Source of the DNA: Opitutales bacterium
GTDB lineage: Bacteria; Verrucomicrobiota; Verrucomicrobiia; Opitutales; Oceanipulchritudinaceae
Direction of reading: 5' to 3'
Assembly: GCA_020831485.1 (NCBI GenBank)
Contig: JAFIGG010000009.1
Coordinates: 1-64,000, forward strand
DNA length: 64,000 nt
A program made the translations under genes and the position numbers. The notes under the pieces are model-generated. The model was not told the DNA's origin, did no database searches, and was given only the letters and a program-made list of their open reading frames with translations. Positions 1 through 64,000 of this stretch are shown piece by piece; positions within the stretch are counted from its first letter, which is position 1, and the number at the start of each line of letters is the position of its first letter.

Positions 1-2
1 AG

Positions 3-308
3 CTTACCGCGCCGCACCTTGCCCGAGGCTATGCCTGGGCTAGGTCGCCGCAGACGCGGGCCGCAGTCCATCGCTTAGGAGTCAGTGGGGTCCAGCAGGT
101 ACAAGGGCTTGCTGGGCAGGTCGCATTCCCGTCGGTGAGGACCTTGGGTGTGTCTGGAGTATCGGGTGGAGTTTCAGGTGGGTTTCGATCAAATTACGAT
201 GTTACGTATGGATTCGAGGGGCTTTCAGGAGTGGAAATGGGGATTTTGGCTCCGGTGAGCATACCTTTTCTCTTCATGGATGCTCTTGTGTATGAGACAA
301 CCCGATGA
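3..308 (+). CDS. C-terminal part of an unidentified protein (5' end outside window)
   Basis: A reading frame is open from the window edge to a TGA at 306-308, giving about 101 residues. The last third looks protein-like (FRSNYDVTYGFEG, then a hydrophobic stretch PVSIPFLFMDALVYETTR), while the first half is richer in Arg, Gly and Val and less convincing. No start codon or family can be assigned. The stop lies 9 bases before the GTG of the next gene, which would suit co-transcription. It could also be a chance open frame in GC-rich DNA. Confidence 0.35.
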   Translation, partial: LTAPHLARGYAWARSPQTRAAVHRLGVSGVQQVQGLAGQVAFPSVRTLGVSGVSGGVSGGFRSNYDVTYGFEGLSGVEMGILAPVSIPFLFMDALVYETTR

Positions 309-317
309 TTCCGAAGA

Positions 318-1028
318 GTGACTTATTATCTGAAAGTCTATTCTTTAACTTGTTCCACATGGGTGAAGTTGGCTGCTTACATGGCTGTCATGTTTGAAGT
401 GGCTGGGATCCTGTTCGCCTTGTTGCACTGGAATTTTGGGGCACACGCAACATATACAATTTCATTCTATAGTACGCAATCGCTGAGTACTGCGGTTGCT
501 GTTCTGATTTTGGCATCAATTGGACAGGTTGCTCTTGCTTTAGTTCTTTCGGTTATGGCTTATCCCCTGATAGCCTGCATTCTTTCCAAGCTAAAAGGAG
601 TGAAGCTTTTGGTTTGGGTTCCAACTACTCAGGCTTCTGAAGAGGCTGAGTCGTCGACAGTTGAGATTCGGATCAATGGAGCTCGGTTTGTTGGCCTTGT
701 TCTTCTGTTGGCTGCTGGATGCATCGTCGTGTACGCTTTAACTGGATTGCTGGGTAACCTATTCGGTTGGATAACCGGAGAGGTATGGAGGTATTATTAC
801 GCTCCTGTTTTTCGAATCGTATATTTGCCAGGAATCGCCTTTATCATAGATTCAATGTTCCCCAAGCTTCCTTCGCTATTCGGAGGCATTCGCTTGCGGG
901 GGAATATGGTTTTGATTAATCCCAGGATAAGAAAGGAGCCTGTTTCAACGACGCTGCTTGGTTCTGAGAAGCTGCGTCAGCTCTATGATGCTTGGAAAAG
1001 CTTTTGGGAGCTGGGGAGGAAGGGATGA
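318..1028 (+). CDS. Hypothetical multi-pass membrane protein
   Basis: A 236-residue protein that I do not recognise. Hydrophobic segments lie at about residues 16-38, 57-89, 124-150 and 165-181, so it is probably an inner-membrane protein with about four spans. A hydrophilic loop with a Glu/Ser-rich stretch (QASEEAESSTVEIRING) separates the second and third. The C-terminal 45 residues are basic and probably cytoplasmic. The GTG start at 318 has only a purine-rich GAAGAG directly against it; an in-frame ATG at 381 would remove the first 21 residues. Base composition is more AT-rich than in the following genes, which may mean a different origin. Confidence 0.6.
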   Translation: MTYYLKVYSLTCSTWVKLAAYMAVMFEVAGILFALLHWNFGAHATYTISFYSTQSLSTAVAVLILASIGQVALALVLSVMAYPLIACILSKLKGVKLLVWVPTTQASEEAESSTVEIRINGARFVGLVLLLAAGCIVVYALTGLLGNLFGWITGEVWRYYYAPVFRIVYLPGIAFIIDSMFPKLPSLFGGIRLRGNMVLINPRIRKEPVSTTLLGSEKLRQLYDAWKSFWELGRKG

Positions 1029-1077
1029 GGGAGATGGATGGAGTGTCGGAATGTTGGATTGATGAAATGTTGGAGCG

Positions 1078-1091
1078 CGGCCTTTAGGCCG
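1078..1091. repeat. Short palindrome, intergenic
   Basis: CGGCC-TTTA-GGCCG forms a 5-bp stem with a 4-base loop in the 255-base gap between the membrane protein and the copper pair. At 1139-1163 the same gap holds a second small inverted repeat around CAAGCTAAAGCTTG. There is no T-run after either, so they read as interspersed repeat debris rather than terminators. Confidence 0.4.
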
Positions 1092-1180
1092 AAGTGGGAG
1101 TGTTGATAGGGTCGATGTGGTGGCTGGAGTTGCGGGGGGCAAGCTAAAGCTTGTGCTCCAACGGGAGGGATGGTGGCGCT

Positions 1181-1201
1181 GGACGGACGAGGGCGTCCGT
1201 C
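1181..1201. repeat. Interspersed palindromic repeat, copy A
   Basis: An imperfect palindrome of the form GGACGGACG/AGGG/CGTCCGTC. An almost identical element lies at 3905-3925 after the copper receptor gene, so the two flank the copper pair. This is a small dispersed, REP-like repeat; no open reading frame or transposase is linked to it. Confidence 0.5.
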
Positions 1202-1283
1202 TCTCCGGGAGAGGGTGCTTCTTTTCATTGTCTTGACCTTCATCAAGGTCTTGTTTCCTCTGATCTGCTAATCTCTCTTCACC

Positions 1284-1709
1284 ATGAATCAACGGATCCA
1301 GAGTTCAGGCATTCATTCCGGCAGGCGCGTGCGTTTGGTGGTGTTGCTGTTTGGTTGGATGTTGGCGACGGGGACGATTCTGGATGTGGTGCAGGTGTTT
1401 GCCTGGAGCCGGATGTGGGTGGATAATGTGCAGACTCAATCGGTGGGGGAGGCCTTTGCGCGAACCTTTTCTGAGGAAGGTATGTGCCCCTTGTGTCATT
1501 CGGTGCAGGCAGTGAAGCGTGATCAGGCGGAGAGGTTTCCGTATGCCGTCAACTTGTTGGAACGCAATCCGGTGCTGCCTGTGGAAGGCTTTTCCATTGC
1601 ATTGGTGTTGCCGGATGTATTTGAACGCTGGCCGAAAGTTTTGGACGAAGAGGGCCTCGTGATGGCGATGCGCCCACCGGCACCGCCTCCGCGAATTCAG
1701 GTGTCCTGA
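1284..1709 (+). CDS. Small CPLC-motif membrane protein, probably copper-associated (DUF2946-like)
   Basis: A 141-residue protein with one hydrophobic segment at about residues 17-40 and a CPLCH motif (Cys68, Cys71, His72) placed after it, so the metal-binding-type motif is probably periplasmic. The C-terminus is rich in Pro (PPAPPPRIQV). Small proteins with one span and a CPxC motif (DUF2946 type) are often found next to copper-related TonB receptors, and the next gene is such a receptor. A role in copper binding or delivery is inferred from context and motif only. The stop overlaps the left arm of a nested hairpin (1694-1773). Confidence 0.6.
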   Translation: MNQRIQSSGIHSGRRVRLVVLLFGWMLATGTILDVVQVFAWSRMWVDNVQTQSVGEAFARTFSEEGMCPLCHSVQAVKRDQAERFPYAVNLLERNPVLPVEGFSIALVLPDVFERWPKVLDEEGLVMAMRPPAPPPRIQVS

Positions 1710-1773
1710 AGCAACTGAAGATTGAATACACCAACTGCTGGGACAGTTGGTGATCCTCACTGACACCTGAATT
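1694..1773 (+). other. Nested inverted-repeat element between the two copper genes
   Basis: Two perfect inverted repeats are nested. The outer arms are AATTCAGGTGTC (1694-1705) and GACACCTGAATT (1762-1773), 12 bp. The inner hairpin is CACCAACTG (1729-1737), loop CTGGGA, CAGTTGGTG (1744-1752), 9 bp. The left outer arm runs into the stop region of the CPLC gene and the right arm ends 11 bases before the ATG of the receptor. It has no T-run, so it is not a classic terminator. It could be an mRNA processing or translation-control structure, or a protein-binding site. Confidence 0.6.
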
Positions 1774-1784
1774 TTGATTTTGAA

Positions 1785-3860
1785 ATGAAACCTGTTTGCG
1801 CGTACGCGCGTACCTTTAAACCGGCCCTTGTGGCCGCTGCATTCACGCTGCCTTTTTCGGCATCCTACGGCCTGGAGGTGATTGATTTGCCGCCGTTGAC
1901 GGTGATCTCCCAGCCGGGAGCTGTGCCCCTGATGACGGAAATCGATCCGAAGGCCCCGGCACAGCCGATACCCGCCCAGGATGGCGCGGAGATTCTTCGC
2001 ACCATTCCCGGCTTCAATGTTATTCGCAAAGGGGGCACCGACGGCGATCCGGTCATCCGTGGCATGGCCGGTTCCCGCCTGGGTATTCTGCTCAACGGCG
2101 AGAACATTCTCGGCGGTTGTGGCAATCGTATGGACCCGCCGACCGCCTATGTATTTCCTTCCAGCTACGACGCCGTCACTGTATTGAAAGGTCCACAATC
2201 CGTGCTCTATGGACCGGGCAATTCGGCCGGGGTGGTTCTGTTTGAGAGGAACCCACAGTATTACAGCGAGGCCACCTTCGGAGCCAACGCCGCGCTTACA
2301 CTAGGCTCCTGGGATCGGAACGATCAGTTTATCGACCTGAGGGCCGGTAATTCGTTGGGCTATGTGCAGGTTACCGGCAACCGGACTGCCTCGGGGGACT
2401 ATAAAGACGGCGCTGGCCGCCGTGTGCATTCGCAGTATGAGCGCTGGAGTCTGCAGTCGACCGTGGGATGGACTCCGGATGCAGAGACTGCTTTGGAGCT
2501 GACCACCACCCTGAGCGATGGCGAGGCCGCCTACGCCGATCGCATGATGGACGGCAGTAAGTTTGCCCGCCGTCACCTCGGCTTGCGTTTTCGTCGCAGT
2601 GGCCTCGCCGGGATCGTCGAATCGGTGGACGCGAACGTCTTTGTGAACGATGTCGACCACGTAATGGACAACTACAGTCTGCGGGAATTCAACCCGACAA
2701 TGATGATGCCCAATCCAATGGCTTCGAACCCGGATCGCCTCACCTGGGGAGGCCGGGTTAACACGCATCTGGACGTGGATGCTCTGGAGCGGCTGGTCAT
2801 TGGCAGTGATTATCAAGCGAACCGCCACCGCACCCGCAGGAGCATGAATGAGCCCATGAACTCTTACCGTAATAGTCCAAGGGTCGAAGACGCGGAGTTT
2901 GAGGTGGGTGGATTATATGGCGAACTCACACGCAGCCTCGCTCAACGCAAGCGCATCCTCGCCGGGGCACGCCTCGACTTTTGGCAAGCAAAGGACCTGC
3001 GCGAAAGCGTTTCCATCGGCATGATGGGCAGCGAGCCGAACCCGACCGCCGGGCAGCGCCGCCGGGACACTTTACCCAGTGCCTTTGTCCGCTATGAGCA
3101 GGAAGTCGCCCACGGCCTCACCGCCTTTGCCGGCCTTGGCCACGCGCAGCGCTTTCCCGATTATTGGGAGCTGTTCAACAAGGAGGCAGAGGATGGACTG
3201 AGTGCCTTTCAGTCCGCTGCTGAAAAGACCACACAAGTGGACCTGGGCCTGACCTATCAATCCAGTCAGCTCGCGGTTTCCTTGTCTGCTTTTGTCGGTC
3301 GCATCGACGACTACCTGCTGATCGAAAGCAGCTTTGCCAAGCCCGCAGGCATGATGGGCAGCCGCGATGCCACTGTGACCCGCAATGTCGATGCCACCAC
3401 CCTGGGCGGGGAATTGAGCCTTGTCTACCGTTTCGCCGAGCACTGGCAGGTCGACGGCAGCGTCGCCTCGGTGCGCGGACGCAACCGCAGCGACGGCCTG
3501 CCCCTTGCTCAGCAACCGCCCTTGGAGGGCAAACTTGGATTGACCTACAGTGAGGGTCGCTTTTCGGTCGGTGGCCTGCTGAGGGCTGTCTCGGCCCAAG
3601 ACCGGGTGGCCATCAACCAGGGCAATATCGTTGGCCAGGATCTCGGTCGCAGCCCCGGTTTTGCCGTATTTGCCCTCAACGCTTCCTGGGCCTTCAGCGC
3701 CAACAGCCGCCTCGTCGGCGGTGTCGACAACCTCTTCGACCGCGAATACGCCGAGCACCTTAGCCGTGGCGGCAGCATGGTAGCCGGCTTCCCGCCCCCG
3801 ACCACCCGCATCAACGAACCCGGCCGCACTGCATGGCTGAAATGGGATCTGCGGTTTTAG
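1785..3860 (+). CDS. TonB-dependent copper receptor, OprC/NosA type
   Basis: A 691-residue outer-membrane receptor with a signal peptide (cleavage near SASYG, about residue 29), a plug domain (about 45-160, with GPQSVLYGPGNSAGVVLFER) and a 22-strand-type barrel ending in F. The OprC/NosA family (TonB-copper, TIGR01778) carries the plug motif seen here. The copper site described for Pseudomonas OprC is CxxxM plus HxM; both are present, as Cys112-G-N-R-Met116 and His292-V-Met294. The chain also has Met-rich external patches (TMMMPNPM, MNEPMN, GMMGS twice). It presumably imports copper, energised by TonB. It follows the CPLC protein gene, with a nested hairpin between them. An uncommon alternative would be another metal or metallophore receptor. 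Confidence 0.85.
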   Translation: MKPVCAYARTFKPALVAAAFTLPFSASYGLEVIDLPPLTVISQPGAVPLMTEIDPKAPAQPIPAQDGAEILRTIPGFNVIRKGGTDGDPVIRGMAGSRLGILLNGENILGGCGNRMDPPTAYVFPSSYDAVTVLKGPQSVLYGPGNSAGVVLFERNPQYYSEATFGANAALTLGSWDRNDQFIDLRAGNSLGYVQVTGNRTASGDYKDGAGRRVHSQYERWSLQSTVGWTPDAETALELTTTLSDGEAAYADRMMDGSKFARRHLGLRFRRSGLAGIVESVDANVFVNDVDHVMDNYSLREFNPTMMMPNPMASNPDRLTWGGRVNTHLDVDALERLVIGSDYQANRHRTRRSMNEPMNSYRNSPRVEDAEFEVGGLYGELTRSLAQRKRILAGARLDFWQAKDLRESVSIGMMGSEPNPTAGQRRRDTLPSAFVRYEQEVAHGLTAFAGLGHAQRFPDYWELFNKEAEDGLSAFQSAAEKTTQVDLGLTYQSSQLAVSLSAFVGRIDDYLLIESSFAKPAGMMGSRDATVTRNVDATTLGGELSLVYRFAEHWQVDGSVASVRGRNRSDGLPLAQQPPLEGKLGLTYSEGRFSVGGLLRAVSAQDRVAINQGNIVGQDLGRSPGFAVFALNASWAFSANSRLVGGVDNLFDREYAEHLSRGGSMVAGFPPPTTRINEPGRTAWLKWDLRF

Positions 3861-3868
3861 TCTGGGAG

Positions 3869-3887
3869 CGGGCGCGCCCCGCGCCCG
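3869..3887. repeat. GC-rich hairpin after copper receptor
   Basis: CGGGCGCG-CCC-CGCGCCCG, an 8-bp perfect stem, starts 8 bases after the receptor stop. There is no following T-run. It may help end or protect the transcript, but it resembles the dispersed GC-rich repeats common in intergenic DNA. Confidence 0.45.
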
Positions 3888-3904
3888 TAGCGTGGCCTTG
3901 GACT

Positions 3905-3925
3905 GGACGGACGAGGCGTCCGTCC
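3905..3925. repeat. Interspersed palindromic repeat, copy B
   Basis: GGACGGACG/AG/GCGTCCGTCC, a near-perfect palindrome matching copy A at 1181-1201. The two copies lie just outside the copper gene pair. Confidence 0.5.
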
Positions 3926-4001
3926 CCCTGAAACCGCCGCTACGCACCTTACCATAAACCCGCGACACCATTTATCAGGTGGTCGTCAGCTCGCATCTTC
4001 G

Positions 4002-4032
4002 GAGCTCTTCCCCATTCCCCGGGGAAGAGCTC
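4002..4032 (+). other. Perfect 12-bp hairpin just before the dehydrogenase operon
   Basis: GAGCTCTTCCCC (4002-4013) pairs perfectly with GGGGAAGAGCTC (4021-4032) across a 7-base loop. It is followed by TCTTTATC, a weak T-run, and then the ATG at 4046, 13 bases on. It could be the terminator of the copper receptor transcript. It could also be a leader structure, because its purine-rich right arm is the only Shine-Dalgarno-like sequence before the start. Confidence 0.55.
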
Positions 4033-4045
4033 TCTTTATCATCCT

Positions 4046-5032
4046 ATGAAAGCAAAAGCCGTCGTTTTTACCGCTCCGAATCAAGTGACTTTTCAAGAGG
4101 TCGATTGCCCCGACCCCGGTCCGCAGAGTGTGGTCGTCAACGTGACCCATTCCTGGATCAGCAACGGGACCGAGGGCTCCTACCTGCGTGGAGAGCGGAT
4201 TGAAGGGGATACGCCCTGGCGTCCCGGGGACCCGCATCCTTTCCCTGTTGCGGCGGGTTACCAGAAAGTTGGTGTCGTGGACTGGGTCGGCGAGGAAGTG
4301 ACAGACCTGAAAAAAGGCGATGCAGTCTTTGTTTCTGTGAGCCAGATCAACGATATGTTCGAGCCGCGCGGCGGACACGTTTCGCCATCGGTTTCCGGGC
4401 GCGGTGCGGTGATCAAAATTCCGGAAGGCATCAGCCCACTGGCCTATTCAGGGCTGGTGTTGACTCAGGTAGGCTACAATTGCGGCGCACGTCCACAGCT
4501 GCAGCCTGGCGATGGTGCGGTGGTGATCGGCGATGGACTGGTTGGGCAGTGGGCGGCGCAGATGCTCGCTCACCGGGGGGCACAGGTGATACTCGTAGGA
4601 CGCCATCCGGACCGTCTGGCTTATTTCAAGCAGGGCGAGACTTTACTTGAAGCCGATGGAGCATGGCGCGAAAAGGTCCGCGAACGCTTTAAAGAGGGCA
4701 TTCAGGTGGGCGTTGACACCGTTGGCTCGATCGCGGTGATGAACGATTTGCAGATACTTATGAAGCGCTACGCGCACCTGGTGTCCGCCGGGTTTTATGG
4801 CCCGAACGATGCCTTTGAACTCCAACCGCCACGCTACCGGGAAATTTCCATCGACCTGGTCTCCGGGGCCACTCAGGAGCGGCTTGAAAAAACCATGGAG
4901 CTGGTCCATCAAAGGGCCCTCGATACACTTTCGCTGATCACCCATCACTTCCCGGTGGAACAAGCGACGGAGGCTTGGGATTTGATTGAATCGAAACGCG
5001 AGACCGTGCTGGGTGTGGTTTTGGATTGGTGA
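4046..5032 (+). CDS. MDR-family (medium-chain) dehydrogenase, zinc site not evident
   Basis: A 328-residue oxidoreductase of the medium-chain dehydrogenase/reductase superfamily. The N-terminal GroES-like domain spans about residues 1-140 and the Rossmann domain about 145-300, with the dinucleotide motif VVIGDGLVGQWAAQM. The usual catalytic-zinc CGTD/GHE residues are not evident (ISNGTEGSYLRGE in that region), which recalls the bacteriochlorophyllide dehydrogenase-like branch. It is the first of four genes in the same direction: a second MDR enzyme follows after 16 bases, then a lyase-like and a BNR protein. The pair probably oxidises or reduces a sugar derivative, but the substrate cannot be read from sequence. 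Confidence 0.75.
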   Translation: MKAKAVVFTAPNQVTFQEVDCPDPGPQSVVVNVTHSWISNGTEGSYLRGERIEGDTPWRPGDPHPFPVAAGYQKVGVVDWVGEEVTDLKKGDAVFVSVSQINDMFEPRGGHVSPSVSGRGAVIKIPEGISPLAYSGLVLTQVGYNCGARPQLQPGDGAVVIGDGLVGQWAAQMLAHRGAQVILVGRHPDRLAYFKQGETLLEADGAWREKVRERFKEGIQVGVDTVGSIAVMNDLQILMKRYAHLVSAGFYGPNDAFELQPPRYREISIDLVSGATQERLEKTMELVHQRALDTLSLITHHFPVEQATEAWDLIESKRETVLGVVLDW

Positions 5033-5048
5033 ACGCCGAGGAGATTAA

Positions 5049-6014
5049 ATGAAAGCTATTCAATACGTCGAAGCAGGTAGGCCCGAATGGGTGGAAGTTC
5101 CGGATCCGGAAGCCGGCAAGGGCCAGGTCGTTGTCGCGGTTCGGGGTGTGACCACCTGTCCGCATTGGGATCTGCACATCATGGCCGGCAAGTCGATGGC
5201 TCCCGGAGGGGTGGTGAACTATCCCTACCCGGTTGGACAGCCGGGGCACGAAGCCATGGGCGAAGTCACGGCCGTCGGGCCCGGCGTCGAGGATCTTAAA
5301 GTCGGCGATACCGTTGCCTTCTGGCAGGACCAGGGCGCCGGCAGGTCCGGCTGTTATGCGGAACAGGTGCTTGCGGAAGCGAACAACCTGTTGAAGGTTT
5401 CCCCGGCCTACGAACCTCAGCAAATCGCTTCCTTGGAGCTGGCCATGTGCGTGCAGGTTTCTTTCGACCAGGTTCTCAACATCACGGCGATTGAAGGCAA
5501 GCGTATGGCGATCAGTGGCCTCGGCCCAGCGGGTCTGGTAGCGCTGCAGATGGCAAAAGCCTATGGTGCGGCGGAGGTTATTGCCTTCGATCCCCTTTCT
5601 TCACGGCGCGAATTGGCGCTTGAGCTCGGAGCAACCCGGGTGCTGAACCCTTTGGATGAAAAAGCCTGGCCGCAGGATCGTTTCAGTCCGGACGCTCTGG
5701 ACCTTGCGATTGACTGCACGGGACTGAACTCGGCAGTCCAGTATCTGATGCACCGGACCCGATCCGTCGTGGCCTTGTTCGGGGTCCTGCGCGAAGAGGT
5801 GCAGTTTGGCTTCCGGCACTGGTGCCGCGGCCTACACCTCGTCGGTTACGGCGACCACAACCGCGCCGCCGCCGAGCGTGCGCTCGCGCTGATCGACACA
5901 GGCAAACTCCGGTTGGATCCACTGGTCAGCAAAACCTTGCCCCTCACCGCCTACGCAGAAGGAGTTGAACTCCTGAAAGCCCAACAAGCCATCAAGGTCT
6001 GCTTCATCCCCTGA
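5049..6014 (+). CDS. Zinc-type alcohol/sugar dehydrogenase, MDR family
   Basis: A 321-residue medium-chain dehydrogenase. The catalytic-zinc residues of the family are visible: Cys38 in TTCPHWD and a GHE motif near residue 66-68 (QPGHEAMGEV). The Rossmann motif is GLGPAGLVALQMA near residue 160, followed by VIAFDPLSSRR, where the acidic residue after the second strand suggests NAD rather than NADP. The structural-zinc four-Cys loop is missing, as in shorter members. A good ribosome site (GAGGAG) lies 6 bases before the ATG. It is probably translated together with the paralogous dehydrogenase just upstream and may work on the same sugar. Confidence 0.8.
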   Translation: MKAIQYVEAGRPEWVEVPDPEAGKGQVVVAVRGVTTCPHWDLHIMAGKSMAPGGVVNYPYPVGQPGHEAMGEVTAVGPGVEDLKVGDTVAFWQDQGAGRSGCYAEQVLAEANNLLKVSPAYEPQQIASLELAMCVQVSFDQVLNITAIEGKRMAISGLGPAGLVALQMAKAYGAAEVIAFDPLSSRRELALELGATRVLNPLDEKAWPQDRFSPDALDLAIDCTGLNSAVQYLMHRTRSVVALFGVLREEVQFGFRHWCRGLHLVGYGDHNRAAAERALALIDTGKLRLDPLVSKTLPLTAYAEGVELLKAQQAIKVCFIP

Positions 6015-6043
6015 CCCAATCCCATAACATTCCCATTTCCCCC

Positions 6044-7966
6044 ATGATTTCCATACCATCCCATTCCCTCAAGCCCATCCGAGCCCTAGCGCTAGTCCTA
6101 GCCCTCGCCTCAGGCACCTTTGTCTCAGCCGATCCCTTGCTCAAGAGCGACGCTGAAATCCAAAACGAATTCCGCGACCGAGCGACTTACGTGCTGGACA
6201 ATGCCATTGAGCGTATCGATCCCAGCGATACGGATGCCGGCGGAATCTATGACCTTGCCGTTGCTCTGAACCGCGGCGAGCACATTGACTGGGCGCGGCA
6301 GCGATTGCGCAGCTACAATGAAACGCCGAGTGGCAGCATGTTCTGGATGATTCCGATGGTTCTGCTGATGCAGGCCGATGGCGGCAATCTGACCGAGGAG
6401 GATTGGTCCTTTATCCAGGAACTGTGGCGGACTTATTACCCCTATCGGGGCGATACCGAAAATCATTGGCTGATGTATTACACCGGTCTGTATCTCGCCG
6501 CTGAGATGTTTCCCGAAGCCGGCACCGATGCCTGGTACAACGGCCGTTCATCCGCCGAGAACATGGCCGAAGCCAAGGAATATATCCTGGATTGGGTTCG
6601 GATTACCACCTCCTACGGGCAGGGCGAATACGATTCACCGCGTTACATAGGCGAATACACCCGGCCCATGGCCTTGCTCGCAGGTTGGGCCCGTGATTCG
6701 GAGCTTCGGCAGATCGGGCGCATGATGATGGATTACCTGATTTTGGATTTTACGGTTGAAAGCCTTGAAGGCCTGCACGGAGGCGCTCAGAGCCGCGCCT
6801 ATCCCCGCGAGATCCTCAGACCCGCGCTTTCCGTTTCAATGGCGCATTCCTGGCTGTTTTTTGGTCAGGGTGAATTCTCGCCCAACGCATCTAATACCCT
6901 GGTTGCACTGAGCGGTTACACGCCGCCGCCGATCCTTTACCGAATCGCCCATGACCGCAGTGAGGCCTATGTGCACAAAGAGTTGAAGCGTACCCGCTGG
7001 CGCCTGCGCAATGTAGGGGCGGATACTTTTGAGGTAGACGGAAAGCGCACCCGACCGGTTTATAAATACAGCTATGTGCATCCGGACTATATTCTAGGCT
7101 CGTCTCAGGGCGGACTGCTGCAGCCGATTCAGCAGCGCACCTGGAACCTGATCTGGAGGGAGGATGAGCCGCTGGATAAATCCAATACCTTTTTTGCCCT
7201 GCACCCGTATTCCTCGCCCAAGGAAGGCATGATGTATTTTCCCTCGGATTGGGATACCGTCACCGACCTCATCGCCCGCTCAAAAGCGGATTACGATACC
7301 GAGGACAAGCTCATCGGCGGCTCGAAATACGAATACATCGTGCAGCACAAATCGGCCTTGATCGGGCTGTATGATATTCCGGAGGGCACTCGCTTTCCCC
7401 TGATCAATACTTTCTTTTCACGCGACCTGGAGCACCGCACGGAAGACCCCTCCGGCTGGATCTTTGCCCAGGGTGGACCGGTCTACATTGGCTACTATCC
7501 GATGGCTCCCGGTGAATGGAAGCCGGTGGACTGGACTGGCCTGATGGCTGGCGGCGCTGGCGGATGGTTCAGTGCCAACTTTGTCGAATGGTCGGAGGGC
7601 AGTGAGTCCTATGTCAGCTACGACCTGAAAAACGGCTACGTTTTGCAGGTGGCCCCCGTTCGTGATTTTGACTCCTTCGAAGACTTTAAACGCGCGGTGC
7701 GTGCTTTGCCCCTGGAGACCTCAGTCGAGCCTGTGCCATCAGTTCGCTTCACCTCGCTGGAAGGCGCAGAGCTTGAAGTCCGCTACAAGGAGCCATTGAT
7801 CGTCGACGGTAAGGCGATCCGCACCGAGGACTGGATGTTGTATGACGGGCCCTTTGCTCGGGCTGAGCGTGAGAGTCAGACCCTCGACATTATCTATGGC
7901 AGCGAACGCTACCATCTGGACTTTATCCAGCGCCGCATTGAATCCTCAATTTCTTCCGAACAATGA
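6044..7966 (+). CDS. Secreted (alpha/alpha)-toroid protein, polysaccharide-lyase-like
   Basis: A 640-residue exported protein with a signal peptide (cleaved near residue 30, TFVSA-D). About residues 40-300 are helix-rich with repeated Trp, Tyr and Glu motifs (ENHWLMYYTGLYL, GEYDSPRYIGEYTRP, LHGGAQSRAYP), typical of the alpha/alpha-barrel part of polysaccharide lyases and related proteins. The C-terminal half is beta-rich with many aromatic residues. I cannot assign a PL or GH family, and no known catalytic set is recognisable, so substrate and even catalysis are open. It overlaps the following BNR protein by 4 bases (ATGA), so the two are translationally coupled. Confidence 0.65.
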   Translation: MISIPSHSLKPIRALALVLALASGTFVSADPLLKSDAEIQNEFRDRATYVLDNAIERIDPSDTDAGGIYDLAVALNRGEHIDWARQRLRSYNETPSGSMFWMIPMVLLMQADGGNLTEEDWSFIQELWRTYYPYRGDTENHWLMYYTGLYLAAEMFPEAGTDAWYNGRSSAENMAEAKEYILDWVRITTSYGQGEYDSPRYIGEYTRPMALLAGWARDSELRQIGRMMMDYLILDFTVESLEGLHGGAQSRAYPREILRPALSVSMAHSWLFFGQGEFSPNASNTLVALSGYTPPPILYRIAHDRSEAYVHKELKRTRWRLRNVGADTFEVDGKRTRPVYKYSYVHPDYILGSSQGGLLQPIQQRTWNLIWREDEPLDKSNTFFALHPYSSPKEGMMYFPSDWDTVTDLIARSKADYDTEDKLIGGSKYEYIVQHKSALIGLYDIPEGTRFPLINTFFSRDLEHRTEDPSGWIFAQGGPVYIGYYPMAPGEWKPVDWTGLMAGGAGGWFSANFVEWSEGSESYVSYDLKNGYVLQVAPVRDFDSFEDFKRAVRALPLETSVEPVPSVRFTSLEGAELEVRYKEPLIVDGKAIRTEDWMLYDGPFARAERESQTLDIIYGSERYHLDFIQRRIESSISSEQ

Positions 7967-8973
7967 AATCTATTTACCGATTTATTCTGCCCCTTGGCCT
8001 CGCCCTGAGCCTGACATCGCAGGCGGATACAGAGCCCACATTATTCGCCGCGCTGGCAATGACCAAAGCCCAGGAGGCGAGTTCTTTGCCTACCGACTCC
8101 GGCTTGTTTATTTACGACCGGCATTCGGACAGCTGGGACACCATTGGCCCCGAAATCCTGTTCATGAACAGCATCGCCGTGGATCCGAAAGATCCCGATA
8201 CCATTTTTATCGCCTGCGGCAACGGCATCGTCCGCAGTCAGGACGGAGGAAAAAGCTGGCGACAAGTGACGGGCTGGCGCGAGAGCGATGTGATGCGTAT
8301 CGCGATTGACCCCGAGGACAGCAGCCACATTTATGCGGCCTCTGTCTGGGGCGTGAACGTGAGTCGGGATGGCGGCGAGAGCTGGGAAAATGCCAACCGC
8401 GGTCTGCACGAAACTTGGTCGCGACCCATTGTCGTCGACCAGCGCCAGACCCGCCGCGTGCTGGTGGGCACGGAAGCAGGACTTTATGAAAGCAAGGACC
8501 GTGCCCGCGAATGGCAGCGGGTCGCTCATTCGCCCTGGGTGCCGGTGTTGGACTTGCAACGCAGTGCGACGGATTTGGATACCTGGCTGATGGCCACTGA
8601 AGGTCAGGGCGTTTTTATCTCCCGCGATGACGGGCGGAAGTGGACTTCGGTTGTTCCCGAACTGGCGGAGTCCAATATTTACAGCGTGAGCATCGACCCT
8701 GCGGATCCGGATCGCATGATTGCCGGTGGCTGGGATGTCGGCGTATGGGTTTCCTCGGACGGAGGAAAAAGCTGGCAGGGCCGTGGCGAAGGACTGGCCT
8801 CGCCTAATGTCACAGCGGTCACCTTTGATGCCCTCGGAAGCGGCCGCATCTGGGCCTCAACCTTTGAAGAAGGGACCTTTTACTCCGACGACCTTGGCCG
8901 CAGTTGGCAGCACGACGAGCGACTGGACGGAGCCTACGTCTTTGACCTCAGTTTTGCACCACTGCGTCGTTGA
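7963..8973 (+). CDS. Secreted BNR/Ycf48-like beta-propeller protein
   Basis: A 336-residue exported protein with a signal peptide (MKSIYRFILPLGLALSLTSQA). The rest consists of repeated blades with the Asp-box style S-x-D-G-G-x-x-W (SQDGGKSW, SRDGGESW, SRDDGRKW, SSDGGKSW, SDDLGRSW), giving a beta-propeller like Ycf48 or VPS10 proteins. Asp boxes alone do not make a sialidase; the sialidase Arg triad and FRIP motif are not visible. It is coupled to the lyase-like gene by ATGA. Its last 26 bases overlap the convergent lipoprotein gene on the other strand. Confidence 0.75.
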   Translation: MKSIYRFILPLGLALSLTSQADTEPTLFAALAMTKAQEASSLPTDSGLFIYDRHSDSWDTIGPEILFMNSIAVDPKDPDTIFIACGNGIVRSQDGGKSWRQVTGWRESDVMRIAIDPEDSSHIYAASVWGVNVSRDGGESWENANRGLHETWSRPIVVDQRQTRRVLVGTEAGLYESKDRAREWQRVAHSPWVPVLDLQRSATDLDTWLMATEGQGVFISRDDGRKWTSVVPELAESNIYSVSIDPADPDRMIAGGWDVGVWVSSDGGKSWQGRGEGLASPNVTAVTFDALGSGRIWASTFEEGTFYSDDLGRSWQHDERLDGAYVFDLSFAPLRR

Positions 8974-9562
8974 CGGCCTCAGTGATCTCTTCCACCGCTT
9001 CGTCCAGAGCCTCACTCATAGCTTGGACCATGGCCTCGATGTTTTCAAAGCGCTCCCTTTCGACAGTGCGGCGAAAGCGGTGGGTTTTTCCTCTTTCCTG
9101 ATCGCTTTCTACCCGCCAGCTCATGTCGAGCACGACGCCCTTATCCTGAATGGCTTCAAATTGAAATACCTGGACCTGCACGCGCGCACTTGGTTCAGCC
9201 GGGCGCGGTATGGGATAGTAGCTGACATTGCCGATACCGCTCCGGGCGCTTAGGCGCAGCGCAAGGGTGCGAGCGAGGCCGTCGCTGAACGGTTCGGCCC
9301 AGCGTTCCTGTTGGGTCGTTTGCGGCGATCCATCGGCGGAGCGGAAAAAGATGCGTTGGCTGTTAAGATACTCCGGGATGTGCGGACGGCTGATGTGTAG
9401 CTGGCTGGAGCTTTCAAATGTGCCCTCGTATGCAGAGGTCACGGAAAACTGATCCAACATGAACCAGCGGGTAGTGTCCGCTTGAGGTTCGAGGCTGACA
9501 CAGGCGGGAATGGCAAGCAGACTGGCGGTCGCCAGAAGGCCCAGCAGGATTCGACTCTTCAT
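8948..9562 (-). CDS. ABC-type lipid transport auxiliary lipoprotein (PqiC/DUF330-like)
   Basis: A 204-residue protein starting at the ATG at 9562, where a lipoprotein signal begins (MKSRILLGLLATASLLAIPAC, Cys21). An earlier in-frame start would add 40 residues with no signal character. The mature part follows the pattern of auxiliary lipoproteins of MCE systems (SLEPQADTTRWFMLDQF; YYPIPRPAEPSARVQVQV). It is the last gene of the minus-strand operon permease-ATPase-MCE-lipoprotein and begins 14 bases after the MCE gene. It probably sits at the inner face of the outer membrane and helps complete a lipid path across the periplasm. Confidence 0.75.
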   Translation of the reverse strand: MKSRILLGLLATASLLAIPACVSLEPQADTTRWFMLDQFSVTSAYEGTFESSSQLHISRPHIPEYLNSQRIFFRSADGSPQTTQQERWAEPFSDGLARTLALRLSARSGIGNVSYYPIPRPAEPSARVQVQVFQFEAIQDKGVVLDMSWRVESDQERGKTHRFRRTVERERFENIEAMVQAMSEALDEAVEEITEAVNDAVVQN

Positions 9563-9576
9563 AACTTTGGAGTTCA

Positions 9577-10602
9577 CTATTCGGGTTGAAAGGGATTTTT
9601 GTCGCGGCCCGACAGCAGGGAGCGCGGGTTGCGCTCCAGATACTGAATGAACGAGCGCAGGGAGCGGGCCGCGCTGGACCAATCGCGCAGTGTCTGTTCC
9701 AGTTCGATTCTGGACTCCGACTGGGGCGACAGAAAGTCATTGCCCAGTGCGGCCAGGTCATCGATGCGCTCAAGTGTATTTCTGGCTGTAGTGGCGAGTT
9801 CCTTCAATTCTTCGCCAAACGCATCGGCGTCATAGCTATCGATGACTTCGCCGATGTCTTGGGCCACGATGTCGATCCTGATAGCCGCTGTTGTAACGGC
9901 GGCCAGTGCCTCGTTCATATCACCTGAGTCAATGAATTTCCGGACATCCTGCAGAATGTCGACCAGGAGCTGGTTCAGGTCGGCAAAATGGATCGTTTCC
10001 AGCGCATCGGCCGCTCCTTCAAGAATGCGATTGAAGTTCTCATTCAGGCGACCGAAATCAACTTGCTCTAAATTGGATATGATGCCGGCGAGGTCGTTGG
10101 TTATCTGGTCGGTGGAGGATGGGATCGTCGGGATTTCGACGATGTCTCCCTCCCGGGCAAGGTGGCGAGTGACTTCGCGTTCCGGCATGAAGTCCAGTTC
10201 CACAAACTGTTGACCGGTAATGAAACTTTCCAGACTCAGTTGCGCCGCCAGACCACGTTCGAGAGAACGCTGTATTGCCTCCGGACTGAGGATCGAAGCC
10301 TCGAGACCGAGGTCTCTTTCAAGGCGTGTCAGGTCAATTGAAATAACAACCGGAATGGCGGTGGAATCTTCGCGTTGCCCGGGGTGGCGGATGGCAACCT
10401 GGGCAACCGTTCCGACCGGCACGCCACGAAACTTCACCGCCGAACCAACTTGCAGCCCATTTACCGAATGGTCGAAGAAAAGCAGATAGCGGCCGGTCTG
10501 ACCAAAAAAGGAGGAAGTGCCCAGCGTCATTACCAGGGCTGCGGCCGCGATAAGAGCTAGGGTGACAAATCCACCGATCAATTTTGGGTTGGGCTTTCTC
10601 AT
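9577..10602 (-). CDS. mlaD: MCE-domain lipid-binding protein (MlaD/PqiB-like)
   Basis: A 341-residue periplasmic protein anchored by an N-terminal membrane segment (about residues 8-30). One MCE domain follows at about 38-115 with the typical YLLFFDHSVNGLQVGSAVKF and RGVPVGTVAQV. The remaining 200 residues are helical with a coiled-coil character (repeats such as FADLNQLLVDILQDVRKF), as in the long C-terminal helices of MCE proteins that form hydrophobic tunnels. It overlaps the ATPase gene by 4 bases. It probably hexamerises and ferries phospholipid between membranes. The symbol refers to the family; it is not clearly an orthologue of the E. coli protein. Confidence 0.85.
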   Translation of the reverse strand: MRKPNPKLIGGFVTLALIAAAALVMTLGTSSFFGQTGRYLLFFDHSVNGLQVGSAVKFRGVPVGTVAQVAIRHPGQREDSTAIPVVISIDLTRLERDLGLEASILSPEAIQRSLERGLAAQLSLESFITGQQFVELDFMPEREVTRHLAREGDIVEIPTIPSSTDQITNDLAGIISNLEQVDFGRLNENFNRILEGAADALETIHFADLNQLLVDILQDVRKFIDSGDMNEALAAVTTAAIRIDIVAQDIGEVIDSYDADAFGEELKELATTARNTLERIDDLAALGNDFLSPQSESRIELEQTLRDWSSAARSLRSFIQYLERNPRSLLSGRDKNPFQPE

Positions 10603-11384
10603 GAGTGCGCTGGGTTTGAAAGTTCATCTGCATCGGCACCCCGTCTCAAGAAGAATCGAACACGTTCGGGGCTGGCCGGATCGTTGCGCAGCTTTTTCGG
10701 CGGTCCTTCCGCCAGTGCCGTGCGGGTTTCGGCGTCCAGGAAGAGCGCATTGTCTGCGATTGTGAAAATGCTGTCCAATTCGTGGGTCACGACGACGATG
10801 GTCGTGCCCAGCGCTTCGCGCAGGTGCAGGATCAGGTCGTCGAGGCGGCGTGCGCTCAGCGGGTCGAGGCCCGCCGAGGGTTCGTCGAAAAAGAGGATTT
10901 CCGGATCCAGTGCCATGGCCCGCGCCAAGCCGGCGCGTTTCTGCATGCCGCCACTCAGCTCAGAAGGGTAACGGGCACCAAAGCCCTTGAGGCCGACCAG
11001 AGAGAGTTTGTATTCAACCATGTCCGCGATCTCGTTGGCATTCAAGTCGGTGTATTGCTCGAGTGGCAGTGCAACGTTTTCGTACAAAGTCATTGAACTC
11101 CACAAGGCGCCACTTTGAAAGAGGATGCCGAAGCGTCGGCGGATGCGTTCCATGGCCGCTTCATGTGGACCCACTTTTTCGCCGCCAATAGTGATTTCAC
11201 CCGCGCTGGCTGCTTCCATGCCGGCCAGGTGACGCAACAGGGTGCTTTTGCCGCAACCGCTGCCGCCCATGATGACCTTGATCTCACCCGTGTGCACAGT
11301 GAAATTGAGATTCTGCATGACCACAAAGGACCCGTAGGCGAGTTTCAGGTCTTTGGCTTCGATCATGATGTCGGTGCTGCTCAT
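10599..11384 (-). CDS. mlaF: ATP-binding protein of MCE lipid transporter (MlaF-like)
   Basis: A 261-residue ABC ATPase. Walker A is GGSGCGKST near residue 40, the signature is LSGGMQKRAGLARA, and Walker B is ILFFDEPSAGLD with the D-loop and a switch His (VVTHE). The chosen start (ATG at 11384) overlaps the permease stop by 4 bases (ATGA), and the catalytic core begins at once (MIEAKDLKLAYGSF); a longer frame upstream encodes nothing family-like. It powers the MlaE-type permease next to it at the inner membrane. Confidence 0.9.
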   Translation of the reverse strand: MSSTDIMIEAKDLKLAYGSFVVMQNLNFTVHTGEIKVIMGGSGCGKSTLLRHLAGMEAASAGEITIGGEKVGPHEAAMERIRRRFGILFQSGALWSSMTLYENVALPLEQYTDLNANEIADMVEYKLSLVGLKGFGARYPSELSGGMQKRAGLARAMALDPEILFFDEPSAGLDPLSARRLDDLILHLREALGTTIVVVTHELDSIFTIADNALFLDAETRTALAEGPPKKLRNDPASPERVRFFLRRGADADELSNPAHS

Positions 11385-12520
11385 ATGCCCAGAATGTGGA
11401 AGATGACTGCGAACACGGCATCGACGATCACGATCCAGGTGATCGCGGTAACCACGGCGGAGGTCGTGGCTCGGCCGACGGCGGCGGCATCCTTGCCGCA
11501 ATGGAGGCCACGGTAGCAACCCGCGAAGGCGATAATCACGCCGAAAAATAGAGACTTGAAGACACCCACAAACACATCTGTCAGCGCGACGGCCCTTATG
11601 GTTTCATTGATGTAGGTGCTGAAAGTCAGACTGGAGATGGAGACAGATACCACCATGCCGCCGGCGATGGAGATGACATTGGAGAGAATGGTCAGCAGCG
11701 GCATCATCAGCACCAGGGCGAGTACCCTCGGCAGGGCCAGAAAAGCGACCGGTTCGATGCCGAAGGTTTTCAGGGCGTCGACCTCTTCATTGACCCGCAT
11801 GCTGCCAATTTGCGCAGCATAGGCTGCACCGGTACGGCCGGCCATGATCACCCCCGTCATCACAGCGGCCAGTTCCCGGGTCATGACCAGCCCGACCAGG
11901 TCGGCGACGTAGATATCGGCGGCAAACTTCTGCAGTTGTATGATGCCTATGAATGCGATGATGAGGCCGGTCAGAAAACTCAGCAGCGCGACAATCGGCA
12001 GGGCTTGCACTCCCGCTTGTTGGATTAGAATCCAGAATTCGCGAAAGCGAAAGGGGGTGCGCCCGCGCAGGACTGAGCCCACATCGAGAATCAGCTGTCC
12101 CATGAAGTGGGTGTAGCGGCTGATCCCGGCCAGGGTGTCGAGGGTCCAGACGCCGACTTTTTCATTGAGACCAGCGTTGCTTTTTACGGGCTCTTCCACT
12201 GCGGCTTCCGGAACCGCTTGAGACAGCTCCAAAAGTTCCTGCACCGCGTCGGGCAATCCGCTGGTGTCAATGGAATGGCCGGCGTCCCGACCCGCCTGGT
12301 AAACCCGGGCGAGTGTCATCATCAGGGCGCTGTCCCAGGCTCCTAGATCGCAACAGTCGAAGGCCCAGTTTGTGTGGGTATCAGAAGCCATGAGCTCCTG
12401 AAGCATTTGCCTGGCCGTTGGTCGTTCGCTCCGCAGCAACCAGTCGCCGCGTAGCTGTATGGTGCTGCGTTCATTCGGTTCGTGCTGTATCTCGAAAGCG
12501 GCGTGGCGGTTGGATTCCAT
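11381..12520 (-). CDS. mlaE: MlaE-type permease with N-terminal STAS-like domain
   Basis: A 379-residue protein. Residues 1-105 are a STAS-like domain (the role played by separate MlaB in E. coli). About 130-379 are the MlaE permease with about five spans and the family motif region TRELAAVMTGVIMAGRTGAAYAAQIGSM and VNEEVDALKTFGI. Fusion of the STAS and permease parts in one chain is seen in several phyla. It is the first gene of the four-gene lipid transport operon and diverges from the cardiolipin-synthase-like gene across a 160-base gap. The system keeps outer-membrane lipid asymmetry or moves phospholipid in related bacteria. Confidence 0.88.
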   Translation of the reverse strand: MESNRHAAFEIQHEPNERSTIQLRGDWLLRSERPTARQMLQELMASDTHTNWAFDCCDLGAWDSALMMTLARVYQAGRDAGHSIDTSGLPDAVQELLELSQAVPEAAVEEPVKSNAGLNEKVGVWTLDTLAGISRYTHFMGQLILDVGSVLRGRTPFRFREFWILIQQAGVQALPIVALLSFLTGLIIAFIGIIQLQKFAADIYVADLVGLVMTRELAAVMTGVIMAGRTGAAYAAQIGSMRVNEEVDALKTFGIEPVAFLALPRVLALVLMMPLLTILSNVISIAGGMVVSVSISSLTFSTYINETIRAVALTDVFVGVFKSLFFGVIIAFAGCYRGLHCGKDAAAVGRATTSAVVTAITWIVIVDAVFAVIFHILGI

Positions 12521-12680
12521 TGGTTAGATAAACATCGTTACAGTAAAGATTGAACAGGCTTCGGGCACTTGTCGAATCTTGTAGGCCGGTTCCCTCAAGG
12601 CCTGCCCTGCAGCACAGGACATTGACAGGGACGTTGGCTTGCATAGCTTTTGCTTAGGGCCGGACGGCCTGTCCCTTTCT

Positions 12681-13955
12681 ATGTTTCGTAAACGCATTAT
12701 TGTAATTTTTTTGACGCTGCTGCTCGCCGGGGCAGGGTCTGTATTGTACTTCAACGCAACGCCAAAAGATAAGTTGGTCAAGGTTCTGCCGAACAATGGC
12801 CCCCGGGTGGACCAGCAGGAATTCCGCCGAACTTTGGATAATCTGCTTGAAACTAGCATTACAGAGGGCAACCGAATTGAATTGCTAAAAAACGGTGAAG
12901 TTTTCTACCCGCGCAAGCTGGAGGCTATTGCCGCAGCAGAAAGCTCCATCACCATGGAGACCTATGAGTTCTGGGGAGAGGAGGTTGCCTGGGAATTTGC
13001 CGAAGCCTTGATGGAGCGGGCCAAGGCGGGGGTTAAGGTGCACTTCATTGCCGACTACATCGGCTCGGTCAATGCCGACAACGGTATCTGGGAGAAGATG
13101 GAAGAGGCGGGTGTCGAGGTGGTGCGCTGGCGGCGGCCTTCCTGGTATCAGAGCGGTCGCTTCAATCACCGGACCCACCGCAAGCTGCTGGTGATCGACG
13201 GTAAGCTGGGCTACACCGGCGGCGCCAATACGGCGGATCCATGGAAGGGTTCGCCGGAGACCGGTGGCTACAGGGACAACCATTTCGAACTAGAGGGGCC
13301 AATCGTCGGCTATCTGCAGGCAACCTTTCTGGAAAACTGGTTGAGCGCCACTGGCGAGCTGTTGCTGGGTGAGGCCTATTTTCCAGAACTCGAGGCCAAG
13401 GGTGATCTGGATGCTCAGATGGTGATCAGTTCTCCCCGCGAGGGCAGCAAGCGTATCCGCTTGCTGTTCCTGCTGGCGATTGGGGCGGCCAATGACCATC
13501 TGCGGATTGCCGCTGCCTATTTTTACCCGGACATGCAGGTCAAGGAGGCCCTGCTAGCCGCCCGCGAACGTGGCGTGACGATTGATATTCTCAAGCCGGG
13601 CGAAGGGGGGGAAGACGATTGGGTACGCTACGCTTCGCGCAACCGCTGGGGAGACCTCCTGCAGGCGGGTGTGCGCATCCACGAGTATCATCCCGTGATG
13701 TATCACGCCAAAGCCATTATGGTGGACGAAGAGTGGTCGACCATTGGCTCAGCTAATTTCGACAACCGCTCTTTCCGCATCAACGACGAGGCCAATGTCA
13801 ACGTCTTCGATGCCGGTTTTACGCGGATGATGAATGAACAATTCGATGCGGATCTGGAAACGGCTGAGTTGGTGACTTTGGAGAGTTGGCAGGCACGCAC
13901 TTGGCGCGAACGCATGATCGGTTGGCTGGGCAATGCCATCGGGCCACACCTCTGA
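12681..13955 (+). CDS. Phospholipase D-type cardiolipin synthase
   Basis: A 424-residue membrane-bound PLD-superfamily enzyme. The chosen ATG (12681) starts MFRKRIIVIFLTLLL, one N-terminal span; 14 more in-frame residues upstream look unrelated. Two HxKx4D motifs are complete: His166-Lys168-Asp173 (HRKLLVIDG) and His342-Lys344-Asp349 (HAKAIMVDE), each followed by the usual GSANFD/GGANTAD. Enzymes of this family join two phosphatidylglycerols to cardiolipin or act as phospholipase D. The length and single N-terminal anchor match ClsB/C-like members rather than ClsA, which has two spans. It is divergent from the lipid-transport operon. Confidence 0.85.
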   Translation: MFRKRIIVIFLTLLLAGAGSVLYFNATPKDKLVKVLPNNGPRVDQQEFRRTLDNLLETSITEGNRIELLKNGEVFYPRKLEAIAAAESSITMETYEFWGEEVAWEFAEALMERAKAGVKVHFIADYIGSVNADNGIWEKMEEAGVEVVRWRRPSWYQSGRFNHRTHRKLLVIDGKLGYTGGANTADPWKGSPETGGYRDNHFELEGPIVGYLQATFLENWLSATGELLLGEAYFPELEAKGDLDAQMVISSPREGSKRIRLLFLLAIGAANDHLRIAAAYFYPDMQVKEALLAARERGVTIDILKPGEGGEDDWVRYASRNRWGDLLQAGVRIHEYHPVMYHAKAIMVDEEWSTIGSANFDNRSFRINDEANVNVFDAGFTRMMNEQFDADLETAELVTLESWQARTWRERMIGWLGNAIGPHL

Positions 13956-14011
13956 CAGGCAGGTGAATTTGCTTTTGCCTTTGGCGCGGCGGTGGTTCTG
14001 ATCGGTGGATC

Positions 14012-15574
14012 ATGAAATTGTACCACCGTCTGGGGTTTGTTTGTGCCTGTATGGGTTTGGGATTCAGCACCGCGCCTATGTTCGCAGAGGTGGCCGATGA
14101 GCGGCCAAGGGTTTTTATTGCCGGAGATTCCACCGCAGCCGCGGGCTCGGGAGATGAGCAGCGTGGCTGGGCCTGGGCATTTGCGGACTTTTTTGACGCG
14201 GAACAGGTTCGCATCGAAAACCGCGCCCGTGGCGGCCGCAGCAGCCGCACTTTTATCACCGAGGGCCATTGGGATGCACTTCTCGAGGACCTGCGTCCGG
14301 GCGACTGGGTGTTGATCCAGTTCGGACACAATGACGGCGGAGCCATCAATGAAGAACCGCCGGGTTCGACGCGGCCTTTACGTGCCCGCGGCTCCTTGCC
14401 GGGCATCGGCGATGAGCAGGAGGCCATCGACAACCTTGTGACCGGTCAGCACGAAGTGGTTTACACTTTTGGCCATTACCTGCGGCAGATGGTCGAAGCG
14501 GTTGAGGCCAAGGGTGCCCATCCGGTTTTGATGTCGCTGACGGTACGCAATATCTGGAATGAGGGCCGTCTGGAGCGGGGTTCCGGTCAATTCGGCTACT
14601 GGAGCTACCAGGTTGCCCGTGACGCGGGCATCCCCTTTATCGATGTCAGCAACCGGGCAGCGGACCGCCTGGAACCGATGGGGCCGGATCTGATGGCTTT
14701 GCTGTATCCAAGGGACCATACCCACACCGGCGCTGCCGGCGCACGGGTCCATGCGAAAGTTGTTTTAGCAGGGTTGAAAGGATTGCGTCCGACGCCGATT
14801 CAGGACGAGTGGTTGAACGACGCCGGTCAGGCGGTTGAAGCCGATGGCCTGAGCTGGCTCGGTTTGCCCTTCCCAGGTAATGCGAATTTGAACAGTGTCT
14901 TTCTGATCGGCGATTCGACCGTTCGCAATGGCCGCGGAGACGGCGCCGGCGGCGAGTGGGGATGGGGAGACTTTTTAGGCGAATACCTCGAGTTGGATAA
15001 CTTGAATCTGGTCAACCGCGCCGTTGGTGGCCTCAGTAGTCGGACCTTCCGCACTGGCGGATTTTGGGAGCCGGTCAAAAACTGGCTCAAACCCGGCGAT
15101 GTGGTCGTCATTCAGTTTGGTCACAACGACAGTGCCGCCTTGAACGATGACAGCCGTGCCCGCGGCACCATTCGCGGCACGGGGAGTGAATGGGAATTCA
15201 TCCAGAATCAACTGACCGGTAAACCGGAGGTGGTGTTCAGCTACGGCGAATACCTGCGCCGTTACATTGCCGAGGTGCTGGAGTCCGGGGCGACCCCGGT
15301 CGTCTGCTCTCCGGTGCCGCGTAAAGTCTGGGATGACGAGGGCCGCATCGTTCGCCAGCCAGACAGCTATCCAGCTTGGGCCCGGGAGGTCGCCGAATCT
15401 GCCGGAGTGGCTTTCATCGACCTGCACGAAATGATCGCCCGCCGCTACGATGAGCTTGGTGCCGATGCCGTGGATCCCCTTTTCGCCGACGCGCGAACCC
15501 ATACCAGTGAAGCCGGCGCCCGCCTGAATGCCCAGGTCGTTGCCGAGGCCCTGGCTTCGCTGCTGGACGATTGA
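14012..15574 (+). CDS. Secreted tandem SGNH esterase (rhamnogalacturonan acetylesterase-like, CE12 type)
   Basis: A 520-residue exported protein with a signal peptide (to about residue 25, TAPMFA-E) and two tandem SGNH hydrolase domains of about 230 residues. Domain 1 has GDSTAA (Ser40), GHND and DHTHT (Asp235, His238). Domain 2 has GDSTVRNG (Ser302), GHND and DARTHTS, where Ala494 stands in the place of the catalytic Asp. Family members remove acetyl groups from pectin-type and other polysaccharides. Domain 1 looks fully competent; domain 2 may be altered or inactive. There is no glycan lyase directly beside it, so its substrate is unknown. Confidence 0.8.
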   Translation: MKLYHRLGFVCACMGLGFSTAPMFAEVADERPRVFIAGDSTAAAGSGDEQRGWAWAFADFFDAEQVRIENRARGGRSSRTFITEGHWDALLEDLRPGDWVLIQFGHNDGGAINEEPPGSTRPLRARGSLPGIGDEQEAIDNLVTGQHEVVYTFGHYLRQMVEAVEAKGAHPVLMSLTVRNIWNEGRLERGSGQFGYWSYQVARDAGIPFIDVSNRAADRLEPMGPDLMALLYPRDHTHTGAAGARVHAKVVLAGLKGLRPTPIQDEWLNDAGQAVEADGLSWLGLPFPGNANLNSVFLIGDSTVRNGRGDGAGGEWGWGDFLGEYLELDNLNLVNRAVGGLSSRTFRTGGFWEPVKNWLKPGDVVVIQFGHNDSAALNDDSRARGTIRGTGSEWEFIQNQLTGKPEVVFSYGEYLRRYIAEVLESGATPVVCSPVPRKVWDDEGRIVRQPDSYPAWAREVAESAGVAFIDLHEMIARRYDELGADAVDPLFADARTHTSEAGARLNAQVVAEALASLLDD

Positions 15575-15657
15575 ATGCCAGGTTTTGGATAAGCTGAACT
15601 AAACCGGAGCGATTTTAATTGAAACTCTTCTAATAAGTTTTCAAACCCGTTCTCATT

Positions 15658-17298
15658 ATGGCTGAAAAAGCATTTGTATACCAAAAGCCCTTTCCCGTTG
15701 CGGCGGATGACACCGAATATCGCAAGGTATCCAGCGAACACGTGCAAGTGGTCGAATTCGATGGCAAACCGCTGTTGAAGGTCGATCCAGAGGCCTTGAC
15801 CTTGCTCGCGCGGGAGGCGATTCGGGACATTTCCTTCATGCTGCGACCAAAGCACCTGCAGCAGGTGGCGGACATTTTGGAAGATCCGGACGCGAGCGAC
15901 AATGACCGCTATGTGGCGCTAACCCTGTTGCGCAATGCGGTGGTGGCCTCCAAGGGTTTGCTGCCCTTTTGTCAGGACACCGGAACGGCCACGATTTTGG
16001 GCAAAAAAGGACAGCAGATTTGGACCGGAGGAGGCGACGAAGCCGCCCTCTCGCGCGGCGTCTTTGAGACCTATACCCAGGAGAACCTCCGCTATTCGCA
16101 GACTATTCCCTTGGACATGTATCGCGAAGTTAATTCAGGAACCAACCTGCCGGCGCAGATTGACCTGATGGCGACGGATGGCATGGCCTACGAATTCCTT
16201 TTTATCGCCAAGGGCGGTGGTTCGGCGAACAAGACCGCGCTGTTTCAGGAAACCAAGGCACTGCTGAATCCTACCCGCCTGGAGGAATTCCTGGTTGAAA
16301 AAATGCAGAGCTTGGGAACTGCTGCCTGCCCCCCGTACCACGTGGCCTTCGTTGTCGGCGGAACCTCGGCCGAAGCCTGCCTGAAGACCGTCAAACTGGC
16401 CTCGACCAAATACCTCGACGGCCTGCCGACCGAAGGCAATGCACTGGGTCAGGCCTTCCGCGATGTAGAGCTGGAGCAGCGACTCCTGTCCGCCGCGCAG
16501 CGGCTCGGGCTCGGCGCCCAGTTCGGCGGCAAGTATTTTGCTTTGGATGTGCGCGTGGTGCGCCTCCCGCGCCACGGTGCTTCCTGTCCGGTTGGCATGG
16601 CTGTTTCCTGTTCCGCCGATCGCCAGGCGAAGGCCCGCATCGACGCCGAGGGCATCTGGATCGAAAAGCTGGAACCCAATCCGGCTCGCTTCATACCCGA
16701 GAAGTATGAACGCCAGACGCGGACTCCGGCGGTCAAGGTCGACCTCAACCGGCCAATGGACGAGATCCTCGCCGAACTCGGCAAATACCCCGTGACCACT
16801 CAGCTGTCATTGACCGGGACTCTGATTGTCGCCCGCGACATTGCCCACGCCAAGCTCAAGGAGCGTCTGGATGCCGGCGAAGGCATGCCCGACTACATGA
16901 AGAACCATCCTGTCTATTATGCCGGTCCGGCAAAGACACCTCAGGGCATGCCCTCCGGCTCATTTGGCCCGACCACTGCCGGCCGCATGGATGCCTACGT
17001 GGATGCCTTTCAGGCTGCCGGCGGTTCGATGATCATGATCGCCAAAGGCAACCGCAGCCAGGCCGTCACCGACGCCTGCAAAAAGCACGGCGGCTTCTAC
17101 CTCGGATCCATTGGTGGCCCGGCAGCCATCCTGGCTCAGAACAACATCCGCAAAGTTGAGGTTCATGAGTATCCGGAACTCGGCATGGAAGCCGTTTGGA
17201 AAATCGAAGTCGAAGACTTTCCGGCCTTCATCCTCGTCGACAATAAAGGCAACGATTTCTTCCGTCAGCTCCCCGGTTGCAGCAAATGCGGCGGATAA
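15658..17298 (+). CDS. fumA: Class I fumarate hydratase
   Basis: A 546-residue [4Fe-4S] fumarase interconverting fumarate and malate in the TCA cycle. The three cluster Cys occupy the same positions as in E. coli FumA: Cys105 (FCQDTGT), Cys224 (TAACPPYH) and Cys318 (AVSCSA). The alpha part covers about residues 15-330 and the beta part about 330-546 ([24 protein letters not shown]). Length matches the single-chain form. The leader before the ATG has no Shine-Dalgarno sequence. An Fe-S repair protein gene (RIC) lies convergently next door, and class I fumarase is a typical client of that kind of protein. Confidence 0.93.
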
Positions 17299-17302
17299 AA
17301 CC

Positions 17303-17327
17303 GTAGCGAAAGAGCGATAGCCTTTCG
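17303..17327. repeat. 25-base hairpin repeat, copy 1
   Basis: A 25-base element beginning GTAGCGAAAGAGCGAT and ending GCCTTTCG, with arms CGAAAG and CTTTCG. A second copy differing at one base lies at 17356-17380. It sits between the convergent fumarase and RIC genes. Confidence 0.55.
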
Positions 17328-17355
17328 GAATCCTGCGGAACCTCCGGCACCCCGT

Positions 17356-17380
17356 GTAGCGAAAGAGCGATTGCCTTTCG
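17356..17380. repeat. 25-base hairpin repeat, copy 2
   Basis: Direct repeat of the element at 17303-17327, 53 bases further on, in the 89-base gap between convergent fumarase and RIC genes. The two copies could act together as a bidirectional stop or be repeat debris; no T-run follows either. Confidence 0.55.
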
Positions 17381-17387
17381 TTCGCCT

Positions 17388-18107
17388 TTAAGCCGACTTC
17401 AACGCCCACGGGAACAGCACGTTGTTCTCCAAATGAATGTGTTGCTGGAGGTCCGCATCGAGGTCCGCGAGTCCGGCAAACAGCGCCCGGTAAGTGTTGC
17501 AGGCCTCGACTGGCGGCTCGTAGTTGCGGGTCAGCTCGCGAATGCGCACCAGTGTCTGGTCGGTGGCTGTGTGCTCATTGACCATGGCTTGAATCGGGTC
17601 TTCAATCGGCAGGGCTTCGGTGGATCCCTGGGCCTTCTGTTTGATTGCAGGAAACAGTCCGCACTCCTCCTTCTGCGTGTGGTCGACCAGTTCTTCCGCC
17701 ATTTCGGTGAAAACGTGAAACAGCTCGACCAGGGACGGTGTGTGGCCGCCATGCACATGCGCGACCCGTTGCGACATCGCGTGCAGGCGGGGCAATTCTT
17801 CGCGCAGGAAACCGTGGTGGCGTTCGACAATGTATTCGATCAGGGCCGTTGATTCCAGCTCTGCCGGATTGCTTTCCGGGCCTGCCCGCCCCGCCCGCTC
17901 GCTTTCAAGCGCCTGGATCACGGAGTCGAGTTCGACCCCCTTGCGCTCACAGGCCTGCTTGAGCGTCAACCCGCCCTGGCAGCAGAAACCAATGTCAAAG
18001 GCCTGAAACACCCGGCTCAAACCCGGATGTTCCGCGACCAGTTCACCAACCGTCCGCTCGGCAATCGGTGTGCCTGCGGGAGAAAAGACTGTTTTTGTAT
18101 GACTCAT
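17388..18107 (-). CDS. ytfE: Iron-sulfur cluster repair protein RIC (YtfE/ScdA family)
   Basis: A 239-residue di-iron protein. The N-terminal ScdA_N part (about residues 15-75) carries the family Cys-Cys pair (Cys42-Cys43 in GFCCQGG). The hemerythrin-like part (about 85-237) has the expected His and Glu ligands in ERHHGFL, DHTQKEECGLFPAI, VNEHTATD and HIHLENNVLFPWA. RIC proteins restore Fe-S clusters damaged by nitric oxide or oxidants in the cytoplasm. An FNR/DNR-like box TTGACCTGTGTCAA lies 60 bases before the start, which fits control by oxygen or NO. The convergent neighbour is an Fe-S fumarase. Confidence 0.9.
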   Translation of the reverse strand: MSHTKTVFSPAGTPIAERTVGELVAEHPGLSRVFQAFDIGFCCQGGLTLKQACERKGVELDSVIQALESERAGRAGPESNPAELESTALIEYIVERHHGFLREELPRLHAMSQRVAHVHGGHTPSLVELFHVFTEMAEELVDHTQKEECGLFPAIKQKAQGSTEALPIEDPIQAMVNEHTATDQTLVRIRELTRNYEPPVEACNTYRALFAGLADLDADLQQHIHLENNVLFPWALKSA

Positions 18108-18166
18108 AATGGAAAATCGCTGTTGCGTTTCGAGTCAGACCATAGCCCATTAGCGCCCCCGCCGCA

Positions 18167-18180
18167 TTGACCTGTGTCAA
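18167..18180 (-). promoter_or_regulatory. FNR/DNR-like operator upstream of RIC gene
   Basis: TTGAC-CTGT-GTCAA is a perfect dyad matching the TTGAC-N4-GTCAA form of Crp/FNR-family NO or oxygen regulators. Its centre is about 66 bases before the RIC start codon, a good place for activation at -41.5. It is read here from sequence only. Confidence 0.6.
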
Positions 18181-18200
18181 GGGAAGGAAAAGTGGCCGCA

Positions 18201-18797
18201 TCAGCCCTTCCGCTGCCAGACCTGCCAGTATTCCATGTTTTGATGCATGGGGATGGGACGTTGGCTGAGCCGGGAGTTTTTGAGACTGAAATATGGCAGG
18301 AAGGCTGTTTCGCGAAGCGAGGGATCCATCGGATAAGGCGGCGGTTCGGATTCGCTGCCGTAGAGAAAGAATCCCAGCAGGTAGCCCCCCGGTTCGATCC
18401 AGTTGGCCATGCTCTGAAGGTAGTCGGGACGCCGACGGGGATGCAGGGCACAGTGGAAGGTGCGTTCGTAAACTATTTGAACGGAGCCCCGGGGCAGGTT
18501 CATTTCGAAGAAGTCTCCTTGTTCAATGCATCGACTGGCGGTTTCGCCGATTGTTGACCGGGCCCGGACGATGGCTTCCGGACTTATTTCGATGGCCTTG
18601 ACCTTGTAGCCGGCATTGCGGAAGGCAGCTATTTCGTAGCCACTGCCGCAGCCTGGAATCAATACACTGGCGTTTGAGCCGGGCTGCTCAGCGAGAAAGT
18701 TTGTGAGGTCGGGAGGTACACCTCCGTAATCCCAGGCCATCTTTTGGTCGCGGTAGCGTTGGTTCCAGAATTCGATGGATTCACAGTCATCAGGCAT
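18201..18797 (-). CDS. SAM-dependent methyltransferase, TPMT-like
   Basis: A 198-residue class I methyltransferase. The start at 18797 (MPDDCESIEFWNQRY) matches the family, where EFW-RY precedes motif I; a longer frame upstream adds 24 unrelated residues. Motif I is VLIPGCGSGYEIAAF and the acidic motif II is VKAIEISPEAI; DFFE and YERTFHCALHP follow. The family (thiopurine S-methyltransferase-like, PF05724) methylates thiol, halide or selenium/tellurium compounds; the actual substrate is unknown. It lies 93 bases upstream of the RIC gene in the same direction, but the regulatory box between them suggests separate control. Confidence 0.8.
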   Translation of the reverse strand: MPDDCESIEFWNQRYRDQKMAWDYGGVPPDLTNFLAEQPGSNASVLIPGCGSGYEIAAFRNAGYKVKAIEISPEAIVRARSTIGETASRCIEQGDFFEMNLPRGSVQIVYERTFHCALHPRRRPDYLQSMANWIEPGGYLLGFFLYGSESEPPPYPMDPSLRETAFLPYFSLKNSRLSQRPIPMHQNMEYWQVWQRKG

Positions 18798-18917
18798 ATA
18801 TCTTGAGTTAATTAGGGCGAGTGCGTAGGTCAAATAGATGAAGTGCTTCAGTGGCGCTGCCTCAGGCAATATCTGGATTGAGCTTTCACTTATTTAGTGT
18901 AGGCAACTAATACAATA

Positions 18918-21900
18918 ATGGGCAGAATTTTAGCGAATATTGGACGGCATTTCCGGATTACGGCTCCGCTGTTTGCTGCCGTGGGCATCGCATTTGTCCC
19001 AATTGCAGTGGCTGAGCAGGAGATCGAGTCTCCCGAACCCTTGATCATTTCCCAGGATCATTCCTGGCCACCATTCGCTTTTCTGGATGAAAACGGTCAA
19101 CCTAAGGGTTTGCTCATCGACCTCTGGGAAGCGCTGGCCGAGCCGCTTGGGCGCCCGGTTGAATTTCGTCTGGTCGACTGGCCGGATACCCTGACTGCGG
19201 TGCGCGAAGGTGATGCAGATGCACACGGGGGCTTGTTTCCCTCTTCGGAACGGGCGACTTATCTGGATTTTTCTGCCGAGCTAATGGTGCTCAGTGCGTA
19301 CCTTTTTGTCGCTACAGATTCTCTTGTAATGGATGTCGATGGTCTTGAAGGCCAGCCGGTGGGAGTGACTGCAGACAGTTTTGAGCTGGAATATTTGCGC
19401 CGGAACTATCCCTTTCTCGACCTTAGAACTTACCGCAATAACAATGATATGGTGCTGGCTGCTATCCGTGGCGAGTTGAGGGCTTTTGCGGCCGATTATC
19501 CGGTAGGCATGTATCTGCTCGACCGGCACCGCAAGCAGACGGATTTCCGTTTGCTGGAGCGATTGTACACGCAGGATTTAGTCGCTGGGGTAAGCAAGGG
19601 TGATCTGCACTTACTGGCTCAGATTAACAATGCGCTTGCAAGTTTGAGCGGGGAAGATATCCGCCGGATTTCCCAGCGATGGATGCGCAGTGAACAGGTG
19701 GAGGTGCTTCCAACCTGGTTTTGGGCGACTCTGATCGGATCCGTCTTGCTGGCTCTGCTGGGGGCTTACAGCTTTGCTCTGTTGAGACAGCGTCGCCGCC
19801 TTGTGAATATGGTGATCGAACGTACACAGGCGCTCAGTCGCAGTGAAAGCCGCTATAAGGATCTTTTTCATCGTTCGCCGGTTGCCTATATGATCCTCGA
19901 GGAGGGCGTGTTTACAGACTGTAATCAGGCCGCTGTGGACCTGATGAAAGGCCCCTCTGAGGATTTAATTGGCGTTACACCGCACGCACTTTCGCCGGAG
20001 TTTCAACCCGATGGCACATCTTCTGCCGATGCCGCTGCCCGTCGTATCCGCAGTGCCGGGAGTGAGGGCTCGGCCCGTTTTGAATGGCTCATGCAGCGGT
20101 TCGACGGTGAAAACCTTTGGGTTGATGTATCGCTGGCGGCGATTCCAAACGGGGATTCAGCTTCGGCCTTTCTGGTCGCCTTGCACGATATCACGGAACG
20201 TAAACGGACAGAGGAGGCCTTGAATGCAAATCAGCGGCGCTACGATCAACTTGGGCATCAAAGCCGCACGTTTTTGTGGGAAGTCGACAGCGAGGGTCTG
20301 TTTACTTATCTGAGCACAACTGTTGAGTCGGTGATTGGTTACCGACCTGAGGAATTGGTGGGCAAGCTACATTATTTCGATATCTGCCCCGAAACGGACC
20401 GGGAATCCCTGATCGGTTTTGGGATGGATGTCTTCAAGCACAGTGAATCGCTGGTGAACCTTGAGAACCGTATTGTTGCCAAGGATGGCCGTGTCGTTAC
20501 TGTCATGACAAGTGGAGTGCCCTTGTCTGACGCGAACGGAACGCCGATCGGGTTCCGGGGATCGGATACCGACATAACGGACCGCAAAACGATGGAGATC
20601 CAATTGCTGAAGGCCAAAGAGAGTGCTGAGGCGGCAAATGCGGCCAAGAGTGAATTTCTGGCTAACATGAGCCATGAAATCCGCACGCCCATGAACGGAG
20701 TCATTGGTATGACCAGTTTGCTTCTGGATACGGAGTTGGATGAGCAGCAACGCAGCTACGCGGAAACGGTCCGTACCAGTTCCGAGTCCCTGTTGGGGCT
20801 GTTGAACGATATTCTCGATCTTTCCAAAATCGAGGCCCGCAAGCTGGCTCTGGAATCGGTTGACTTTGACCTGGCCCACGTGATCGATGATTCGGCCGCA
20901 TCCCTGGACGTGCGTGCAAGAGAGAAGGGTCTCAAATTAAGCTATCTGGTGGATGAAGACGTTCCGATGCAATTACATGGAGACCCGGTCAGGCTTTGTC
21001 AGGTGCTCAATAATTTGGCTGGAAATGCAGTCAAGTTCACTCAAGAGGGCGAGGTTTCCGTCCGGGTTGCCCTATTCAACAGGACGGATAGCTCCATCGA
21101 GCTGCATTTCAGCGTCAGTGACACGGGTATTGGCATTCCGGAATCTCAGCTGGTGCAGATCTTTGAAAAATTCAGCCAGGTCGATGCATCGACAACTCGG
21201 AAGTTTGGAGGGACTGGGCTTGGCCTGGCGATTTCCCGCGAGCTGGTTGAGTTGATGGGCGGTGAAATCGGTGTAGAGAGCCATCAAGGGGAAGGGTCTG
21301 TATTCTGGTTCTCGGTTCGACTGGGGTATCCGGAGCAGCCAACTGGTGAGCGAAAACTGACCGAGCGTCGGGTTTTGGTGGGCGCTTCGGGCTCGAGCCA
21401 CGGGCAACGAAAAATAGATGGGGCCGGCCGCTTTACCATTTTGTTGGTTGAGGACAATCCGACGAACCAGGCGGTCGCAGCTGGTGCCTTGCGCCAGTTT
21501 GGCTTTCAGGTGGATGTAGCCTCGTCTGGAAAAGAAGGTCTTCAACGCTACCAGCGGGATCCCTACGATCTCATTTTTATGGATGTCCAAATGCCGGAAA
21601 TGGACGGACTCGAAGCCACGCGGCGCATCCGCGATTGGGAGCGCAGTCGGAAGTCCGGCAAGACGGTGCCCATCATCGCCCTGACCGCCCACGCCATGCA
21701 GGGTGACCGCGAGCGTTGTATCGAAGCCGGCATGAACGACCATGTCCCGAAGCCCGTCAGCACAACCGCCCTCCGGGCCGCGCTGGCGCGCTGGCTGCCC
21801 ATTGATGATGAGGCAAATGAGGTGAAGGATACAGTTTCTCCCGAAAGGACGTCTCAGTCCACTTCGTCTATCGTCTTCGACCATGCGCACTTCCTGCAAC

Positions 21901-22205
21901 GCCTGCGCGGCGACGAGGGGCTGGCGCGTAGTATAGCCGGAGTTTTTCTTGGGGATATTCCCGATCAGCTTGAGTTGCTTGCCAAGCGCATCGACAAAAA
22001 TGATTTCAAACAGGCTGCCAATCTCGCCCACATGATCCGCGGCGCCGCGATCAATGTCGGCGGCGATCAATTCAGCGCTGCCGCTGGCCAACTGGAAGAA
22101 GCCCTGCGCTCAGAAAATCACGAAACGGCCCAAAGCCAACTCAATGAACTCCAGACCGCATTTGAAGACCTGCGGAAGGCAATTGAAGACAGTGGTTTGG
22201 CATGA
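18918..22205 (+). CDS. BvgS-like hybrid histidine kinase (SBP3-PAS-PAS-HisKA-HATPase-REC-Hpt)
   Basis: A 1095-residue sensor kinase. An N-terminal signal/anchor is followed by a periplasmic solute-binding-type domain (SBP_bac_3, about 40-265), a membrane span (about 272-295) and two PAS domains (about 310-435 and 440-560). Next come HisKA with His586 ([15 protein letters not shown]), HATPase ([27 protein letters not shown]), a receiver with Asp889 ([14 protein letters not shown]) and a C-terminal Hpt with His1038 (LAHMIRGAA). This gives a full internal His-Asp-His relay. The gene overlaps the AraC gene after it by ATGA. The periplasmic domain probably senses a small solute such as an amino acid or sugar derivative. 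Confidence 0.9.
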
Positions 22206-23128
22206 GGGAGGTTGACAGAAATAAGCAAGCCGTGCTGACAAAGCTCAGTCGGAGTGTTCAGCGAATTAACCCGCCTGCATCCCTGTTCAAGGGTGTTTCC
22301 ATTGCCGACGGCTTTGCCCCGGACAATATAGTGGTCTTCAAGCGCACAGATCCGGCTGAACTGGTCCCCGCCGGCGTCAGCCATAACTACCACCACCGCT
22401 TTGTTTTTCTGACTCTTATCCGAGGGGCCGGCCGGGTTCGTGTCGGAAGTCGCTCGCACGCGCTCGTTCCAGGCGAATCCATTTTGATTTTCCCATTTCA
22501 ATTCCATCATTTCATGGACCTCGATGGCGATGAGATTGAATGGTTGTTTATTACCTTTGAATCACTGGTGGATGTTCGCATCCAAGCCCTGAAGGATACG
22601 CCGAAAGTAAATTCGGAACGCTCTATTAAGCTGCTTGAGAGCTTTATTCAGCATTCGTCAGATTTCCGTAGTGGGAAAGTGAATCTATATGACTCCCTTT
22701 TGCTGGCTGTGGAATTGGCGGAAATCCTGCAGAGAATGATCAGTTTGAAATCGGTTCCGAAAAACCGTCAGGCTACCCGTTCGAAAGATGAGAATCGTGA
22801 TCATTTGCTGGAGTCGATCAATGCCTACATCAGAGATCATTTACACTCAAAGTTCACTCTGGACGATTTGGCGGAGGAGCTGAAATATTCTGCCAGCCAT
22901 TTGAGAGCGGTTTTTCGCGAGAGCATTGGGCTGAGCCTTGGCCGATACATAAGGGAATCACAGCTTTCACATGCTGCGCAGCTTTTACAAACCAGCCAGC
23001 TCAGTGTTTCGGAAATTGCGGAACGATGTGGGTTTCAGTCCGTTCATGCCTTTTCCAGAGCATTTAAGTCGACCTACGGAGTAGGGCCTAAAGTCTACAG
23101 CCAGGGAAACTGGGACACTAGTCTATGA
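22202..23128 (+). CDS. AraC-family regulator with cupin-like sensor domain
   Basis: A 308-residue transcription factor. About residues 20-125 form a cupin-like ligand domain (NYHHRFVFLTLI, LIFPFQFHHFMDLDGDEIEWLFITFE); about 205-305 are the double helix-turn-helix (LDDLAEELKYSASHLRAVFRE, SEIAERCGFQSVHAFSRAFK). It lacks a receiver domain, so it is not a direct phosphorelay output despite the 4-base overlap with the hybrid kinase. A clear paralogue with the same HHRFVF and FHHFMD motifs lies at 33640-34629 inside the glycan locus. It probably activates part of that locus. The 3' end overlaps the convergent phosphoesterase gene by 11 bases. Confidence 0.85.
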   Translation: MREVDRNKQAVLTKLSRSVQRINPPASLFKGVSIADGFAPDNIVVFKRTDPAELVPAGVSHNYHHRFVFLTLIRGAGRVRVGSRSHALVPGESILIFPFQFHHFMDLDGDEIEWLFITFESLVDVRIQALKDTPKVNSERSIKLLESFIQHSSDFRSGKVNLYDSLLLAVELAEILQRMISLKSVPKNRQATRSKDENRDHLLESINAYIRDHLHSKFTLDDLAEELKYSASHLRAVFRESIGLSLGRYIRESQLSHAAQLLQTSQLSVSEIAERCGFQSVHAFSRAFKSTYGVGPKVYSQGNWDTSL

Positions 23129-24713
23129 TCTCGACGATCTTGCTTTGGCTGAAGCTTCTGCCGTAGGGATCCTCCGCCCTTACTTCTATGAGGTGGGTTC
23201 CTTGGTCCAGCCCATTTGGCATATCCATCGTCCACAAATGGGTTGTTGGCAAGGCGCGTATTCTTTCCGGGATGTGTCCCTGTTCCTGCAGATTCGCGAA
23301 GAAGGGAGAGAAGGATCCCGGAGAGTGCTTCATCGGCATCCAGTCGCCCCGGTTAATGCGGGCCTCGACCTTTGACCTTTCGCTGCCGTTAAAGAGGTTT
23401 ACCTTGATTCTGACTTCATTGAGTTCTGCGAAACCTATTTTACCTTTGGGCTTCTCGATGCGAAGCTGGTAGTCGGAACCAAAGCCTGCAGCCTTGAAAG
23501 CCTCGCTGTATATGCCGTTTTCTATGTGCAATTTATGGTAGCCTTTGGGCGTGCCGTCGCGCTGAGTGGAGTTTGGAACCAGATAGTTGTCCTTGCTTCC
23601 GGTCCACCAGGAACCCGATGCTGCGGCGATAAGGATCTGATGCGCTTTGTTGGGGTTGTTCCTGCCAAATTCTTCTCCCAGAAAAGTGTGTGAGATAGTG
23701 TGAACATGTGCCGCCAGCACCAGAACATTGGAGTAGGGTTCCAGAAGCTTCATCAGTGACTTTGTATCACTTGTATTCAAAGCAAGATGGTTCGGGCGGT
23801 TGGGCTCGGTCAGCGGAATATGAGTGAGGATAACGAGTAGCTGTTCCGGTAGAACGTTTTTCAAATCATTCTCAATCCATTCCAACTGTCGTTGGCCGAT
23901 TCTTCCTTCATAACGGGGTCTTCCTTCTTTGTCTCTTCCCTGGTAGTCAATATTGTCCAGAATAAGGAAATGTGTATCCTTTTCAGCAAATGAAAAATAG
24001 GTCGGACCATAGTGCGCTTTGAAGGTTTCCCTGGCGTATCGGTTGTCCTCAGCGTCGAGATTCAGATCATGGTTTCCAATGATATTGATCACAGGAGTGC
24101 GTAGGGTCTGCATCATTCGATTGTAGCGGCCGAACATCGAAAGGTCGTCGTACATGATATCTCCTACGACAAAGATATAATCCATCGTCTCCTGTGCAAC
24201 TTCGGCGAGGATGCTGTCCCGAAAGTAGTCCAATTCCCTGTTGTTTCTCGGTTGGGGGTCTCCGATAAGGATGGAATGGAGAGCCGAATCTGCTGCAGTT
24301 GATTTCGCAAGCAGACCAAAATTCAGCTGATCCGGAACGGGCCCTGTTGGTGCAATCCCTTCAAATTCGAGATCGGGTGAACCGCTTGGCCGGTGGATAT
24401 AGTAGAATTTCGGGAGAAACTGCTCATCGAGGACGAAGTCGTAATTGTACGGCTTGGAAATGAAGACGATGCCTTCTTCTGAAATCGGCAATTCGTAGTA
24501 GCCATCTTCATCCGTTAGAACGACATCCAGTTGGTTCGACACGGCAACGTTCGCAATACCCGGGTCACCTGAGCTCCGGTATCCCGTTTCATCCTTATCC
24601 AGATATACATATCCGCTTACTGTTTCGCCGGACACGTAAGTATTTAGCAGCGCAGCTGAAAAGGCTGCCAGAGCAAGTTTTCCTGTTTTATAGATCAATC
24701 CATTCATAGGCAT
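23118..24713 (-). CDS. Secreted calcineurin-like phosphoesterase with N-terminal beta domain
   Basis: A 531-residue exported metallophosphoesterase. A signal peptide (to about residue 29; an alternative ATG two codons later, 24707, is equally possible) leads into a prealbumin-like beta domain at about 30-95 (SGYVYLDKDETGYRSSGDPGIANVAVSN in part). The catalytic domain is at about 145-345: GDPQ (151-154, Gln where most have His), GD (184-185), GNHD (213-216), His298 and AAHVHTISH. A C-terminal beta domain follows. The gene starts 26 bases inside the end of the GH112 gene, so they are co-translated. It may remove phosphate from a sugar phosphate or phospho-glycan; this is inference. Confidence 0.82.
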   Translation of the reverse strand: MPMNGLIYKTGKLALAAFSAALLNTYVSGETVSGYVYLDKDETGYRSSGDPGIANVAVSNQLDVVLTDEDGYYELPISEEGIVFISKPYNYDFVLDEQFLPKFYYIHRPSGSPDLEFEGIAPTGPVPDQLNFGLLAKSTAADSALHSILIGDPQPRNNRELDYFRDSILAEVAQETMDYIFVVGDIMYDDLSMFGRYNRMMQTLRTPVINIIGNHDLNLDAEDNRYARETFKAHYGPTYFSFAEKDTHFLILDNIDYQGRDKEGRPRYEGRIGQRQLEWIENDLKNVLPEQLLVILTHIPLTEPNRPNHLALNTSDTKSLMKLLEPYSNVLVLAAHVHTISHTFLGEEFGRNNPNKAHQILIAAASGSWWTGSKDNYLVPNSTQRDGTPKGYHKLHIENGIYSEAFKAAGFGSDYQLRIEKPKGKIGFAELNEVRIKVNLFNGSERSKVEARINRGDWMPMKHSPGSFSPFFANLQEQGHIPERIRALPTTHLWTMDMPNGLDQGTHLIEVRAEDPYGRSFSQSKIVEIID

Positions 24714-27033
24714 AGGGAGACAGGCTTATGTCATGGCTAATGCCGCTATGGTCGTAGACGGTGGTTTGTTGCTCAGAGTCTGAATTGTTGGTGATAACCA
24801 TTTTCTCCTGCTCAGGAAAAACAGCGCAATCGGTCAGGGGATTCGTGCTGAAACCGAAAGTTGCCAAATCTTCCTTCTGACTGGCCCATAACAGGGAACG
24901 ATAGAGCAATCGGGAATTTTCAAGAGAGTAGGGCAGTTCGGCAAGGTAGACCGAACGACCGCTTCCGAATGTGTTGGTCGCTACCAGAATATGTCCATCA
25001 TCCACGAGGATTGGTCTGGTTGAAGCGCTTGCGGCAAAGACATTGCTCCTGTGGAGCCCAAGATCAAGCGGTTGCTGGCTGTCGGTCCGAATGAAGTGAT
25101 CCGACTCGGGCAGTGGCCGTGGACAGGCGGTTTGCGTGCTGAATCCGATTTCTTTATCAACACCAAGAACGTCCGCAAGTTGGAAAACACGACCGTTGTG
25201 AATGTGGGCAGAAGGTTCTCTACAGCCTACGAATCCTCCTCCGGCATGAACGAATCTGCGCACTTCGGATATTACCCCGGGCCGCATCCACCACCAACCA
25301 CCACTCCAGGCAGTGTCTGTGTCCCCATCATTGATCAGCACGTCAATGTCATCGGGTATGCCTTTGTGCTCGACTTCGTCGAAGCTGAGCCAAACCACTT
25401 CCACGGGAAGGCCAGCAAGGCACTCCTGGACGTTGGTCCCAGCTACCTGGATGACATCCGGGCGCTTTACCAGAAATTTCTGCGGGATACCGAAGCTGTT
25501 GATCCAGGCGCGCTTTTCTCCCCAAGCGTTCAGCACGCCTACCTTCAGAGGTGCTTTCCATGACGGACTCATCTGGCTTTGTTCTTTGAACACCCGGAAT
25601 TCGTTGCAAATCTGACTGACATGCTCGACGAAATCCGGGAATTTCGCGGCAAGGCTCAGGTAGCCGCCGTATCCAATCCTGTCGACTGGCTGGCGTAACA
25701 GAGCGCGGCGAATTTTGATCCAGTTGTCCTGAGATTCGCGAATCGGATCACCATCTGCAGAGAAGACGTCAGGGAAAAAATACGGGTAAAAGCGGAGTTC
25801 CTTGATTTGTGGACCCGGTGCATCCGAAACCCTTCTCAGAGCTGCGCCGTCCTCTGCTGCACCGATATGGATGTCTATTCCCATTTTTTGGAAATCCGGG
25901 CTATAGGGTTCGACACCGGCCCAATGATCGCCCCAGAAAATTCCAGTCTTTTTCCCGTGGGCCTTGGCCCTGTCAACCATCTCCTTGCCGAAATCGACGA
26001 CGAATCGGTGAATGAAATCCATCCAGTCGAGGTAGCGTTTGCTCGGTACTCTGGACGTATGGTTGTAGTAACCCTGGTCTACAAAATCTTCAGCCCGCAT
26101 CCTGTATCCGTATTCGCGGGCAAAGTCTTCCAGCGCTTCGACGCTCAGTGTTTCCTGGTATCCGGTCCAGTCCCGGAACCGGTCAGGTGAACCAGGGCCG
26201 TCGCCGGAGTCGACGGCGAAATGGTAGGCGAGAGTAGTCAGACGGACGACATTCGTCTGGGGGTGTGCCTCCAGCCATTTCTCGTAGACACCCATAAGGT
26301 GTTCACGGGTTTCACGGTGGTAGGGATCCACGCTCATTACCTTGGGAGTCTTCCAATTGTTGGTAATGTGATTGTGCATCGATGTTGCATCCCAGGTGAC
26401 AAAAGCAAGAAAGCTGGCAGTGTAGACCTGGAAGGCTTTGGCTTTGTCAATGAGCACAGTGCCGTCTTCAGGATTCAGCGACCAGGAGTCGGCGGGTAGT
26501 AGTTCGCCAGTGGTTCGATTGATGACTTCCCAGTATTTTTTGCAGTCGTTAAAGGTGTCCACCCGGTATTTCTCGGGATGAAAGCCTTTCAAGAGTTTTA
26601 TGGTCAATGGACCCTCTGTGGTCGCCGTGACCGGATCCGACATCAGGTACTTCTGTGGAAGCCGTTCAGGATGCTTGCGAGGCCAATCCTGTTCTGCTCT
26701 TACAAGGCAGATCACCGAGTAGATGTCCAGATCAAGGTCCTTGAGCTCTTCTGAAAGCTGTGTGCCGTCTGAATCCCGGATCGCGTCGGCTCCCCATCTC
26801 TGGATAAGTTCTTTCACCAGCTGTTCTTTACCGGATTCGACCGGAAGCGTTACGGATCCTGTCGATGTTTGGGATCCAGGATTTACCTGCGGTTTCAGAG
26901 TGGGGTTCGAATACTGCATATCTGTACTTACGTTTGAAAGCTTGCGTGCCTGCTTGGCTGGTGAAACTGGAATTGCTCCAAAAGGTTGCAATAAAAAAGG
27001 GCGAAAAAGAAGAAAAATCTGTTTATTTGACAT
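24688..27033 (-). CDS. GH112 beta-galactoside phosphorylase (galacto-N-biose/lacto-N-biose type)
   Basis: A 781-residue member of GH112. Hallmarks are RWGADAIRDSDGT (about 79-91), FLAFVTWDATSMHNHITNNW (about 208-227 region), DFVDQGYYNHTSRVPSKRYLDWMDF and GDHWAGVEP, where Asp369 is the probable general acid. The family splits Gal-beta-1,3-GlcNAc/GalNAc, or Gal-beta-1,4-Rha, with phosphate to give Gal-1-P; sequence reading alone cannot choose. NahK, epimerase and NagB homologues 25 kb away fit the HexNAc type. The start has AGAGG 6 bases before it but adds about 55 residues ahead of the usual family N-terminus, including a hydrophobic stretch; M39 (26919) is an alternative. It diverges from the TonB receptor gene. 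Confidence 0.88.
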   Translation of the reverse strand: MSNKQIFLLFRPFLLQPFGAIPVSPAKQARKLSNVSTDMQYSNPTLKPQVNPGSQTSTGSVTLPVESGKEQLVKELIQRWGADAIRDSDGTQLSEELKDLDLDIYSVICLVRAEQDWPRKHPERLPQKYLMSDPVTATTEGPLTIKLLKGFHPEKYRVDTFNDCKKYWEVINRTTGELLPADSWSLNPEDGTVLIDKAKAFQVYTASFLAFVTWDATSMHNHITNNWKTPKVMSVDPYHRETREHLMGVYEKWLEAHPQTNVVRLTTLAYHFAVDSGDGPGSPDRFRDWTGYQETLSVEALEDFAREYGYRMRAEDFVDQGYYNHTSRVPSKRYLDWMDFIHRFVVDFGKEMVDRAKAHGKKTGIFWGDHWAGVEPYSPDFQKMGIDIHIGAAEDGAALRRVSDAPGPQIKELRFYPYFFPDVFSADGDPIRESQDNWIKIRRALLRQPVDRIGYGGYLSLAAKFPDFVEHVSQICNEFRVFKEQSQMSPSWKAPLKVGVLNAWGEKRAWINSFGIPQKFLVKRPDVIQVAGTNVQECLAGLPVEVVWLSFDEVEHKGIPDDIDVLINDGDTDTAWSGGWWWMRPGVISEVRRFVHAGGGFVGCREPSAHIHNGRVFQLADVLGVDKEIGFSTQTACPRPLPESDHFIRTDSQQPLDLGLHRSNVFAASASTRPILVDDGHILVATNTFGSGRSVYLAELPYSLENSRLLYRSLLWASQKEDLATFGFSTNPLTDCAVFPEQEKMVITNNSDSEQQTTVYDHSGISHDISLSPYAYEWIDL

Positions 27034-27124
27034 TAACGCCTCTTTTGGGCGTGGTGAATCCAGTATTTTGCTCTTAATCGGTTTTGTATAAAAGACTGAG
27101 GAAAATGGGCAAAATCAGCCAAAA

Positions 27125-27152
27125 TTGAGAATTTTGTTGACTCTCTTATAGT
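27125..27152 (+). promoter_or_regulatory. Candidate promoter of the TonB receptor gene
   Basis: TTGAGA (27125-27130), 16 bases, TATAGT (27147-27152). It lies about 74 bases before the receptor ATG in the 192-base divergent gap. The -10 runs directly into TCGAAAA (27152-27158), a sequence also seen directly after the -10 of the nagB operon and before the first PL8 gene. Confidence 0.45.
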
Positions 27153-27194
27153 CGAAAATGTTTAGTATAACCAGATTTCTACGTTTTTCACTTA

Positions 27195-27209
27195 TTGAAA
27201 CCCTTTCAA
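27195..27209. promoter_or_regulatory. Inverted repeat in 5' leader of TonB receptor gene
   Basis: TTGAAA-CCC-TTTCAA, a perfect 6-bp dyad, ends 16 bases before the ATG of the receptor. It could be an operator or a weak leader hairpin. There is no second copy in the other intergenic gaps of the locus. Confidence 0.35.
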
Positions 27210-27225
27210 AACCTCTGAGTTTGTC

Positions 27226-30200
27226 ATGAATATGCGCCTCTTGAACCGGATTCTTTCCATGGCTGTGGGAACTGCTTGTTCCCTGCCGCTTGGGTTAAAC
27301 GCACAGGACGATGCCAACGTTTTCGACCTTTCTCCGTTTGAGGTGAGTGTCGATGATTCGAGAGGCTATCGGTCCTTTACTTCGAACAGTGGAACCCGGC
27401 TCGCGATGGAGCTGAGGGATCTGCCTATGTCGGTTGATGTCCTGAACAATGAGTTCATTGAGGATACGGGCGCCACCAATCTTGCTGAGGCTTTGCGCTA
27501 TTCGGCTGGCGTCTTTACCAGTGATACCAGTGGTGCGGCCAGAGCCGGTGCGAATCCCGGGGGCTCCGCCGAATTCTCACCATCTGTTTCGGGTGGCTTC
27601 AGTGCATTCTCCAATACGCTGAACATCCGGGGATTCAATATTCCTAACCAACAGCGCCTTGGATTCAGGGTAGGGGGCAATATTGCAGAGTATGGGATCA
27701 ATCTGGGCGGATTGCTCGATGCGCAGAATATCGAAAGGATTGAGGTTGTAAGGGGGCCGCAGGCTCTGCTTTACGGTGTTAGTGTCATTTCCGGTGTCGC
27801 GAATGTAATTCCGAAGCGTCCCTTGAGTGAACAGCGGCAGTCGGTGAATTTCTCATTTGGCAGCGATAACTTTATCCGGACGGGTGTGGATGTTACCGGC
27901 CCTACCCAGATAATCAAAGATTTGGATTACAGGGTACTTGCATCTGCCGGAGACCGCGACGACTGGACCGACTACCGCAGCACATCTACCCGCTATGCTG
28001 CATTTCAGCTGCAGTATACACCTCGGCCAAGGACGAATTACTTCTTTGAAGTGCAGTATGGCAGGGAGCGCCACGAGGGAATCGGGCCGATGGCCTTTAT
28101 CGATGCAGGTTCCCAGTTTGAGGATCGCCGCCCAACTGCGGCCCAGTCAATCGTCGAGAACCTGTTCCCAACCATTTACCGCAATAAGTACGGTGAATAC
28201 TATAACTGGTCCCGGGACAGGGATATTCCTGGCGAAGAATTTCACAGTCAGTTCAATGATGAGTTTGAGTTCGGAGCGATGGGCCCGGAGTTCCGTATCA
28301 GTGGACCGGACACATTTTATGAAAGAACAGAGTTCAACCTGCTGTTTGATGCGTCGATTCCCTTGTTCGTTGATGGACTGGATGGGAAGTTTGGCGTTTT
28401 CTACAGCCGGCAGGAATCCGATTCACGCAATGTCCATTTGACGACCCAGGTGTATCAGGAGAACAATCCGAACAGGCCGGTCACGCTCCGGACGCCGCAT
28501 GAGACACTGTTCACCTATGGAACGAACGAAGTTCCTCCCGGTCTGACTCGACCGGAAGAGATCCGCTATCAGAACGCCATGATTGCCAACAACGAGTACC
28601 GAGTGGGTCGATACTACTGGTACAACGACATGAATTCAGGCGATACATTGCAGATTCGGCTCGATGTGAATTATGAAATCGAATCACCATTCTGGTTTGG
28701 TAGCAGCCGGCAGGCTCGGCACAACTTTCTGGTTGGATATCAGTACACGCTGGATGATATCGATTATTCAGTAGGGCGTCCTCTGAATGCATTCATCGAT
28801 ACTGAAGGGTCCCGGGACGACCAGAGCCCTATCCAGTACCGCAGTATTTTTGATATGAGTCCGATTCGCTTTCAAGGCGAGCCAGTGGCCGCTCCGGGAG
28901 CGCTCTATCAGAACACCGAACTCTACTACCACGGCGTTTTCGGTGTCTACCAGGGCCGCTTCTTTGATGAGCGCCTACTGGTTATTCTGGGTGCCCGCCG
29001 GGATATCTATAACGGAGAGACCAACGTCTATCGTCGCCCGGGTGACGTTGTTACAACGCCGACGGGTGGAAATCTTCTACAGCCTGCGGACTACTTCCCG
29101 GATCCAAATGGTAACTGGTTACGCAGAAGCGACGGAAGCCACCAGTTTGCCCCCGGACAAGGTGCTTTTCGTAAGTCCTACAACAGCGAGAACCGCACTC
29201 AAGGTTTTCTTTCCCCGGATCAGGCACTGAATTCAGGAAAGCACTTTGATTCAGCAATTGTGGAAGATACCTTTACTTTTGCACTCAACTACCGGATCAA
29301 TGACCAACTTTCGGTGTTCGGTCTGCGTGCCGAGGGTATTTCTCCGAACACTGGTCTGGTCGATGGCAATAATGACTTCTTCGATGCAGAGCGCACTGTC
29401 AGTTGGGAGCTTGGTTTCAAGTTTGACCTCTGGGAGGACCGCATCGGTGGGCAGATTTCCTTCTACCGGATAGATCGTGAAAACGCCATCTGGCAATTCG
29501 AGTACGCCCCTGCTCCCGGTCGCTGGGCAACAGGGAGTATCCCCGCGGTCAGAGGTGCGCCTCCATTTGACCCTCGGCTTGCTTTTGACCGGGATCCATC
29601 CGATCCGGGGTACGCTCCGGTAAATTATCCGATTCATCAGTCCTATTTCAGCAATGAGTATGACTGGTTTGACGACCTTGAAGGCTTTCTTCCGAATGGC
29701 GCTGTGTTGAGCACTACAACTTTGCCGGACGGCGTCTTTAATTCACAAACTCTGCTGGGTGGTAGTGAAACCTATCACTACATTGACTATAATGCTCTGC
29801 AGAATCCTCAAACCCCTCACGAAGTGGCTTTGAGAGAAGCAGCTCTGCAAGCGCTGTCTGATCCTATCGACCAGGAGGGCTTCCCCCCAATAGCGCATGA
29901 AATCCGTGGAGCGAGTGTTGAGCTGAATAACACTCCTTCTCAGGGCGGACGCGATCTCAATGGTCGTGACGGAGCCTTTGTTCCTTTCGACGACCGCACC
30001 ACTGGGATGGATGCGCAGCTTACGTTCCTCGCTACCGCCAACTGGCAGATGCTCTTGAACTACAGTCGTCTCAAGCGGGAAGCAACTTCGACTTTCCGCC
30101 TCCTGCCAACTGTATACAACGGCCAGAATGTGGGCACCGAATTCGACGTGTGGGCACAGGTTCTGGGACTGGATGCGTTTTCAGATACTGACTATAGCGA

Positions 30201-30645
30201 CGGTCTGGACCCGTCCACTCACAACTCAGGAGGCATTATGGGCGTAGACTTACTATTTAACCCAAGGCAAAGCTTGAGCTTCTGGAACAAATACACCTTC
30301 TCGGAAGGATTTCTTGACGGTTTGTCAATTGGCGGGGGTATCATTTATAATGGCAGCGCTCAAACGTCGATTCCCATTGGCGGTCAGAATATGGTGGAGA
30401 ACCAGTATCAGACTCCCAGATTACCTTCAAGAACGACCGTTGACACTTACATGGGTTACAGCCGCTATTTTGGCAACTACCGCACGACAATCCGACTGAA
30501 TATAAATAATTTGTTCAATCACCGGGTCTCTGAGTCGCATGTTAGCTATGATGCCCCCGAAACGATTGCCGGTGTGCAGCACCGACGCTCTGTTGTCTAT
30601 CATACCCCCCGTAGTTACCGTGTGACTATGGAGGTTGAATTCTAA
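27226..30645 (+). CDS. Large TonB-dependent receptor of the glycan locus
   Basis: A 1139-residue outer-membrane receptor with a signal peptide ending near LGLNAQ (about residue 27). The mature N-terminus VFDLSPFEVSV is typical of Opitutae receptors and probably includes the TonB box. The plug (about 45-200) contains LRDLPMSVDVLNNEFI and RIEVVRGPQALLYG; the barrel ends with YRVTMEVEF. No SusD homologue follows, unlike Bacteroidetes loci. Its position between the GH112 gene and the transporter/lyase genes suggests uptake of oligosaccharides released by the PL8 lyases. It is probably the first gene of a plus-strand operon with the next protein, 34 bases downstream. Confidence 0.88.
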   Translation: MNMRLLNRILSMAVGTACSLPLGLNAQDDANVFDLSPFEVSVDDSRGYRSFTSNSGTRLAMELRDLPMSVDVLNNEFIEDTGATNLAEALRYSAGVFTSDTSGAARAGANPGGSAEFSPSVSGGFSAFSNTLNIRGFNIPNQQRLGFRVGGNIAEYGINLGGLLDAQNIERIEVVRGPQALLYGVSVISGVANVIPKRPLSEQRQSVNFSFGSDNFIRTGVDVTGPTQIIKDLDYRVLASAGDRDDWTDYRSTSTRYAAFQLQYTPRPRTNYFFEVQYGRERHEGIGPMAFIDAGSQFEDRRPTAAQSIVENLFPTIYRNKYGEYYNWSRDRDIPGEEFHSQFNDEFEFGAMGPEFRISGPDTFYERTEFNLLFDASIPLFVDGLDGKFGVFYSRQESDSRNVHLTTQVYQENNPNRPVTLRTPHETLFTYGTNEVPPGLTRPEEIRYQNAMIANNEYRVGRYYWYNDMNSGDTLQIRLDVNYEIESPFWFGSSRQARHNFLVGYQYTLDDIDYSVGRPLNAFIDTEGSRDDQSPIQYRSIFDMSPIRFQGEPVAAPGALYQNTELYYHGVFGVYQGRFFDERLLVILGARRDIYNGETNVYRRPGDVVTTPTGGNLLQPADYFPDPNGNWLRRSDGSHQFAPGQGAFRKSYNSENRTQGFLSPDQALNSGKHFDSAIVEDTFTFALNYRINDQLSVFGLRAEGISPNTGLVDGNNDFFDAERTVSWELGFKFDLWEDRIGGQISFYRIDRENAIWQFEYAPAPGRWATGSIPAVRGAPPFDPRLAFDRDPSDPGYAPVNYPIHQSYFSNEYDWFDDLEGFLPNGAVLSTTTLPDGVFNSQTLLGGSETYHYIDYNALQNPQTPHEVALREAALQALSDPIDQEGFPPIAHEIRGASVELNNTPSQGGRDLNGRDGAFVPFDDRTTGMDAQLTFLATANWQMLLNYSRLKREATSTFRLLPTVYNGQNVGTEFDVWAQVLGLDAFSDTDYSDGLDPSTHNSGGIMGVDLLFNPRQSLSFWNKYTFSEGFLDGLSIGGGIIYNGSAQTSIPIGGQNMVENQYQTPRLPSRTTVDTYMGYSRYFGNYRTTIRLNINNLFNHRVSESHVSYDAPETIAGVQHRRSVVYHTPRSYRVTMEVEF

Positions 30646-30679
30646 ACCTACTAAAAATCACTAATCCAAAAGGAATACC

Positions 30680-31852
30680 ATGAATATTAAAAACTGTTTC
30701 CTAACTCCTGCTGCAATTGTCGCCCTTGGACTGACCAGCTATTCGTATGGCCAGTGGCAGCTGCTGGAAAACTTTGAAGATGAGGACACGAGCCGCTGGG
30801 AGGGGGATTCCCAGTTGCTACAGGCTGGAATCCACACCGAATTCCAGGGCGCCTTCGATATTGTTCAAGACCCGATTGGAGGAAACAATTCCCTTGTTGG
30901 CGCATTTTCGGGTGGACCGGCTGAAGGAGATAACTTTGGTCTTCCCGGCGCAGTTGCACATTCCTTTGAGCTCCCAGAGCCGATTGAGCCGAACCAGAAG
31001 GCCACCATCTATTTTCAGTTGGGGATCAACTCATTCAATTCGGATAATGCTTTTGGCCTTACTCACCGCCCTCAATGGGTTCAGTTCTGGGGCGACATGG
31101 AAACGGTAATGCGCTATGAGTGGACGAACGCAACCTTTGATCTCTACAATACAAGTGGTTTTGAGACTTTTGGCTTCCCGGAGTTGAACCTCTGGTATGA
31201 GGTTTGGAAAGTTCTCGACCCGGAGAATCTGAGCTATGAGGTTTACATCAAGGGCGGCCAGGATTATCCCGAACAGACAAAAGTAATGACTTTTGACGGC
31301 AATGAAACCTTCCTTTTCCGTAATCGTTCGCAGGAAGCCCTCGTTCGCTTTGGCATTATTCACAACATCAATTCGATTGAAGTACCGTTCCCCCGGGATC
31401 CGATGTATCTGGATAATATGTATGTGGACTATACAGGAGAGAACCTGACGACTCCCGATGGCCTGGAGCTGATCGCTCCCGAGCAGTGGGCTGGGCTCAA
31501 TATTGATTCCTTTGGTTATGTAGGGACGGCTAATTATCTGGGCCGCATCTACGTTGGAGAAGAGGGCGATTGGGTCTATGTGGACGACTGGTCCTCGTGG
31601 GCCTTCCTCAAAGAGGATGATTTTGACGAATTTTTTGGTACCTGGTTATATGTGCCTGCCTCGCACGGTGATCTGTCGTTGCCATCCGCGCCTGGCCCGG
31701 CTGCGACTGGAGACTGGATTGGCAATACCCAGCATGTTGGCGGTGACGTTTACTACGTTTTCGAAACCGAATCCTGGCTCTGGATCCCGCAGGGTGGTCA
31801 GTCCGCAAGCGGCGCCTGGGTTTATGCGATTCCCCCATACTTTGAGTTCTGA
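30680..31852 (+). CDS. Secreted beta-sandwich protein with Trp-rich C-terminal module
   Basis: A 390-residue exported protein (signal peptide to about residue 24, TSYSYG-Q) with a good ribosome site (AAAGGA, 6 bases before the ATG). Residues 25-255 look like a jelly-roll/LamG-type domain (NFEDEDTSRWEGD, LNLWYEVWKVLDPENLSYEVYIKGG, MYLDNMYVDY). Residues 265-390 are a Trp/Tyr-rich module (GDWVYVDDWSSWAFL, GTWLYVPAS, SWLWIPQGGQ, GAWVYAIP) related to the tails of two PL8 lyases and of the three-module protein in this locus. It probably binds glycan at the cell surface. No enzyme motif is visible and the gene is not recognised. Confidence 0.7.
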   Translation: MNIKNCFLTPAAIVALGLTSYSYGQWQLLENFEDEDTSRWEGDSQLLQAGIHTEFQGAFDIVQDPIGGNNSLVGAFSGGPAEGDNFGLPGAVAHSFELPEPIEPNQKATIYFQLGINSFNSDNAFGLTHRPQWVQFWGDMETVMRYEWTNATFDLYNTSGFETFGFPELNLWYEVWKVLDPENLSYEVYIKGGQDYPEQTKVMTFDGNETFLFRNRSQEALVRFGIIHNINSIEVPFPRDPMYLDNMYVDYTGENLTTPDGLELIAPEQWAGLNIDSFGYVGTANYLGRIYVGEEGDWVYVDDWSSWAFLKEDDFDEFFGTWLYVPASHGDLSLPSAPGPAATGDWIGNTQHVGGDVYYVFETESWLWIPQGGQSASGAWVYAIPPYFEF

Positions 31853-31874
31853 TCTGACTAAGATCTGAAACATA

Positions 31875-33632
31875 ATGGTCTACAGCGAATACCTTTCGCT
31901 CGGCCTCTATTTTATCTTCCTGATCGTCATCGGGATCCTCTTCTCCCGCTTTAATCGCAATTTAAGCGATTATGTGCGGGGCGGAGGGATGGCGACTTGG
32001 TGGATGGTAGGCACGAGCTCGTTGATGGCAGCCATCAGCGCCTTCACCTTCACCGGAAATGCTTCGGCCGCCTATGAGGCCGGTCCGACATTGTTGATCA
32101 TCTACGCGGCTAACTGCGCGGGATTTCTCATCGGATTTTTCTTTTTGGCGGCCTGGTTCAGGCAGACGAGGGCGCTGACTCTCGCGGACATTATTCGTGA
32201 GCGTTTTGGTGTCGCGGCTGAGCAGTTCAATGTCATCTCGTTTGCATTCCTTGCGCCGGTTGCCGCTGCAATTCAGTTGTGGGCGCTGGCGGTTTTTGCG
32301 AGTGCGGTGTTTGGCTTTCCCCTGATTGGAAGCATTCTGGTGATAGGTGCTGTGGTTACCATTTATTCAACGACGGGTGGACGCTGGGGCGTCATGGCCA
32401 CCGACTTCCTGCAGAGCCTGATACTGATTCCCATCACCCTGCTGCTGGGTTATTTGAGTCTGCGCGCGGTCGGTGGATTTTCCGGGCTAATAGAGATCTT
32501 TTCGATGCCCGGTATCAGCGAGGATTTTCGTTTCGTAAAGGAACCCGGGGCGTTTTCGGACGACCGCTTCACTCCAAAGTGGATCGTCGCGATATTTTTG
32601 ATTCAGCTGAGCGGTTTCATTTCGATTTCCGGTGCTCCCCGCTATTTGTCGGTCAAGGACGGCCGCGAAGGGCGTCGCTCAGCCATGTTGGCATTTGTGC
32701 TGATGGCGATAGGGGCCTTTGTCTGGATCATTCCTCCAATGGTTGCGCGGGCCAAGCTTGCCGAGGAGGTCGCGGCGGTGGGACTGGAGAACGTATCGGA
32801 GGCATCGTATGCCGTTGCGGCGATGGCCTACCTGCCCAATGGACTCCTGGGGGTAATGATTGTAGCGATGTTTGCTGCGACCATGAGCAGCATGGACACA
32901 GGGCTGAATATGGTGACTGGCACCGTGGTTAGGAATTTCTGGCCGTGGGTCCAGCGCATCACAGGTCTGAAACCTATGAGTCCGAGTACAGAGCTGCTGA
33001 GCTGCAAGCTCGTCACTGCCGGACTGGGTGTGGCGATTACTGGAATGGCTTTGATGCTTGCAGCGCAAAGGAGCTTCCAGCTGTTCGACGCTTACTTTGT
33101 GATCGCAACCATAATCGGATTACCGGTTACCATTCCCTTGGTGGCGGGGCTATTTATTCGCCGTCTGCCATACGTTTCGTATTTTATTATCTCGATTTTG
33201 TCAGCCCTTCCGGCGATCTATTCTTTGCTGGATGCGCGCTTCAACGGCAATAACTGGACTGTCCAGGACAGGGCTCTTTGGGTCATTGCTTTTGGTCTCA
33301 TTGGAGTGCTGATTTCGGTCTTCCTGAAGAGCTGGGAAAAGCCGGAAAACCGGAGCCAGATTGAAGCCCTGTTCCGGCGGATGAAGACGCCGGTTGACCC
33401 TTCTGAACACGAGGGACTCGGCACCGACAGTGTTCAACTGATTACAACGGGCAAGACGACGGTTTCGGCGGGTGTCTTTCTCCTGTTGCTGCTGTTGCTG
33501 GTTGAATCCCTGCAGGGAGTTCTGGCTGTACTGTTTGTGTCGGGATTTGTCCTGTGTGTGGGCGCTCTGATGCTGTGGGCGGGTCGCCGTTCAGCTGTTG
33601 GAAAATTCAATAAAAACCCCGAAGAAAGTTAA
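31875..33632 (+). CDS. Sodium:solute symporter (SSS family), copy 1
   Basis: A 585-residue inner-membrane transporter with about 13-14 spans. Family features are the N-terminal SRFNRNLSDYVRGGGMATWW, the Na-site region SAFTFTGNASAAY, and MFAATMSSMDTGLNMVTGTVVRNF near the middle. It probably imports a sugar or oligosaccharide together with sodium. A paralogue (36887-38623) shares the same motifs in the same order, and each sits beside an AraC or PL8 gene. It starts 22 bases after the W-rich protein. Substrates of SSS proteins in glycan loci include uronates, sialic acid and disaccharides; the cargo here is not readable. Confidence 0.9.
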   Translation: MVYSEYLSLGLYFIFLIVIGILFSRFNRNLSDYVRGGGMATWWMVGTSSLMAAISAFTFTGNASAAYEAGPTLLIIYAANCAGFLIGFFFLAAWFRQTRALTLADIIRERFGVAAEQFNVISFAFLAPVAAAIQLWALAVFASAVFGFPLIGSILVIGAVVTIYSTTGGRWGVMATDFLQSLILIPITLLLGYLSLRAVGGFSGLIEIFSMPGISEDFRFVKEPGAFSDDRFTPKWIVAIFLIQLSGFISISGAPRYLSVKDGREGRRSAMLAFVLMAIGAFVWIIPPMVARAKLAEEVAAVGLENVSEASYAVAAMAYLPNGLLGVMIVAMFAATMSSMDTGLNMVTGTVVRNFWPWVQRITGLKPMSPSTELLSCKLVTAGLGVAITGMALMLAAQRSFQLFDAYFVIATIIGLPVTIPLVAGLFIRRLPYVSYFIISILSALPAIYSLLDARFNGNNWTVQDRALWVIAFGLIGVLISVFLKSWEKPENRSQIEALFRRMKTPVDPSEHEGLGTDSVQLITTGKTTVSAGVFLLLLLLLVESLQGVLAVLFVSGFVLCVGALMLWAGRRSAVGKFNKNPEES

Positions 33633-33639
33633 AGATTGC

Positions 33640-34629
33640 ATGGGTGATGGTAGAAAATATGGTCTGTGGAACATTATGGAGATGGCACGTCGTTCAGATC
33701 CGGCTTTGAGCAGTATCCACGAGAACGTTGTTCAGCTGAAGGAGCCCAAAAACTACTTTCATGGATTGAAGGTAGGCGAATCCTTTACGCCGGATAACAT
33801 CCTGTTTTTCTGTCATCGAAACCGAAAGGCTTTTGAGCCCGAGGGTGTCAGTAACACCTTTCACCACCGCTTCGTTTTTGTTATGGTGGTGCGCAAAGGT
33901 GGACCTGCTCGAATCGGCGACAAAACCTTCTTTCTGGAAGAAGGTGAAGGGGTTCTTATTTTCCCCCATCAGTTTCACCATTTCATGGATGTCGAAGAGG
34001 GTGAGCTGGAGTGGCTGTTTATAACTTTTGAATTGAACAATCGCGAGCCGATCAGCGATTTGATGAACACGCCCAGACGCCTGGATCGTGATACCCTCTT
34101 CCTTATCGCAGAGACGCTGAACCTCCATCAGGACGTGGTCGCTGGGCGGTCTGAGCTGGTGGCGGGCATCAGCTACCAGCTGTCACAAGTCTTGTTGAAA
34201 TTGAAGGAGCTGCCGGTTATTCCAGAAGACCGCGTAAACCTGCATGCGACGGATGATACCAGAGATGTGATCCTTGAGAAGATCAACCTGTACGTTTCAC
34301 AGCACCTGGACCGCCAGTTGACGATCAAAGAACTGGCTGATGAGCTGGGATATTCTGTGAGTTATCTCAGAGCAATATTTCGTGACCGTCTGGGCTTCAG
34401 CCTGGGCAAATTTATTCGCATGTCCCGCTTGAGTAAAGCTGCTGAGCTGCTTGAAAACAAGAAACTCAGTATCACCGACGTGGCTGAGCAAAGTGGCTTC
34501 GAATCGCTGACAGCTTTTTCAAGGGCGTTCAAGCAAGCCTATGGCATATCGCCAAAGGCCTACAGCAAAGTCGTTGGGAACCGAATCGATTTTAAGCAGA
34601 GTGACGATTTGAAGGTTATGGGATCCTGA
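33640..34629 (+). CDS. AraC-family regulator, paralogue of the kinase-linked one
   Basis: A protein of about 330 residues from the ATG at 33640, 7 bases after the symporter stop; a longer TTG-started frame overlaps the symporter and is less likely. A cupin-like domain spans about residues 50-145 (NTFHHRFVFVMVV, LIFPHQFHHFMDVEEGELEWLFITFE) and the double helix-turn-helix about 225-320 (IKELADELGYSVSYLRAIFRD, TDVAEQSGFESLTAFSRAFKQ). It closely parallels the AraC protein at 22202. It is probably the local, sugar-responsive activator of this glycan locus. Confidence 0.87.
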   Translation: MGDGRKYGLWNIMEMARRSDPALSSIHENVVQLKEPKNYFHGLKVGESFTPDNILFFCHRNRKAFEPEGVSNTFHHRFVFVMVVRKGGPARIGDKTFFLEEGEGVLIFPHQFHHFMDVEEGELEWLFITFELNNREPISDLMNTPRRLDRDTLFLIAETLNLHQDVVAGRSELVAGISYQLSQVLLKLKELPVIPEDRVNLHATDDTRDVILEKINLYVSQHLDRQLTIKELADELGYSVSYLRAIFRDRLGFSLGKFIRMSRLSKAAELLENKKLSITDVAEQSGFESLTAFSRAFKQAYGISPKAYSKVVGNRIDFKQSDDLKVMGS

Positions 34630-34677
34630 GTCCCCTCTGAGCCTCTTATAGGAGTATGATATCCTTGCGATGATTGA

Positions 34678-34690
34678 TTAAAGTCGAAAA
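34678..34690 (+). promoter_or_regulatory. TCGAAAA box before first PL8 gene
   Basis: TTAAAGTCGAAAA lies 28 bases before the ATG of the first PL8 gene. The core TCGAAAA, preceded by an AT-rich hexamer, also occurs before the TonB receptor gene (27152-27158) and the nagB operon (47436-47442). It is a candidate regulator site or initially transcribed motif; three instances are too few to prove it. Confidence 0.3.
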
Positions 34691-34718
34691 AGGACTAAAA
34701 AAAAGAAAGTAAACAAAA

Positions 34719-36890
34719 ATGATAAATCTATTTCGTGGTCACTTCCAATTTGCTTCAGTTTTCTCAGCGGCCCTTTGTTGTTTTGTTGCTGCCTCTGCAG
34801 GTGGTGATGGGCCGAGTTCAATCGACAAAGAATTCAGCATGTTGAAGGACCGGCTCAGCTCACTCTATTTTGCCGAGGTGGATGAAGAGGCTGTGTTCGA
34901 TTCAATTTCCATGCTTGGGGATGATGGCCGTTTTCTGGATCTGGAATACGATGGGTACGCACCTTTTCGGGAGCATTTGCTGAGAGTCACGGATTGGGCC
35001 AGGTATTTTGCCGCTGACGGGACTGGGTCGGCTGAAGTCTATTCCTATATCGAACGGGCTATGAGCTGGTGGTTGACCGAGGATTACATCGATCCGAACT
35101 GGTGGTGGACCTACATTGGTTACCCGGAGCTTCTCAGTCCGATTACGGTGCTGGTTGGAGATGAATTGAAGAAAACACAGCCGACTGTTTTCAGGAATTT
35201 GGTTGCTTACCACGACCGGTCTTACGTTCACTCGCAGTCGACCCCAAGGGGGGGAGGGGCGAACCTTGCGGACATGAGTTTTTACGCGATGGTCGGTGCG
35301 GTTTACTCTGGCAACGCCAGGCGGATGGAGCAGATCCTTGAGCGTGGCTTCAAACCCGTTGTCCGCTGGGTGGGGCAGGAGGAAACCGTGGATGGTTTTC
35401 GTCGGGATGGCACGATGCTTGCCCACGGGCCGCAGCTATACAACGCCACTTACGGAAGAGAATTACTGAACTCGGCAAGCCGTGCGATGGTCATCCTGTA
35501 TGGCAGCCGCTGGGCCTTGCCCTCAGAAATGGTAGAGATCGTTGAGGATCAGGTTTTGCTTGGCATTGAACCATTTACTTATGGCAACTGGTTTGACTAC
35601 AATGCAGCGGGCAGGGCTGTCAGCCGGCCGGTCAGTGCGAGTCTTGGTATTGGATTTATTCCAGTGGTCGAGCGGCTGCTGCAAATGAATCCGCGTGAAC
35701 CTGCTCGACTCAAGCGTCTGCTTGAACGCTTGCAGGAGGACCGCTTTGACGGGGAGAACCATTTTTCCGGAACACAAGCTTTCTGGGTGGGAGAGATTCT
35801 GACCCATATGCGCTCTGACTACTATTCCTCGGTGCGACTCATCTCGAACCGGACCCGCCGCAACGAAGTCCTCAATGACGAAGGATTGAAAAACCGCTTT
35901 TTCGGAGACGGTGTCCAGTTTACATTAGTGCACGGAGACGAGTACGATGACCTGCCAGCGGTATGGGATTACGCCCGTTTGCCCGGCGTAACGGCGCCTC
36001 GGGATGTCAGCCTTGAACCCCTTGTTCGTTTGGGTGAGCCGGGAACTGCAGCCTACGCGGGAGTCTTGAGCAGCGGCCGGGAAGGCGTGGCCGCAATGGA
36101 GCTGAATACAGCTGGGCTCAAGGGCTGGAAGAGCTGGTTTGTGATGGAGGAGGGAATCGTTGCCCTCGGCAGCAACCTGACAGCCGGTGGCGAAAGTGAG
36201 GAGAGCCCCATTGCCACAAGCCTGAATCAGAAGCGTGCGCTGGGTGACATCCTGTCAGGGGATTCATCAGGCCGAACTGACAATTTAGGCTCTCGGCCGG
36301 CCCAGCTGAAGCTGGAAGGGGAGGCTGTATGGGTCTGGCATCGAGACATCGGTTACGTTGTTCTTGAACAGGACGGAGTGCTCAAAGTCGACGCAGAGAA
36401 GCGCCAGGGTAATTGGAGCTCAATTGGAACCAGTGATGTCCCTGCAGAGGCAACGGTCTTCACTGCATACATTGATCATGGCAGTCGCATTGATAATGCG
36501 GGCTATGCCTATATCAACCTCCCGGGCAGCGATGTGGAGCGTACCCGTGCCGTAGCCACATCGCCGTTTGTTGAAATTCTTGAGAGGAATGAACGGGTAC
36601 ACGCGGTTCGACACCTTGAATCCGGGCACCTCTTTGGCGCATTCCTGCAGCAGGGCGCTTTGGAGTTGAATGACTCGCTGCGGATCGATGTCGACCAGCC
36701 CTGTTTAGTTCTGCTTGCCAATGAGAACGGCTACGGAGTCGCTTACCTTACGGACCCACTGTTAGCGGCCGGGCAGATTCATCTGAAAATCGGCGATGAC
36801 TTTAGTAAAGACGTCAGGATGCCCGATGGTGACCGCTTGGGCTCGACCGTCCGTGTTCCCTTGTCAGTTCCATTCGAAGCGCTGAGATGA
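34719..36890 (+). CDS. PL8-family polysaccharide lyase, paralogue 1
   Basis: A 723-residue secreted lyase (signal peptide to about residue 27). The alpha/alpha toroid spans about 35-350 and beta sandwiches follow. The chondroitin AC/hyaluronate lyase active site is recognisable with correct spacing: Asn182 (GGGANLADM), His236 and Tyr245 (AHGPQLYNATYG, 9 apart), Arg299 (NAAGRAVSRP, 54 after the Tyr) and a Glu at about 383 (NRTRRNE). PL8 enzymes cut hyaluronan, chondroitin or xanthan by beta-elimination, leaving an unsaturated uronic acid. It lacks the Trp-rich tail of its two paralogues. It overlaps the second symporter gene by 4 bases, linking cleavage to uptake. Confidence 0.85.
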   Translation: MINLFRGHFQFASVFSAALCCFVAASAGGDGPSSIDKEFSMLKDRLSSLYFAEVDEEAVFDSISMLGDDGRFLDLEYDGYAPFREHLLRVTDWARYFAADGTGSAEVYSYIERAMSWWLTEDYIDPNWWWTYIGYPELLSPITVLVGDELKKTQPTVFRNLVAYHDRSYVHSQSTPRGGGANLADMSFYAMVGAVYSGNARRMEQILERGFKPVVRWVGQEETVDGFRRDGTMLAHGPQLYNATYGRELLNSASRAMVILYGSRWALPSEMVEIVEDQVLLGIEPFTYGNWFDYNAAGRAVSRPVSASLGIGFIPVVERLLQMNPREPARLKRLLERLQEDRFDGENHFSGTQAFWVGEILTHMRSDYYSSVRLISNRTRRNEVLNDEGLKNRFFGDGVQFTLVHGDEYDDLPAVWDYARLPGVTAPRDVSLEPLVRLGEPGTAAYAGVLSSGREGVAAMELNTAGLKGWKSWFVMEEGIVALGSNLTAGGESEESPIATSLNQKRALGDILSGDSSGRTDNLGSRPAQLKLEGEAVWVWHRDIGYVVLEQDGVLKVDAEKRQGNWSSIGTSDVPAEATVFTAYIDHGSRIDNAGYAYINLPGSDVERTRAVATSPFVEILERNERVHAVRHLESGHLFGAFLQQGALELNDSLRIDVDQPCLVLLANENGYGVAYLTDPLLAAGQIHLKIGDDFSKDVRMPDGDRLGSTVRVPLSVPFEALR

Positions 36891-38623
36891 CCATTGAGTG
36901 GATCACAATTGGAGCCTATTTCGGCTTCCTTTTGATTCTCGGCTTCTTTTTTTCCAAGCTTAACCGGAATCTGAGTGACTACATCCGTGGCGGTGCTCAG
37001 GCCACCTGGTGGCTGGCGGGAACCAGCGCGCTGATGGGTGGTATCAGCGCTTTTACCTTCACGGGTAACGCTGCCGCCGCATTTCAGGCCGGCCCCGTCA
37101 TGCTCACGGTTTACCTCGGCAATTGCATAGGTCTGCTCCTGTGCTGGCTGTTTGTTGCCGCTCGCTTGCGCCAGACCAGGGCTTATACGACAGCCGACAT
37201 TATCAGGCAGCGTTTCGGCCCTGAGGCGGAGTCAATTTCGGTGGTTTTCGGGGTCGTTCTTGCCCCGGTCAACGCAGCGATTCAACTGTGGGCCTTGTCG
37301 ACCTTTCTCAGTGCAGTGTTCGGCCTGCCTATTCTGCCCACGATTGTAACCATTGGCTCGGTTGTTCTGGTTTATTCGACGACGGGTGGACGCTGGGCGG
37401 TGATGGCGACCGACTTTCTGCAAAGCCTGATCCTGCTGCCGGTCACACTGCTCCTTGCCTACCTGGCCCTTCGTTACGTTGGAGGCTGGGAGGGCTTTAT
37501 GGTCTACTGGTCGGACCCATCCATCCAGCAGGATTTCAAATTTATCAAAGAGCCCGGAGAATTTTCGGGCGATCGCTTTACCCTCGGCTGGATCGGCGCG
37601 GTTTTGATCCTGCAGGTTTCGACCTTCATCAGCATGAATACGGCGGGTCGCTTTTTGTCCGTGAAAGACGGACGGGAGGCCAGTCGCTCAGCTCTGCTGT
37701 CGCTGGTATTGATGACCGCTGGAGCCGTTGTCTGGGTCTTGCCAGCTATTGTCGCCCGTTTCCGTTTCGAGGAAAAAGTCATGGCCGTCGGGCTCGATAA
37801 CCCGGCAGAAGCCGCATACTCCATAGCCGCGCTTGAGCTGCTGCCCAACGGTCTGGTTGGGCTGATGATCGTGGCTATGCTCGCAGCGACTATGAGCAGC
37901 ATGGACACCGGCTTGAACTCGATGACCGGAGCGATTGTGCGCAATTTGATTCAACCCGCCCGCCAGCTATACGGGGCGAAGGGGCTTTCCGACAAAGCCA
38001 ATGTCTGGGTCTGCAGACTGGTGACGACACTGCTGGGTGGCACCATTATCTGTTATGCGATCATAATGGCTACCCAGAACAGTTTTGAGCTCTTCGATGC
38101 CTTCCTGATTCTGAACTCGACGATTGGCCTGCCGCTTGGAATCCCCCTTATTGCGGGCCTGTTCATTAAGCGGCTGCCACGATCATCGTATTTTGTGATG
38201 ATAGGAATCTGCGCGCTGCCGTCCATTTACACTTACTGGGATGGCGCGATAAACGACAATATGTGGAGCATGCAGGAGAGAACTTTCCTCATTTGCGCCG
38301 CCGCTTTGCTGTCCCTGCTGGTCTGCATGCCTTTTTACCGCTACAGCGCGGACAGCTACAAGAGCCGGGTGGACAAATTGTTTGTCCTGATGCGAACCCC
38401 GGTCGATTTTACCACAGAAATCGGCGAGAGCCGTGACCATCAGCAGCTTCAGGTCCTTGGAACGGCCGCGCTGGTTGCAGGCTTGTTTCTGAGCCTCTTC
38501 ATATTTTTGCCAAATCCCCTCTGGGGCCGCTTGTCCATTGGATTTGTTGCTGGATTCGTGCTCTTTGTCGGACTCTTCCTTCGCTGGATCGCAGGTCGCC
38601 AATTAAGAAAAAATGCAGGTTAA
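36887..38623 (+). CDS. Sodium:solute symporter (SSS family), copy 2
   Basis: A 578-residue transporter, clearly paralogous to the one at 31875: KLNRNLSDYIRGGAQATWW, SAFTFTGNAAAAF, VYSTTGGRWAVMATDFLQSL, MLAATMSSMDTGLNSMTGAIVRN. About 13 spans sit in the inner membrane. The ATGA overlap with the PL8 gene shows coupled translation. Two related symporters in one locus suggest uptake of two different products, or different affinities. Confidence 0.9.
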   Translation: MTIEWITIGAYFGFLLILGFFFSKLNRNLSDYIRGGAQATWWLAGTSALMGGISAFTFTGNAAAAFQAGPVMLTVYLGNCIGLLLCWLFVAARLRQTRAYTTADIIRQRFGPEAESISVVFGVVLAPVNAAIQLWALSTFLSAVFGLPILPTIVTIGSVVLVYSTTGGRWAVMATDFLQSLILLPVTLLLAYLALRYVGGWEGFMVYWSDPSIQQDFKFIKEPGEFSGDRFTLGWIGAVLILQVSTFISMNTAGRFLSVKDGREASRSALLSLVLMTAGAVVWVLPAIVARFRFEEKVMAVGLDNPAEAAYSIAALELLPNGLVGLMIVAMLAATMSSMDTGLNSMTGAIVRNLIQPARQLYGAKGLSDKANVWVCRLVTTLLGGTIICYAIIMATQNSFELFDAFLILNSTIGLPLGIPLIAGLFIKRLPRSSYFVMIGICALPSIYTYWDGAINDNMWSMQERTFLICAAALLSLLVCMPFYRYSADSYKSRVDKLFVLMRTPVDFTTEIGESRDHQQLQVLGTAALVAGLFLSLFIFLPNPLWGRLSIGFVAGFVLFVGLFLRWIAGRQLRKNAG

Positions 38624-38736
38624 ATGGCGAGAATGACAAAAAAGAACAAAAGTGTGCTAAACCGACTTTTTTGCTTGCGCTCAATTTTTGCTCAGCTAAG
38701 TTCTGGCTAGTTTCTAACCTCAACTCACTCTTCGTT

Positions 38737-39594
38737 ATGAGATTATCCCCTCTGTATATCCTGTTTATTGCTGTTTCACTTCCCTTGGCCGGATTCGGCC
38801 AATCTATCTTTTTTACCGATTTTGAATCCGATGCTGTGGGCGCGACGACGGCGGACGGCGATGTTACAGGGTTCTTTGCGGACCGCCCGGGCGGGATTAT
38901 CCGCGATAGCTCGGTAAGTGCGCCCTTTGGTTCCGGAAACCAGTACTTTGAATTTTCGGGTGAGAGTTCAAGGGCAATTGTTTCCGGAGCAACAACTCCG
39001 GATTTCGAAAATTCTCTCGTGGGACTTTCCGTGAGCTTTTTTGACTCTGGACTCGGCACTGCAGGCTTTGGCACGCGCCTGGGACTTGGAACAGGGCAAT
39101 ATGCGGATACCCAGGACTTGAACGGTCCCGGAAGCCTGTTTTCGGTACGCTTTCGTTCCAGTAACGGAACTGTTAATGCCGACGCCAACACAAGCGTAGT
39201 ATCTGGGGCGCTCGGGGGATACAGCCTTAATACAGGCTACAGGGTTAACTATATCTTTAATCTGACAGCAGAGTCTCAATTGGTGGAAGGTATCGACGGC
39301 AGTACAGTCAATCTTGCGCCGATGCAGGCTGCATTCGGTATGATGAATCTCAACACGAACGACTATTCTAATCTGGTAGTGCTCGAGACAAGTAACTCTA
39401 TTGATAACACTCTAGCAGTTGTCTTTCGCAACTTTTCGGGTGACGCGACGGTGGCTTACTACGACGATCTGTCCATCTCCAATGTGTCCCCAATCCCTGA
39501 GCCTTCCACCTATGCAGCTATTTTTGGCCTTGGTGCTCTGGCCTTCGTATTCTTTCGTCGCCGGGTCTCCAGGCGCCATGATGGCGCAGCCTGA
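38737..39594 (+). CDS. PEP-CTERM protein with single 'FESD' beta-sandwich module
   Basis: A 285-residue exported protein. The ATG at 38737 gives a signal peptide (MRLSPLYILFIAVSLPLAGFGQ); upstream in-frame residues look unrelated. One module spans about residues 24-250 (FFTDFESDAVGATTADG, PFGSGNQYFEF, LAVVFRNFSGDATVAYYDDLSIS). The same module occurs in three copies in the protein at 44557. The C-terminus is a PEP-CTERM sorting signal: IPEPSTY, a hydrophobic stretch, then FFRRR. PEP-CTERM proteins are processed by exosortase and tied to exopolysaccharide surfaces. It probably binds glycan at the cell envelope; no catalytic motif is seen. Confidence 0.78.
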   Translation: MRLSPLYILFIAVSLPLAGFGQSIFFTDFESDAVGATTADGDVTGFFADRPGGIIRDSSVSAPFGSGNQYFEFSGESSRAIVSGATTPDFENSLVGLSVSFFDSGLGTAGFGTRLGLGTGQYADTQDLNGPGSLFSVRFRSSNGTVNADANTSVVSGALGGYSLNTGYRVNYIFNLTAESQLVEGIDGSTVNLAPMQAAFGMMNLNTNDYSNLVVLETSNSIDNTLAVVFRNFSGDATVAYYDDLSISNVSPIPEPSTYAAIFGLGALAFVFFRRRVSRRHDGAA

Positions 39595-39613
39595 GCTTTG
39601 TTTCTTTTCTATA

Positions 39614-39631
39614 GCCAGTGTTTCAACTGGC
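39614..39631 (+). other. Hairpin between PEP-CTERM and PL8-2 genes
   Basis: GCCAGT-GTTTCA-ACTGGC, a perfect 6-bp stem, lies 20 bases after the PEP-CTERM stop and 25 before the next ATG. It has no T-run of note. It could be a weak terminator or an mRNA-stability hairpin that sets different amounts of the flanking products. Confidence 0.35.
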
Positions 39632-39655
39632 CTTACTCTCAACTAATTGTTCATT

Positions 39656-42082
39656 ATGCTACCCCCGCAAAATCGAAAATTTCTGCGCTTTCTTCTTGCC
39701 TGTATACTGGGAATATTCGGCGCATCTTCTGTGTTGGCTCAGGACTGGCAGGAACTGCAGGATCGCTTGCTGGATCGCTATCTGGGCCAGGCCAGTGCCA
39801 CGGATGTGCAGCTGGCTCTGCAGACAATCACTCCGGACGGGTCTTTTGGCGACTTGAATTACTCGCAGTCTGCTTTGGGTGCCTACCGGGAGCACATTTC
39901 CAGAGTGATCGATTTGATTGCGGCGGCTTATGCGAATGGACAAGGCAGTCCGGATCCCGATTTGTATGACGCCTCGGTCAGTGCGCTGACTTGGTGGTTG
40001 GAAGAAGACTACATCGCTTCGAACTGGTGGAACACTTACATCGGGTTTCCCTCCGATCTGGCTAAAGTGACACCGGTGATTGGCTCCGACTTGGAGAGTT
40101 CGGATCCGACAGTTTATGAAATGCTGATCGCTTATCACCGCAGGGTTCACGATTTTCTCCTGGACAGTCCCATGGGGGGCGGGGCCAACTTGTCCGATAT
40201 GGGCTATTACTCTTTGATTGGGGCGGTTGTTTCCGAAGACAGGGAGTGGCTGGATTCTCTCGTTGAAAATGCCTTTCAAGAGGCCATTCGCGTTGTTGGA
40301 AAGGATGAAGAGTTCGAAGGATGGCAGGTGGATGCCTCCATGCATGCCCATGGGCCGCAGTTGCACAACGCTACGTACGGTTCCGAGTTGATGAACTCGG
40401 CCAGTCGCACGGTCAGTCTGTTCCGTGGAACGGACCTCGATTTGGGCGAAGAGGCATTGGAGCTGTTGGTATGGCAGCTCCTCGAAGGAGTGCGGCCAAT
40501 GATTGTTGGCAACTGGTTTGATTACAATGCATCGGGTCGTGGCGTATCCCGTCCGAGCGCATACAGGCGTGCAAGAAATTATCTGGACGCAATCGACATT
40601 GTCATCGCGATGGAACCGGAGCAGGTGAACGAACTGCAGGCATTGCGGCATGAGATTTCAGTCGATACCACTGGCGGCGTCTTCACCGATATAGGTATAC
40701 GTAACTTTTTCAGGAGCGATTTTGTCACTCGAAAAACTCCGCAGCATTATACCTCTGTGCGGATGATCTCTAACCGAACCAATCGAAATGAGACTGGCAA
40801 TGAGGAAGGCCGCGCGAACCGGTATTTTGGAGATGGAATCCATTTTACGCTTATCCACGGCGATGAATATGACCAGATCCCGGCCATCTGGAACTTTGAG
40901 CGCTTGCCTGGCCTCACCGCCCGTCAGTCGGGCAATGTTCGCCCCAACAATATATGGGGTGAGCGGGGTCGGGCGACCTTTGCAGGCAGCCTCAGTGATG
41001 GTGCGACCGGACTCGCTGCCATGCGCAAGGACTTTGATACTCTCCAGGGCTGGAAGTCCTGGTTTATACTGGACGAAGGCGTTCTCGCACTGGGCAGTGA
41101 CTTTCAGATTAATCCACGCTTCCCCGGTGATATTAATACCACTGTGAACCAGACTCGAAAAGTAGGGGATATTCATTACCTTAACGCCTCCGGTCAGCAG
41201 ATTACGGAATCGGCTGAAGTGGATGCTCAGATCAACGGCGAGAGCTGGGTCTGGCACCGCGATGTGGGTTACTATTTTCCGGATGGCAACGATACCATTT
41301 ACTTGAGTGCAGAAACCCGTCAGGGTGATTGGTCGGATATCGGCACCAGCCATGGGACGCACACTGACGATGTCTTTGAACTCTATATCAATCATGGTGA
41401 GTTTCCCTCCGGTGGAGCATACATATACTGGACTTTTCCGGGAGTGACCGCAGAAGACATGGCCACCCGCGTCGAGAGCTTGCCGGTTACCGTTTTACAG
41501 CAGGATGAAATAGCGCACGCCGTGCACCATGCGCGAACCGGCGCCGTATATGCCGCATTTTTTGAGGCGGGAACGATCTCCGTCGATGAGTACCATTCCA
41601 TTTCTGTCGATAAGCCGGCTCTGGTCATGCTCGCCCAGGATGGCGGTCAGTGGGTTTTGTCGGTTGTCGATCCCAATCAAAGTGAGCAGGAATTGACGGT
41701 CGAGCTAGCCGGTTGGCAGTGGTTCGAGGGAGATAATGGCAACCTGCTTGAATCCGTTTCCATGACCCTGCCCGGTGGCGATTATAGCGGAGACGCGGCC
41801 CGGAGAGGTTTCGCTATACCTGGCTATCCAAGTTATGAGTTCGATCAAGTTATCGAATTGGTGAGCGGCTGGAGTCTGGTCCCGGGACTTGGCTCCTACA
41901 AACATATCTGGGAGGCATGGGTCTATCACAAGGATCTGGGTTTTCTGTTTGTGCAGCCGCAAGCGGACGGCGCTGCCGCAAACTTTCTTTTCCACCCCGA
42001 CACACAAACCTGGTTCTGGCACAGCCCGGCAAACGAAGGCTGGTTATACAATATGAATAACCACAGCTGGCAGCTTCCTTGA
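39656..42082 (+). CDS. PL8-family polysaccharide lyase with Trp-rich tail, paralogue 2
   Basis: An 808-residue secreted lyase (ATG at 39656; signal peptide to about Ala28-Gln29). The catalytic set is in register with paralogue 1: Asn178 (GGGANLSDM), His232 and Tyr241 (AHGPQLHNATYG), Arg295 (NASGRGVSRP), Glu379 (NRTNRNE). The toroid and three beta domains are followed by a Trp-rich module at about 740-808 (AWVYHKDLGFLF, TWFWHSPANEGWLY). It is probably an exolytic or endolytic lyase for a uronic-acid polymer, held near the surface by its tail. There is no Shine-Dalgarno sequence; the leader is pyrimidine/A-rich. The next PL8 gene begins 26 bases later. Confidence 0.83.
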   Translation: MLPPQNRKFLRFLLACILGIFGASSVLAQDWQELQDRLLDRYLGQASATDVQLALQTITPDGSFGDLNYSQSALGAYREHISRVIDLIAAAYANGQGSPDPDLYDASVSALTWWLEEDYIASNWWNTYIGFPSDLAKVTPVIGSDLESSDPTVYEMLIAYHRRVHDFLLDSPMGGGANLSDMGYYSLIGAVVSEDREWLDSLVENAFQEAIRVVGKDEEFEGWQVDASMHAHGPQLHNATYGSELMNSASRTVSLFRGTDLDLGEEALELLVWQLLEGVRPMIVGNWFDYNASGRGVSRPSAYRRARNYLDAIDIVIAMEPEQVNELQALRHEISVDTTGGVFTDIGIRNFFRSDFVTRKTPQHYTSVRMISNRTNRNETGNEEGRANRYFGDGIHFTLIHGDEYDQIPAIWNFERLPGLTARQSGNVRPNNIWGERGRATFAGSLSDGATGLAAMRKDFDTLQGWKSWFILDEGVLALGSDFQINPRFPGDINTTVNQTRKVGDIHYLNASGQQITESAEVDAQINGESWVWHRDVGYYFPDGNDTIYLSAETRQGDWSDIGTSHGTHTDDVFELYINHGEFPSGGAYIYWTFPGVTAEDMATRVESLPVTVLQQDEIAHAVHHARTGAVYAAFFEAGTISVDEYHSISVDKPALVMLAQDGGQWVLSVVDPNQSEQELTVELAGWQWFEGDNGNLLESVSMTLPGGDYSGDAARRGFAIPGYPSYEFDQVIELVSGWSLVPGLGSYKHIWEAWVYHKDLGFLFVQPQADGAAANFLFHPDTQTWFWHSPANEGWLYNMNNHSWQLP

Positions 42083-42108
42083 ACCTAATCTATTATCCCG
42101 AGTTTATC

Positions 42109-44502
42109 GTGAAACAAATCATCAACAAAATTCTATTCTTCTTTGCAGCGGCAATGTTGTCGCTTCCTTTTACTTCGGCTTTGGCCCAGACAGAGGCTGA
42201 TATCGACGCCCTTCAGCAGGAATTGCGTGCGCGCTATTTTACACCCGTCAATCCGACCTTTGTCAATCAGGCCAGAGTGCGCCTGACGTCGAACGGCACC
42301 TTTTCAGATATAAATTACAGTAGCAACCGCTTGGAAGCATATCAGACTCACTTGGATCGGGTTGGGGTTTTGATTCGCGGCTATACCGCTGGTACTCTTG
42401 CGGGTAATTCCGATTTGCTTGCAGATATCGTTTCTTCTCTCGGCTACTGGCTGGAAGAGGACTACCGCGATTCCAACTGGTGGTGGACTTACATTGGTTT
42501 CCCGGGGCGACTGATTCCGGTGGCTGTGCTGATCGCCGAGGAAATGCGCGAGACCGATACGGAAGTTTACGATGCTTTAATCGCTTATTTTACGCGGGTA
42601 TACAATTACTCTCAGACCAATCCTCATGGCGGTGGTGCCAACATGACCGACATGGGATACCGTGCCTTGGTCGGAGCGATAATGGACCGCAATATCGATC
42701 AGATCAATTTGGTGATTGAGCGGACTTTTGACCGGGCTTTGCTGTTCATGGGCCGAAACAACAATTGGGACGGTTGGCGCGTTGACGGCTCATTCTATGG
42801 CCACGGCGCCCAGTTGCACAATGCAACCTACGGACGGGAAATGGCATTGTCGACTACCCGCGCGGCTACGCTCCTCAAGGACAGCCCCTGGGAGTTTGAC
42901 CGTGAGGTAGTTGACCTACTTGAGCTTGGCATCCTTGAAGGCGTATTGCCAATGAGTTGGGGCGGTTGGTTCGATTTCAATGCCGCTGGACGTGGCGTCA
43001 GTCGTCCGGCAAGCCAGAGCTTTGCGAATGGCTATATCATTATCATCGAAGCCCTGCTTGAACTTGAGCCGAGTGACCCCGAGCGCCTGGAGTTGCTGTT
43101 GGATCGTATTCGACTTGGACCCGATCCTGAGCAGAATTTCCGGGGAACACGCAGTTATATCTACACCGATTTCATGACCCACATCCGTCCGGACTACTAC
43201 ACCTCCGTTCGCATGGTGTCTAATCGGACCAAGCGCAATGAAGGTGCACTCAATGGCGAGGGCATGAAGCACCGCTATTTCGGTGATGGCATTCAGTTTA
43301 CGGTTGTACATGGTGATGAATACTCGACGATTCCTCCTCTGTGGAATTACGCCCGTTTGCCGGGTCTGACCGCGCGTCAGGAAAGTAATTTGACCCCACC
43401 AGCCGTTCTGGGAGAGCGTGGCTCTGCTACCTTTGCAAACAGTTTGACCGATGGCCGTACCGGTCTTGCCGCTATGCGCCTGCAGCACCGCGATACCCGT
43501 GGCTGGAAGACATGGTTTCTCGTCGAAGAGGGCGTGGTTGCGCTGGGAAGCGGTATTCAAGTGACCTCCGGCAATGCCAATGAGCGGGTTCTCACGACTC
43601 TGAATCAGACCCGTCATGGTGGTAATGTCCTTATGGGCACCGATAGCGAGCAGGTTTTGGAACTGCCATTTGAGGAAAATACGGAAAACGCCAACTATGT
43701 TTGGCACCGGGATGTCGGTTACCTGATTCTTGGCGACAATGACCCTTTGACGGTCTCTGCGGAGAACGTCACTGGGAACTGGTCTGAAATAGGTGCCAGC
43801 AGCGGCTCAGTAAGTGGAGATGTTTTCACACTTTATCTGGACCACGGAGTTCAGCCCCAGAGTGCATCCTACAGCTATATGGTCTTGCCCAATGCTTCAT
43901 CGGCAAGGACCCGTGCGCTGTCACAGAATCCGCCGGTGGAAATTATCCGTCAGGATGGCGGCGTTCATGCCGTCAGGCACCGCACCACCGGCGCTGTTTA
44001 TATCGCCTTTCTTCAGGCCGATGAGGTTGGCATTGGCGGTGACGTCACGGTAGCCGCCAGTCATCCGGTTTTGGTCCAGATGGTGCCGGATAAGGGTGAA
44101 TGGAAAGTGCTCGTTTCGGATCCCCATTTCAACCTGGATTCAGCCACAGTCACCGTCTCCGTCGGAGACTCTGTGACAGAAACGCTGGCGATTGATTTTC
44201 CCGATGGGGATTGGATAGGCGCCCCTGCCAAGGCCCGCGCAGCGGTTCCCGCTCCCAAGCGCTCGCTTGAGGGAGAGAGCCAAACCCGTGGCATTTGGAG
44301 CAATCTAGGTTTTGGCCAATATGTTCCGGTGAACAGCGAGTGGATTTACCACGCGACGGCGGGATGGGCCTACACTGTTACAGATGCCGACCAAAATCTC
44401 TTTTTGAAACCTGCCGAGTCGAATAACTGGATCTGGACCCGCAGTGACCTAGCCGGCTGGGGCTATGATTTTGCTGCCGGAGAATGGCTGCGGTTGGACT
44501 GA
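42109..44502 (+). CDS. PL8-family polysaccharide lyase with Trp-rich tail, paralogue 3
   Basis: A 797-residue secreted lyase. The GTG at 42109 is preferred because it starts directly with a signal peptide (VKQIINKILFFFAAAMLSLP, cleaved near ALA-Q); an earlier TTG at 42079 overlaps the preceding stop and adds 10 residues. The active-site residues match its paralogues: Asn178 (GGGANMTDM), His232 and Tyr241 (GHGAQLHNATYG), Arg295 (NAAGRGVSRP), Glu378 (NRTKRNE). The final 70 residues are the Trp-rich module (SEWIYHATAGWAYT, NNWIWTRSDLAGWGY). Tandem arrangement with paralogue 2 points to duplication and perhaps different cut sites on one polymer. Confidence 0.83.
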   Translation: MKQIINKILFFFAAAMLSLPFTSALAQTEADIDALQQELRARYFTPVNPTFVNQARVRLTSNGTFSDINYSSNRLEAYQTHLDRVGVLIRGYTAGTLAGNSDLLADIVSSLGYWLEEDYRDSNWWWTYIGFPGRLIPVAVLIAEEMRETDTEVYDALIAYFTRVYNYSQTNPHGGGANMTDMGYRALVGAIMDRNIDQINLVIERTFDRALLFMGRNNNWDGWRVDGSFYGHGAQLHNATYGREMALSTTRAATLLKDSPWEFDREVVDLLELGILEGVLPMSWGGWFDFNAAGRGVSRPASQSFANGYIIIIEALLELEPSDPERLELLLDRIRLGPDPEQNFRGTRSYIYTDFMTHIRPDYYTSVRMVSNRTKRNEGALNGEGMKHRYFGDGIQFTVVHGDEYSTIPPLWNYARLPGLTARQESNLTPPAVLGERGSATFANSLTDGRTGLAAMRLQHRDTRGWKTWFLVEEGVVALGSGIQVTSGNANERVLTTLNQTRHGGNVLMGTDSEQVLELPFEENTENANYVWHRDVGYLILGDNDPLTVSAENVTGNWSEIGASSGSVSGDVFTLYLDHGVQPQSASYSYMVLPNASSARTRALSQNPPVEIIRQDGGVHAVRHRTTGAVYIAFLQADEVGIGGDVTVAASHPVLVQMVPDKGEWKVLVSDPHFNLDSATVTVSVGDSVTETLAIDFPDGDWIGAPAKARAAVPAPKRSLEGESQTRGIWSNLGFGQYVPVNSEWIYHATAGWAYTVTDADQNLFLKPAESNNWIWTRSDLAGWGYDFAAGEWLRLD

Positions 44503-44556
44503 TCATTACCTGAATAAACTATTCCTGAAACTGTTAAACCTTCGAGACTATTGAAA

Positions 44557-47337
44557 ATGAAATACAAAAATAAGTTAAAAATCACAGGAATTACTCCTGT
44601 AATCCTCGCTTTTATGTGGGGAACGCCTGCTGTTTCTGCAGATACAGCCGAGGCTGGTGGATCGTTCGAAGTCATTTATTCGACCGATTTTGAATCGGAT
44701 CCTGTTGGATTCGGAACTGCTGGAACCGAAAACAATGTCGGAGGTTTTCGCAATAATTTCAACGCGGCCGTTGTCCGCGACAGTTCCGAAACGGCTCCCT
44801 TTGGTGACGACAATCAGTACCTCCAGTTTGCTGGCGAAGGGGTTTCCGACCTCTGGAATGATAATTACAGTGCCCGCGCCATTTTGACCGGAGCACCTTC
44901 CAGTGCCTACACCGAGTCAGTCTTGAGCCTGTCTTTCAGTTTTTACGAAATCGAGAGTCCATCCTGGGGTTCACACATCGGCGTTGGCACGGGCGACAAC
45001 CCCTGGCAACCCGATCTCGATGGCAATGGCAACTTGTTCTCACTGATCTACCGTGATGGAGATATCACCTTGGGGACAAACACCTCAACTGTCTCTGGAA
45101 CTCTCCCGACCTACAATCAGGGCGAAGCCTACACGATTGTTTATATCATGAATTGGACCGGTGAAACAGAAACCGTTCCTGCCCCTGATGGCAGCAGCGT
45201 CACACTGGATGACGGCCAGGTTGCCTTTTGGCTGATTGATCAGGATAGCGGAACTCCGAGCGATCTCGTGATTCTGCAAGGTAGTTCATTGGCTCCCAAA
45301 GATAGCATCTCTCTGGTTTTCCGGAACTTCAGCTCGTCCATGGCCAACCAGAACGTCCTGTTCCTGGATGATATCAGTGTTGCTGGCTACGTTGCGGAAG
45401 AGGAGGATGAAGATGGTAATGGAGAGGATCCGGTTGAGGATCCCTTCAGCGTTGTCTTCTCTACCGATTTCGAAGACGATACAGTTGGTGCTGCTACCAG
45501 CGGAACCGATAACAATGTCATTGGCTTTCGTAACAACTTCGACGCTGCGATTGTTCGCGACAGTACAGAAATTGCACCCTTTGGCGCGGATAACCAATAC
45601 CTGCAGTTTGGAGGAGAAGACGTTTCGGACTTTAATGCGGACTCCGGCAATTACAGTGCGCGCGCCATCGTTACGGGCGCACCGTCCTCTGCCTACACGG
45701 ATGCGGTAGCCAGTATTTCATTTTTGTTTTATGAGACGACTCCCAATTCCTGGGGGACTAATATTGGTGTTGGCACAGGTGAAAACCCGTGGCAACCCGA
45801 TCTGAATGCGGCTCATGGGTTGTTTAGTCTTCAGTTTCGTGATGGAATTGTCAGCCTCGGCGACAACACTACACTGGTTTCCGGTGATTTCCCAAATTAC
45901 AATAAAGGGGAGTCCTACGGTGTAGTCTACTACATGAACTGGACCGGTGAAACCGAGACTGTCCCTGCGCCCGATGGAAGCGACGTGACTCTGGAACACA
46001 AGCAAGTTGCTTTCTGGATGATTGATATGAGTGACTCCAGTCCATCATCGGTTGTTATCCTCGAGAGTACAGCCAATGATCCGCAGGACAGTGTTTCCCT
46101 GGTTTTCCGCAATTTTAACAGTACGGATATCAACCAGAATACCATATATATTGATGATCTATTCATCGAGACCTACGGTCCTGGCGACGGCGACGAAAAT
46201 GGCGACGAAAACGGCGACGAAAACGGCGACGAAAATGGCGACGAAAACGGGGACGGCGACGAAAATGGTGATGGAAATGGCAATGGCAACGGCGACGAAA
46301 ACGGCAACGGTGACGAAAATGGCAACGGTGGCGAGAACGGCGACGAAAACGGAGATGAAAATGGCGATGAGAATGGGGACGAGTTCCCCGCCGGAGTCGT
46401 TTTTAAGTCCGACTTTGAAGCTGATAGCGTCGGCGATTCCTCGGCGACGGATCCATCTGGCATCGATCCGTTCCGTCCGGGATTTGCTGGTGCTGTTATT
46501 CGCGATGATGCCACGGCAACTCCGTTCGGCCCGAACAATCAGTTTGTTGAACTGAGCAAACCGGAGCCTGCAGGAATGCGGGTGGTAGTCCACACCACTT
46601 CAGTTCCTACTTCAGCCTATCTGGAGCCGGTAATGGTTGCATTCGATTTGTTTGAGCCTGCCGGTGGATTTGGCAGAATGGTTATGGCGCTGGGAACAGG
46701 TGCTCCCTGGGTTCCGGAATACAATTTTGCCAACCAGATTCTGGGCATTGAGATCAACAACGGTTTTCTTTCAGCCGGTGAGCGGACGACCAATGTTTAC
46801 GGTAGCCTTCCTTCTCTGGATAGAGAAAGCCCCTATCGCATATTCATGATCAATAATTTGTCTGAAGATCCCTACGATTACGAAGACCCAACCGGCTTTC
46901 AGGACACCCTGGAACCGGGTGAAATGGAAGTGTGGGTCTACGATTACACCGCTGAAGATTACATTTTTGGCGGTCGCTGGGAAACGACTCGCGATGGCAA
47001 TTACGGTGGAGATAATGACCTTATTGGCTTCGGATTCCGCCAGTACAGCGGCGATGACAAAACGGTCTATATCGACGACCTTTTGATTGCCTCAGAATTC
47101 GACTGGTCTACACGGACGCTCGGAGAGGACATCCCCGCAGATCCCGAAACCTGGCTCGACTACGATATTGGGCCCGGAGGCTGGGTCGATACCGGTGATT
47201 GGATGGGGATGGTTTATGTCTCCAACGCTCCCTGGGTCTACAGCAGTCGCTTGCACAATTGGCTGTACATTGACGAATCTACGGCAGAATCTCATGGCGC
47301 CTGGGGCTTTATACCCGTTCCGGCCCAGGCAGATTGA
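44557..47337 (+). CDS. Secreted three-module 'FESD' protein with acidic linker and Trp-rich tail
   Basis: A 926-residue exported protein (ATG 44557; signal peptide to about SADTAEA). Two close copies of a ~230-residue beta-rich module (about 36-280 and 300-540: STDFESDPVG / STDFEDDTVG, RNNF..A.VRDS, PFG..NQYLQF, GTGENPWQPDL, MNWTGETETVPAPDGS, LVFRNF) are followed by a 67-residue Gly-Asp-Glu-Asn linker (543-609). A third, diverged copy (about 612-850) and a Trp-rich tail (PWVYSSRLHNWLYI) end the chain. The PEP-CTERM protein carries the same module once. This is most likely a multivalent glycan-binding surface protein. No catalytic residues are identifiable and the module family is unknown to me. 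Confidence 0.75.
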   Translation: MKYKNKLKITGITPVILAFMWGTPAVSADTAEAGGSFEVIYSTDFESDPVGFGTAGTENNVGGFRNNFNAAVVRDSSETAPFGDDNQYLQFAGEGVSDLWNDNYSARAILTGAPSSAYTESVLSLSFSFYEIESPSWGSHIGVGTGDNPWQPDLDGNGNLFSLIYRDGDITLGTNTSTVSGTLPTYNQGEAYTIVYIMNWTGETETVPAPDGSSVTLDDGQVAFWLIDQDSGTPSDLVILQGSSLAPKDSISLVFRNFSSSMANQNVLFLDDISVAGYVAEEEDEDGNGEDPVEDPFSVVFSTDFEDDTVGAATSGTDNNVIGFRNNFDAAIVRDSTEIAPFGADNQYLQFGGEDVSDFNADSGNYSARAIVTGAPSSAYTDAVASISFLFYETTPNSWGTNIGVGTGENPWQPDLNAAHGLFSLQFRDGIVSLGDNTTLVSGDFPNYNKGESYGVVYYMNWTGETETVPAPDGSDVTLEHKQVAFWMIDMSDSSPSSVVILESTANDPQDSVSLVFRNFNSTDINQNTIYIDDLFIETYGPGDGDENGDENGDENGDENGDENGDGDENGDGNGNGNGDENGNGDENGNGGENGDENGDENGDENGDEFPAGVVFKSDFEADSVGDSSATDPSGIDPFRPGFAGAVIRDDATATPFGPNNQFVELSKPEPAGMRVVVHTTSVPTSAYLEPVMVAFDLFEPAGGFGRMVMALGTGAPWVPEYNFANQILGIEINNGFLSAGERTTNVYGSLPSLDRESPYRIFMINNLSEDPYDYEDPTGFQDTLEPGEMEVWVYDYTAEDYIFGGRWETTRDGNYGGDNDLIGFGFRQYSGDDKTVYIDDLLIASEFDWSTRTLGEDIPADPETWLDYDIGPGGWVDTGDWMGMVYVSNAPWVYSSRLHNWLYIDESTAESHGAWGFIPVPAQAD
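46183..46383 (+). repeat. Acidic GDEN-coding tandem repeat (linker)
   Basis: A 201-base run of 12-base units close to GGCGACGAAAAC, with GGCGATGAAAAT-type variants, encoding about 67 residues of (GDEN)n and (GN)n. It links modules 2 and 3 of the secreted protein. Third-base differences between units show that the protein pattern is kept while the DNA drifts. Asp/Asn-rich repeats of this kind may bind calcium and stay extended. Confidence 0.85.
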
Positions 47338-47365
47338 TTGCTTAACATTATTGATGGTAGAGATC

Positions 47366-47397
47366 AAAAGGGCCCGCTTAGCAGCGGGTCCTTTTTT
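47366..47397 (+). terminator. Rho-independent terminator after the lyase operon
   Basis: AAAAGGGCCCGC, loop TTAGCA, GCGGGTCC, then TTTTTT: a GC-rich 7-8 bp stem (one G-U pair) with a flanking A-run and T-run. It starts 29 bases after the three-module protein gene and separates the lyase genes from the sugar-processing operon. Confidence 0.85.
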
Positions 47398-47427
47398 GAT
47401 GAATTCTAAAGTTTGATAAGTTTACTT

Positions 47428-47442
47428 TGGTATAATCGAAAA
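47428..47442 (+). promoter_or_regulatory. Extended -10 promoter of the nagB operon
   Basis: TGGTATAAT (47428-47436) is a perfect extended -10 element; a good -35 is not evident. It is directly followed by CGAAAAAG, completing the TCGAAAA box shared with two other upstream regions of the locus. It lies 66 bases before the ATG at 47503. Confidence 0.6.
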
Positions 47443-47502
47443 AGATAAAAAAGATTGAAAAAAACAAATAAACGATGAATTATTCAGAGATCAGGAGTTC
47501 CT

Positions 47503-49410
47503 ATGAAAAAAAACATTGATTCCAAGTCTCCTTTCGAGCGATTGCCTGCGAGCGTGTTCTCAAGTTCCGAGGCCGCAGCTATCCGGGTCGCCAGGGAAAT
47601 TGCCGACTTGATCCGCGAGCGTCAGGAGCAGGGGCTTAAGGTAGTTCTGGGCCTGGCGACGGGTTCGACGCCGGTTCCCGTCTATCGCGAATGGATTCGG
47701 ATGCATCGCGAAGAGGGGTTTAGCTTCGCCAATGTGGTGAGCTTTAACCTGGATGAATACTATCCCTTGAGCCGGACCCATCGCGAAAGTTACTGGCGGT
47801 TTATGCAGGACCAGTTGTTTGCTCATATTGATATTCCGGAGGAGCAAGTCCATGTTCCGAATGGAGAAGTGGGTCGTGACAAGGCCTTTGAAGACTGCCA
47901 GGAGTATGAGCAGCGAATAGCCGATGCAGGGGGTATCGATATACAGATTCTTGGGATTGGCCGAACAGGTCATATCGGTTTCAATGAACCGGGCTCGGGA
48001 ATTGACAGTAGAACCCGTCTGGTGACTTTGGATGAGCTGACCCGTAGAGATGCGGCACGGGATTTCCTTGGCGAAAATAACGTGCCCCGCTACGCGATCA
48101 CGATGGGGGTTGGGACCATTATGGAGGCGCGGAAGATTCTCCTGTTAGCCTGGGGTCGGGCCAAGGCTGGAGTGATTCGCAAGGCCTTGGAAGAGGCTCC
48201 CACGGACCATATTCCGGCTAGCTACTTGCAGAGTCATCCCAATGCGGAATTTGTGCTGGATGAGGCGGCTGCTTCCTTGCTGACACGCTACACCGAGCCC
48301 TGGCGGGTTGGCTTTGTCGACTGGACACCCGAATTGGTGCGGCGTGCGGTTCTGGGGCTATGCCAGAAGGTCGACAAACCAATCCTCAAGCTGGTCGATA
48401 AGGATTACAATGAGCACGGTTTGGCAGATCTGCTGACGGTCAAAGGGTCAGCCTATCAGTTGAATATCCACATTTTCAACGTGCTGCAGCACACGATCAC
48501 GGGTTGGCCCGGTGGTAAGCCGGATGCCGACGATTCTGCCCGTCCAGAGCGCGCCCAGCCGGCGCAAAAGCGCGTGCTTATTCTGGCTTCCGAACCGCAG
48601 GAGGACATCCTTGGCCTGGGCGGAACCATCCGTCGTTTATGCGATCAGGGACACGAGGTCACAATTGCCTACGCGACCTCGGGCGATCTGGCGGTTCCGG
48701 ATCAGGAAGCCAAAGCGGCGCTGGAGCTCCTGCAGGATCTGGGAGACCTGGGCGGGGGTCTGGATGCGGGTAGTATTCAGGAGCAGATAAAGGATCTTGG
48801 TAAAAAGGACATACTGGATTTCGACAGCGAAACGGTCCGGGTAGTCAAGGCGGCAATCCGCGAAGGGGAGGCACGGCAATCTGCACGCCAGCTGGGCCTG
48901 TCGCAAAAAATACTGCGGTTCTTGCGCATGCCTTTCTATCGAAAGGGTCACTACCGGCGTTTCCGGCTCGAGGAAGAAGACTTTGCGATGTTACAGCAAC
49001 TCTTGCAGGAGCTGAAACCACACCAGATTTTTGTATCCGGAAGCCATGACGATCCTTCCTCGGTCTCCGGGCTTACCTTCCGGGCGCTGCGTGAAGCGTT
49101 TGCACGCTGCAGTGAGTCCGAAGAATGGCCTCAGCATACCTATGTCTGGATGTACCGCGGTTCCGGTGAAGAATGGCCGGTCGACCGGATCGACATGGCG
49201 GTTCCTTTGAGTCCGGGAGAATTGAACCGGAAAGTGATCGCCGCCTTGCAGCACCGTTCTCAGCACAGCCAAAGTCCAAATGCCTTGTTGGAGCAAAGCG
49301 AATCCTGGCAGCGAACCGAGCACTTGAACCGGCGGACGGCTGAACTTTATGACCGCTTGGGAATGGCGGAGTACGAAGCCATTGAGTGTTTCGTGCGCTG
49401 GAGATCCTGA
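47503..49410 (+). CDS. nagB: Glucosamine-6-phosphate deaminase fused to degenerate PIG-L domain
   Basis: A 635-residue cytoplasmic protein with a clear ribosome site (AGGAG). Residues 1-335 are NagB: LATGSTP (51-57), NLDEYY (82-87) and GIGRTGHIGFNEP (151-163), for conversion of glucosamine-6-P to fructose-6-P and ammonia. Residues 355-635 resemble the PIG-L/LmbE fold that is fused to NagB in long Bacteroidetes-type forms. The zinc motif usually near HPDDD is here EPQED (364-368), so this half is probably not an active deacetylase. A separate intact PIG-L gene lies two genes downstream. It is the first gene of a five-gene sugar operon. Confidence 0.87.
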   Translation: MKKNIDSKSPFERLPASVFSSSEAAAIRVAREIADLIRERQEQGLKVVLGLATGSTPVPVYREWIRMHREEGFSFANVVSFNLDEYYPLSRTHRESYWRFMQDQLFAHIDIPEEQVHVPNGEVGRDKAFEDCQEYEQRIADAGGIDIQILGIGRTGHIGFNEPGSGIDSRTRLVTLDELTRRDAARDFLGENNVPRYAITMGVGTIMEARKILLLAWGRAKAGVIRKALEEAPTDHIPASYLQSHPNAEFVLDEAAASLLTRYTEPWRVGFVDWTPELVRRAVLGLCQKVDKPILKLVDKDYNEHGLADLLTVKGSAYQLNIHIFNVLQHTITGWPGGKPDADDSARPERAQPAQKRVLILASEPQEDILGLGGTIRRLCDQGHEVTIAYATSGDLAVPDQEAKAALELLQDLGDLGGGLDAGSIQEQIKDLGKKDILDFDSETVRVVKAAIREGEARQSARQLGLSQKILRFLRMPFYRKGHYRRFRLEEEDFAMLQQLLQELKPHQIFVSGSHDDPSSVSGLTFRALREAFARCSESEEWPQHTYVWMYRGSGEEWPVDRIDMAVPLSPGELNRKVIAALQHRSQHSQSPNALLEQSESWQRTEHLNRRTAELYDRLGMAEYEAIECFVRWRS

Positions 49411-49429
49411 ACTTCAACATTCACTGATC

Positions 49430-50815
49430 ATGTCCAATTTACACTTAAATGTAGTTCCGCCTCTGGATCAATCGTTCTTGCCGGCACTTCGATTCGCCCA
49501 GGCCTATGAGCAGGCTTTGTTATACCACGGCGAATCCGAAACCGTTGAGCTGCGTCTCGAACGTCCGGATGGCACAGTTTTCGCAAAAAGCCTGGAGGTT
49601 CTGCCCGTTGGTATGGAGCCAGCCAAGACTTGGTTGTATGTCGAACGCAGCGTCAAATCCTTGCTCTGGCAAAGGGGAGGCAACCGATTGCATGTTTCCG
49701 GCCCAACTGACTTGGTTGAGCGACTGCAGTCCGAGTATTCACCCCGGGGCAAGCGGGCCTTTGACAGCAACTTCATGGGGCAGCAGTTGTTCCAGAGTGC
49801 TTTTGAAATCATACCCTGCGCTGTCGATGCGCTGCCCGCTGCGCGTGAGCCTGAACTGCTGCTTGGCGGTCACCTGAATGGCTGCCGTATCGGCTTTGAC
49901 CTGGGCGGCAGTGACCGAAAATGCGCGGCAGTCATTGATGGCGAGGTAGTCTTTTCCGAGGAGATCGAGTGGGACCCGTATTTTCAAAAGGATCCGGAGT
50001 ATCACCGGAGTGGTATTCAGGATTCGATTCAGCGCGCGGCTCAACACCTTCCCAGGGTCGATGCCATTGGCGGCAGTGCGGCTGGTGTCTACATCAACAA
50101 TGAGGTGCTCGCGGGTTCATTGTTCCGGGGCTTGAGCCAGAAGGATTTCGACCGTTCCATCCGCAATCTATTCAAGGGCATTCAAAAGCAATGGCAAGTG
50201 CCCCTGGCGATCGTGAATGACGGTGAGGTTACCGCTCTGGCGGCAAGCCTGTCCGGACATTCCGGCGGCATCCTCGGCATTGCCATGGGAACAAGTCTGG
50301 CGGCGGGTTACGTTCGGCCGGACGGTTGTTTGACCCCCTGGCTGAATGAATTGGCATTCGTGCCGGTGGATCTCCGCGACAATGGACCTGTCGATGAGTG
50401 GTCTGGCGACCACGGCTGCGGGGTTCAGTATTTTTCCCAGCAAGCCGTTGCCCGCCTCGGGCCGCAGGCAGGCATTGAAATGAATCGGGATGAAAAATTC
50501 CCTGATTACCTGAAACGGGTACAGGAGCTGATGCAGTCAGGTGATGAACGGTCGGAAAAGATATACCGAACGATTGGTATCAATCTGGGTTACGCTTTGG
50601 CGCAATGGGCCCGCTACTATTCATTCGAAAATGTTTTGCTTCTGGGGCGGGTCCTGTCGGGGCCCGGGGGCGAGCGCCTCCAATCTTCAGCCCGTCGTGT
50701 GCTCGAAATTGAAGCCCCGGGGCTCGCGGAAGGACTGGGTTTTATCGAAGTCAGCGAAAGAGACAAACGTCATGGTCAGGCCATCGCTGCCGCGAGCCTT
50801 CCTCCTCTCAACTAA
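49430..50815 (+). CDS. ROK-like sugar kinase with N-terminal extension
   Basis: A 461-residue protein; the ATG at 49430 lies 20 bases after nagB. An N-terminal beta-rich region of about 145 residues precedes an actin-fold kinase core: IGFDLGGSDRK (155-164, phosphate 1), IGGSAAGVY, VNDGEV (Asn263, catalytic-type Asp264) and GIAMGTSLAAGYV (adenosine side). The CxCGxxGC zinc motif of classical ROK proteins is missing (DEWSGDHGCGVQYFSQ instead). By context it may phosphorylate glucosamine or N-acetylglucosamine at O-6 for the NagB enzyme. The alternative is a regulatory or non-kinase ROK-fold protein. Confidence 0.75.
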   Translation: MSNLHLNVVPPLDQSFLPALRFAQAYEQALLYHGESETVELRLERPDGTVFAKSLEVLPVGMEPAKTWLYVERSVKSLLWQRGGNRLHVSGPTDLVERLQSEYSPRGKRAFDSNFMGQQLFQSAFEIIPCAVDALPAAREPELLLGGHLNGCRIGFDLGGSDRKCAAVIDGEVVFSEEIEWDPYFQKDPEYHRSGIQDSIQRAAQHLPRVDAIGGSAAGVYINNEVLAGSLFRGLSQKDFDRSIRNLFKGIQKQWQVPLAIVNDGEVTALAASLSGHSGGILGIAMGTSLAAGYVRPDGCLTPWLNELAFVPVDLRDNGPVDEWSGDHGCGVQYFSQQAVARLGPQAGIEMNRDEKFPDYLKRVQELMQSGDERSEKIYRTIGINLGYALAQWARYYSFENVLLLGRVLSGPGGERLQSSARRVLEIEAPGLAEGLGFIEVSERDKRHGQAIAAASLPPLN

Positions 50816-50824
50816 TTATTGTTT

Positions 50825-51667
50825 ATGAAATTGAATCACAAAGACGCGGACTTGTTTGTCCCGGACGGCATGGCTGCTGAATCCGCTATCGCGCGCACAA
50901 CCCAGCTTGCGATCGGCGCACATCAGGACGATCTCGAAATAATGGCCTACAGCGGCATCGAGGCCTGCTATCAGAACGCGGAGCATTGGTTTGGCGGCAT
51001 TGTCGTCAGCAATGGTTCCGGCAGTGCCCGGCAGGATGCCTATGCCGATTACACGGATGAAGATATGCGCCAGGTTCGCTATGCGGAGCAACGCAAAGCG
51101 GCCATGGTTGGTGAATACAGCTTTGTTGCCCAGCTGGGTTATCCGTCGAGTGAAGTCCGGAGCGCAAACGACAGCCTGGTCAACGATCTCGAATCGATCC
51201 TGCTTTTGGCCCAACCGGACACGGTCTATGTGCACAATCCCTGCGACAAGCACCCGACCCATATTGGCACGCTGAAGCAAACGCTTCAGGCGCTGCGCCG
51301 GATCCCTGTGGAAAAGCGTCCCAAGGCGCTGTATGGGGTCGAAGTCTGGCGTGATCTGGACTGGATGGACGATGCTGCAAAAGTTGTCCTCCGAACCGAC
51401 CGTCGGCCCGGTCTGGCTCAGTCTTTGATTGGTCTGTTCGATTCACAGAACACAGGTGGCAAGCGCTACGATCTGGCCGCACCGGGTCGGCGTCTGGCCA
51501 ATGCAACCTTCTTTGATTCACATTCTGTGGATGCGGTTGAATCAGCCTGCTTTGCGATGGATCTGACTCCATTACTCAAGCAGGATGACCTGAGCCTGTA
51601 TGACCTCGTGCAAGTGCAGCTTCGCAAGTTTGTCGAATCCGTTGAGCAGAACCTGAGCGCGAAATGA
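50825..51667 (+). CDS. PIG-L family N-deacetylase (LmbE-like)
   Basis: A 280-residue cytoplasmic zinc hydrolase; the ATG at 50825 is preferred over a TTG two codons earlier. The metal motif is intact: His33-Gln-Asp35-Asp36 (GAHQDDLEI), with the third-ligand region His143/His146 (DKHPTHIG). Family members remove the N-acetyl group from GlcNAc-containing molecules. In this operon it may deacetylate GlcNAc or GlcNAc-6-P ahead of NagB, doing the work of NagA, which is not present. The stop overlaps the NahK start by 4 bases. Confidence 0.82.
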   Translation: MKLNHKDADLFVPDGMAAESAIARTTQLAIGAHQDDLEIMAYSGIEACYQNAEHWFGGIVVSNGSGSARQDAYADYTDEDMRQVRYAEQRKAAMVGEYSFVAQLGYPSSEVRSANDSLVNDLESILLLAQPDTVYVHNPCDKHPTHIGTLKQTLQALRRIPVEKRPKALYGVEVWRDLDWMDDAAKVVLRTDRRPGLAQSLIGLFDSQNTGGKRYDLAAPGRRLANATFFDSHSVDAVESACFAMDLTPLLKQDDLSLYDLVQVQLRKFVESVEQNLSAK

Positions 51668-52776
51668 GCCTGCCCCTGCGAAAGTTCGCTGAAATAGGCT
51701 GGGTCTTCGGATTGAAGGGAGACCTGGTTTCCGCCGAACCTTACGGCTCTGGTCATATCAACGACACGTATTTACTCGTCTATTCCCAGGCCGGAACTCC
51801 TATGCGCTACATCCTGCAACGGATCAATAATGAAGTATTCCACTCCATTCCGAACCTGATGGAGAATATTCAGCGGGTGACGGAGCACATCCGGGTTCAG
51901 CTGGATGCGGAAGCTGCTAAAGATTGCAGTCGGAAGGTTCTTACCGTGTTGCGGCAAGAGGATGGTTCCACCTATTTCAAGGATTCGGGCAACAGCTATT
52001 GGCGGATCTACTACTTTATCGAAGGTGCTGTGACGTATGATAAACTTGAGTGGCCTGAACAGGCTCGGGCCGCCGCCGCCGCTTTTGGCGATTTTCAGAA
52101 ATACCTCGCAGGCCTTTCGGGGCCGCCTCTGCATGATACTATCCCGGATTTCCATCATACCATCAAACGTTTTGAGCGCTTTAATAAGGTTGTTGCCGCG
52201 GATCCATTGAATCGTTCCAAGGAAGCAGTCAAAGAGATTGAAGGCTATCGGTTTTTTGCGGATTGGTACGGATTGATCCTCAACGGACTTGAGCGCGGTG
52301 ATTTGCCCGAGCGGGTGACGCACAACGATTCCAAGCTGAACAATGTGATGATCGACAATGCCAGTGGGGAGGGTATTTGCGTCATTGATCTCGACACCGT
52401 AATGAAAGGTTCGGCCCTCTACGATTTTGGCGATCTGGTGCGTTCCGCAACCAATGCGGGAATGGAAGATGAAGCTGATCCAGATAAGGTTTTTATGCGT
52501 GAGGATGTCTTTGCCGCAATCGTTGAAGGCTATCTGGGGCAGGCGCGTAGTTTTCTGGTCCCTGCAGAGGTGGAATTGCTTGCACCGGCAGGGTTGATTA
52601 TCACTCTGGAGATTGGAATGCGCTTCTTAACCGATTACATTGAGGGCGACGTCTATTTCAAGAAACGTCGGTCGGGACACAATTTGGACCGGGCGCGCAA
52701 TCAACTTTTGTTGGCGCAGTCGATGCACCGCAAGCTGGATTGGATGCAAACGCTCGTGGAGGGGAGTGCCCACTGA
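51664..52776 (+). CDS. N-acetylhexosamine 1-kinase-like phosphotransferase
   Basis: A 370-residue enzyme of the APH-like kinase fold. Nucleotide-loop residues lie near YGSGHINDTY (27-36), the catalytic loop is THNDSKLNNVMID (Asp222, Asn227), and the metal site is VIDLDTVMKG (Asp242/Asp244) with YDFGDLVR. It matches the NahK/LnpB type of the bifidobacterial galacto-N-biose pathway, which phosphorylates GlcNAc or GalNAc at C-1. It is coupled by ATGA to the gene before and by TGATG to the epimerase gene after. A GH112 phosphorylase, the pathway's first enzyme, is encoded in the same locus. Confidence 0.82.
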   Translation: MSLPLRKFAEIGWVFGLKGDLVSAEPYGSGHINDTYLLVYSQAGTPMRYILQRINNEVFHSIPNLMENIQRVTEHIRVQLDAEAAKDCSRKVLTVLRQEDGSTYFKDSGNSYWRIYYFIEGAVTYDKLEWPEQARAAAAAFGDFQKYLAGLSGPPLHDTIPDFHHTIKRFERFNKVVAADPLNRSKEAVKEIEGYRFFADWYGLILNGLERGDLPERVTHNDSKLNNVMIDNASGEGICVIDLDTVMKGSALYDFGDLVRSATNAGMEDEADPDKVFMREDVFAAIVEGYLGQARSFLVPAEVELLAPAGLIITLEIGMRFLTDYIEGDVYFKKRRSGHNLDRARNQLLLAQSMHRKLDWMQTLVEGSAH

Positions 52777-53687
52777 TGCGGATCCTTGTCACAGGCGGAG
52801 CCGGCTTTATCGGCAGTCATGTTGTTGAGTCCTACGAAGAGGAGGCTGCAGTCCGGGTTTTGGATGATTTTCGTTCGGGGTATGAGCGAAATCTGATGGG
52901 ACGCAAGTGCCGCTTCGTAAATGGATCCATTGAGAATCCGGATATATTGCTCGATGTGATGGCAGGGGTGGATGTTGTTTTCCATTTGGCCGCTTTGGTT
53001 AGTGTTCCGGAGTCGGTTAAATACCCGCGCCGGTGTGTGGACATCAATGTTTCCGGTACGCTCAACGTCTTGGAGGCTGCCTCCAAATCGGGTGTGCGCA
53101 AGGTGGTTTTTGCCAGCTCAGCAGCGGTCTATGGCGACAACCCTGAAGTGCCCAAGCGAGAGACTATGTTGCCTGAGCCGAAGAGCCCTTATGCGGTTAC
53201 CAAGCTCGATGGAGAGTATTATCTGGATTTCTATCGCAGGGAAACAGGTCTGGAAACGGTCGCCCTGAGGTTCTTCAATGTCTTTGGTCCACGGCAGGAT
53301 CCAAAAGGCCCTTATGCGGCCGCAGTTCCTATCTTTATTGAACGGGCTTTGCAGGGAGAGCCCATTACTGTTTTTGGAGATGGGGAACAGACGCGGGATT
53401 TTATTTACGTGAAGGATATTGTCAGCGCACTTCGCTTTGCCGCTGAAAATCCTGCAGCTTCAGGTGTATTCAATGTCGGCTATGGAGAACGCCTTTCGAT
53501 CAACCAACTGGCACAAACGATTATTGGACTCAGTGGCAGCCATTCCGGAATTCACTACGAAGATGAGCGCCCTGGCGATGTTAAGGATTCAATGGCCTCC
53601 GCCGAAAAGCTGATGGCATTGGGCTGGGAACCCCGCTACAATCTGGCCAGTGGTTTGCAGGCTACGCTGAAATCCTATAGGAGCTGA
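52776..53687 (+). CDS. UDP-sugar 4-epimerase (GalE-like SDR)
   Basis: A 303-residue extended short-chain dehydrogenase starting at the TGATG overlap with the kinase gene. NAD motif TGGAGFIG (6-13), Ser114/115 (FASSAAVYG), and Tyr139-Lys143 (SPYAVTKLDGEYY) are all in place, with FFNVFGPRQDP and GDGEQTRDFIYV typical of UDP-GlcNAc/UDP-Glc 4-epimerases and WbpP-like enzymes. It probably swaps UDP-GalNAc/UDP-GlcNAc or UDP-Gal/UDP-Glc, the last step of the GNB/LNB pathway. It could be a dehydratase/reductase of the same fold, but the context favours an epimerase. Confidence 0.8.
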   Translation: MRILVTGGAGFIGSHVVESYEEEAAVRVLDDFRSGYERNLMGRKCRFVNGSIENPDILLDVMAGVDVVFHLAALVSVPESVKYPRRCVDINVSGTLNVLEAASKSGVRKVVFASSAAVYGDNPEVPKRETMLPEPKSPYAVTKLDGEYYLDFYRRETGLETVALRFFNVFGPRQDPKGPYAAAVPIFIERALQGEPITVFGDGEQTRDFIYVKDIVSALRFAAENPAASGVFNVGYGERLSINQLAQTIIGLSGSHSGIHYEDERPGDVKDSMASAEKLMALGWEPRYNLASGLQATLKSYRS

Positions 53688-53705
53688 GGGTTCAGGCAGC
53701 GTACT

Positions 53706-54314
53706 TTACGCATCTTCCAGCACCGCTTCGATCTCTTTGCGCAACTGACTGTGGTCAGTCGCGACCGGAAAATCCGGATGTGCGCTGCGCATGTTTTCAG
53801 GGGGACGGAAGAGGATGCCGTGGTCTGCGGACTGGAGCATGGTGAGGTCGTTCCAGGAGTCGCCGGCGGCGATGATACGGAAATTGAGGGACTGCAGGGC
53901 TTTGACGGCCTTGCGCTTCTGGTCTGGTTGGCGCAGGCAGTAGTTGCGGATGCGGCCGTTTTCGTCGATGTCGAGCTCGTGGCAGAACATCGTTGGATTC
54001 CCCAGTTGGGCCATCAGAGGGGCCGAGAACTGGACAAAGGTGTCGGACAGAATGATCAGCCGCGTGCGCTGGGTCAGCCATTGGGTAAACTCTACGGCTC
54101 CGGGCAGGGGCTTGAGGTCGCGGATCGCGTCGTGAATGGCCGGAAGGGTGAGTCCGTGTTTGTCGAGGATGTCGAGGCGGTAACGCATCAAAACATCGTA
54201 ATCAGGCTCGTCGCGAGTCGTGCGGCGGAGCTCGTCAATGCCGGTCGCTTCCGCAACCGCAATCCAGAATTCAGGGAGGAGCACGCCCTCGAGATCGAGA
54301 CAAACTAAATCCAT
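53706..54314 (-). CDS. thrH: ThrH-like phosphoserine phosphatase / homoserine phosphotransferase
   Basis: A 202-residue HAD-family protein. The ATG at 54314 starts MDLVCLDLEGVLLPEFW, the standard ThrH N-terminus with the nucleophile region DLEGV; motif II is LIILSDTF and motif IV GDSWNDLTML. Length is close to the Pseudomonas protein (205). ThrH hydrolyses phosphoserine and can pass the phosphate to homoserine. The gene is convergent to the epimerase with only 18 bases between and diverges from the SQR gene. Confidence 0.85.
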   Translation of the reverse strand: MDLVCLDLEGVLLPEFWIAVAEATGIDELRRTTRDEPDYDVLMRYRLDILDKHGLTLPAIHDAIRDLKPLPGAVEFTQWLTQRTRLIILSDTFVQFSAPLMAQLGNPTMFCHELDIDENGRIRNYCLRQPDQKRKAVKALQSLNFRIIAAGDSWNDLTMLQSADHGILFRPPENMRSAHPDFPVATDHSQLRKEIEAVLEDA

Positions 54315-54462
54315 GCTGCGAATTGATGCGGCCGCCGAGGGAACTGTCAACTGGTTTACCCTCGGGCTAGTCATAAGACTTTTTTGTCGATTAAGGTTGA
54401 ATTATCTCATCCTAATATTACTAAATGATTCAGTAGACATAATAATAATCCCCCGAGAACAC

Positions 54463-55839
54463 ATGAATCCAGATATTCCTCAATCTTCTTCTTCTGAAAC
54501 TCCAAACGCTGGAATCTCAAGGCGAAGGGCCTTGAAGATGATGGGCATCGGTGCCGGAGTACTGGTGGCTGGAGGAGCTGCCGGGGGCTATGGCTATCGG
54601 AGGTCATTGCGACTGTCGTCCTCCGAAGCTCGCCAGGTAGAGAAGGCCCATTTCTTGGTTGCAGGCGGGAGTATCGGTGGATTGACCGTCGCCGCGCGCC
54701 TGCTGCGGGGCGTGCCTAATGCGAAGGTCACTGTGATCGAACCGCGCTCCGTGCACCACTACCAGCCAGGCTATACGCTGGTCGGAGCAGGGGTGTATAA
54801 GGAATCGGATGTACTCTTTGACCAGGGCTCTTTGATGCAGGATGAAATGCGCTGGGTGAAGGACTACGTGGAGGCCTTTGAACCGGAACATAACCGAGTG
54901 GTCACGCGGGGAGGCGAACGCATTGACTACGACTATCTGATTGTGGGATTGGGGGTCGAAACAGATTGGGATTCGACTGAAGGTCTGTCAGCGGCACTTG
55001 AGACGCCTTATGCAGCGAACATTTATGACCTGAAATCGAGCTCCAAATACTGGCAACTGGCGAAGGGCTTTGAGGGTGGAGATGCCGTGTTTACCTTTCC
55101 GACTGGGTACGTGAAGTGTGGCGGGGCGCCGCAGAAAATTTCATTTTTGTCCGAAGATCTTTGGCGTTCACAGGGTAAGCGGGATCGTGTCAACGTGCAC
55201 TTCCACACTCCGCAAGCTGCTTTGTTTCCAGCGGTTCCCGCGGTCAATGAGGTGGTAACGCCGATGATGGAGAAGCGCGGCTTGAATCTGCATTACCGCC
55301 AGGCGCTGCGGGCAGTGGATCCTTCGACGCGCACCGCAATCTTTGAACAGTTGGACGGAAATGGCGGAAGCCGTGAACTCCGGCAACATTATGACCTGCT
55401 CCACGCTATGCCGCGCTTCCGGACACCGGCGCCGCTGCGCAACGGGCCTTTGACCGCGGAAGGCATTGGCGGGCAATTGGAGGTGGATCGACACACACTA
55501 CAGCACAAGCGCTTTCCGAATGTATTCGGAGTAGGTGACTGCGCTGGAACGGGAGCGGCCAAAACCGCAGCAACCATCCGCAAGCAGGCTCCGGTTGTGG
55601 TGCAGAATCTATTCGATGCCGCGCTTGGGCGCTCGTTGAGCGGTGTTTACGATGGCGCTTCCGGTTGCCCCCTGCTGACGCGCTATGGGCGCTGCATGAT
55701 GTTTGAGTTCGATTACAATGGCAACCTGGTTAACGAATGGATGTATCAACCCACCAAGGAAACCCGCCGCTGGTGGCAGTTTAAAGTGCACGGGCTCAAG
55801 CGCATGTACCGGCACGTTATGCTGAACGGCTGGGTCTAA
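54463..55839 (+). CDS. Sulfide:quinone oxidoreductase (SQRDL type) with Tat-like signal
   Basis: A 458-residue FAD oxidoreductase. The ATG at 54463 is favoured because a twin-arginine-type leader follows (SRRRALKMMGIGAGVLVAGG, about residues 19-38). The FAD motif is LVAGGSIGGLTVAARL, and the C-terminal FAD contact is GVGDCAGTGAAKTAA. The two redox Cys of the mitochondrial SQRDL-like branch are in the expected settings: Cys219 (YVKCGGAPQK) and Cys402 (GCPLLTRYGR). It would oxidise sulfide and pass electrons to quinone. The Tat-like leader implies placement on the periplasmic side. Confidence 0.85.
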   Translation: MNPDIPQSSSSETPNAGISRRRALKMMGIGAGVLVAGGAAGGYGYRRSLRLSSSEARQVEKAHFLVAGGSIGGLTVAARLLRGVPNAKVTVIEPRSVHHYQPGYTLVGAGVYKESDVLFDQGSLMQDEMRWVKDYVEAFEPEHNRVVTRGGERIDYDYLIVGLGVETDWDSTEGLSAALETPYAANIYDLKSSSKYWQLAKGFEGGDAVFTFPTGYVKCGGAPQKISFLSEDLWRSQGKRDRVNVHFHTPQAALFPAVPAVNEVVTPMMEKRGLNLHYRQALRAVDPSTRTAIFEQLDGNGGSRELRQHYDLLHAMPRFRTPAPLRNGPLTAEGIGGQLEVDRHTLQHKRFPNVFGVGDCAGTGAAKTAATIRKQAPVVVQNLFDAALGRSLSGVYDGASGCPLLTRYGRCMMFEFDYNGNLVNEWMYQPTKETRRWWQFKVHGLKRMYRHVMLNGWV

Positions 55840-55855
55840 GGCCTCAACGGCAACT

Positions 55856-58054
55856 CTACTCGTTTACGAGCTTGCGCCGGTCGTCTGAGACCACACTGTC
55901 CGGGAGCGACTGGCAGGCTTTCAATAGGAAAACGGGCATCTTACCGACTGCAATCCGCTGGCCAGAGTGGGTGTCGTTGACCTGCCCGTCCAGATGCAAT
56001 ACCCGGGTGACCTGCGAAGGCACAGCCATCCAATCGGGTTGCATGCTATAGGCTACGCTGCACGAGTCGAAATCGAAGCGGCTTAGAGTGCCCGAAGTGG
56101 TATGCGAACGAAAAGTGGAGTTGGCCAGAAGTTCCGCCAGCAGGCGAAATGCCTGGCAGGCCGGTGTGCTGAAGTCCTTGTCGCGCTCATTGCAGAGCCC
56201 GAACCCCCTTGAGGCCAGTCGCCACCACCAGACACGTTCGACGGAGCCGCTGCAAAGGCTGATCAGGTAGTAGCGGATCATGTAGGCTGCATAGGTCTCG
56301 TCGTCCACGTGCAGCGGACTCTCTTTGCTATTAGGGAAAACATAGCCACAGGTGATCGGAGAATAGGATCCGGCGTTTTCGCGTGGCCAGTTGGTCTCCG
56401 TGATGTAGAATCCCCGGGTCTGGTAATGATCAGCAATCGCCTTGCCCAATACGCATTTCTCCAGCAGCGAAAACGAACCCTGGAAACCCTCGGGAGGGCC
56501 GCAGCGGTCTACGTATAAGTGACAGGAGATCGCATCCACTTCCTGCTGCACCCGCTTCATGAGTGGTGGGTAGTAGTGGTATTCAAAGTCATTGACCGGT
56601 GGTCCGAGGAAAACGAGCTGAAGGTAGCGTTTGCGCAGTTGAGGAACACCGTTCCATAATGCCGCCACCTCATCGAGTTTCCAAAGCCCCCACTTTACCC
56701 GGTTCAGCGCGTGCCCAAATTCGACATGCGTGATGTATGGGTGCAATGCTTGCAGTGCTTCTTCCGTGAATTGCTCCCAGCTCTCAGGGCGGAGGACTGA
56801 GTTGCGGCATTGAATCAGTCCGATCGAAACCTCGTGGCCTTTGGATTTGAGCCTTTGCGCAGCGGAAACAGCGATTTTTAAATGTGACGAACCGAGATGG
56901 TGATAGACCCTCAGGAACACTGATATCCCCGGCAGGGATTCAAGAAAACGCAAGCGCTCCTCAAGCTGAGGTGTGTTGATTTCCAATGACATGCCGATAC
57001 GGTTCTTCATGTCCACGGGCTTCTGGTAGGCGGATTCGCGGACACGGATGTATTGGCGGCGAATTCCCGGCAGCTGAGGAAGGCTGTCGGCAATAATACG
57101 GCAGATGTCCAGACGGCTTCGGTATTTGTGGCGGCACTTGCTTTCCAATACAACCGAGGGCTGGCCGCTTCGCTCATCCCAAAGCCAGGTGTCTTTGTAA
57201 TTGGGGCTGCCGTCGGGAAGGCCGACGAACTTCTTGCTGTGAACCCATGTTCGAATCGGGTGTCGGTACTTGCGGCTTTCGTTGTGAAGGGTGCGGCGTG
57301 CCCGGAAGAGCCTTTCCCAGCGATTGAACTCGGCGGGAACCACTTCGTCATTGAAATAGTTGTGGAAGAAGATTTTGCGCAGGAAAGAGGGGATTTCCAG
57401 ATTCGCCAGATCCTGAGCCCGCTGGCGCAGGCTCAACTCGCTGTGGATGCGCCCTCGGTTGAGGTCGATGAACTGAACCCGATCCCAGTGACCGTTGGCG
57501 ATGCGGCGCAGGAGAATGTTCTGTCCGCCAAGGTCGTTGTGCTGAAACCCACAGTCGTGCATCCGCCGAACCTCGGCGGCCACCAGGCGCAGCAGCGCAA
57601 GGTAGCGATGGCAGTCCGGATCTTCGCGCAGCATTCGGTTCATCTCGGCATAGAGATCCGTTGCGTCTTCTATGAATTCCGACAGAAAATAGCTGTCACT
57701 CAACTGTCGGCCGGACCAGCGTTCGAAGTAGCCAAGTGGCTTGGGCACGCCCACTCCACGTTCGGCAAGGTGGAAGGCGTGCTTGAATGAGCGGGCGGCT
57801 TTGCTGCCCACCATCGAATAATGCAGACTGCGTAGCCACTTTGGGCGGGCAAAGGACTTGATGCAGATGCTTCGCTCTTTGCGGGCCTTTAGCTCCATGC
57901 GGTAGAGCTGATTGCGCAGGCGGTAAATAGGTTGACACTCGTTGGCGGCAATTTTTGCGGGAATGTCGCGCAGCCAGGTTTTGCTGGTCTTTTCAGAAAT
58001 TCCGTCGCTGAAGCATAGTTGCCATTGGTCAAAAATCTGAGTAGAATAATTCAT
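55856..58054 (-). CDS. Kinase-like (WaaP/InaA family) protein fused to a TIM-barrel hydrolase-like domain
   Basis: A 732-residue protein with no signal peptide. Residues 40-260 form a protein-kinase-like fold of the lipopolysaccharide core kinase type: Lys66 (ICIKSF), HNDLGGQN (His172, Asp174, Asn179) and FIDLNR (Asp197). Residues about 350-640 look like a TIM-barrel glycosidase domain: MSLEINTP, VSIGLIQCR, VEFGHALNRVKWG, and YITETNWP with an acidic residue in the nucleophile-like place. The final 90 residues are beta-like (RVLHLDGQVN). A role in phosphorylating and trimming a surface glycan is inference; the exact donor and acceptor are unknown. Confidence 0.7.
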   Translation of the reverse strand: MNYSTQIFDQWQLCFSDGISEKTSKTWLRDIPAKIAANECQPIYRLRNQLYRMELKARKERSICIKSFARPKWLRSLHYSMVGSKAARSFKHAFHLAERGVGVPKPLGYFERWSGRQLSDSYFLSEFIEDATDLYAEMNRMLREDPDCHRYLALLRLVAAEVRRMHDCGFQHNDLGGQNILLRRIANGHWDRVQFIDLNRGRIHSELSLRQRAQDLANLEIPSFLRKIFFHNYFNDEVVPAEFNRWERLFRARRTLHNESRKYRHPIRTWVHSKKFVGLPDGSPNYKDTWLWDERSGQPSVVLESKCRHKYRSRLDICRIIADSLPQLPGIRRQYIRVRESAYQKPVDMKNRIGMSLEINTPQLEERLRFLESLPGISVFLRVYHHLGSSHLKIAVSAAQRLKSKGHEVSIGLIQCRNSVLRPESWEQFTEEALQALHPYITHVEFGHALNRVKWGLWKLDEVAALWNGVPQLRKRYLQLVFLGPPVNDFEYHYYPPLMKRVQQEVDAISCHLYVDRCGPPEGFQGSFSLLEKCVLGKAIADHYQTRGFYITETNWPRENAGSYSPITCGYVFPNSKESPLHVDDETYAAYMIRYYLISLCSGSVERVWWWRLASRGFGLCNERDKDFSTPACQAFRLLAELLANSTFRSHTTSGTLSRFDFDSCSVAYSMQPDWMAVPSQVTRVLHLDGQVNDTHSGQRIAVGKMPVFLLKACQSLPDSVVSDDRRKLVNE

Positions 58055-58208
58055 GAGCAGCAGTGCTTTTCTAATAGATCCAAGAGCCGAGTCGAGTCAA
58101 GCAAGCCCTATACCAGTTGGCGCTCATTATTACCGTCTGTGGAGTCGATGGGCTGCTGGTAGCAGTTTGGCTGTTAATTGTGCAGGAGTAGGCTAGACTC
58201 GTTGAATT

Positions 58209-58937
58209 ATGGAAAAGAGGATTTTGATATATGGAGGTTCTGGAGGCATCGGCAAAGCCTTGGCAAAGAAGCTGTCTGCCGACGGGTTTCGCCTTCACTT
58301 GGTAGGACGCAACAACTCGGCACTCGAGAAACTGGCTGACGAACTGGATGCAACTTTCACGGTTGGTGATGTGTGTGACGAGGAGCTGTTTAGCCAAGTA
58401 GCGGAAGCTGTTGACGGACCTCTGTTAGGTTTGGTTTATGCTGTTGGGACGATTGATTTGAGACCGCTGAACCGCTTTTCCAGCGAGGATTTTGTCCGCG
58501 ATTTTACCATCAATGCTGCCGGAGCCGCACGCGCAATTCAGGCTGCTTTACCAGCTTTGAAAAAGGCTGAGGCGGGTGCTTCAGTTGTCCTGTTCAGCTC
58601 CGTTGCCGCTCAGAAGGGCTTTGGCTTCCATGCCTCGGTCGGGATGGCGAAGGGTGCGGTCTCGGGGCTCACACTGGCTTTGGCCGCTGAATTGGCCCCG
58701 AAAATCCGCGTCAATGCGATTGCACCTTCATTGACGGATACGCCATTGGCCAAGCGCCTGCTGTCCAACGAAAAGACAGCGGATGCATTGGCCCGTGCTC
58801 ACCCGCTGCAGCGTCTGGGTAAGGCCAGCGATGCAGCCAACATGGCGGCGTTCCTTCTATCGGAGCAATCTTCCTGGATCACAGGACAAATCCTTGCCGT
58901 CGACGGCGGACGAGGGAACTTGCAAGGCAATGCCTGA
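58209..58937 (+). CDS. Short-chain dehydrogenase lacking catalytic Tyr, photolyase-linked
   Basis: A 242-residue SDR. The nucleotide motif is GGSGGIGKAL (9-18) and INAAG is present near 101-105. Ser131 and Lys148 stand in the active-site positions, but Val144 (ASVGMAK) replaces the Tyr of YxxxK. It may bind NAD(P)H without ordinary SDR catalysis. It overlaps the FeS-BCP photolyase gene by 8 bases, so the two are co-translated and probably work together, perhaps in supplying or sensing a reduced cofactor. Confidence 0.8.
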   Translation: MEKRILIYGGSGGIGKALAKKLSADGFRLHLVGRNNSALEKLADELDATFTVGDVCDEELFSQVAEAVDGPLLGLVYAVGTIDLRPLNRFSSEDFVRDFTINAAGAARAIQAALPALKKAEAGASVVLFSSVAAQKGFGFHASVGMAKGAVSGLTLALAAELAPKIRVNAIAPSLTDTPLAKRLLSNEKTADALARAHPLQRLGKASDAANMAAFLLSEQSSWITGQILAVDGGRGNLQGNA

Positions 58938-60480
58938 TACCCCTGATGCAGGCGATTTAATTTGGATCCTGGGGGATCAGCTGAGCCCTTCACTCCAGAT
59001 CCTCAGGGACGCCGACCCGAAGCGGGACCGGGTTTTGATGGTCGAAGTTCAGGATGAAGCCATATATGTCCGCCACCACAAACAGAAGCTGGTTCTGGTC
59101 TTGTCTGCCATGCGTCATTTTGCCGATGAGTTGAGAGCCAAAGGATTTGTGGTGGATTACGTATCGCTTTCGGATTCTGCGAACACCCATTCTTTCGAAT
59201 CCGAGCTGCAGCGTGCGGTGGACCGGTTGAAACCTCAGCGGGTGCGGGTAACGGAGCCGGGAGAGTGGCGGGTAAAGAAGATCTTTGAGCGGATTGGCCA
59301 GAGCATTGAGGTGGCCTTTGAAGTCCTGGATGACAATCGCTTCCTCTGCTCTCTGGCTGAATTTGCGGCTTGGGCCGAGGGGCGTAAGCAACTGCGCATG
59401 GAGTTCTTCTACCGCGAGATGCGCCGCAAAACTGCTTGGTTGATGGAAGGGGATGAACCTTTGGGTGGCCAGTGGAATTACGACCGTGAAAACCGCAAAG
59501 CCTTGCCGGTGGACATCGATTTGCCGGATCGGCTGGGTTTCGAGCCGGACGCAATAACCCGTGAGGTAATGGAACTGGTAGGCGAGCGCTTTGGCGACCA
59601 CTTTGGCGATATGGAGCCTTTTCGCTGGGGCGTCACGCGCGGTGAGGCGGATCAGGCATTGGACGATTTTATCCGCGTGGCTCTGCCCCAGTTTGGCGAT
59701 TATCAGGATGCGATGACTGCTCGCAGTGCCTTCGTTTTCCACTCATTGATCGCGGTCTACCTGAACCTGGGTCTGCTGGATCCGCGGGCGGTTTGTGAGG
59801 CGGTGCTGGGCGCCTTTCAACGTGGCGATGCACCCTTGGCCGCGGTAGAAGGGTTCATTCGTCAGATACTCGGTTGGCGTGAGTTTGTTCGGGGCCTTTA
59901 TTGGTTGAAGATGCCTGATTACGCGGAAACCAATTTCCTCGAGGCTGCGCGGCCTTTGCCGTCCTTCTACTGGGATGCGCAGACAGACCTGCGCTGCTTG
60001 CGCTCGGTGGTGGAAGAAACCCGCAAACATGCCTATGCGCATCACATTCAGCGCCTGATGGTGACTGGGAATTTTGCACTGCTTGCGGGCATTGAGCCGA
60101 AGGCAGTCGAGGAATGGTACCTGCTGGTCTACGCGGATGCGTACGAGTGGGTGGAGTTGCCCAACACTCATGGAATGGCCCTGCACGCGGATGGCGGCCT
60201 GCTAGGCTCCAAGCCATACGCAGCTTCCGGAGCTTACATCGACCGCATGTCGGATTATTGCAAAGACTGTGCTTATAACCCCAAAAAGAAACTGGGCGAG
60301 GGGGCCTGTCCTTTCAACTATCTCTACTGGGATTTTCTGATGCGGAATGAAACCCGATTGCGCAAGAACCCGCGTATGGGCATGCCCTATCGCAATCTCG
60401 ATCGCATGGATGCCGGGAGAAAAAAGGCCATTCGCAAGCAGGCAAATACCTTTCTGGATTCAGTGTGCGGCACCGACTGA
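58930..60480 (+). CDS. Fe-S cryptochrome/photolyase (FeS-BCP, PhrB type)
   Basis: A 516-residue member of the bacterial (6-4) photolyase family. The ATG at 58930 lies inside the SDR gene end. An N-terminal Rossmann-type antenna domain spans about 10-130, and a helical FAD domain about 230-500 (GWREFVRGLYW, HIQRLMVTGNFALLAG, MALHADGG). The four [4Fe-4S] Cys of Agrobacterium PhrB are here Cys356, Cys444, Cys447 and Cys460, with the same spacing (88, 3, 13). It probably repairs (6-4) photoproducts with light, or acts as a cryptochrome. Confidence 0.92.
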   Translation: MPDTPDAGDLIWILGDQLSPSLQILRDADPKRDRVLMVEVQDEAIYVRHHKQKLVLVLSAMRHFADELRAKGFVVDYVSLSDSANTHSFESELQRAVDRLKPQRVRVTEPGEWRVKKIFERIGQSIEVAFEVLDDNRFLCSLAEFAAWAEGRKQLRMEFFYREMRRKTAWLMEGDEPLGGQWNYDRENRKALPVDIDLPDRLGFEPDAITREVMELVGERFGDHFGDMEPFRWGVTRGEADQALDDFIRVALPQFGDYQDAMTARSAFVFHSLIAVYLNLGLLDPRAVCEAVLGAFQRGDAPLAAVEGFIRQILGWREFVRGLYWLKMPDYAETNFLEAARPLPSFYWDAQTDLRCLRSVVEETRKHAYAHHIQRLMVTGNFALLAGIEPKAVEEWYLLVYADAYEWVELPNTHGMALHADGGLLGSKPYAASGAYIDRMSDYCKDCAYNPKKKLGEGACPFNYLYWDFLMRNETRLRKNPRMGMPYRNLDRMDAGRKKAIRKQANTFLDSVCGTD

Positions 60481-60487
60481 GTAAGAC

Positions 60488-61525
60488 TTATTTTAGGACC
60501 TCTGCCCGCAGCGCTTTGCCTTTGTTCGTGCCGCCGAGTAGAACCCAGCGGTCGGATTGCTCGACTCCGATAAAGTGATCCAACCAATCTTCCGGATCCT
60601 CAGGATCCACGGGGCCGATGTTTTGCCAGCCCAAACCCCCATCCTCGCTCAAATAAATGGATTTGGCGTCGGTATAGGTAGAGAGTAGAACCACTGACGG
60701 ACCCAGAACGGCGAAATCGTCTGCCGCCTCGGTCTCCGCCTCCAGTTCACGCCAGCGTTCCCCAGCGTCTTCGCTGATGAAAATACGGCCGTCTTCGCAG
60801 GCCTGCAGGTTCACTCCGTTGCCCAGGTATTCGGTTGCATACAGTGGGCTGTTAGTCAGGCGCTCTGTCCGGCGCCAGGTCTGACCGTCGTCCGTGCTCT
60901 TATAGACCTCGCCCTCCCAGCCGTTGACGAGGATGCCGTCGTCGGTGTGTTCGAAGCGGTAAAGTGCATGCGGCGAAATCGGACCGATGTCCTCCCAGCT
61001 GGCGCCGTGGTCGGTCGAGCGGTAGACATGGCCACCGCTCTCGGCGGTGTCGGAAACCAGCACGGTTCCCTGGTCAGTCACCGCAATTCCGTAGCTCAGC
61101 TTGAACCAGTGGTAGGGATCGTTGTTGGAAACCTGGGTGAGGTATTCCCAACTCTCCCCGAAGTCCTCCGACCGGTAGAATTGTGAAGTTCCGGTGAGCA
61201 GGTAGACCCTGCCATTGCCTGCGCTCATCAGGCAGGTGATTTCATCCGGAATCGTCACCGCAAGCCTCTGCCATGTTTTGCCCAGGTCGTCGCTGCGGAA
61301 AAGATGGCCGGGGTCAGGGTTACGCGAACCCATGAGCACCTGATCGCCGCCAAGCCAGGCGATGGCATCGAATCGCCCGCCCGGAAGCAGCTCCGTCAGC
61401 TCCCAATTGACCAGGAGCGGGTGGGGCGTGTGCTTGTCTTCAACCGCCTCCCGGCAGCCACTCGAGAACAGAAGGGGGATCCAAAGTAAAGAGGCGAGGG
61501 TGTTGCGTAACATATTGTTTGCCAT
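60488..61525 (-). CDS. BNR/Asp-box beta-propeller lipoprotein
   Basis: A 345-residue probable lipoprotein with a lipobox-type signal (WIPLLFSSGC, Cys24 if read from the first Met; a second Met four codons later is possible). The chain holds repeated S-x-D-x-G-x-x-W blades (RSDDLGKTW, RSEDFGESW, RSTDHGASW, KSTDDGQTW, ISEDAGERW, LSEDGGLGW), giving a propeller like that of the protein at 7963. The sialidase Arg triad is not seen, so a binding or assembly role is likelier than hydrolysis. It is convergent with the photolyase gene (7 bases between). Confidence 0.75.
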   Translation of the reverse strand: MANNMLRNTLASLLWIPLLFSSGCREAVEDKHTPHPLLVNWELTELLPGGRFDAIAWLGGDQVLMGSRNPDPGHLFRSDDLGKTWQRLAVTIPDEITCLMSAGNGRVYLLTGTSQFYRSEDFGESWEYLTQVSNNDPYHWFKLSYGIAVTDQGTVLVSDTAESGGHVYRSTDHGASWEDIGPISPHALYRFEHTDDGILVNGWEGEVYKSTDDGQTWRRTERLTNSPLYATEYLGNGVNLQACEDGRIFISEDAGERWRELEAETEAADDFAVLGPSVVLLSTYTDAKSIYLSEDGGLGWQNIGPVDPEDPEDWLDHFIGVEQSDRWVLLGGTNKGKALRAEVLK

Positions 61526-61582
61526 GACCGGCGGGGAGGGAGCTTTCCGATCCTTGTGCCTGTGCGCGAGTCAGGCTGACAA

Positions 61583-62350
61583 TTACCGTAAATCAGTCAG
61601 AATGACCCGAATCCCCTCGTCTTCAAAGCGCTTGATTAGATCCGGCTCCGCATGACTGTCGGTAATGAGGTAATCGAGCTCGTTTACCGCAGCATAAATA
61701 AAGGGGCTTTTGCGTCCAAGTTTGCTGCTGTCCGTGACGACGCAGACATGCTCGGCCCGCTGGATCAGGCGCTCTTTGAGAACAGCCTGTCCCGGGTTGA
61801 CCTCGCTGGCACCGACTTTGACGTCCAAACCATCCACGCCGACGAAGAGCCAGCGGATCATGTATCGGCGCAGGGAGTCTTCGGCAATTGGGCCGACGTA
61901 TGAGCGTGAGATTTCTTCGTAGGTGCCCCCCGTGCAAATCAGGTTGTAGTGAGGCTGTTTGCCGAGGGCGACGACCACATGATGGGCATTGGTCAACACG
62001 GTTATCGGCAGAGCGGGAAGAAATTCGGTCATCGCCAGAACTGTTGAACTGGCATCTAGAAATACGGTGTCGTTGGCCTGAATCAGGCTCGCTGCCTGTT
62101 TGGCAATGGCTGCCTTGGCGTAGCGATTGGTGGACTGCCTTGCCGGCAGGGGCAGCTCCCGGCCTCGGGAATCCAGTCCGGTCGCTCCCCCATGTACACG
62201 CTGGATTCGTCCGGCTTCGGCAAGTTTTTCCAAATCTTTGCGAATGGTTTCATGGCTGACTCCGAATTTTTCCGCCAAGCCCATGGATAAAACCGATCCG
62301 TGCGCATCAATCAGGCGCAAAATTTCGTTTCGTCGGTGAGATGAAAGCAT
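61583..62350 (-). CDS. DeoR-family repressor, probably of the glycerol genes
   Basis: A 255-residue regulator; the ATG at 62350 (MLSSHRRNEILRLI) is the family start. N-terminal DeoR helix-turn-helix at about 5-60 (SVLSMGLAEKFGVSHETIRKDLEKLAEAG, RVHGGA). The effector domain of the sugar-phosphate isomerase-like type is at about 75-235 (FLDASSTVLAMTEFL, LTNAHHVVVAL, CTGGTYEEI, FVGVDGLDV, VVTDSSKLGRKS). It diverges from glpF and glpK, so a GlpR-like role (sensing glycerol-3-phosphate) is likely but not proven. Confidence 0.85.
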   Translation of the reverse strand: MLSSHRRNEILRLIDAHGSVLSMGLAEKFGVSHETIRKDLEKLAEAGRIQRVHGGATGLDSRGRELPLPARQSTNRYAKAAIAKQAASLIQANDTVFLDASSTVLAMTEFLPALPITVLTNAHHVVVALGKQPHYNLICTGGTYEEISRSYVGPIAEDSLRRYMIRWLFVGVDGLDVKVGASEVNPGQAVLKERLIQRAEHVCVVTDSSKLGRKSPFIYAAVNELDYLITDSHAEPDLIKRFEDEGIRVILTDLR

Positions 62351-62507
62351 TTTTTTCGAGGATAGTATCAAGGCTCTTTGTGGAAATACAACCCAAAGAG
62401 TTGGAATTAGTTGGATTTGCCGTCGTCGCCATCGAGATTCTCCAAGCAGCCCCACGATACCTCCTTGAAACCCCATGAAATCCAACTTTATACTGGCGAT
62501 AAGTTAT

Positions 62508-62518
62508 TGATAATCAAA
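62508..62518. promoter_or_regulatory. Palindrome TTGATAATCAA before glpF promoter
   Basis: A perfect dyad TTGAT-A-ATCAA, 4 bases upstream of the TTGACA of the candidate glpF promoter. Its position in the DeoR/glpF gap makes it a candidate operator; which protein binds is not known. Confidence 0.35.
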
Positions 62519-62521
62519 TAC

Positions 62522-62550
62522 TTGACATGCTTTAGGGTTTGGGTCTTATT
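62522..62550 (+). promoter_or_regulatory. Candidate promoter of glpFK
   Basis: TTGACA (62522-62527) is a consensus -35. A weak -10 (TCTTAT or CTTATT) follows 16-17 bases later, about 42 bases before the glpF ATG. A weak -10 beside a perfect -35 is usual for regulated promoters. Confidence 0.45.
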
Positions 62551-62591
62551 GGTGTGGTTTTCTCTCGAATCTCTAACTCAAGTTATCCCTA

Positions 62592-63338
62592 ATGAATGTT
62601 TATGTTGCAGAAATAGTTGGCACGGCCCTGTTAATCCTGTTGGGAAATGGTGTCGTTGCTGGGGCTGTATTGTCCCGCTCGAAGGCGCATGGGGGTGGAT
62701 GGATAGCAATTACGGTAGGTTGGGGGCTTGGGGTTGCCTTTGCGGTCTATGCCGTTGGGCGTATTTCGGGTGCCCATATCAATCCTGCGGTCACGGTTAG
62801 CCTGGCCTCAATCGGTGCCTTTGAATGGGCTTTGGTTCCGGGTTATGTTGCATCGCAGGTCGCAGGTGCTTTTATTGGTGCTGTTTTGGTCTATTTGAGC
62901 TACTATGCACACTGGTCGCAGACAGAAGATGCAGACCTCAAGCTGGCTTGCTATTCGACTTCCCCGTCCGTCCGCCAGCGTGGCCCGGCATTCATCACCG
63001 AGGCAATTGGGACTGCGGTGCTCATCTTCGGGGTGCTGGTGATCGGACGCATCGCCATGGATGCACCGACGGATGTTTCCGCCTGGAGCCATGTGGTGGG
63101 GTCCTATTTTGGCCCTCTGCTAGTTGGTCTGCTGGTAGTGTCGATAGGCCTTTCGCTTGGTGGGCCGACTGGATACGCCATCAATCCGGCCCGTGACCTC
63201 GGCCCGCGCATCGCCCACAGTATTTTGCCGATCCCCGGAAAACGGGACTCCGACTGGGCTTACGCCTGGGTGCCCATTGCCGCACCGATCATTGGCGGAA
63301 TTGCTGGCGCACAGCTGTTCAGACTCCTGGCGTTGTAA
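62592..63338 (+). CDS. glpF: Glycerol facilitator (aquaglyceroporin, MIP family)
   Basis: A 248-residue inner-membrane channel with six spans and two half-helices. Both NPA motifs are present: GAHINPAVT (Asn64) and GYAINPARD near residue 197. The Asp after NPAR is the mark of the glycerol-conducting branch rather than strict aquaporins. It lets glycerol diffuse into the cell for GlpK, whose gene begins 41 bases downstream. Confidence 0.92.
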
Positions 63339-63379
63339 TTCTTTCACGTGCTCTAATCTCTAAACCCACTCTCTCTATT

Positions 63380-64000
63380 ATGAACTCTGAAAAATATATC
63401 ATCGCCTTCGACCAGGGGACCACCAGTTCCCGTTCCATCGTCTTTAACCACAATGGTGAAATCGTCACGGTGGCACAAAAGGAATTCGAACAGATTTATC
63501 CGCGCCCCGGCTGGGTGGAACACGATCCGATGGAGATCTGGTCCAGCCAGAGCTCGACGGCAGCCGAGGCAATATCGCGGGCCAACCTGTCGCGGAACGA
63601 TATCGCAGCGGTCGGTCTCACGAACCAGCGGGAAACCACAATCGTTTGGGACAGGGATACCGGCCGGCCGGTCTACAACGCCATAGTCTGGCAGGACCGC
63701 CGTACCGCCGATTACTGCCGCAAGTTGCGCGAAGAGGGTTTGGAAAAAGTTGTTTCCGAAAAGACCGGTTTGCGCATCGATCCATACTTCGCCGGAACCA
63801 AGGTGCGTTGGATCCTGGAGAATGTCAGGGGCGCACGTGAAAAGGCACAAAAGGGCAAGTTGCTATTCGGTACAGTGGATTCCTGGCTCCTGTGGCAACT
63901 GACAGGCCGTAAGGTGCACGCCACCGACATCACCAATGCCAGCCGTACACTTTTTTATAACATTGAAAAGGATGGCTGGGATCCGGAGTTACTGGAAATG
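63380..64000 (+). CDS. glpK: Glycerol kinase, N-terminal part (cut by window end)
   Basis: The first 207 codons of an FGGY-family kinase; no stop is reached. Landmarks are [13 protein letters not shown] (ATP phosphate loop), [20 protein letters not shown] and IVWQDRRT, all typical of GlpK, which phosphorylates glycerol to glycerol-3-phosphate in the cytoplasm. It has no Shine-Dalgarno sequence; the leader is pyrimidine-rich (CTCTCTATT before the ATG). It is in one operon with glpF and probably under the DeoR-type regulator. Confidence 0.93.

Follow-up and report, generated by a model that had tools for sequence, protein, structure and literature searches.

Kinases of the WaaP type phosphorylate non-anomeric hydroxyls, and we know of no WaaP/RfaP or KdkA enzyme that carries a glycosidase-like barrel. 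The barrel of TreS-Mak belongs to family GH13. In published work, TreS-Mak supplies the barrel enzyme GlgE with maltose 1-phosphate (PMC11046441), the catalytic set of WaaP is described as K51/HRD/D188 (PMC6147952), and E165 and E276 are named as key to the activity of PslG (PMC9075953).

The gene analysed here lies in the genome of an Opitutales bacterium (assembly GCA_020831485.1, contig JAFIGG010000009.1), in a stretch of 64,000 nucleotides that was analysed as a whole and is referred to below as the window. The original prediction had proposed a cytoplasmic fusion of a WaaP/InaA-type kinase with a glycosidase-like barrel, which would serve a surface-glycan assembly step not covered by known systems.

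Gene structure and domain content

The predicted coordinates proved correct, and the strand, which the prediction had not given, was found to be minus. In this orientation the gene runs over 732 codons from ATG to stop with no break; a plus-strand reading of the same interval contains 15 stops.

55856-58054, minus strand: whole gene of the 732-aa kinase-barrel fusion (ATG 58054-58052, stop 55858-55856)

The gene is present in a single copy in its own genome, and its G + C content of 0.558 (GC3 0.68) is typical of the window (0.547). All of the motifs quoted previously were recovered in the translation (HNDLGGQN, residues 172-179; FIDLNR, residues 195-200; YITETNWP, residues 550-557), and the combination of a PF06293 match with a predicted (beta/alpha)8 barrel plus beta-sandwich bears out the proposed pairing of a kinase and a glycosidase-fold barrel in a single chain. 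Residue conservation is given below for an alignment of 35 rows, which is a chosen subset of the full-length matches (L023, L031, L032 and the truncated L009 are among those excluded) and contains several N-terminally trimmed rows whose open frame continued upstream.

Kinase domain and cellular location

57257-57922, minus strand: Kdo/WaaP-type (eukaryotic-protein-kinase-like) kinase domain, residues about 45-266 (PF06293 and WaaP 6dfl matches)
57857-57859, minus strand: K66, putative ATP-binding lysine by analogy with K51 of WaaP (invariant, 35/35)
57518-57541, minus strand: catalytic loop HNDLGGQN, residues 172-179 (H172 35/35, D174 34/35, N179 35/35)
57455-57466, minus strand: DLNR, residues 197-200, containing the equivalent of the DFG aspartate (D197 35/35, R200 34/35)

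The kinase family itself is already known. Residues 75-221 matched PF06293 (Kdo) in Pfam with an E-value of 4.5e-15 and 56.1 bits (gathering cut-off 21.3), the same family was found in all 35 aligned relatives, and the lysine, HxD loop and Mg-binding aspartate of the family are all present in the alignment as K66, H172/D174 and D197, respectively. The solved structure closest to the kinase half was WaaP 6dfl (E 0.00067 alone, 3e-15 with a family profile). The curated NCBIfam cut-offs were missed for both the Kdo kinase KdkA (40.2 vs. 142 bits) and RfaP (37.9 vs. 170 bits). A five-row model of the whole protein was of poor quality (pLDDT 59.9); the catalytic region of the kinase had low confidence in this model and was assessed from its sequence only.

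Hydropathy analysis revealed no hydrophobic segment in the window protein (best 19-residue mean 0.84), the N-terminus included (best 15-residue mean 0.04, hydropathy only). A hydrophobic N-terminus occurs in one of the 35 aligned proteins, L055, and may there result from an extended start in the ORF call. Because such a segment is missing from the window protein and found in only this one relative, we infer that both halves are cytoplasmic, unlike PslG; the cytoplasmic nature of the protein had been part of the original prediction, and hydropathy gave no sign of secretion in the window protein.

Fold of the barrel module

57161-57187, minus strand: motif WLWDERSGQ, residues 290-298, in the N-terminal arm of the barrel module (W290, W292, D293, S296 and Q298 invariant, 35/35)
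56117-57031, minus strand: GH39/PslG-like (beta/alpha)8 barrel, residues about 342-646 (AF2 model, structure and profile matches)
55919-56116, minus strand: C-terminal beta-sandwich, residues 647-712 (strands in the predicted model)

An AF2 model of residues 342-732, based on five sequences (pLDDT 78.2, pTM 0.83), comprises eight beta/alpha units followed by a C-terminal beta-sandwich. Foldseek searches with the barrel model retrieved GH30 and GH39 enzymes (E about 1e-10 to 1e-9), and a re-check of this list with VIA-align ranked the GH39 structure 5jvk first (Z 28.8, rmsd 3.3, 335 residues) and PslG 9g17 second (Z 27.5, rmsd 3.5, 348 residues). Structure prediction of the second half thus confirmed, in the model, the hydrolase-like barrel, with GH39 and PslG as the best matches.

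When a profile built from 26 barrels was compared with one of 14 proteins that the GH39 family model had retrieved, the two matched with a probability of 98.2% (E 3e-13). This match hinges on the pooled GH39 set, as its two parts alone gave 5.4% and 90.6%; a comparison of the barrel with the kinase profile is no control, because both share residues about 280-300. When the barrel sequence profile was compared with the PDB, a single weak GH39 match was obtained, which was 5jvk (E 0.15). The barrel half of the window protein had no match in Pfam (at E 0.1), NCBIfam or PHROGs, and a search of its own genome with Glyco_hydro_39 (PF01229) returned nothing at E 0.001. Over the 35 aligned members, Pfam reported the Kdo/WaaP kinase, other kinase-like families and two weak matches confined to single members. 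The motif WDPxSxQPY, related to WLWDERSGQ, opens the stand-alone barrels described further below.

Active site of the barrel

56681-56722, minus strand: beta-4 motif EFGHALNRVKWGLW, residues 445-458, in which H448-A449 align with the GH-A 'NE'
56489-56527, minus strand: beta-6 motif SCHLYVDRCGPPE, residues 510-522 (L513, Y514, D516, R517, P521 and E522 invariant, 35/35)
56384-56407, minus strand: beta-7 motif YITETNWP, residues 550-557, in which E553 aligns with the GH39 nucleophile

The alignment of the barrel and GH39 profiles places the beta-4 'NE' on H448-A449 and the beta-7 glutamate on E553. None of the 77 barrels checked has an acidic residue at the acid/base position, which is always Ala, Thr, Gly or Cys (A449 in the window). 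Stand-alone barrels have NA where GH39 has NE, consistent with the acid having been lost directly. At the nucleophile position, E553 is Glu in 56 of the 57 kinase-barrel fusions, a locus set larger than the 35-row alignment, with a gap in the remaining one; the equivalent residue is present in both split barrels (2/2), in the four stand-alone barrels (4/4) and in the one barrel with an odd N-terminus (1/1), so that 63 of these 64 barrels retain the beta-7 nucleophile (one gap). It is absent from all reverse-type barrels (0/13). The residues Q415, N451, R452, W455 and D489 are nearly universal in every barrel type, which suggests that the barrels have retained a sugar-binding site, though one of a new kind.

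Because the acid/base position is non-acidic throughout, the barrel is unlikely to act as a normal retaining hydrolase. A glycan-binding or cutting function had been put forward for this half, of which plain cutting was not supported, with the acid/base Glu missing from every barrel checked and the nucleophile also lost in one sister group; on the same two grounds, binding appears at least as likely as cutting.

Distribution and gene arrangements

A search for the same fusion across 387 sampled genomes of the phylum identified a single frame spanning the two domains in 51 (with an internal stop in two of these), and a scan of genome contigs added four loci, of which three carry the title Verrucomicrobia or Opitutaceae and the fourth Natronospirillum. 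The fusion is recurrent and not a one-off, and the gene is widespread in one bacterial phylum, probably the Verrucomicrobiota, in which these relatives would also place the window. The pairing is more than chance, since full-length relatives with identical domain order recur across the phylum. Matches of any kind were obtained in 127 of the 387 genomes, most of those beyond the 51 being the kinase alone. The Natronospirillum-titled contig also has a NusG-family gene, and 30 of 321 genomes sampled from the class of this locus had a match of any kind; four lone barrels and three reverse fusions were among these matches. A phage origin has no support, as two scans of viral contigs gave no relatives.

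Besides the kinase-barrel order, a split form was found in two genomes, in which kinase and barrel are separate genes overlapping by 11 bases as called (gene calls in the loci are longest-ORF calls, some of which are shadow frames in high-GC loci), and the reverse order, barrel then kinase, was found in ten loci. In the calculated trees, the reverse-type kinases formed one group (100/99), as did the reverse-type barrels (100/100) and the barrels of the kinase-barrel proteins (92/90), and the split barrels clustered with the lone ones. From these separate groupings, the pairing would either have arisen more than once or have been rearranged.

The stand-alone barrels are about 350-390 aa long, and the fetched stretches around them contain no kinase (L124:8697-9743, L125:9060-10154, L126:1156-2232 and L127:9100-10284, all on the minus strand). 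Three of these four loci have a gene that we take to resemble ribose-5-phosphate isomerase. A second kind of glycosidase-kinase fusion was observed in genome G383, where a GH2 beta-galactosidase-like protein of 1018 aa with a C-terminal Kdo/WaaP kinase (L050:2328-5384, minus strand) is encoded divergently from a reverse-type barrel gene.

Gene neighborhood

In the window, the genes neighboring the fusion encode a sulfide:quinone-reductase-like protein, a short-chain dehydrogenase and a photolyase-related protein. Within the stretch read, no LPS genes lie next to the fusion, and the lpxK and Kdo-transferase genes of the same genome are located on contigs other than that of the fusion. The sulfide:quinone-reductase-like protein (54220-55839, plus strand; NF049943, E 1.3e-49, under the cut-off) has what we take, by its appearance, to be a twin-arginine-like leader. 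Upstream of the fusion gene, an APH-type phosphotransferase (PF01636; 51664-52776, plus strand) appears to belong to a run that also includes amino-sugar and NDP-sugar genes.

Among relatives, lpxK was located within 12 kb of the fusion, at distances of 2.3-11.6 kb, in 11 of 50 lpxK-bearing genomes (52 searched with Pfam) vs. a chance expectation of 0.4-0.7, where lpxK was chosen after it had appeared among the recurrent neighbors and related genomes are not independent; the 11 genomes are spread over six families of the listing. In 11 of 57 loci, the gene immediately upstream of the fusion encodes a glycosyltransferase, which is of family GT2 in nine loci, GT4 in one and a heptosyltransferase-like GT9 in one. 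Any of GT2, GT9, GT4 or LpxK was present in 30 of 57 loci vs. 2 of 20 control stretches, counts that favor the loci because the neighbor profiles were built from clusters recurring in these same loci, a bias that the Pfam-based lpxK test escapes only in part. The lpxK and upstream glycosyltransferase linkage in relatives therefore points to lipid A-core assembly. Of the 51 genomes that possess a Kdo-transferase gene, none has it close to the fusion (0/51). Linkage to lipid A and core genes was seen in relatives and not in the window's own locus.

One reverse fusion lies about 5.5 kb from an HldE gene, in a locus that also contains an RfaP-type double kinase and a YrbL gene. MsbA-like transporters showed no enrichment (5 of 58 loci vs. 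4 of 20 control stretches). A CPBP/Rce1-like membrane protease is encoded directly upstream of the fusion on the same strand in 12 of 57 loci (L056, L057, L064, L065, L068, L070, L071, L072, L084, L095, L097 and L099), and a phosphoglucose isomerase gene occurs near the reverse-type fusion in four of 12 loci (L041, L044, L046 and L052).

Functional interpretation

The explanation preferred here, to which we give about an even chance, is a cytoplasmic core-type sugar kinase joined to a glycan-reading, GH39-derived barrel in surface-glycolipid assembly. The Kdo/WaaP-family kinase would act in this assembly, most likely that of the lipid A-core of lipopolysaccharide, and the GH39/PslG-derived barrel would bind the glycan acceptor in cis and help to present it to the kinase. 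Proteins of the kinase-barrel branch, which retain the beta-7 glutamate, may in addition carry out a non-canonical step of glycosyl transfer. The barrel is more likely a module that reads glycans or transfers them in an unusual way than an ordinary sugar cutter. The kinase pairing outlives barrel catalysis, because the reverse group, with no nucleophile in its 13 barrels, keeps a kinase in the same chain in ten loci. We infer the phosphorylated sugar, the cytoplasmic location and the reading rather than cutting of glycan by the barrel. Counting against the preferred explanation are the strict conservation of E553, a hint that this residue does chemistry and not just binding, the window without LPS neighbors, the missing Kdo-transferase linkage (0/51), the low KdkA and RfaP scores, and the four lone barrels without a kinase in the fetched stretch.

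An unlikely alternative is that the barrel is a nucleophile-only glycosyl-transfer enzyme, in which E553 would form the glycosyl-enzyme and a good leaving group would make the acid unneeded; this leaving group could be, for example, a sugar phosphate from the fused kinase, so that phosphorylation would be coupled to glycosyl transfer. The preference of WaaP-type kinases for non-anomeric hydroxyls argues against such a coupling, as do the reverse-type members, which retain the pairing without E553. The persistence of E553 in 63 of 64 barrels (one gap) despite the universal loss of the acid/base residue is in line with it, the invariant basic residues R417, R452, K454 and R517 could hold an anion, and TreS-Mak offers a precedent for a chain of a kinase and a glycosidase-fold barrel (PMC11046441). 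Improbable, to a degree beyond the former, is a two-step enzyme whose kinase would make a glycosyl phosphate or phospho-glycan and whose acid-less, nucleophile-bearing barrel would carry out a retaining transfer in cytoplasmic surface-glycolipid assembly. If true, a glycosidase fold would here have turned into a phosphate-driven transferase.

Rated lower again is a role outside LPS synthesis, in a pathway for a soluble sugar or a storage/exopolysaccharide, which the linkage of relatives to lpxK, heptosyltransferase and glycosyltransferase genes speaks against, and which would suit the sugar-metabolic and redox genes neighboring the fusion in the window as well as the phosphoglucose isomerase gene in four of 12 reverse-type loci. 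Least probable is an active hydrolase with a relocated acid (e.g., H448, D489, E491 or D516) that would trim a glycan intermediate in the cytoplasm, a view that corresponds to the cutting reading of the original prediction, parallels the proposed trimming of Psl by PslG and agrees with the PslG/GH39-like fold and nucleophile and with several invariant acidic residues near strand ends, but conflicts with the non-acidic acid/base position of the clan in 77 of 77 barrels and with the naming of both E165 and E276 as key to PslG activity (PMC9075953).

Comparison with known systems

The statement that the assembly step is not covered by known systems is fair for the architecture, within the libraries and searches used, but the kinase family itself is known and TreS-Mak is a precedent for a chain of a kinase and a glycosidase barrel. 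A literature search, with subscription journals mostly outside its coverage, found no paper on this kinase-barrel fusion. The barrel of the window protein matches nothing in Pfam or NCBIfam and in this sense represents an uncatalogued family. Its members recur together with LPS-type kinases, in three gene arrangements, throughout the phylum, and the family also occurs outside it. The barrel lends itself to studying how a glycosidase fold changes once its acid catalyst has been lost, and offers a way into envelope assembly in bacteria for which LPS biosynthesis is sparsely represented in the literature found.

The kinase half belongs to the same PF06293 family as the heptose(I) kinase WaaP/RfaP and the Kdo kinase KdkA and has the same catalytic residue set, but scores far under the curated cut-offs of either named enzyme. 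Its residues K66, H172, D174, N179 and D197 correspond to the K51/HRD/D188 set given for WaaP (PMC6147952), and the absence of an N-terminal hydrophobic segment fits the cytoplasmic WaaP. With PslG of Pseudomonas aeruginosa and GH39, the window protein has the barrel and the C-terminal beta-sandwich in common (Z 27.3-28.8 over 335-349 residues) and has kept the beta-7 nucleophile, but it differs from both by the Ala at the acid/base Glu and by the kinase fusion. Furthermore, PslG is assigned to the inner membrane and periplasm (PMC9075953), whereas the window protein has no visible export signal. TreS-Mak (TreS-Pep2) of the GlgE pathway (PMC11046441) also combines a sugar kinase with a TIM-barrel enzyme, either as a single chain or as a complex, but with a kinase of a different family and in alpha-glucan metabolism, and is thus a precedent for the general layout rather than a relative.
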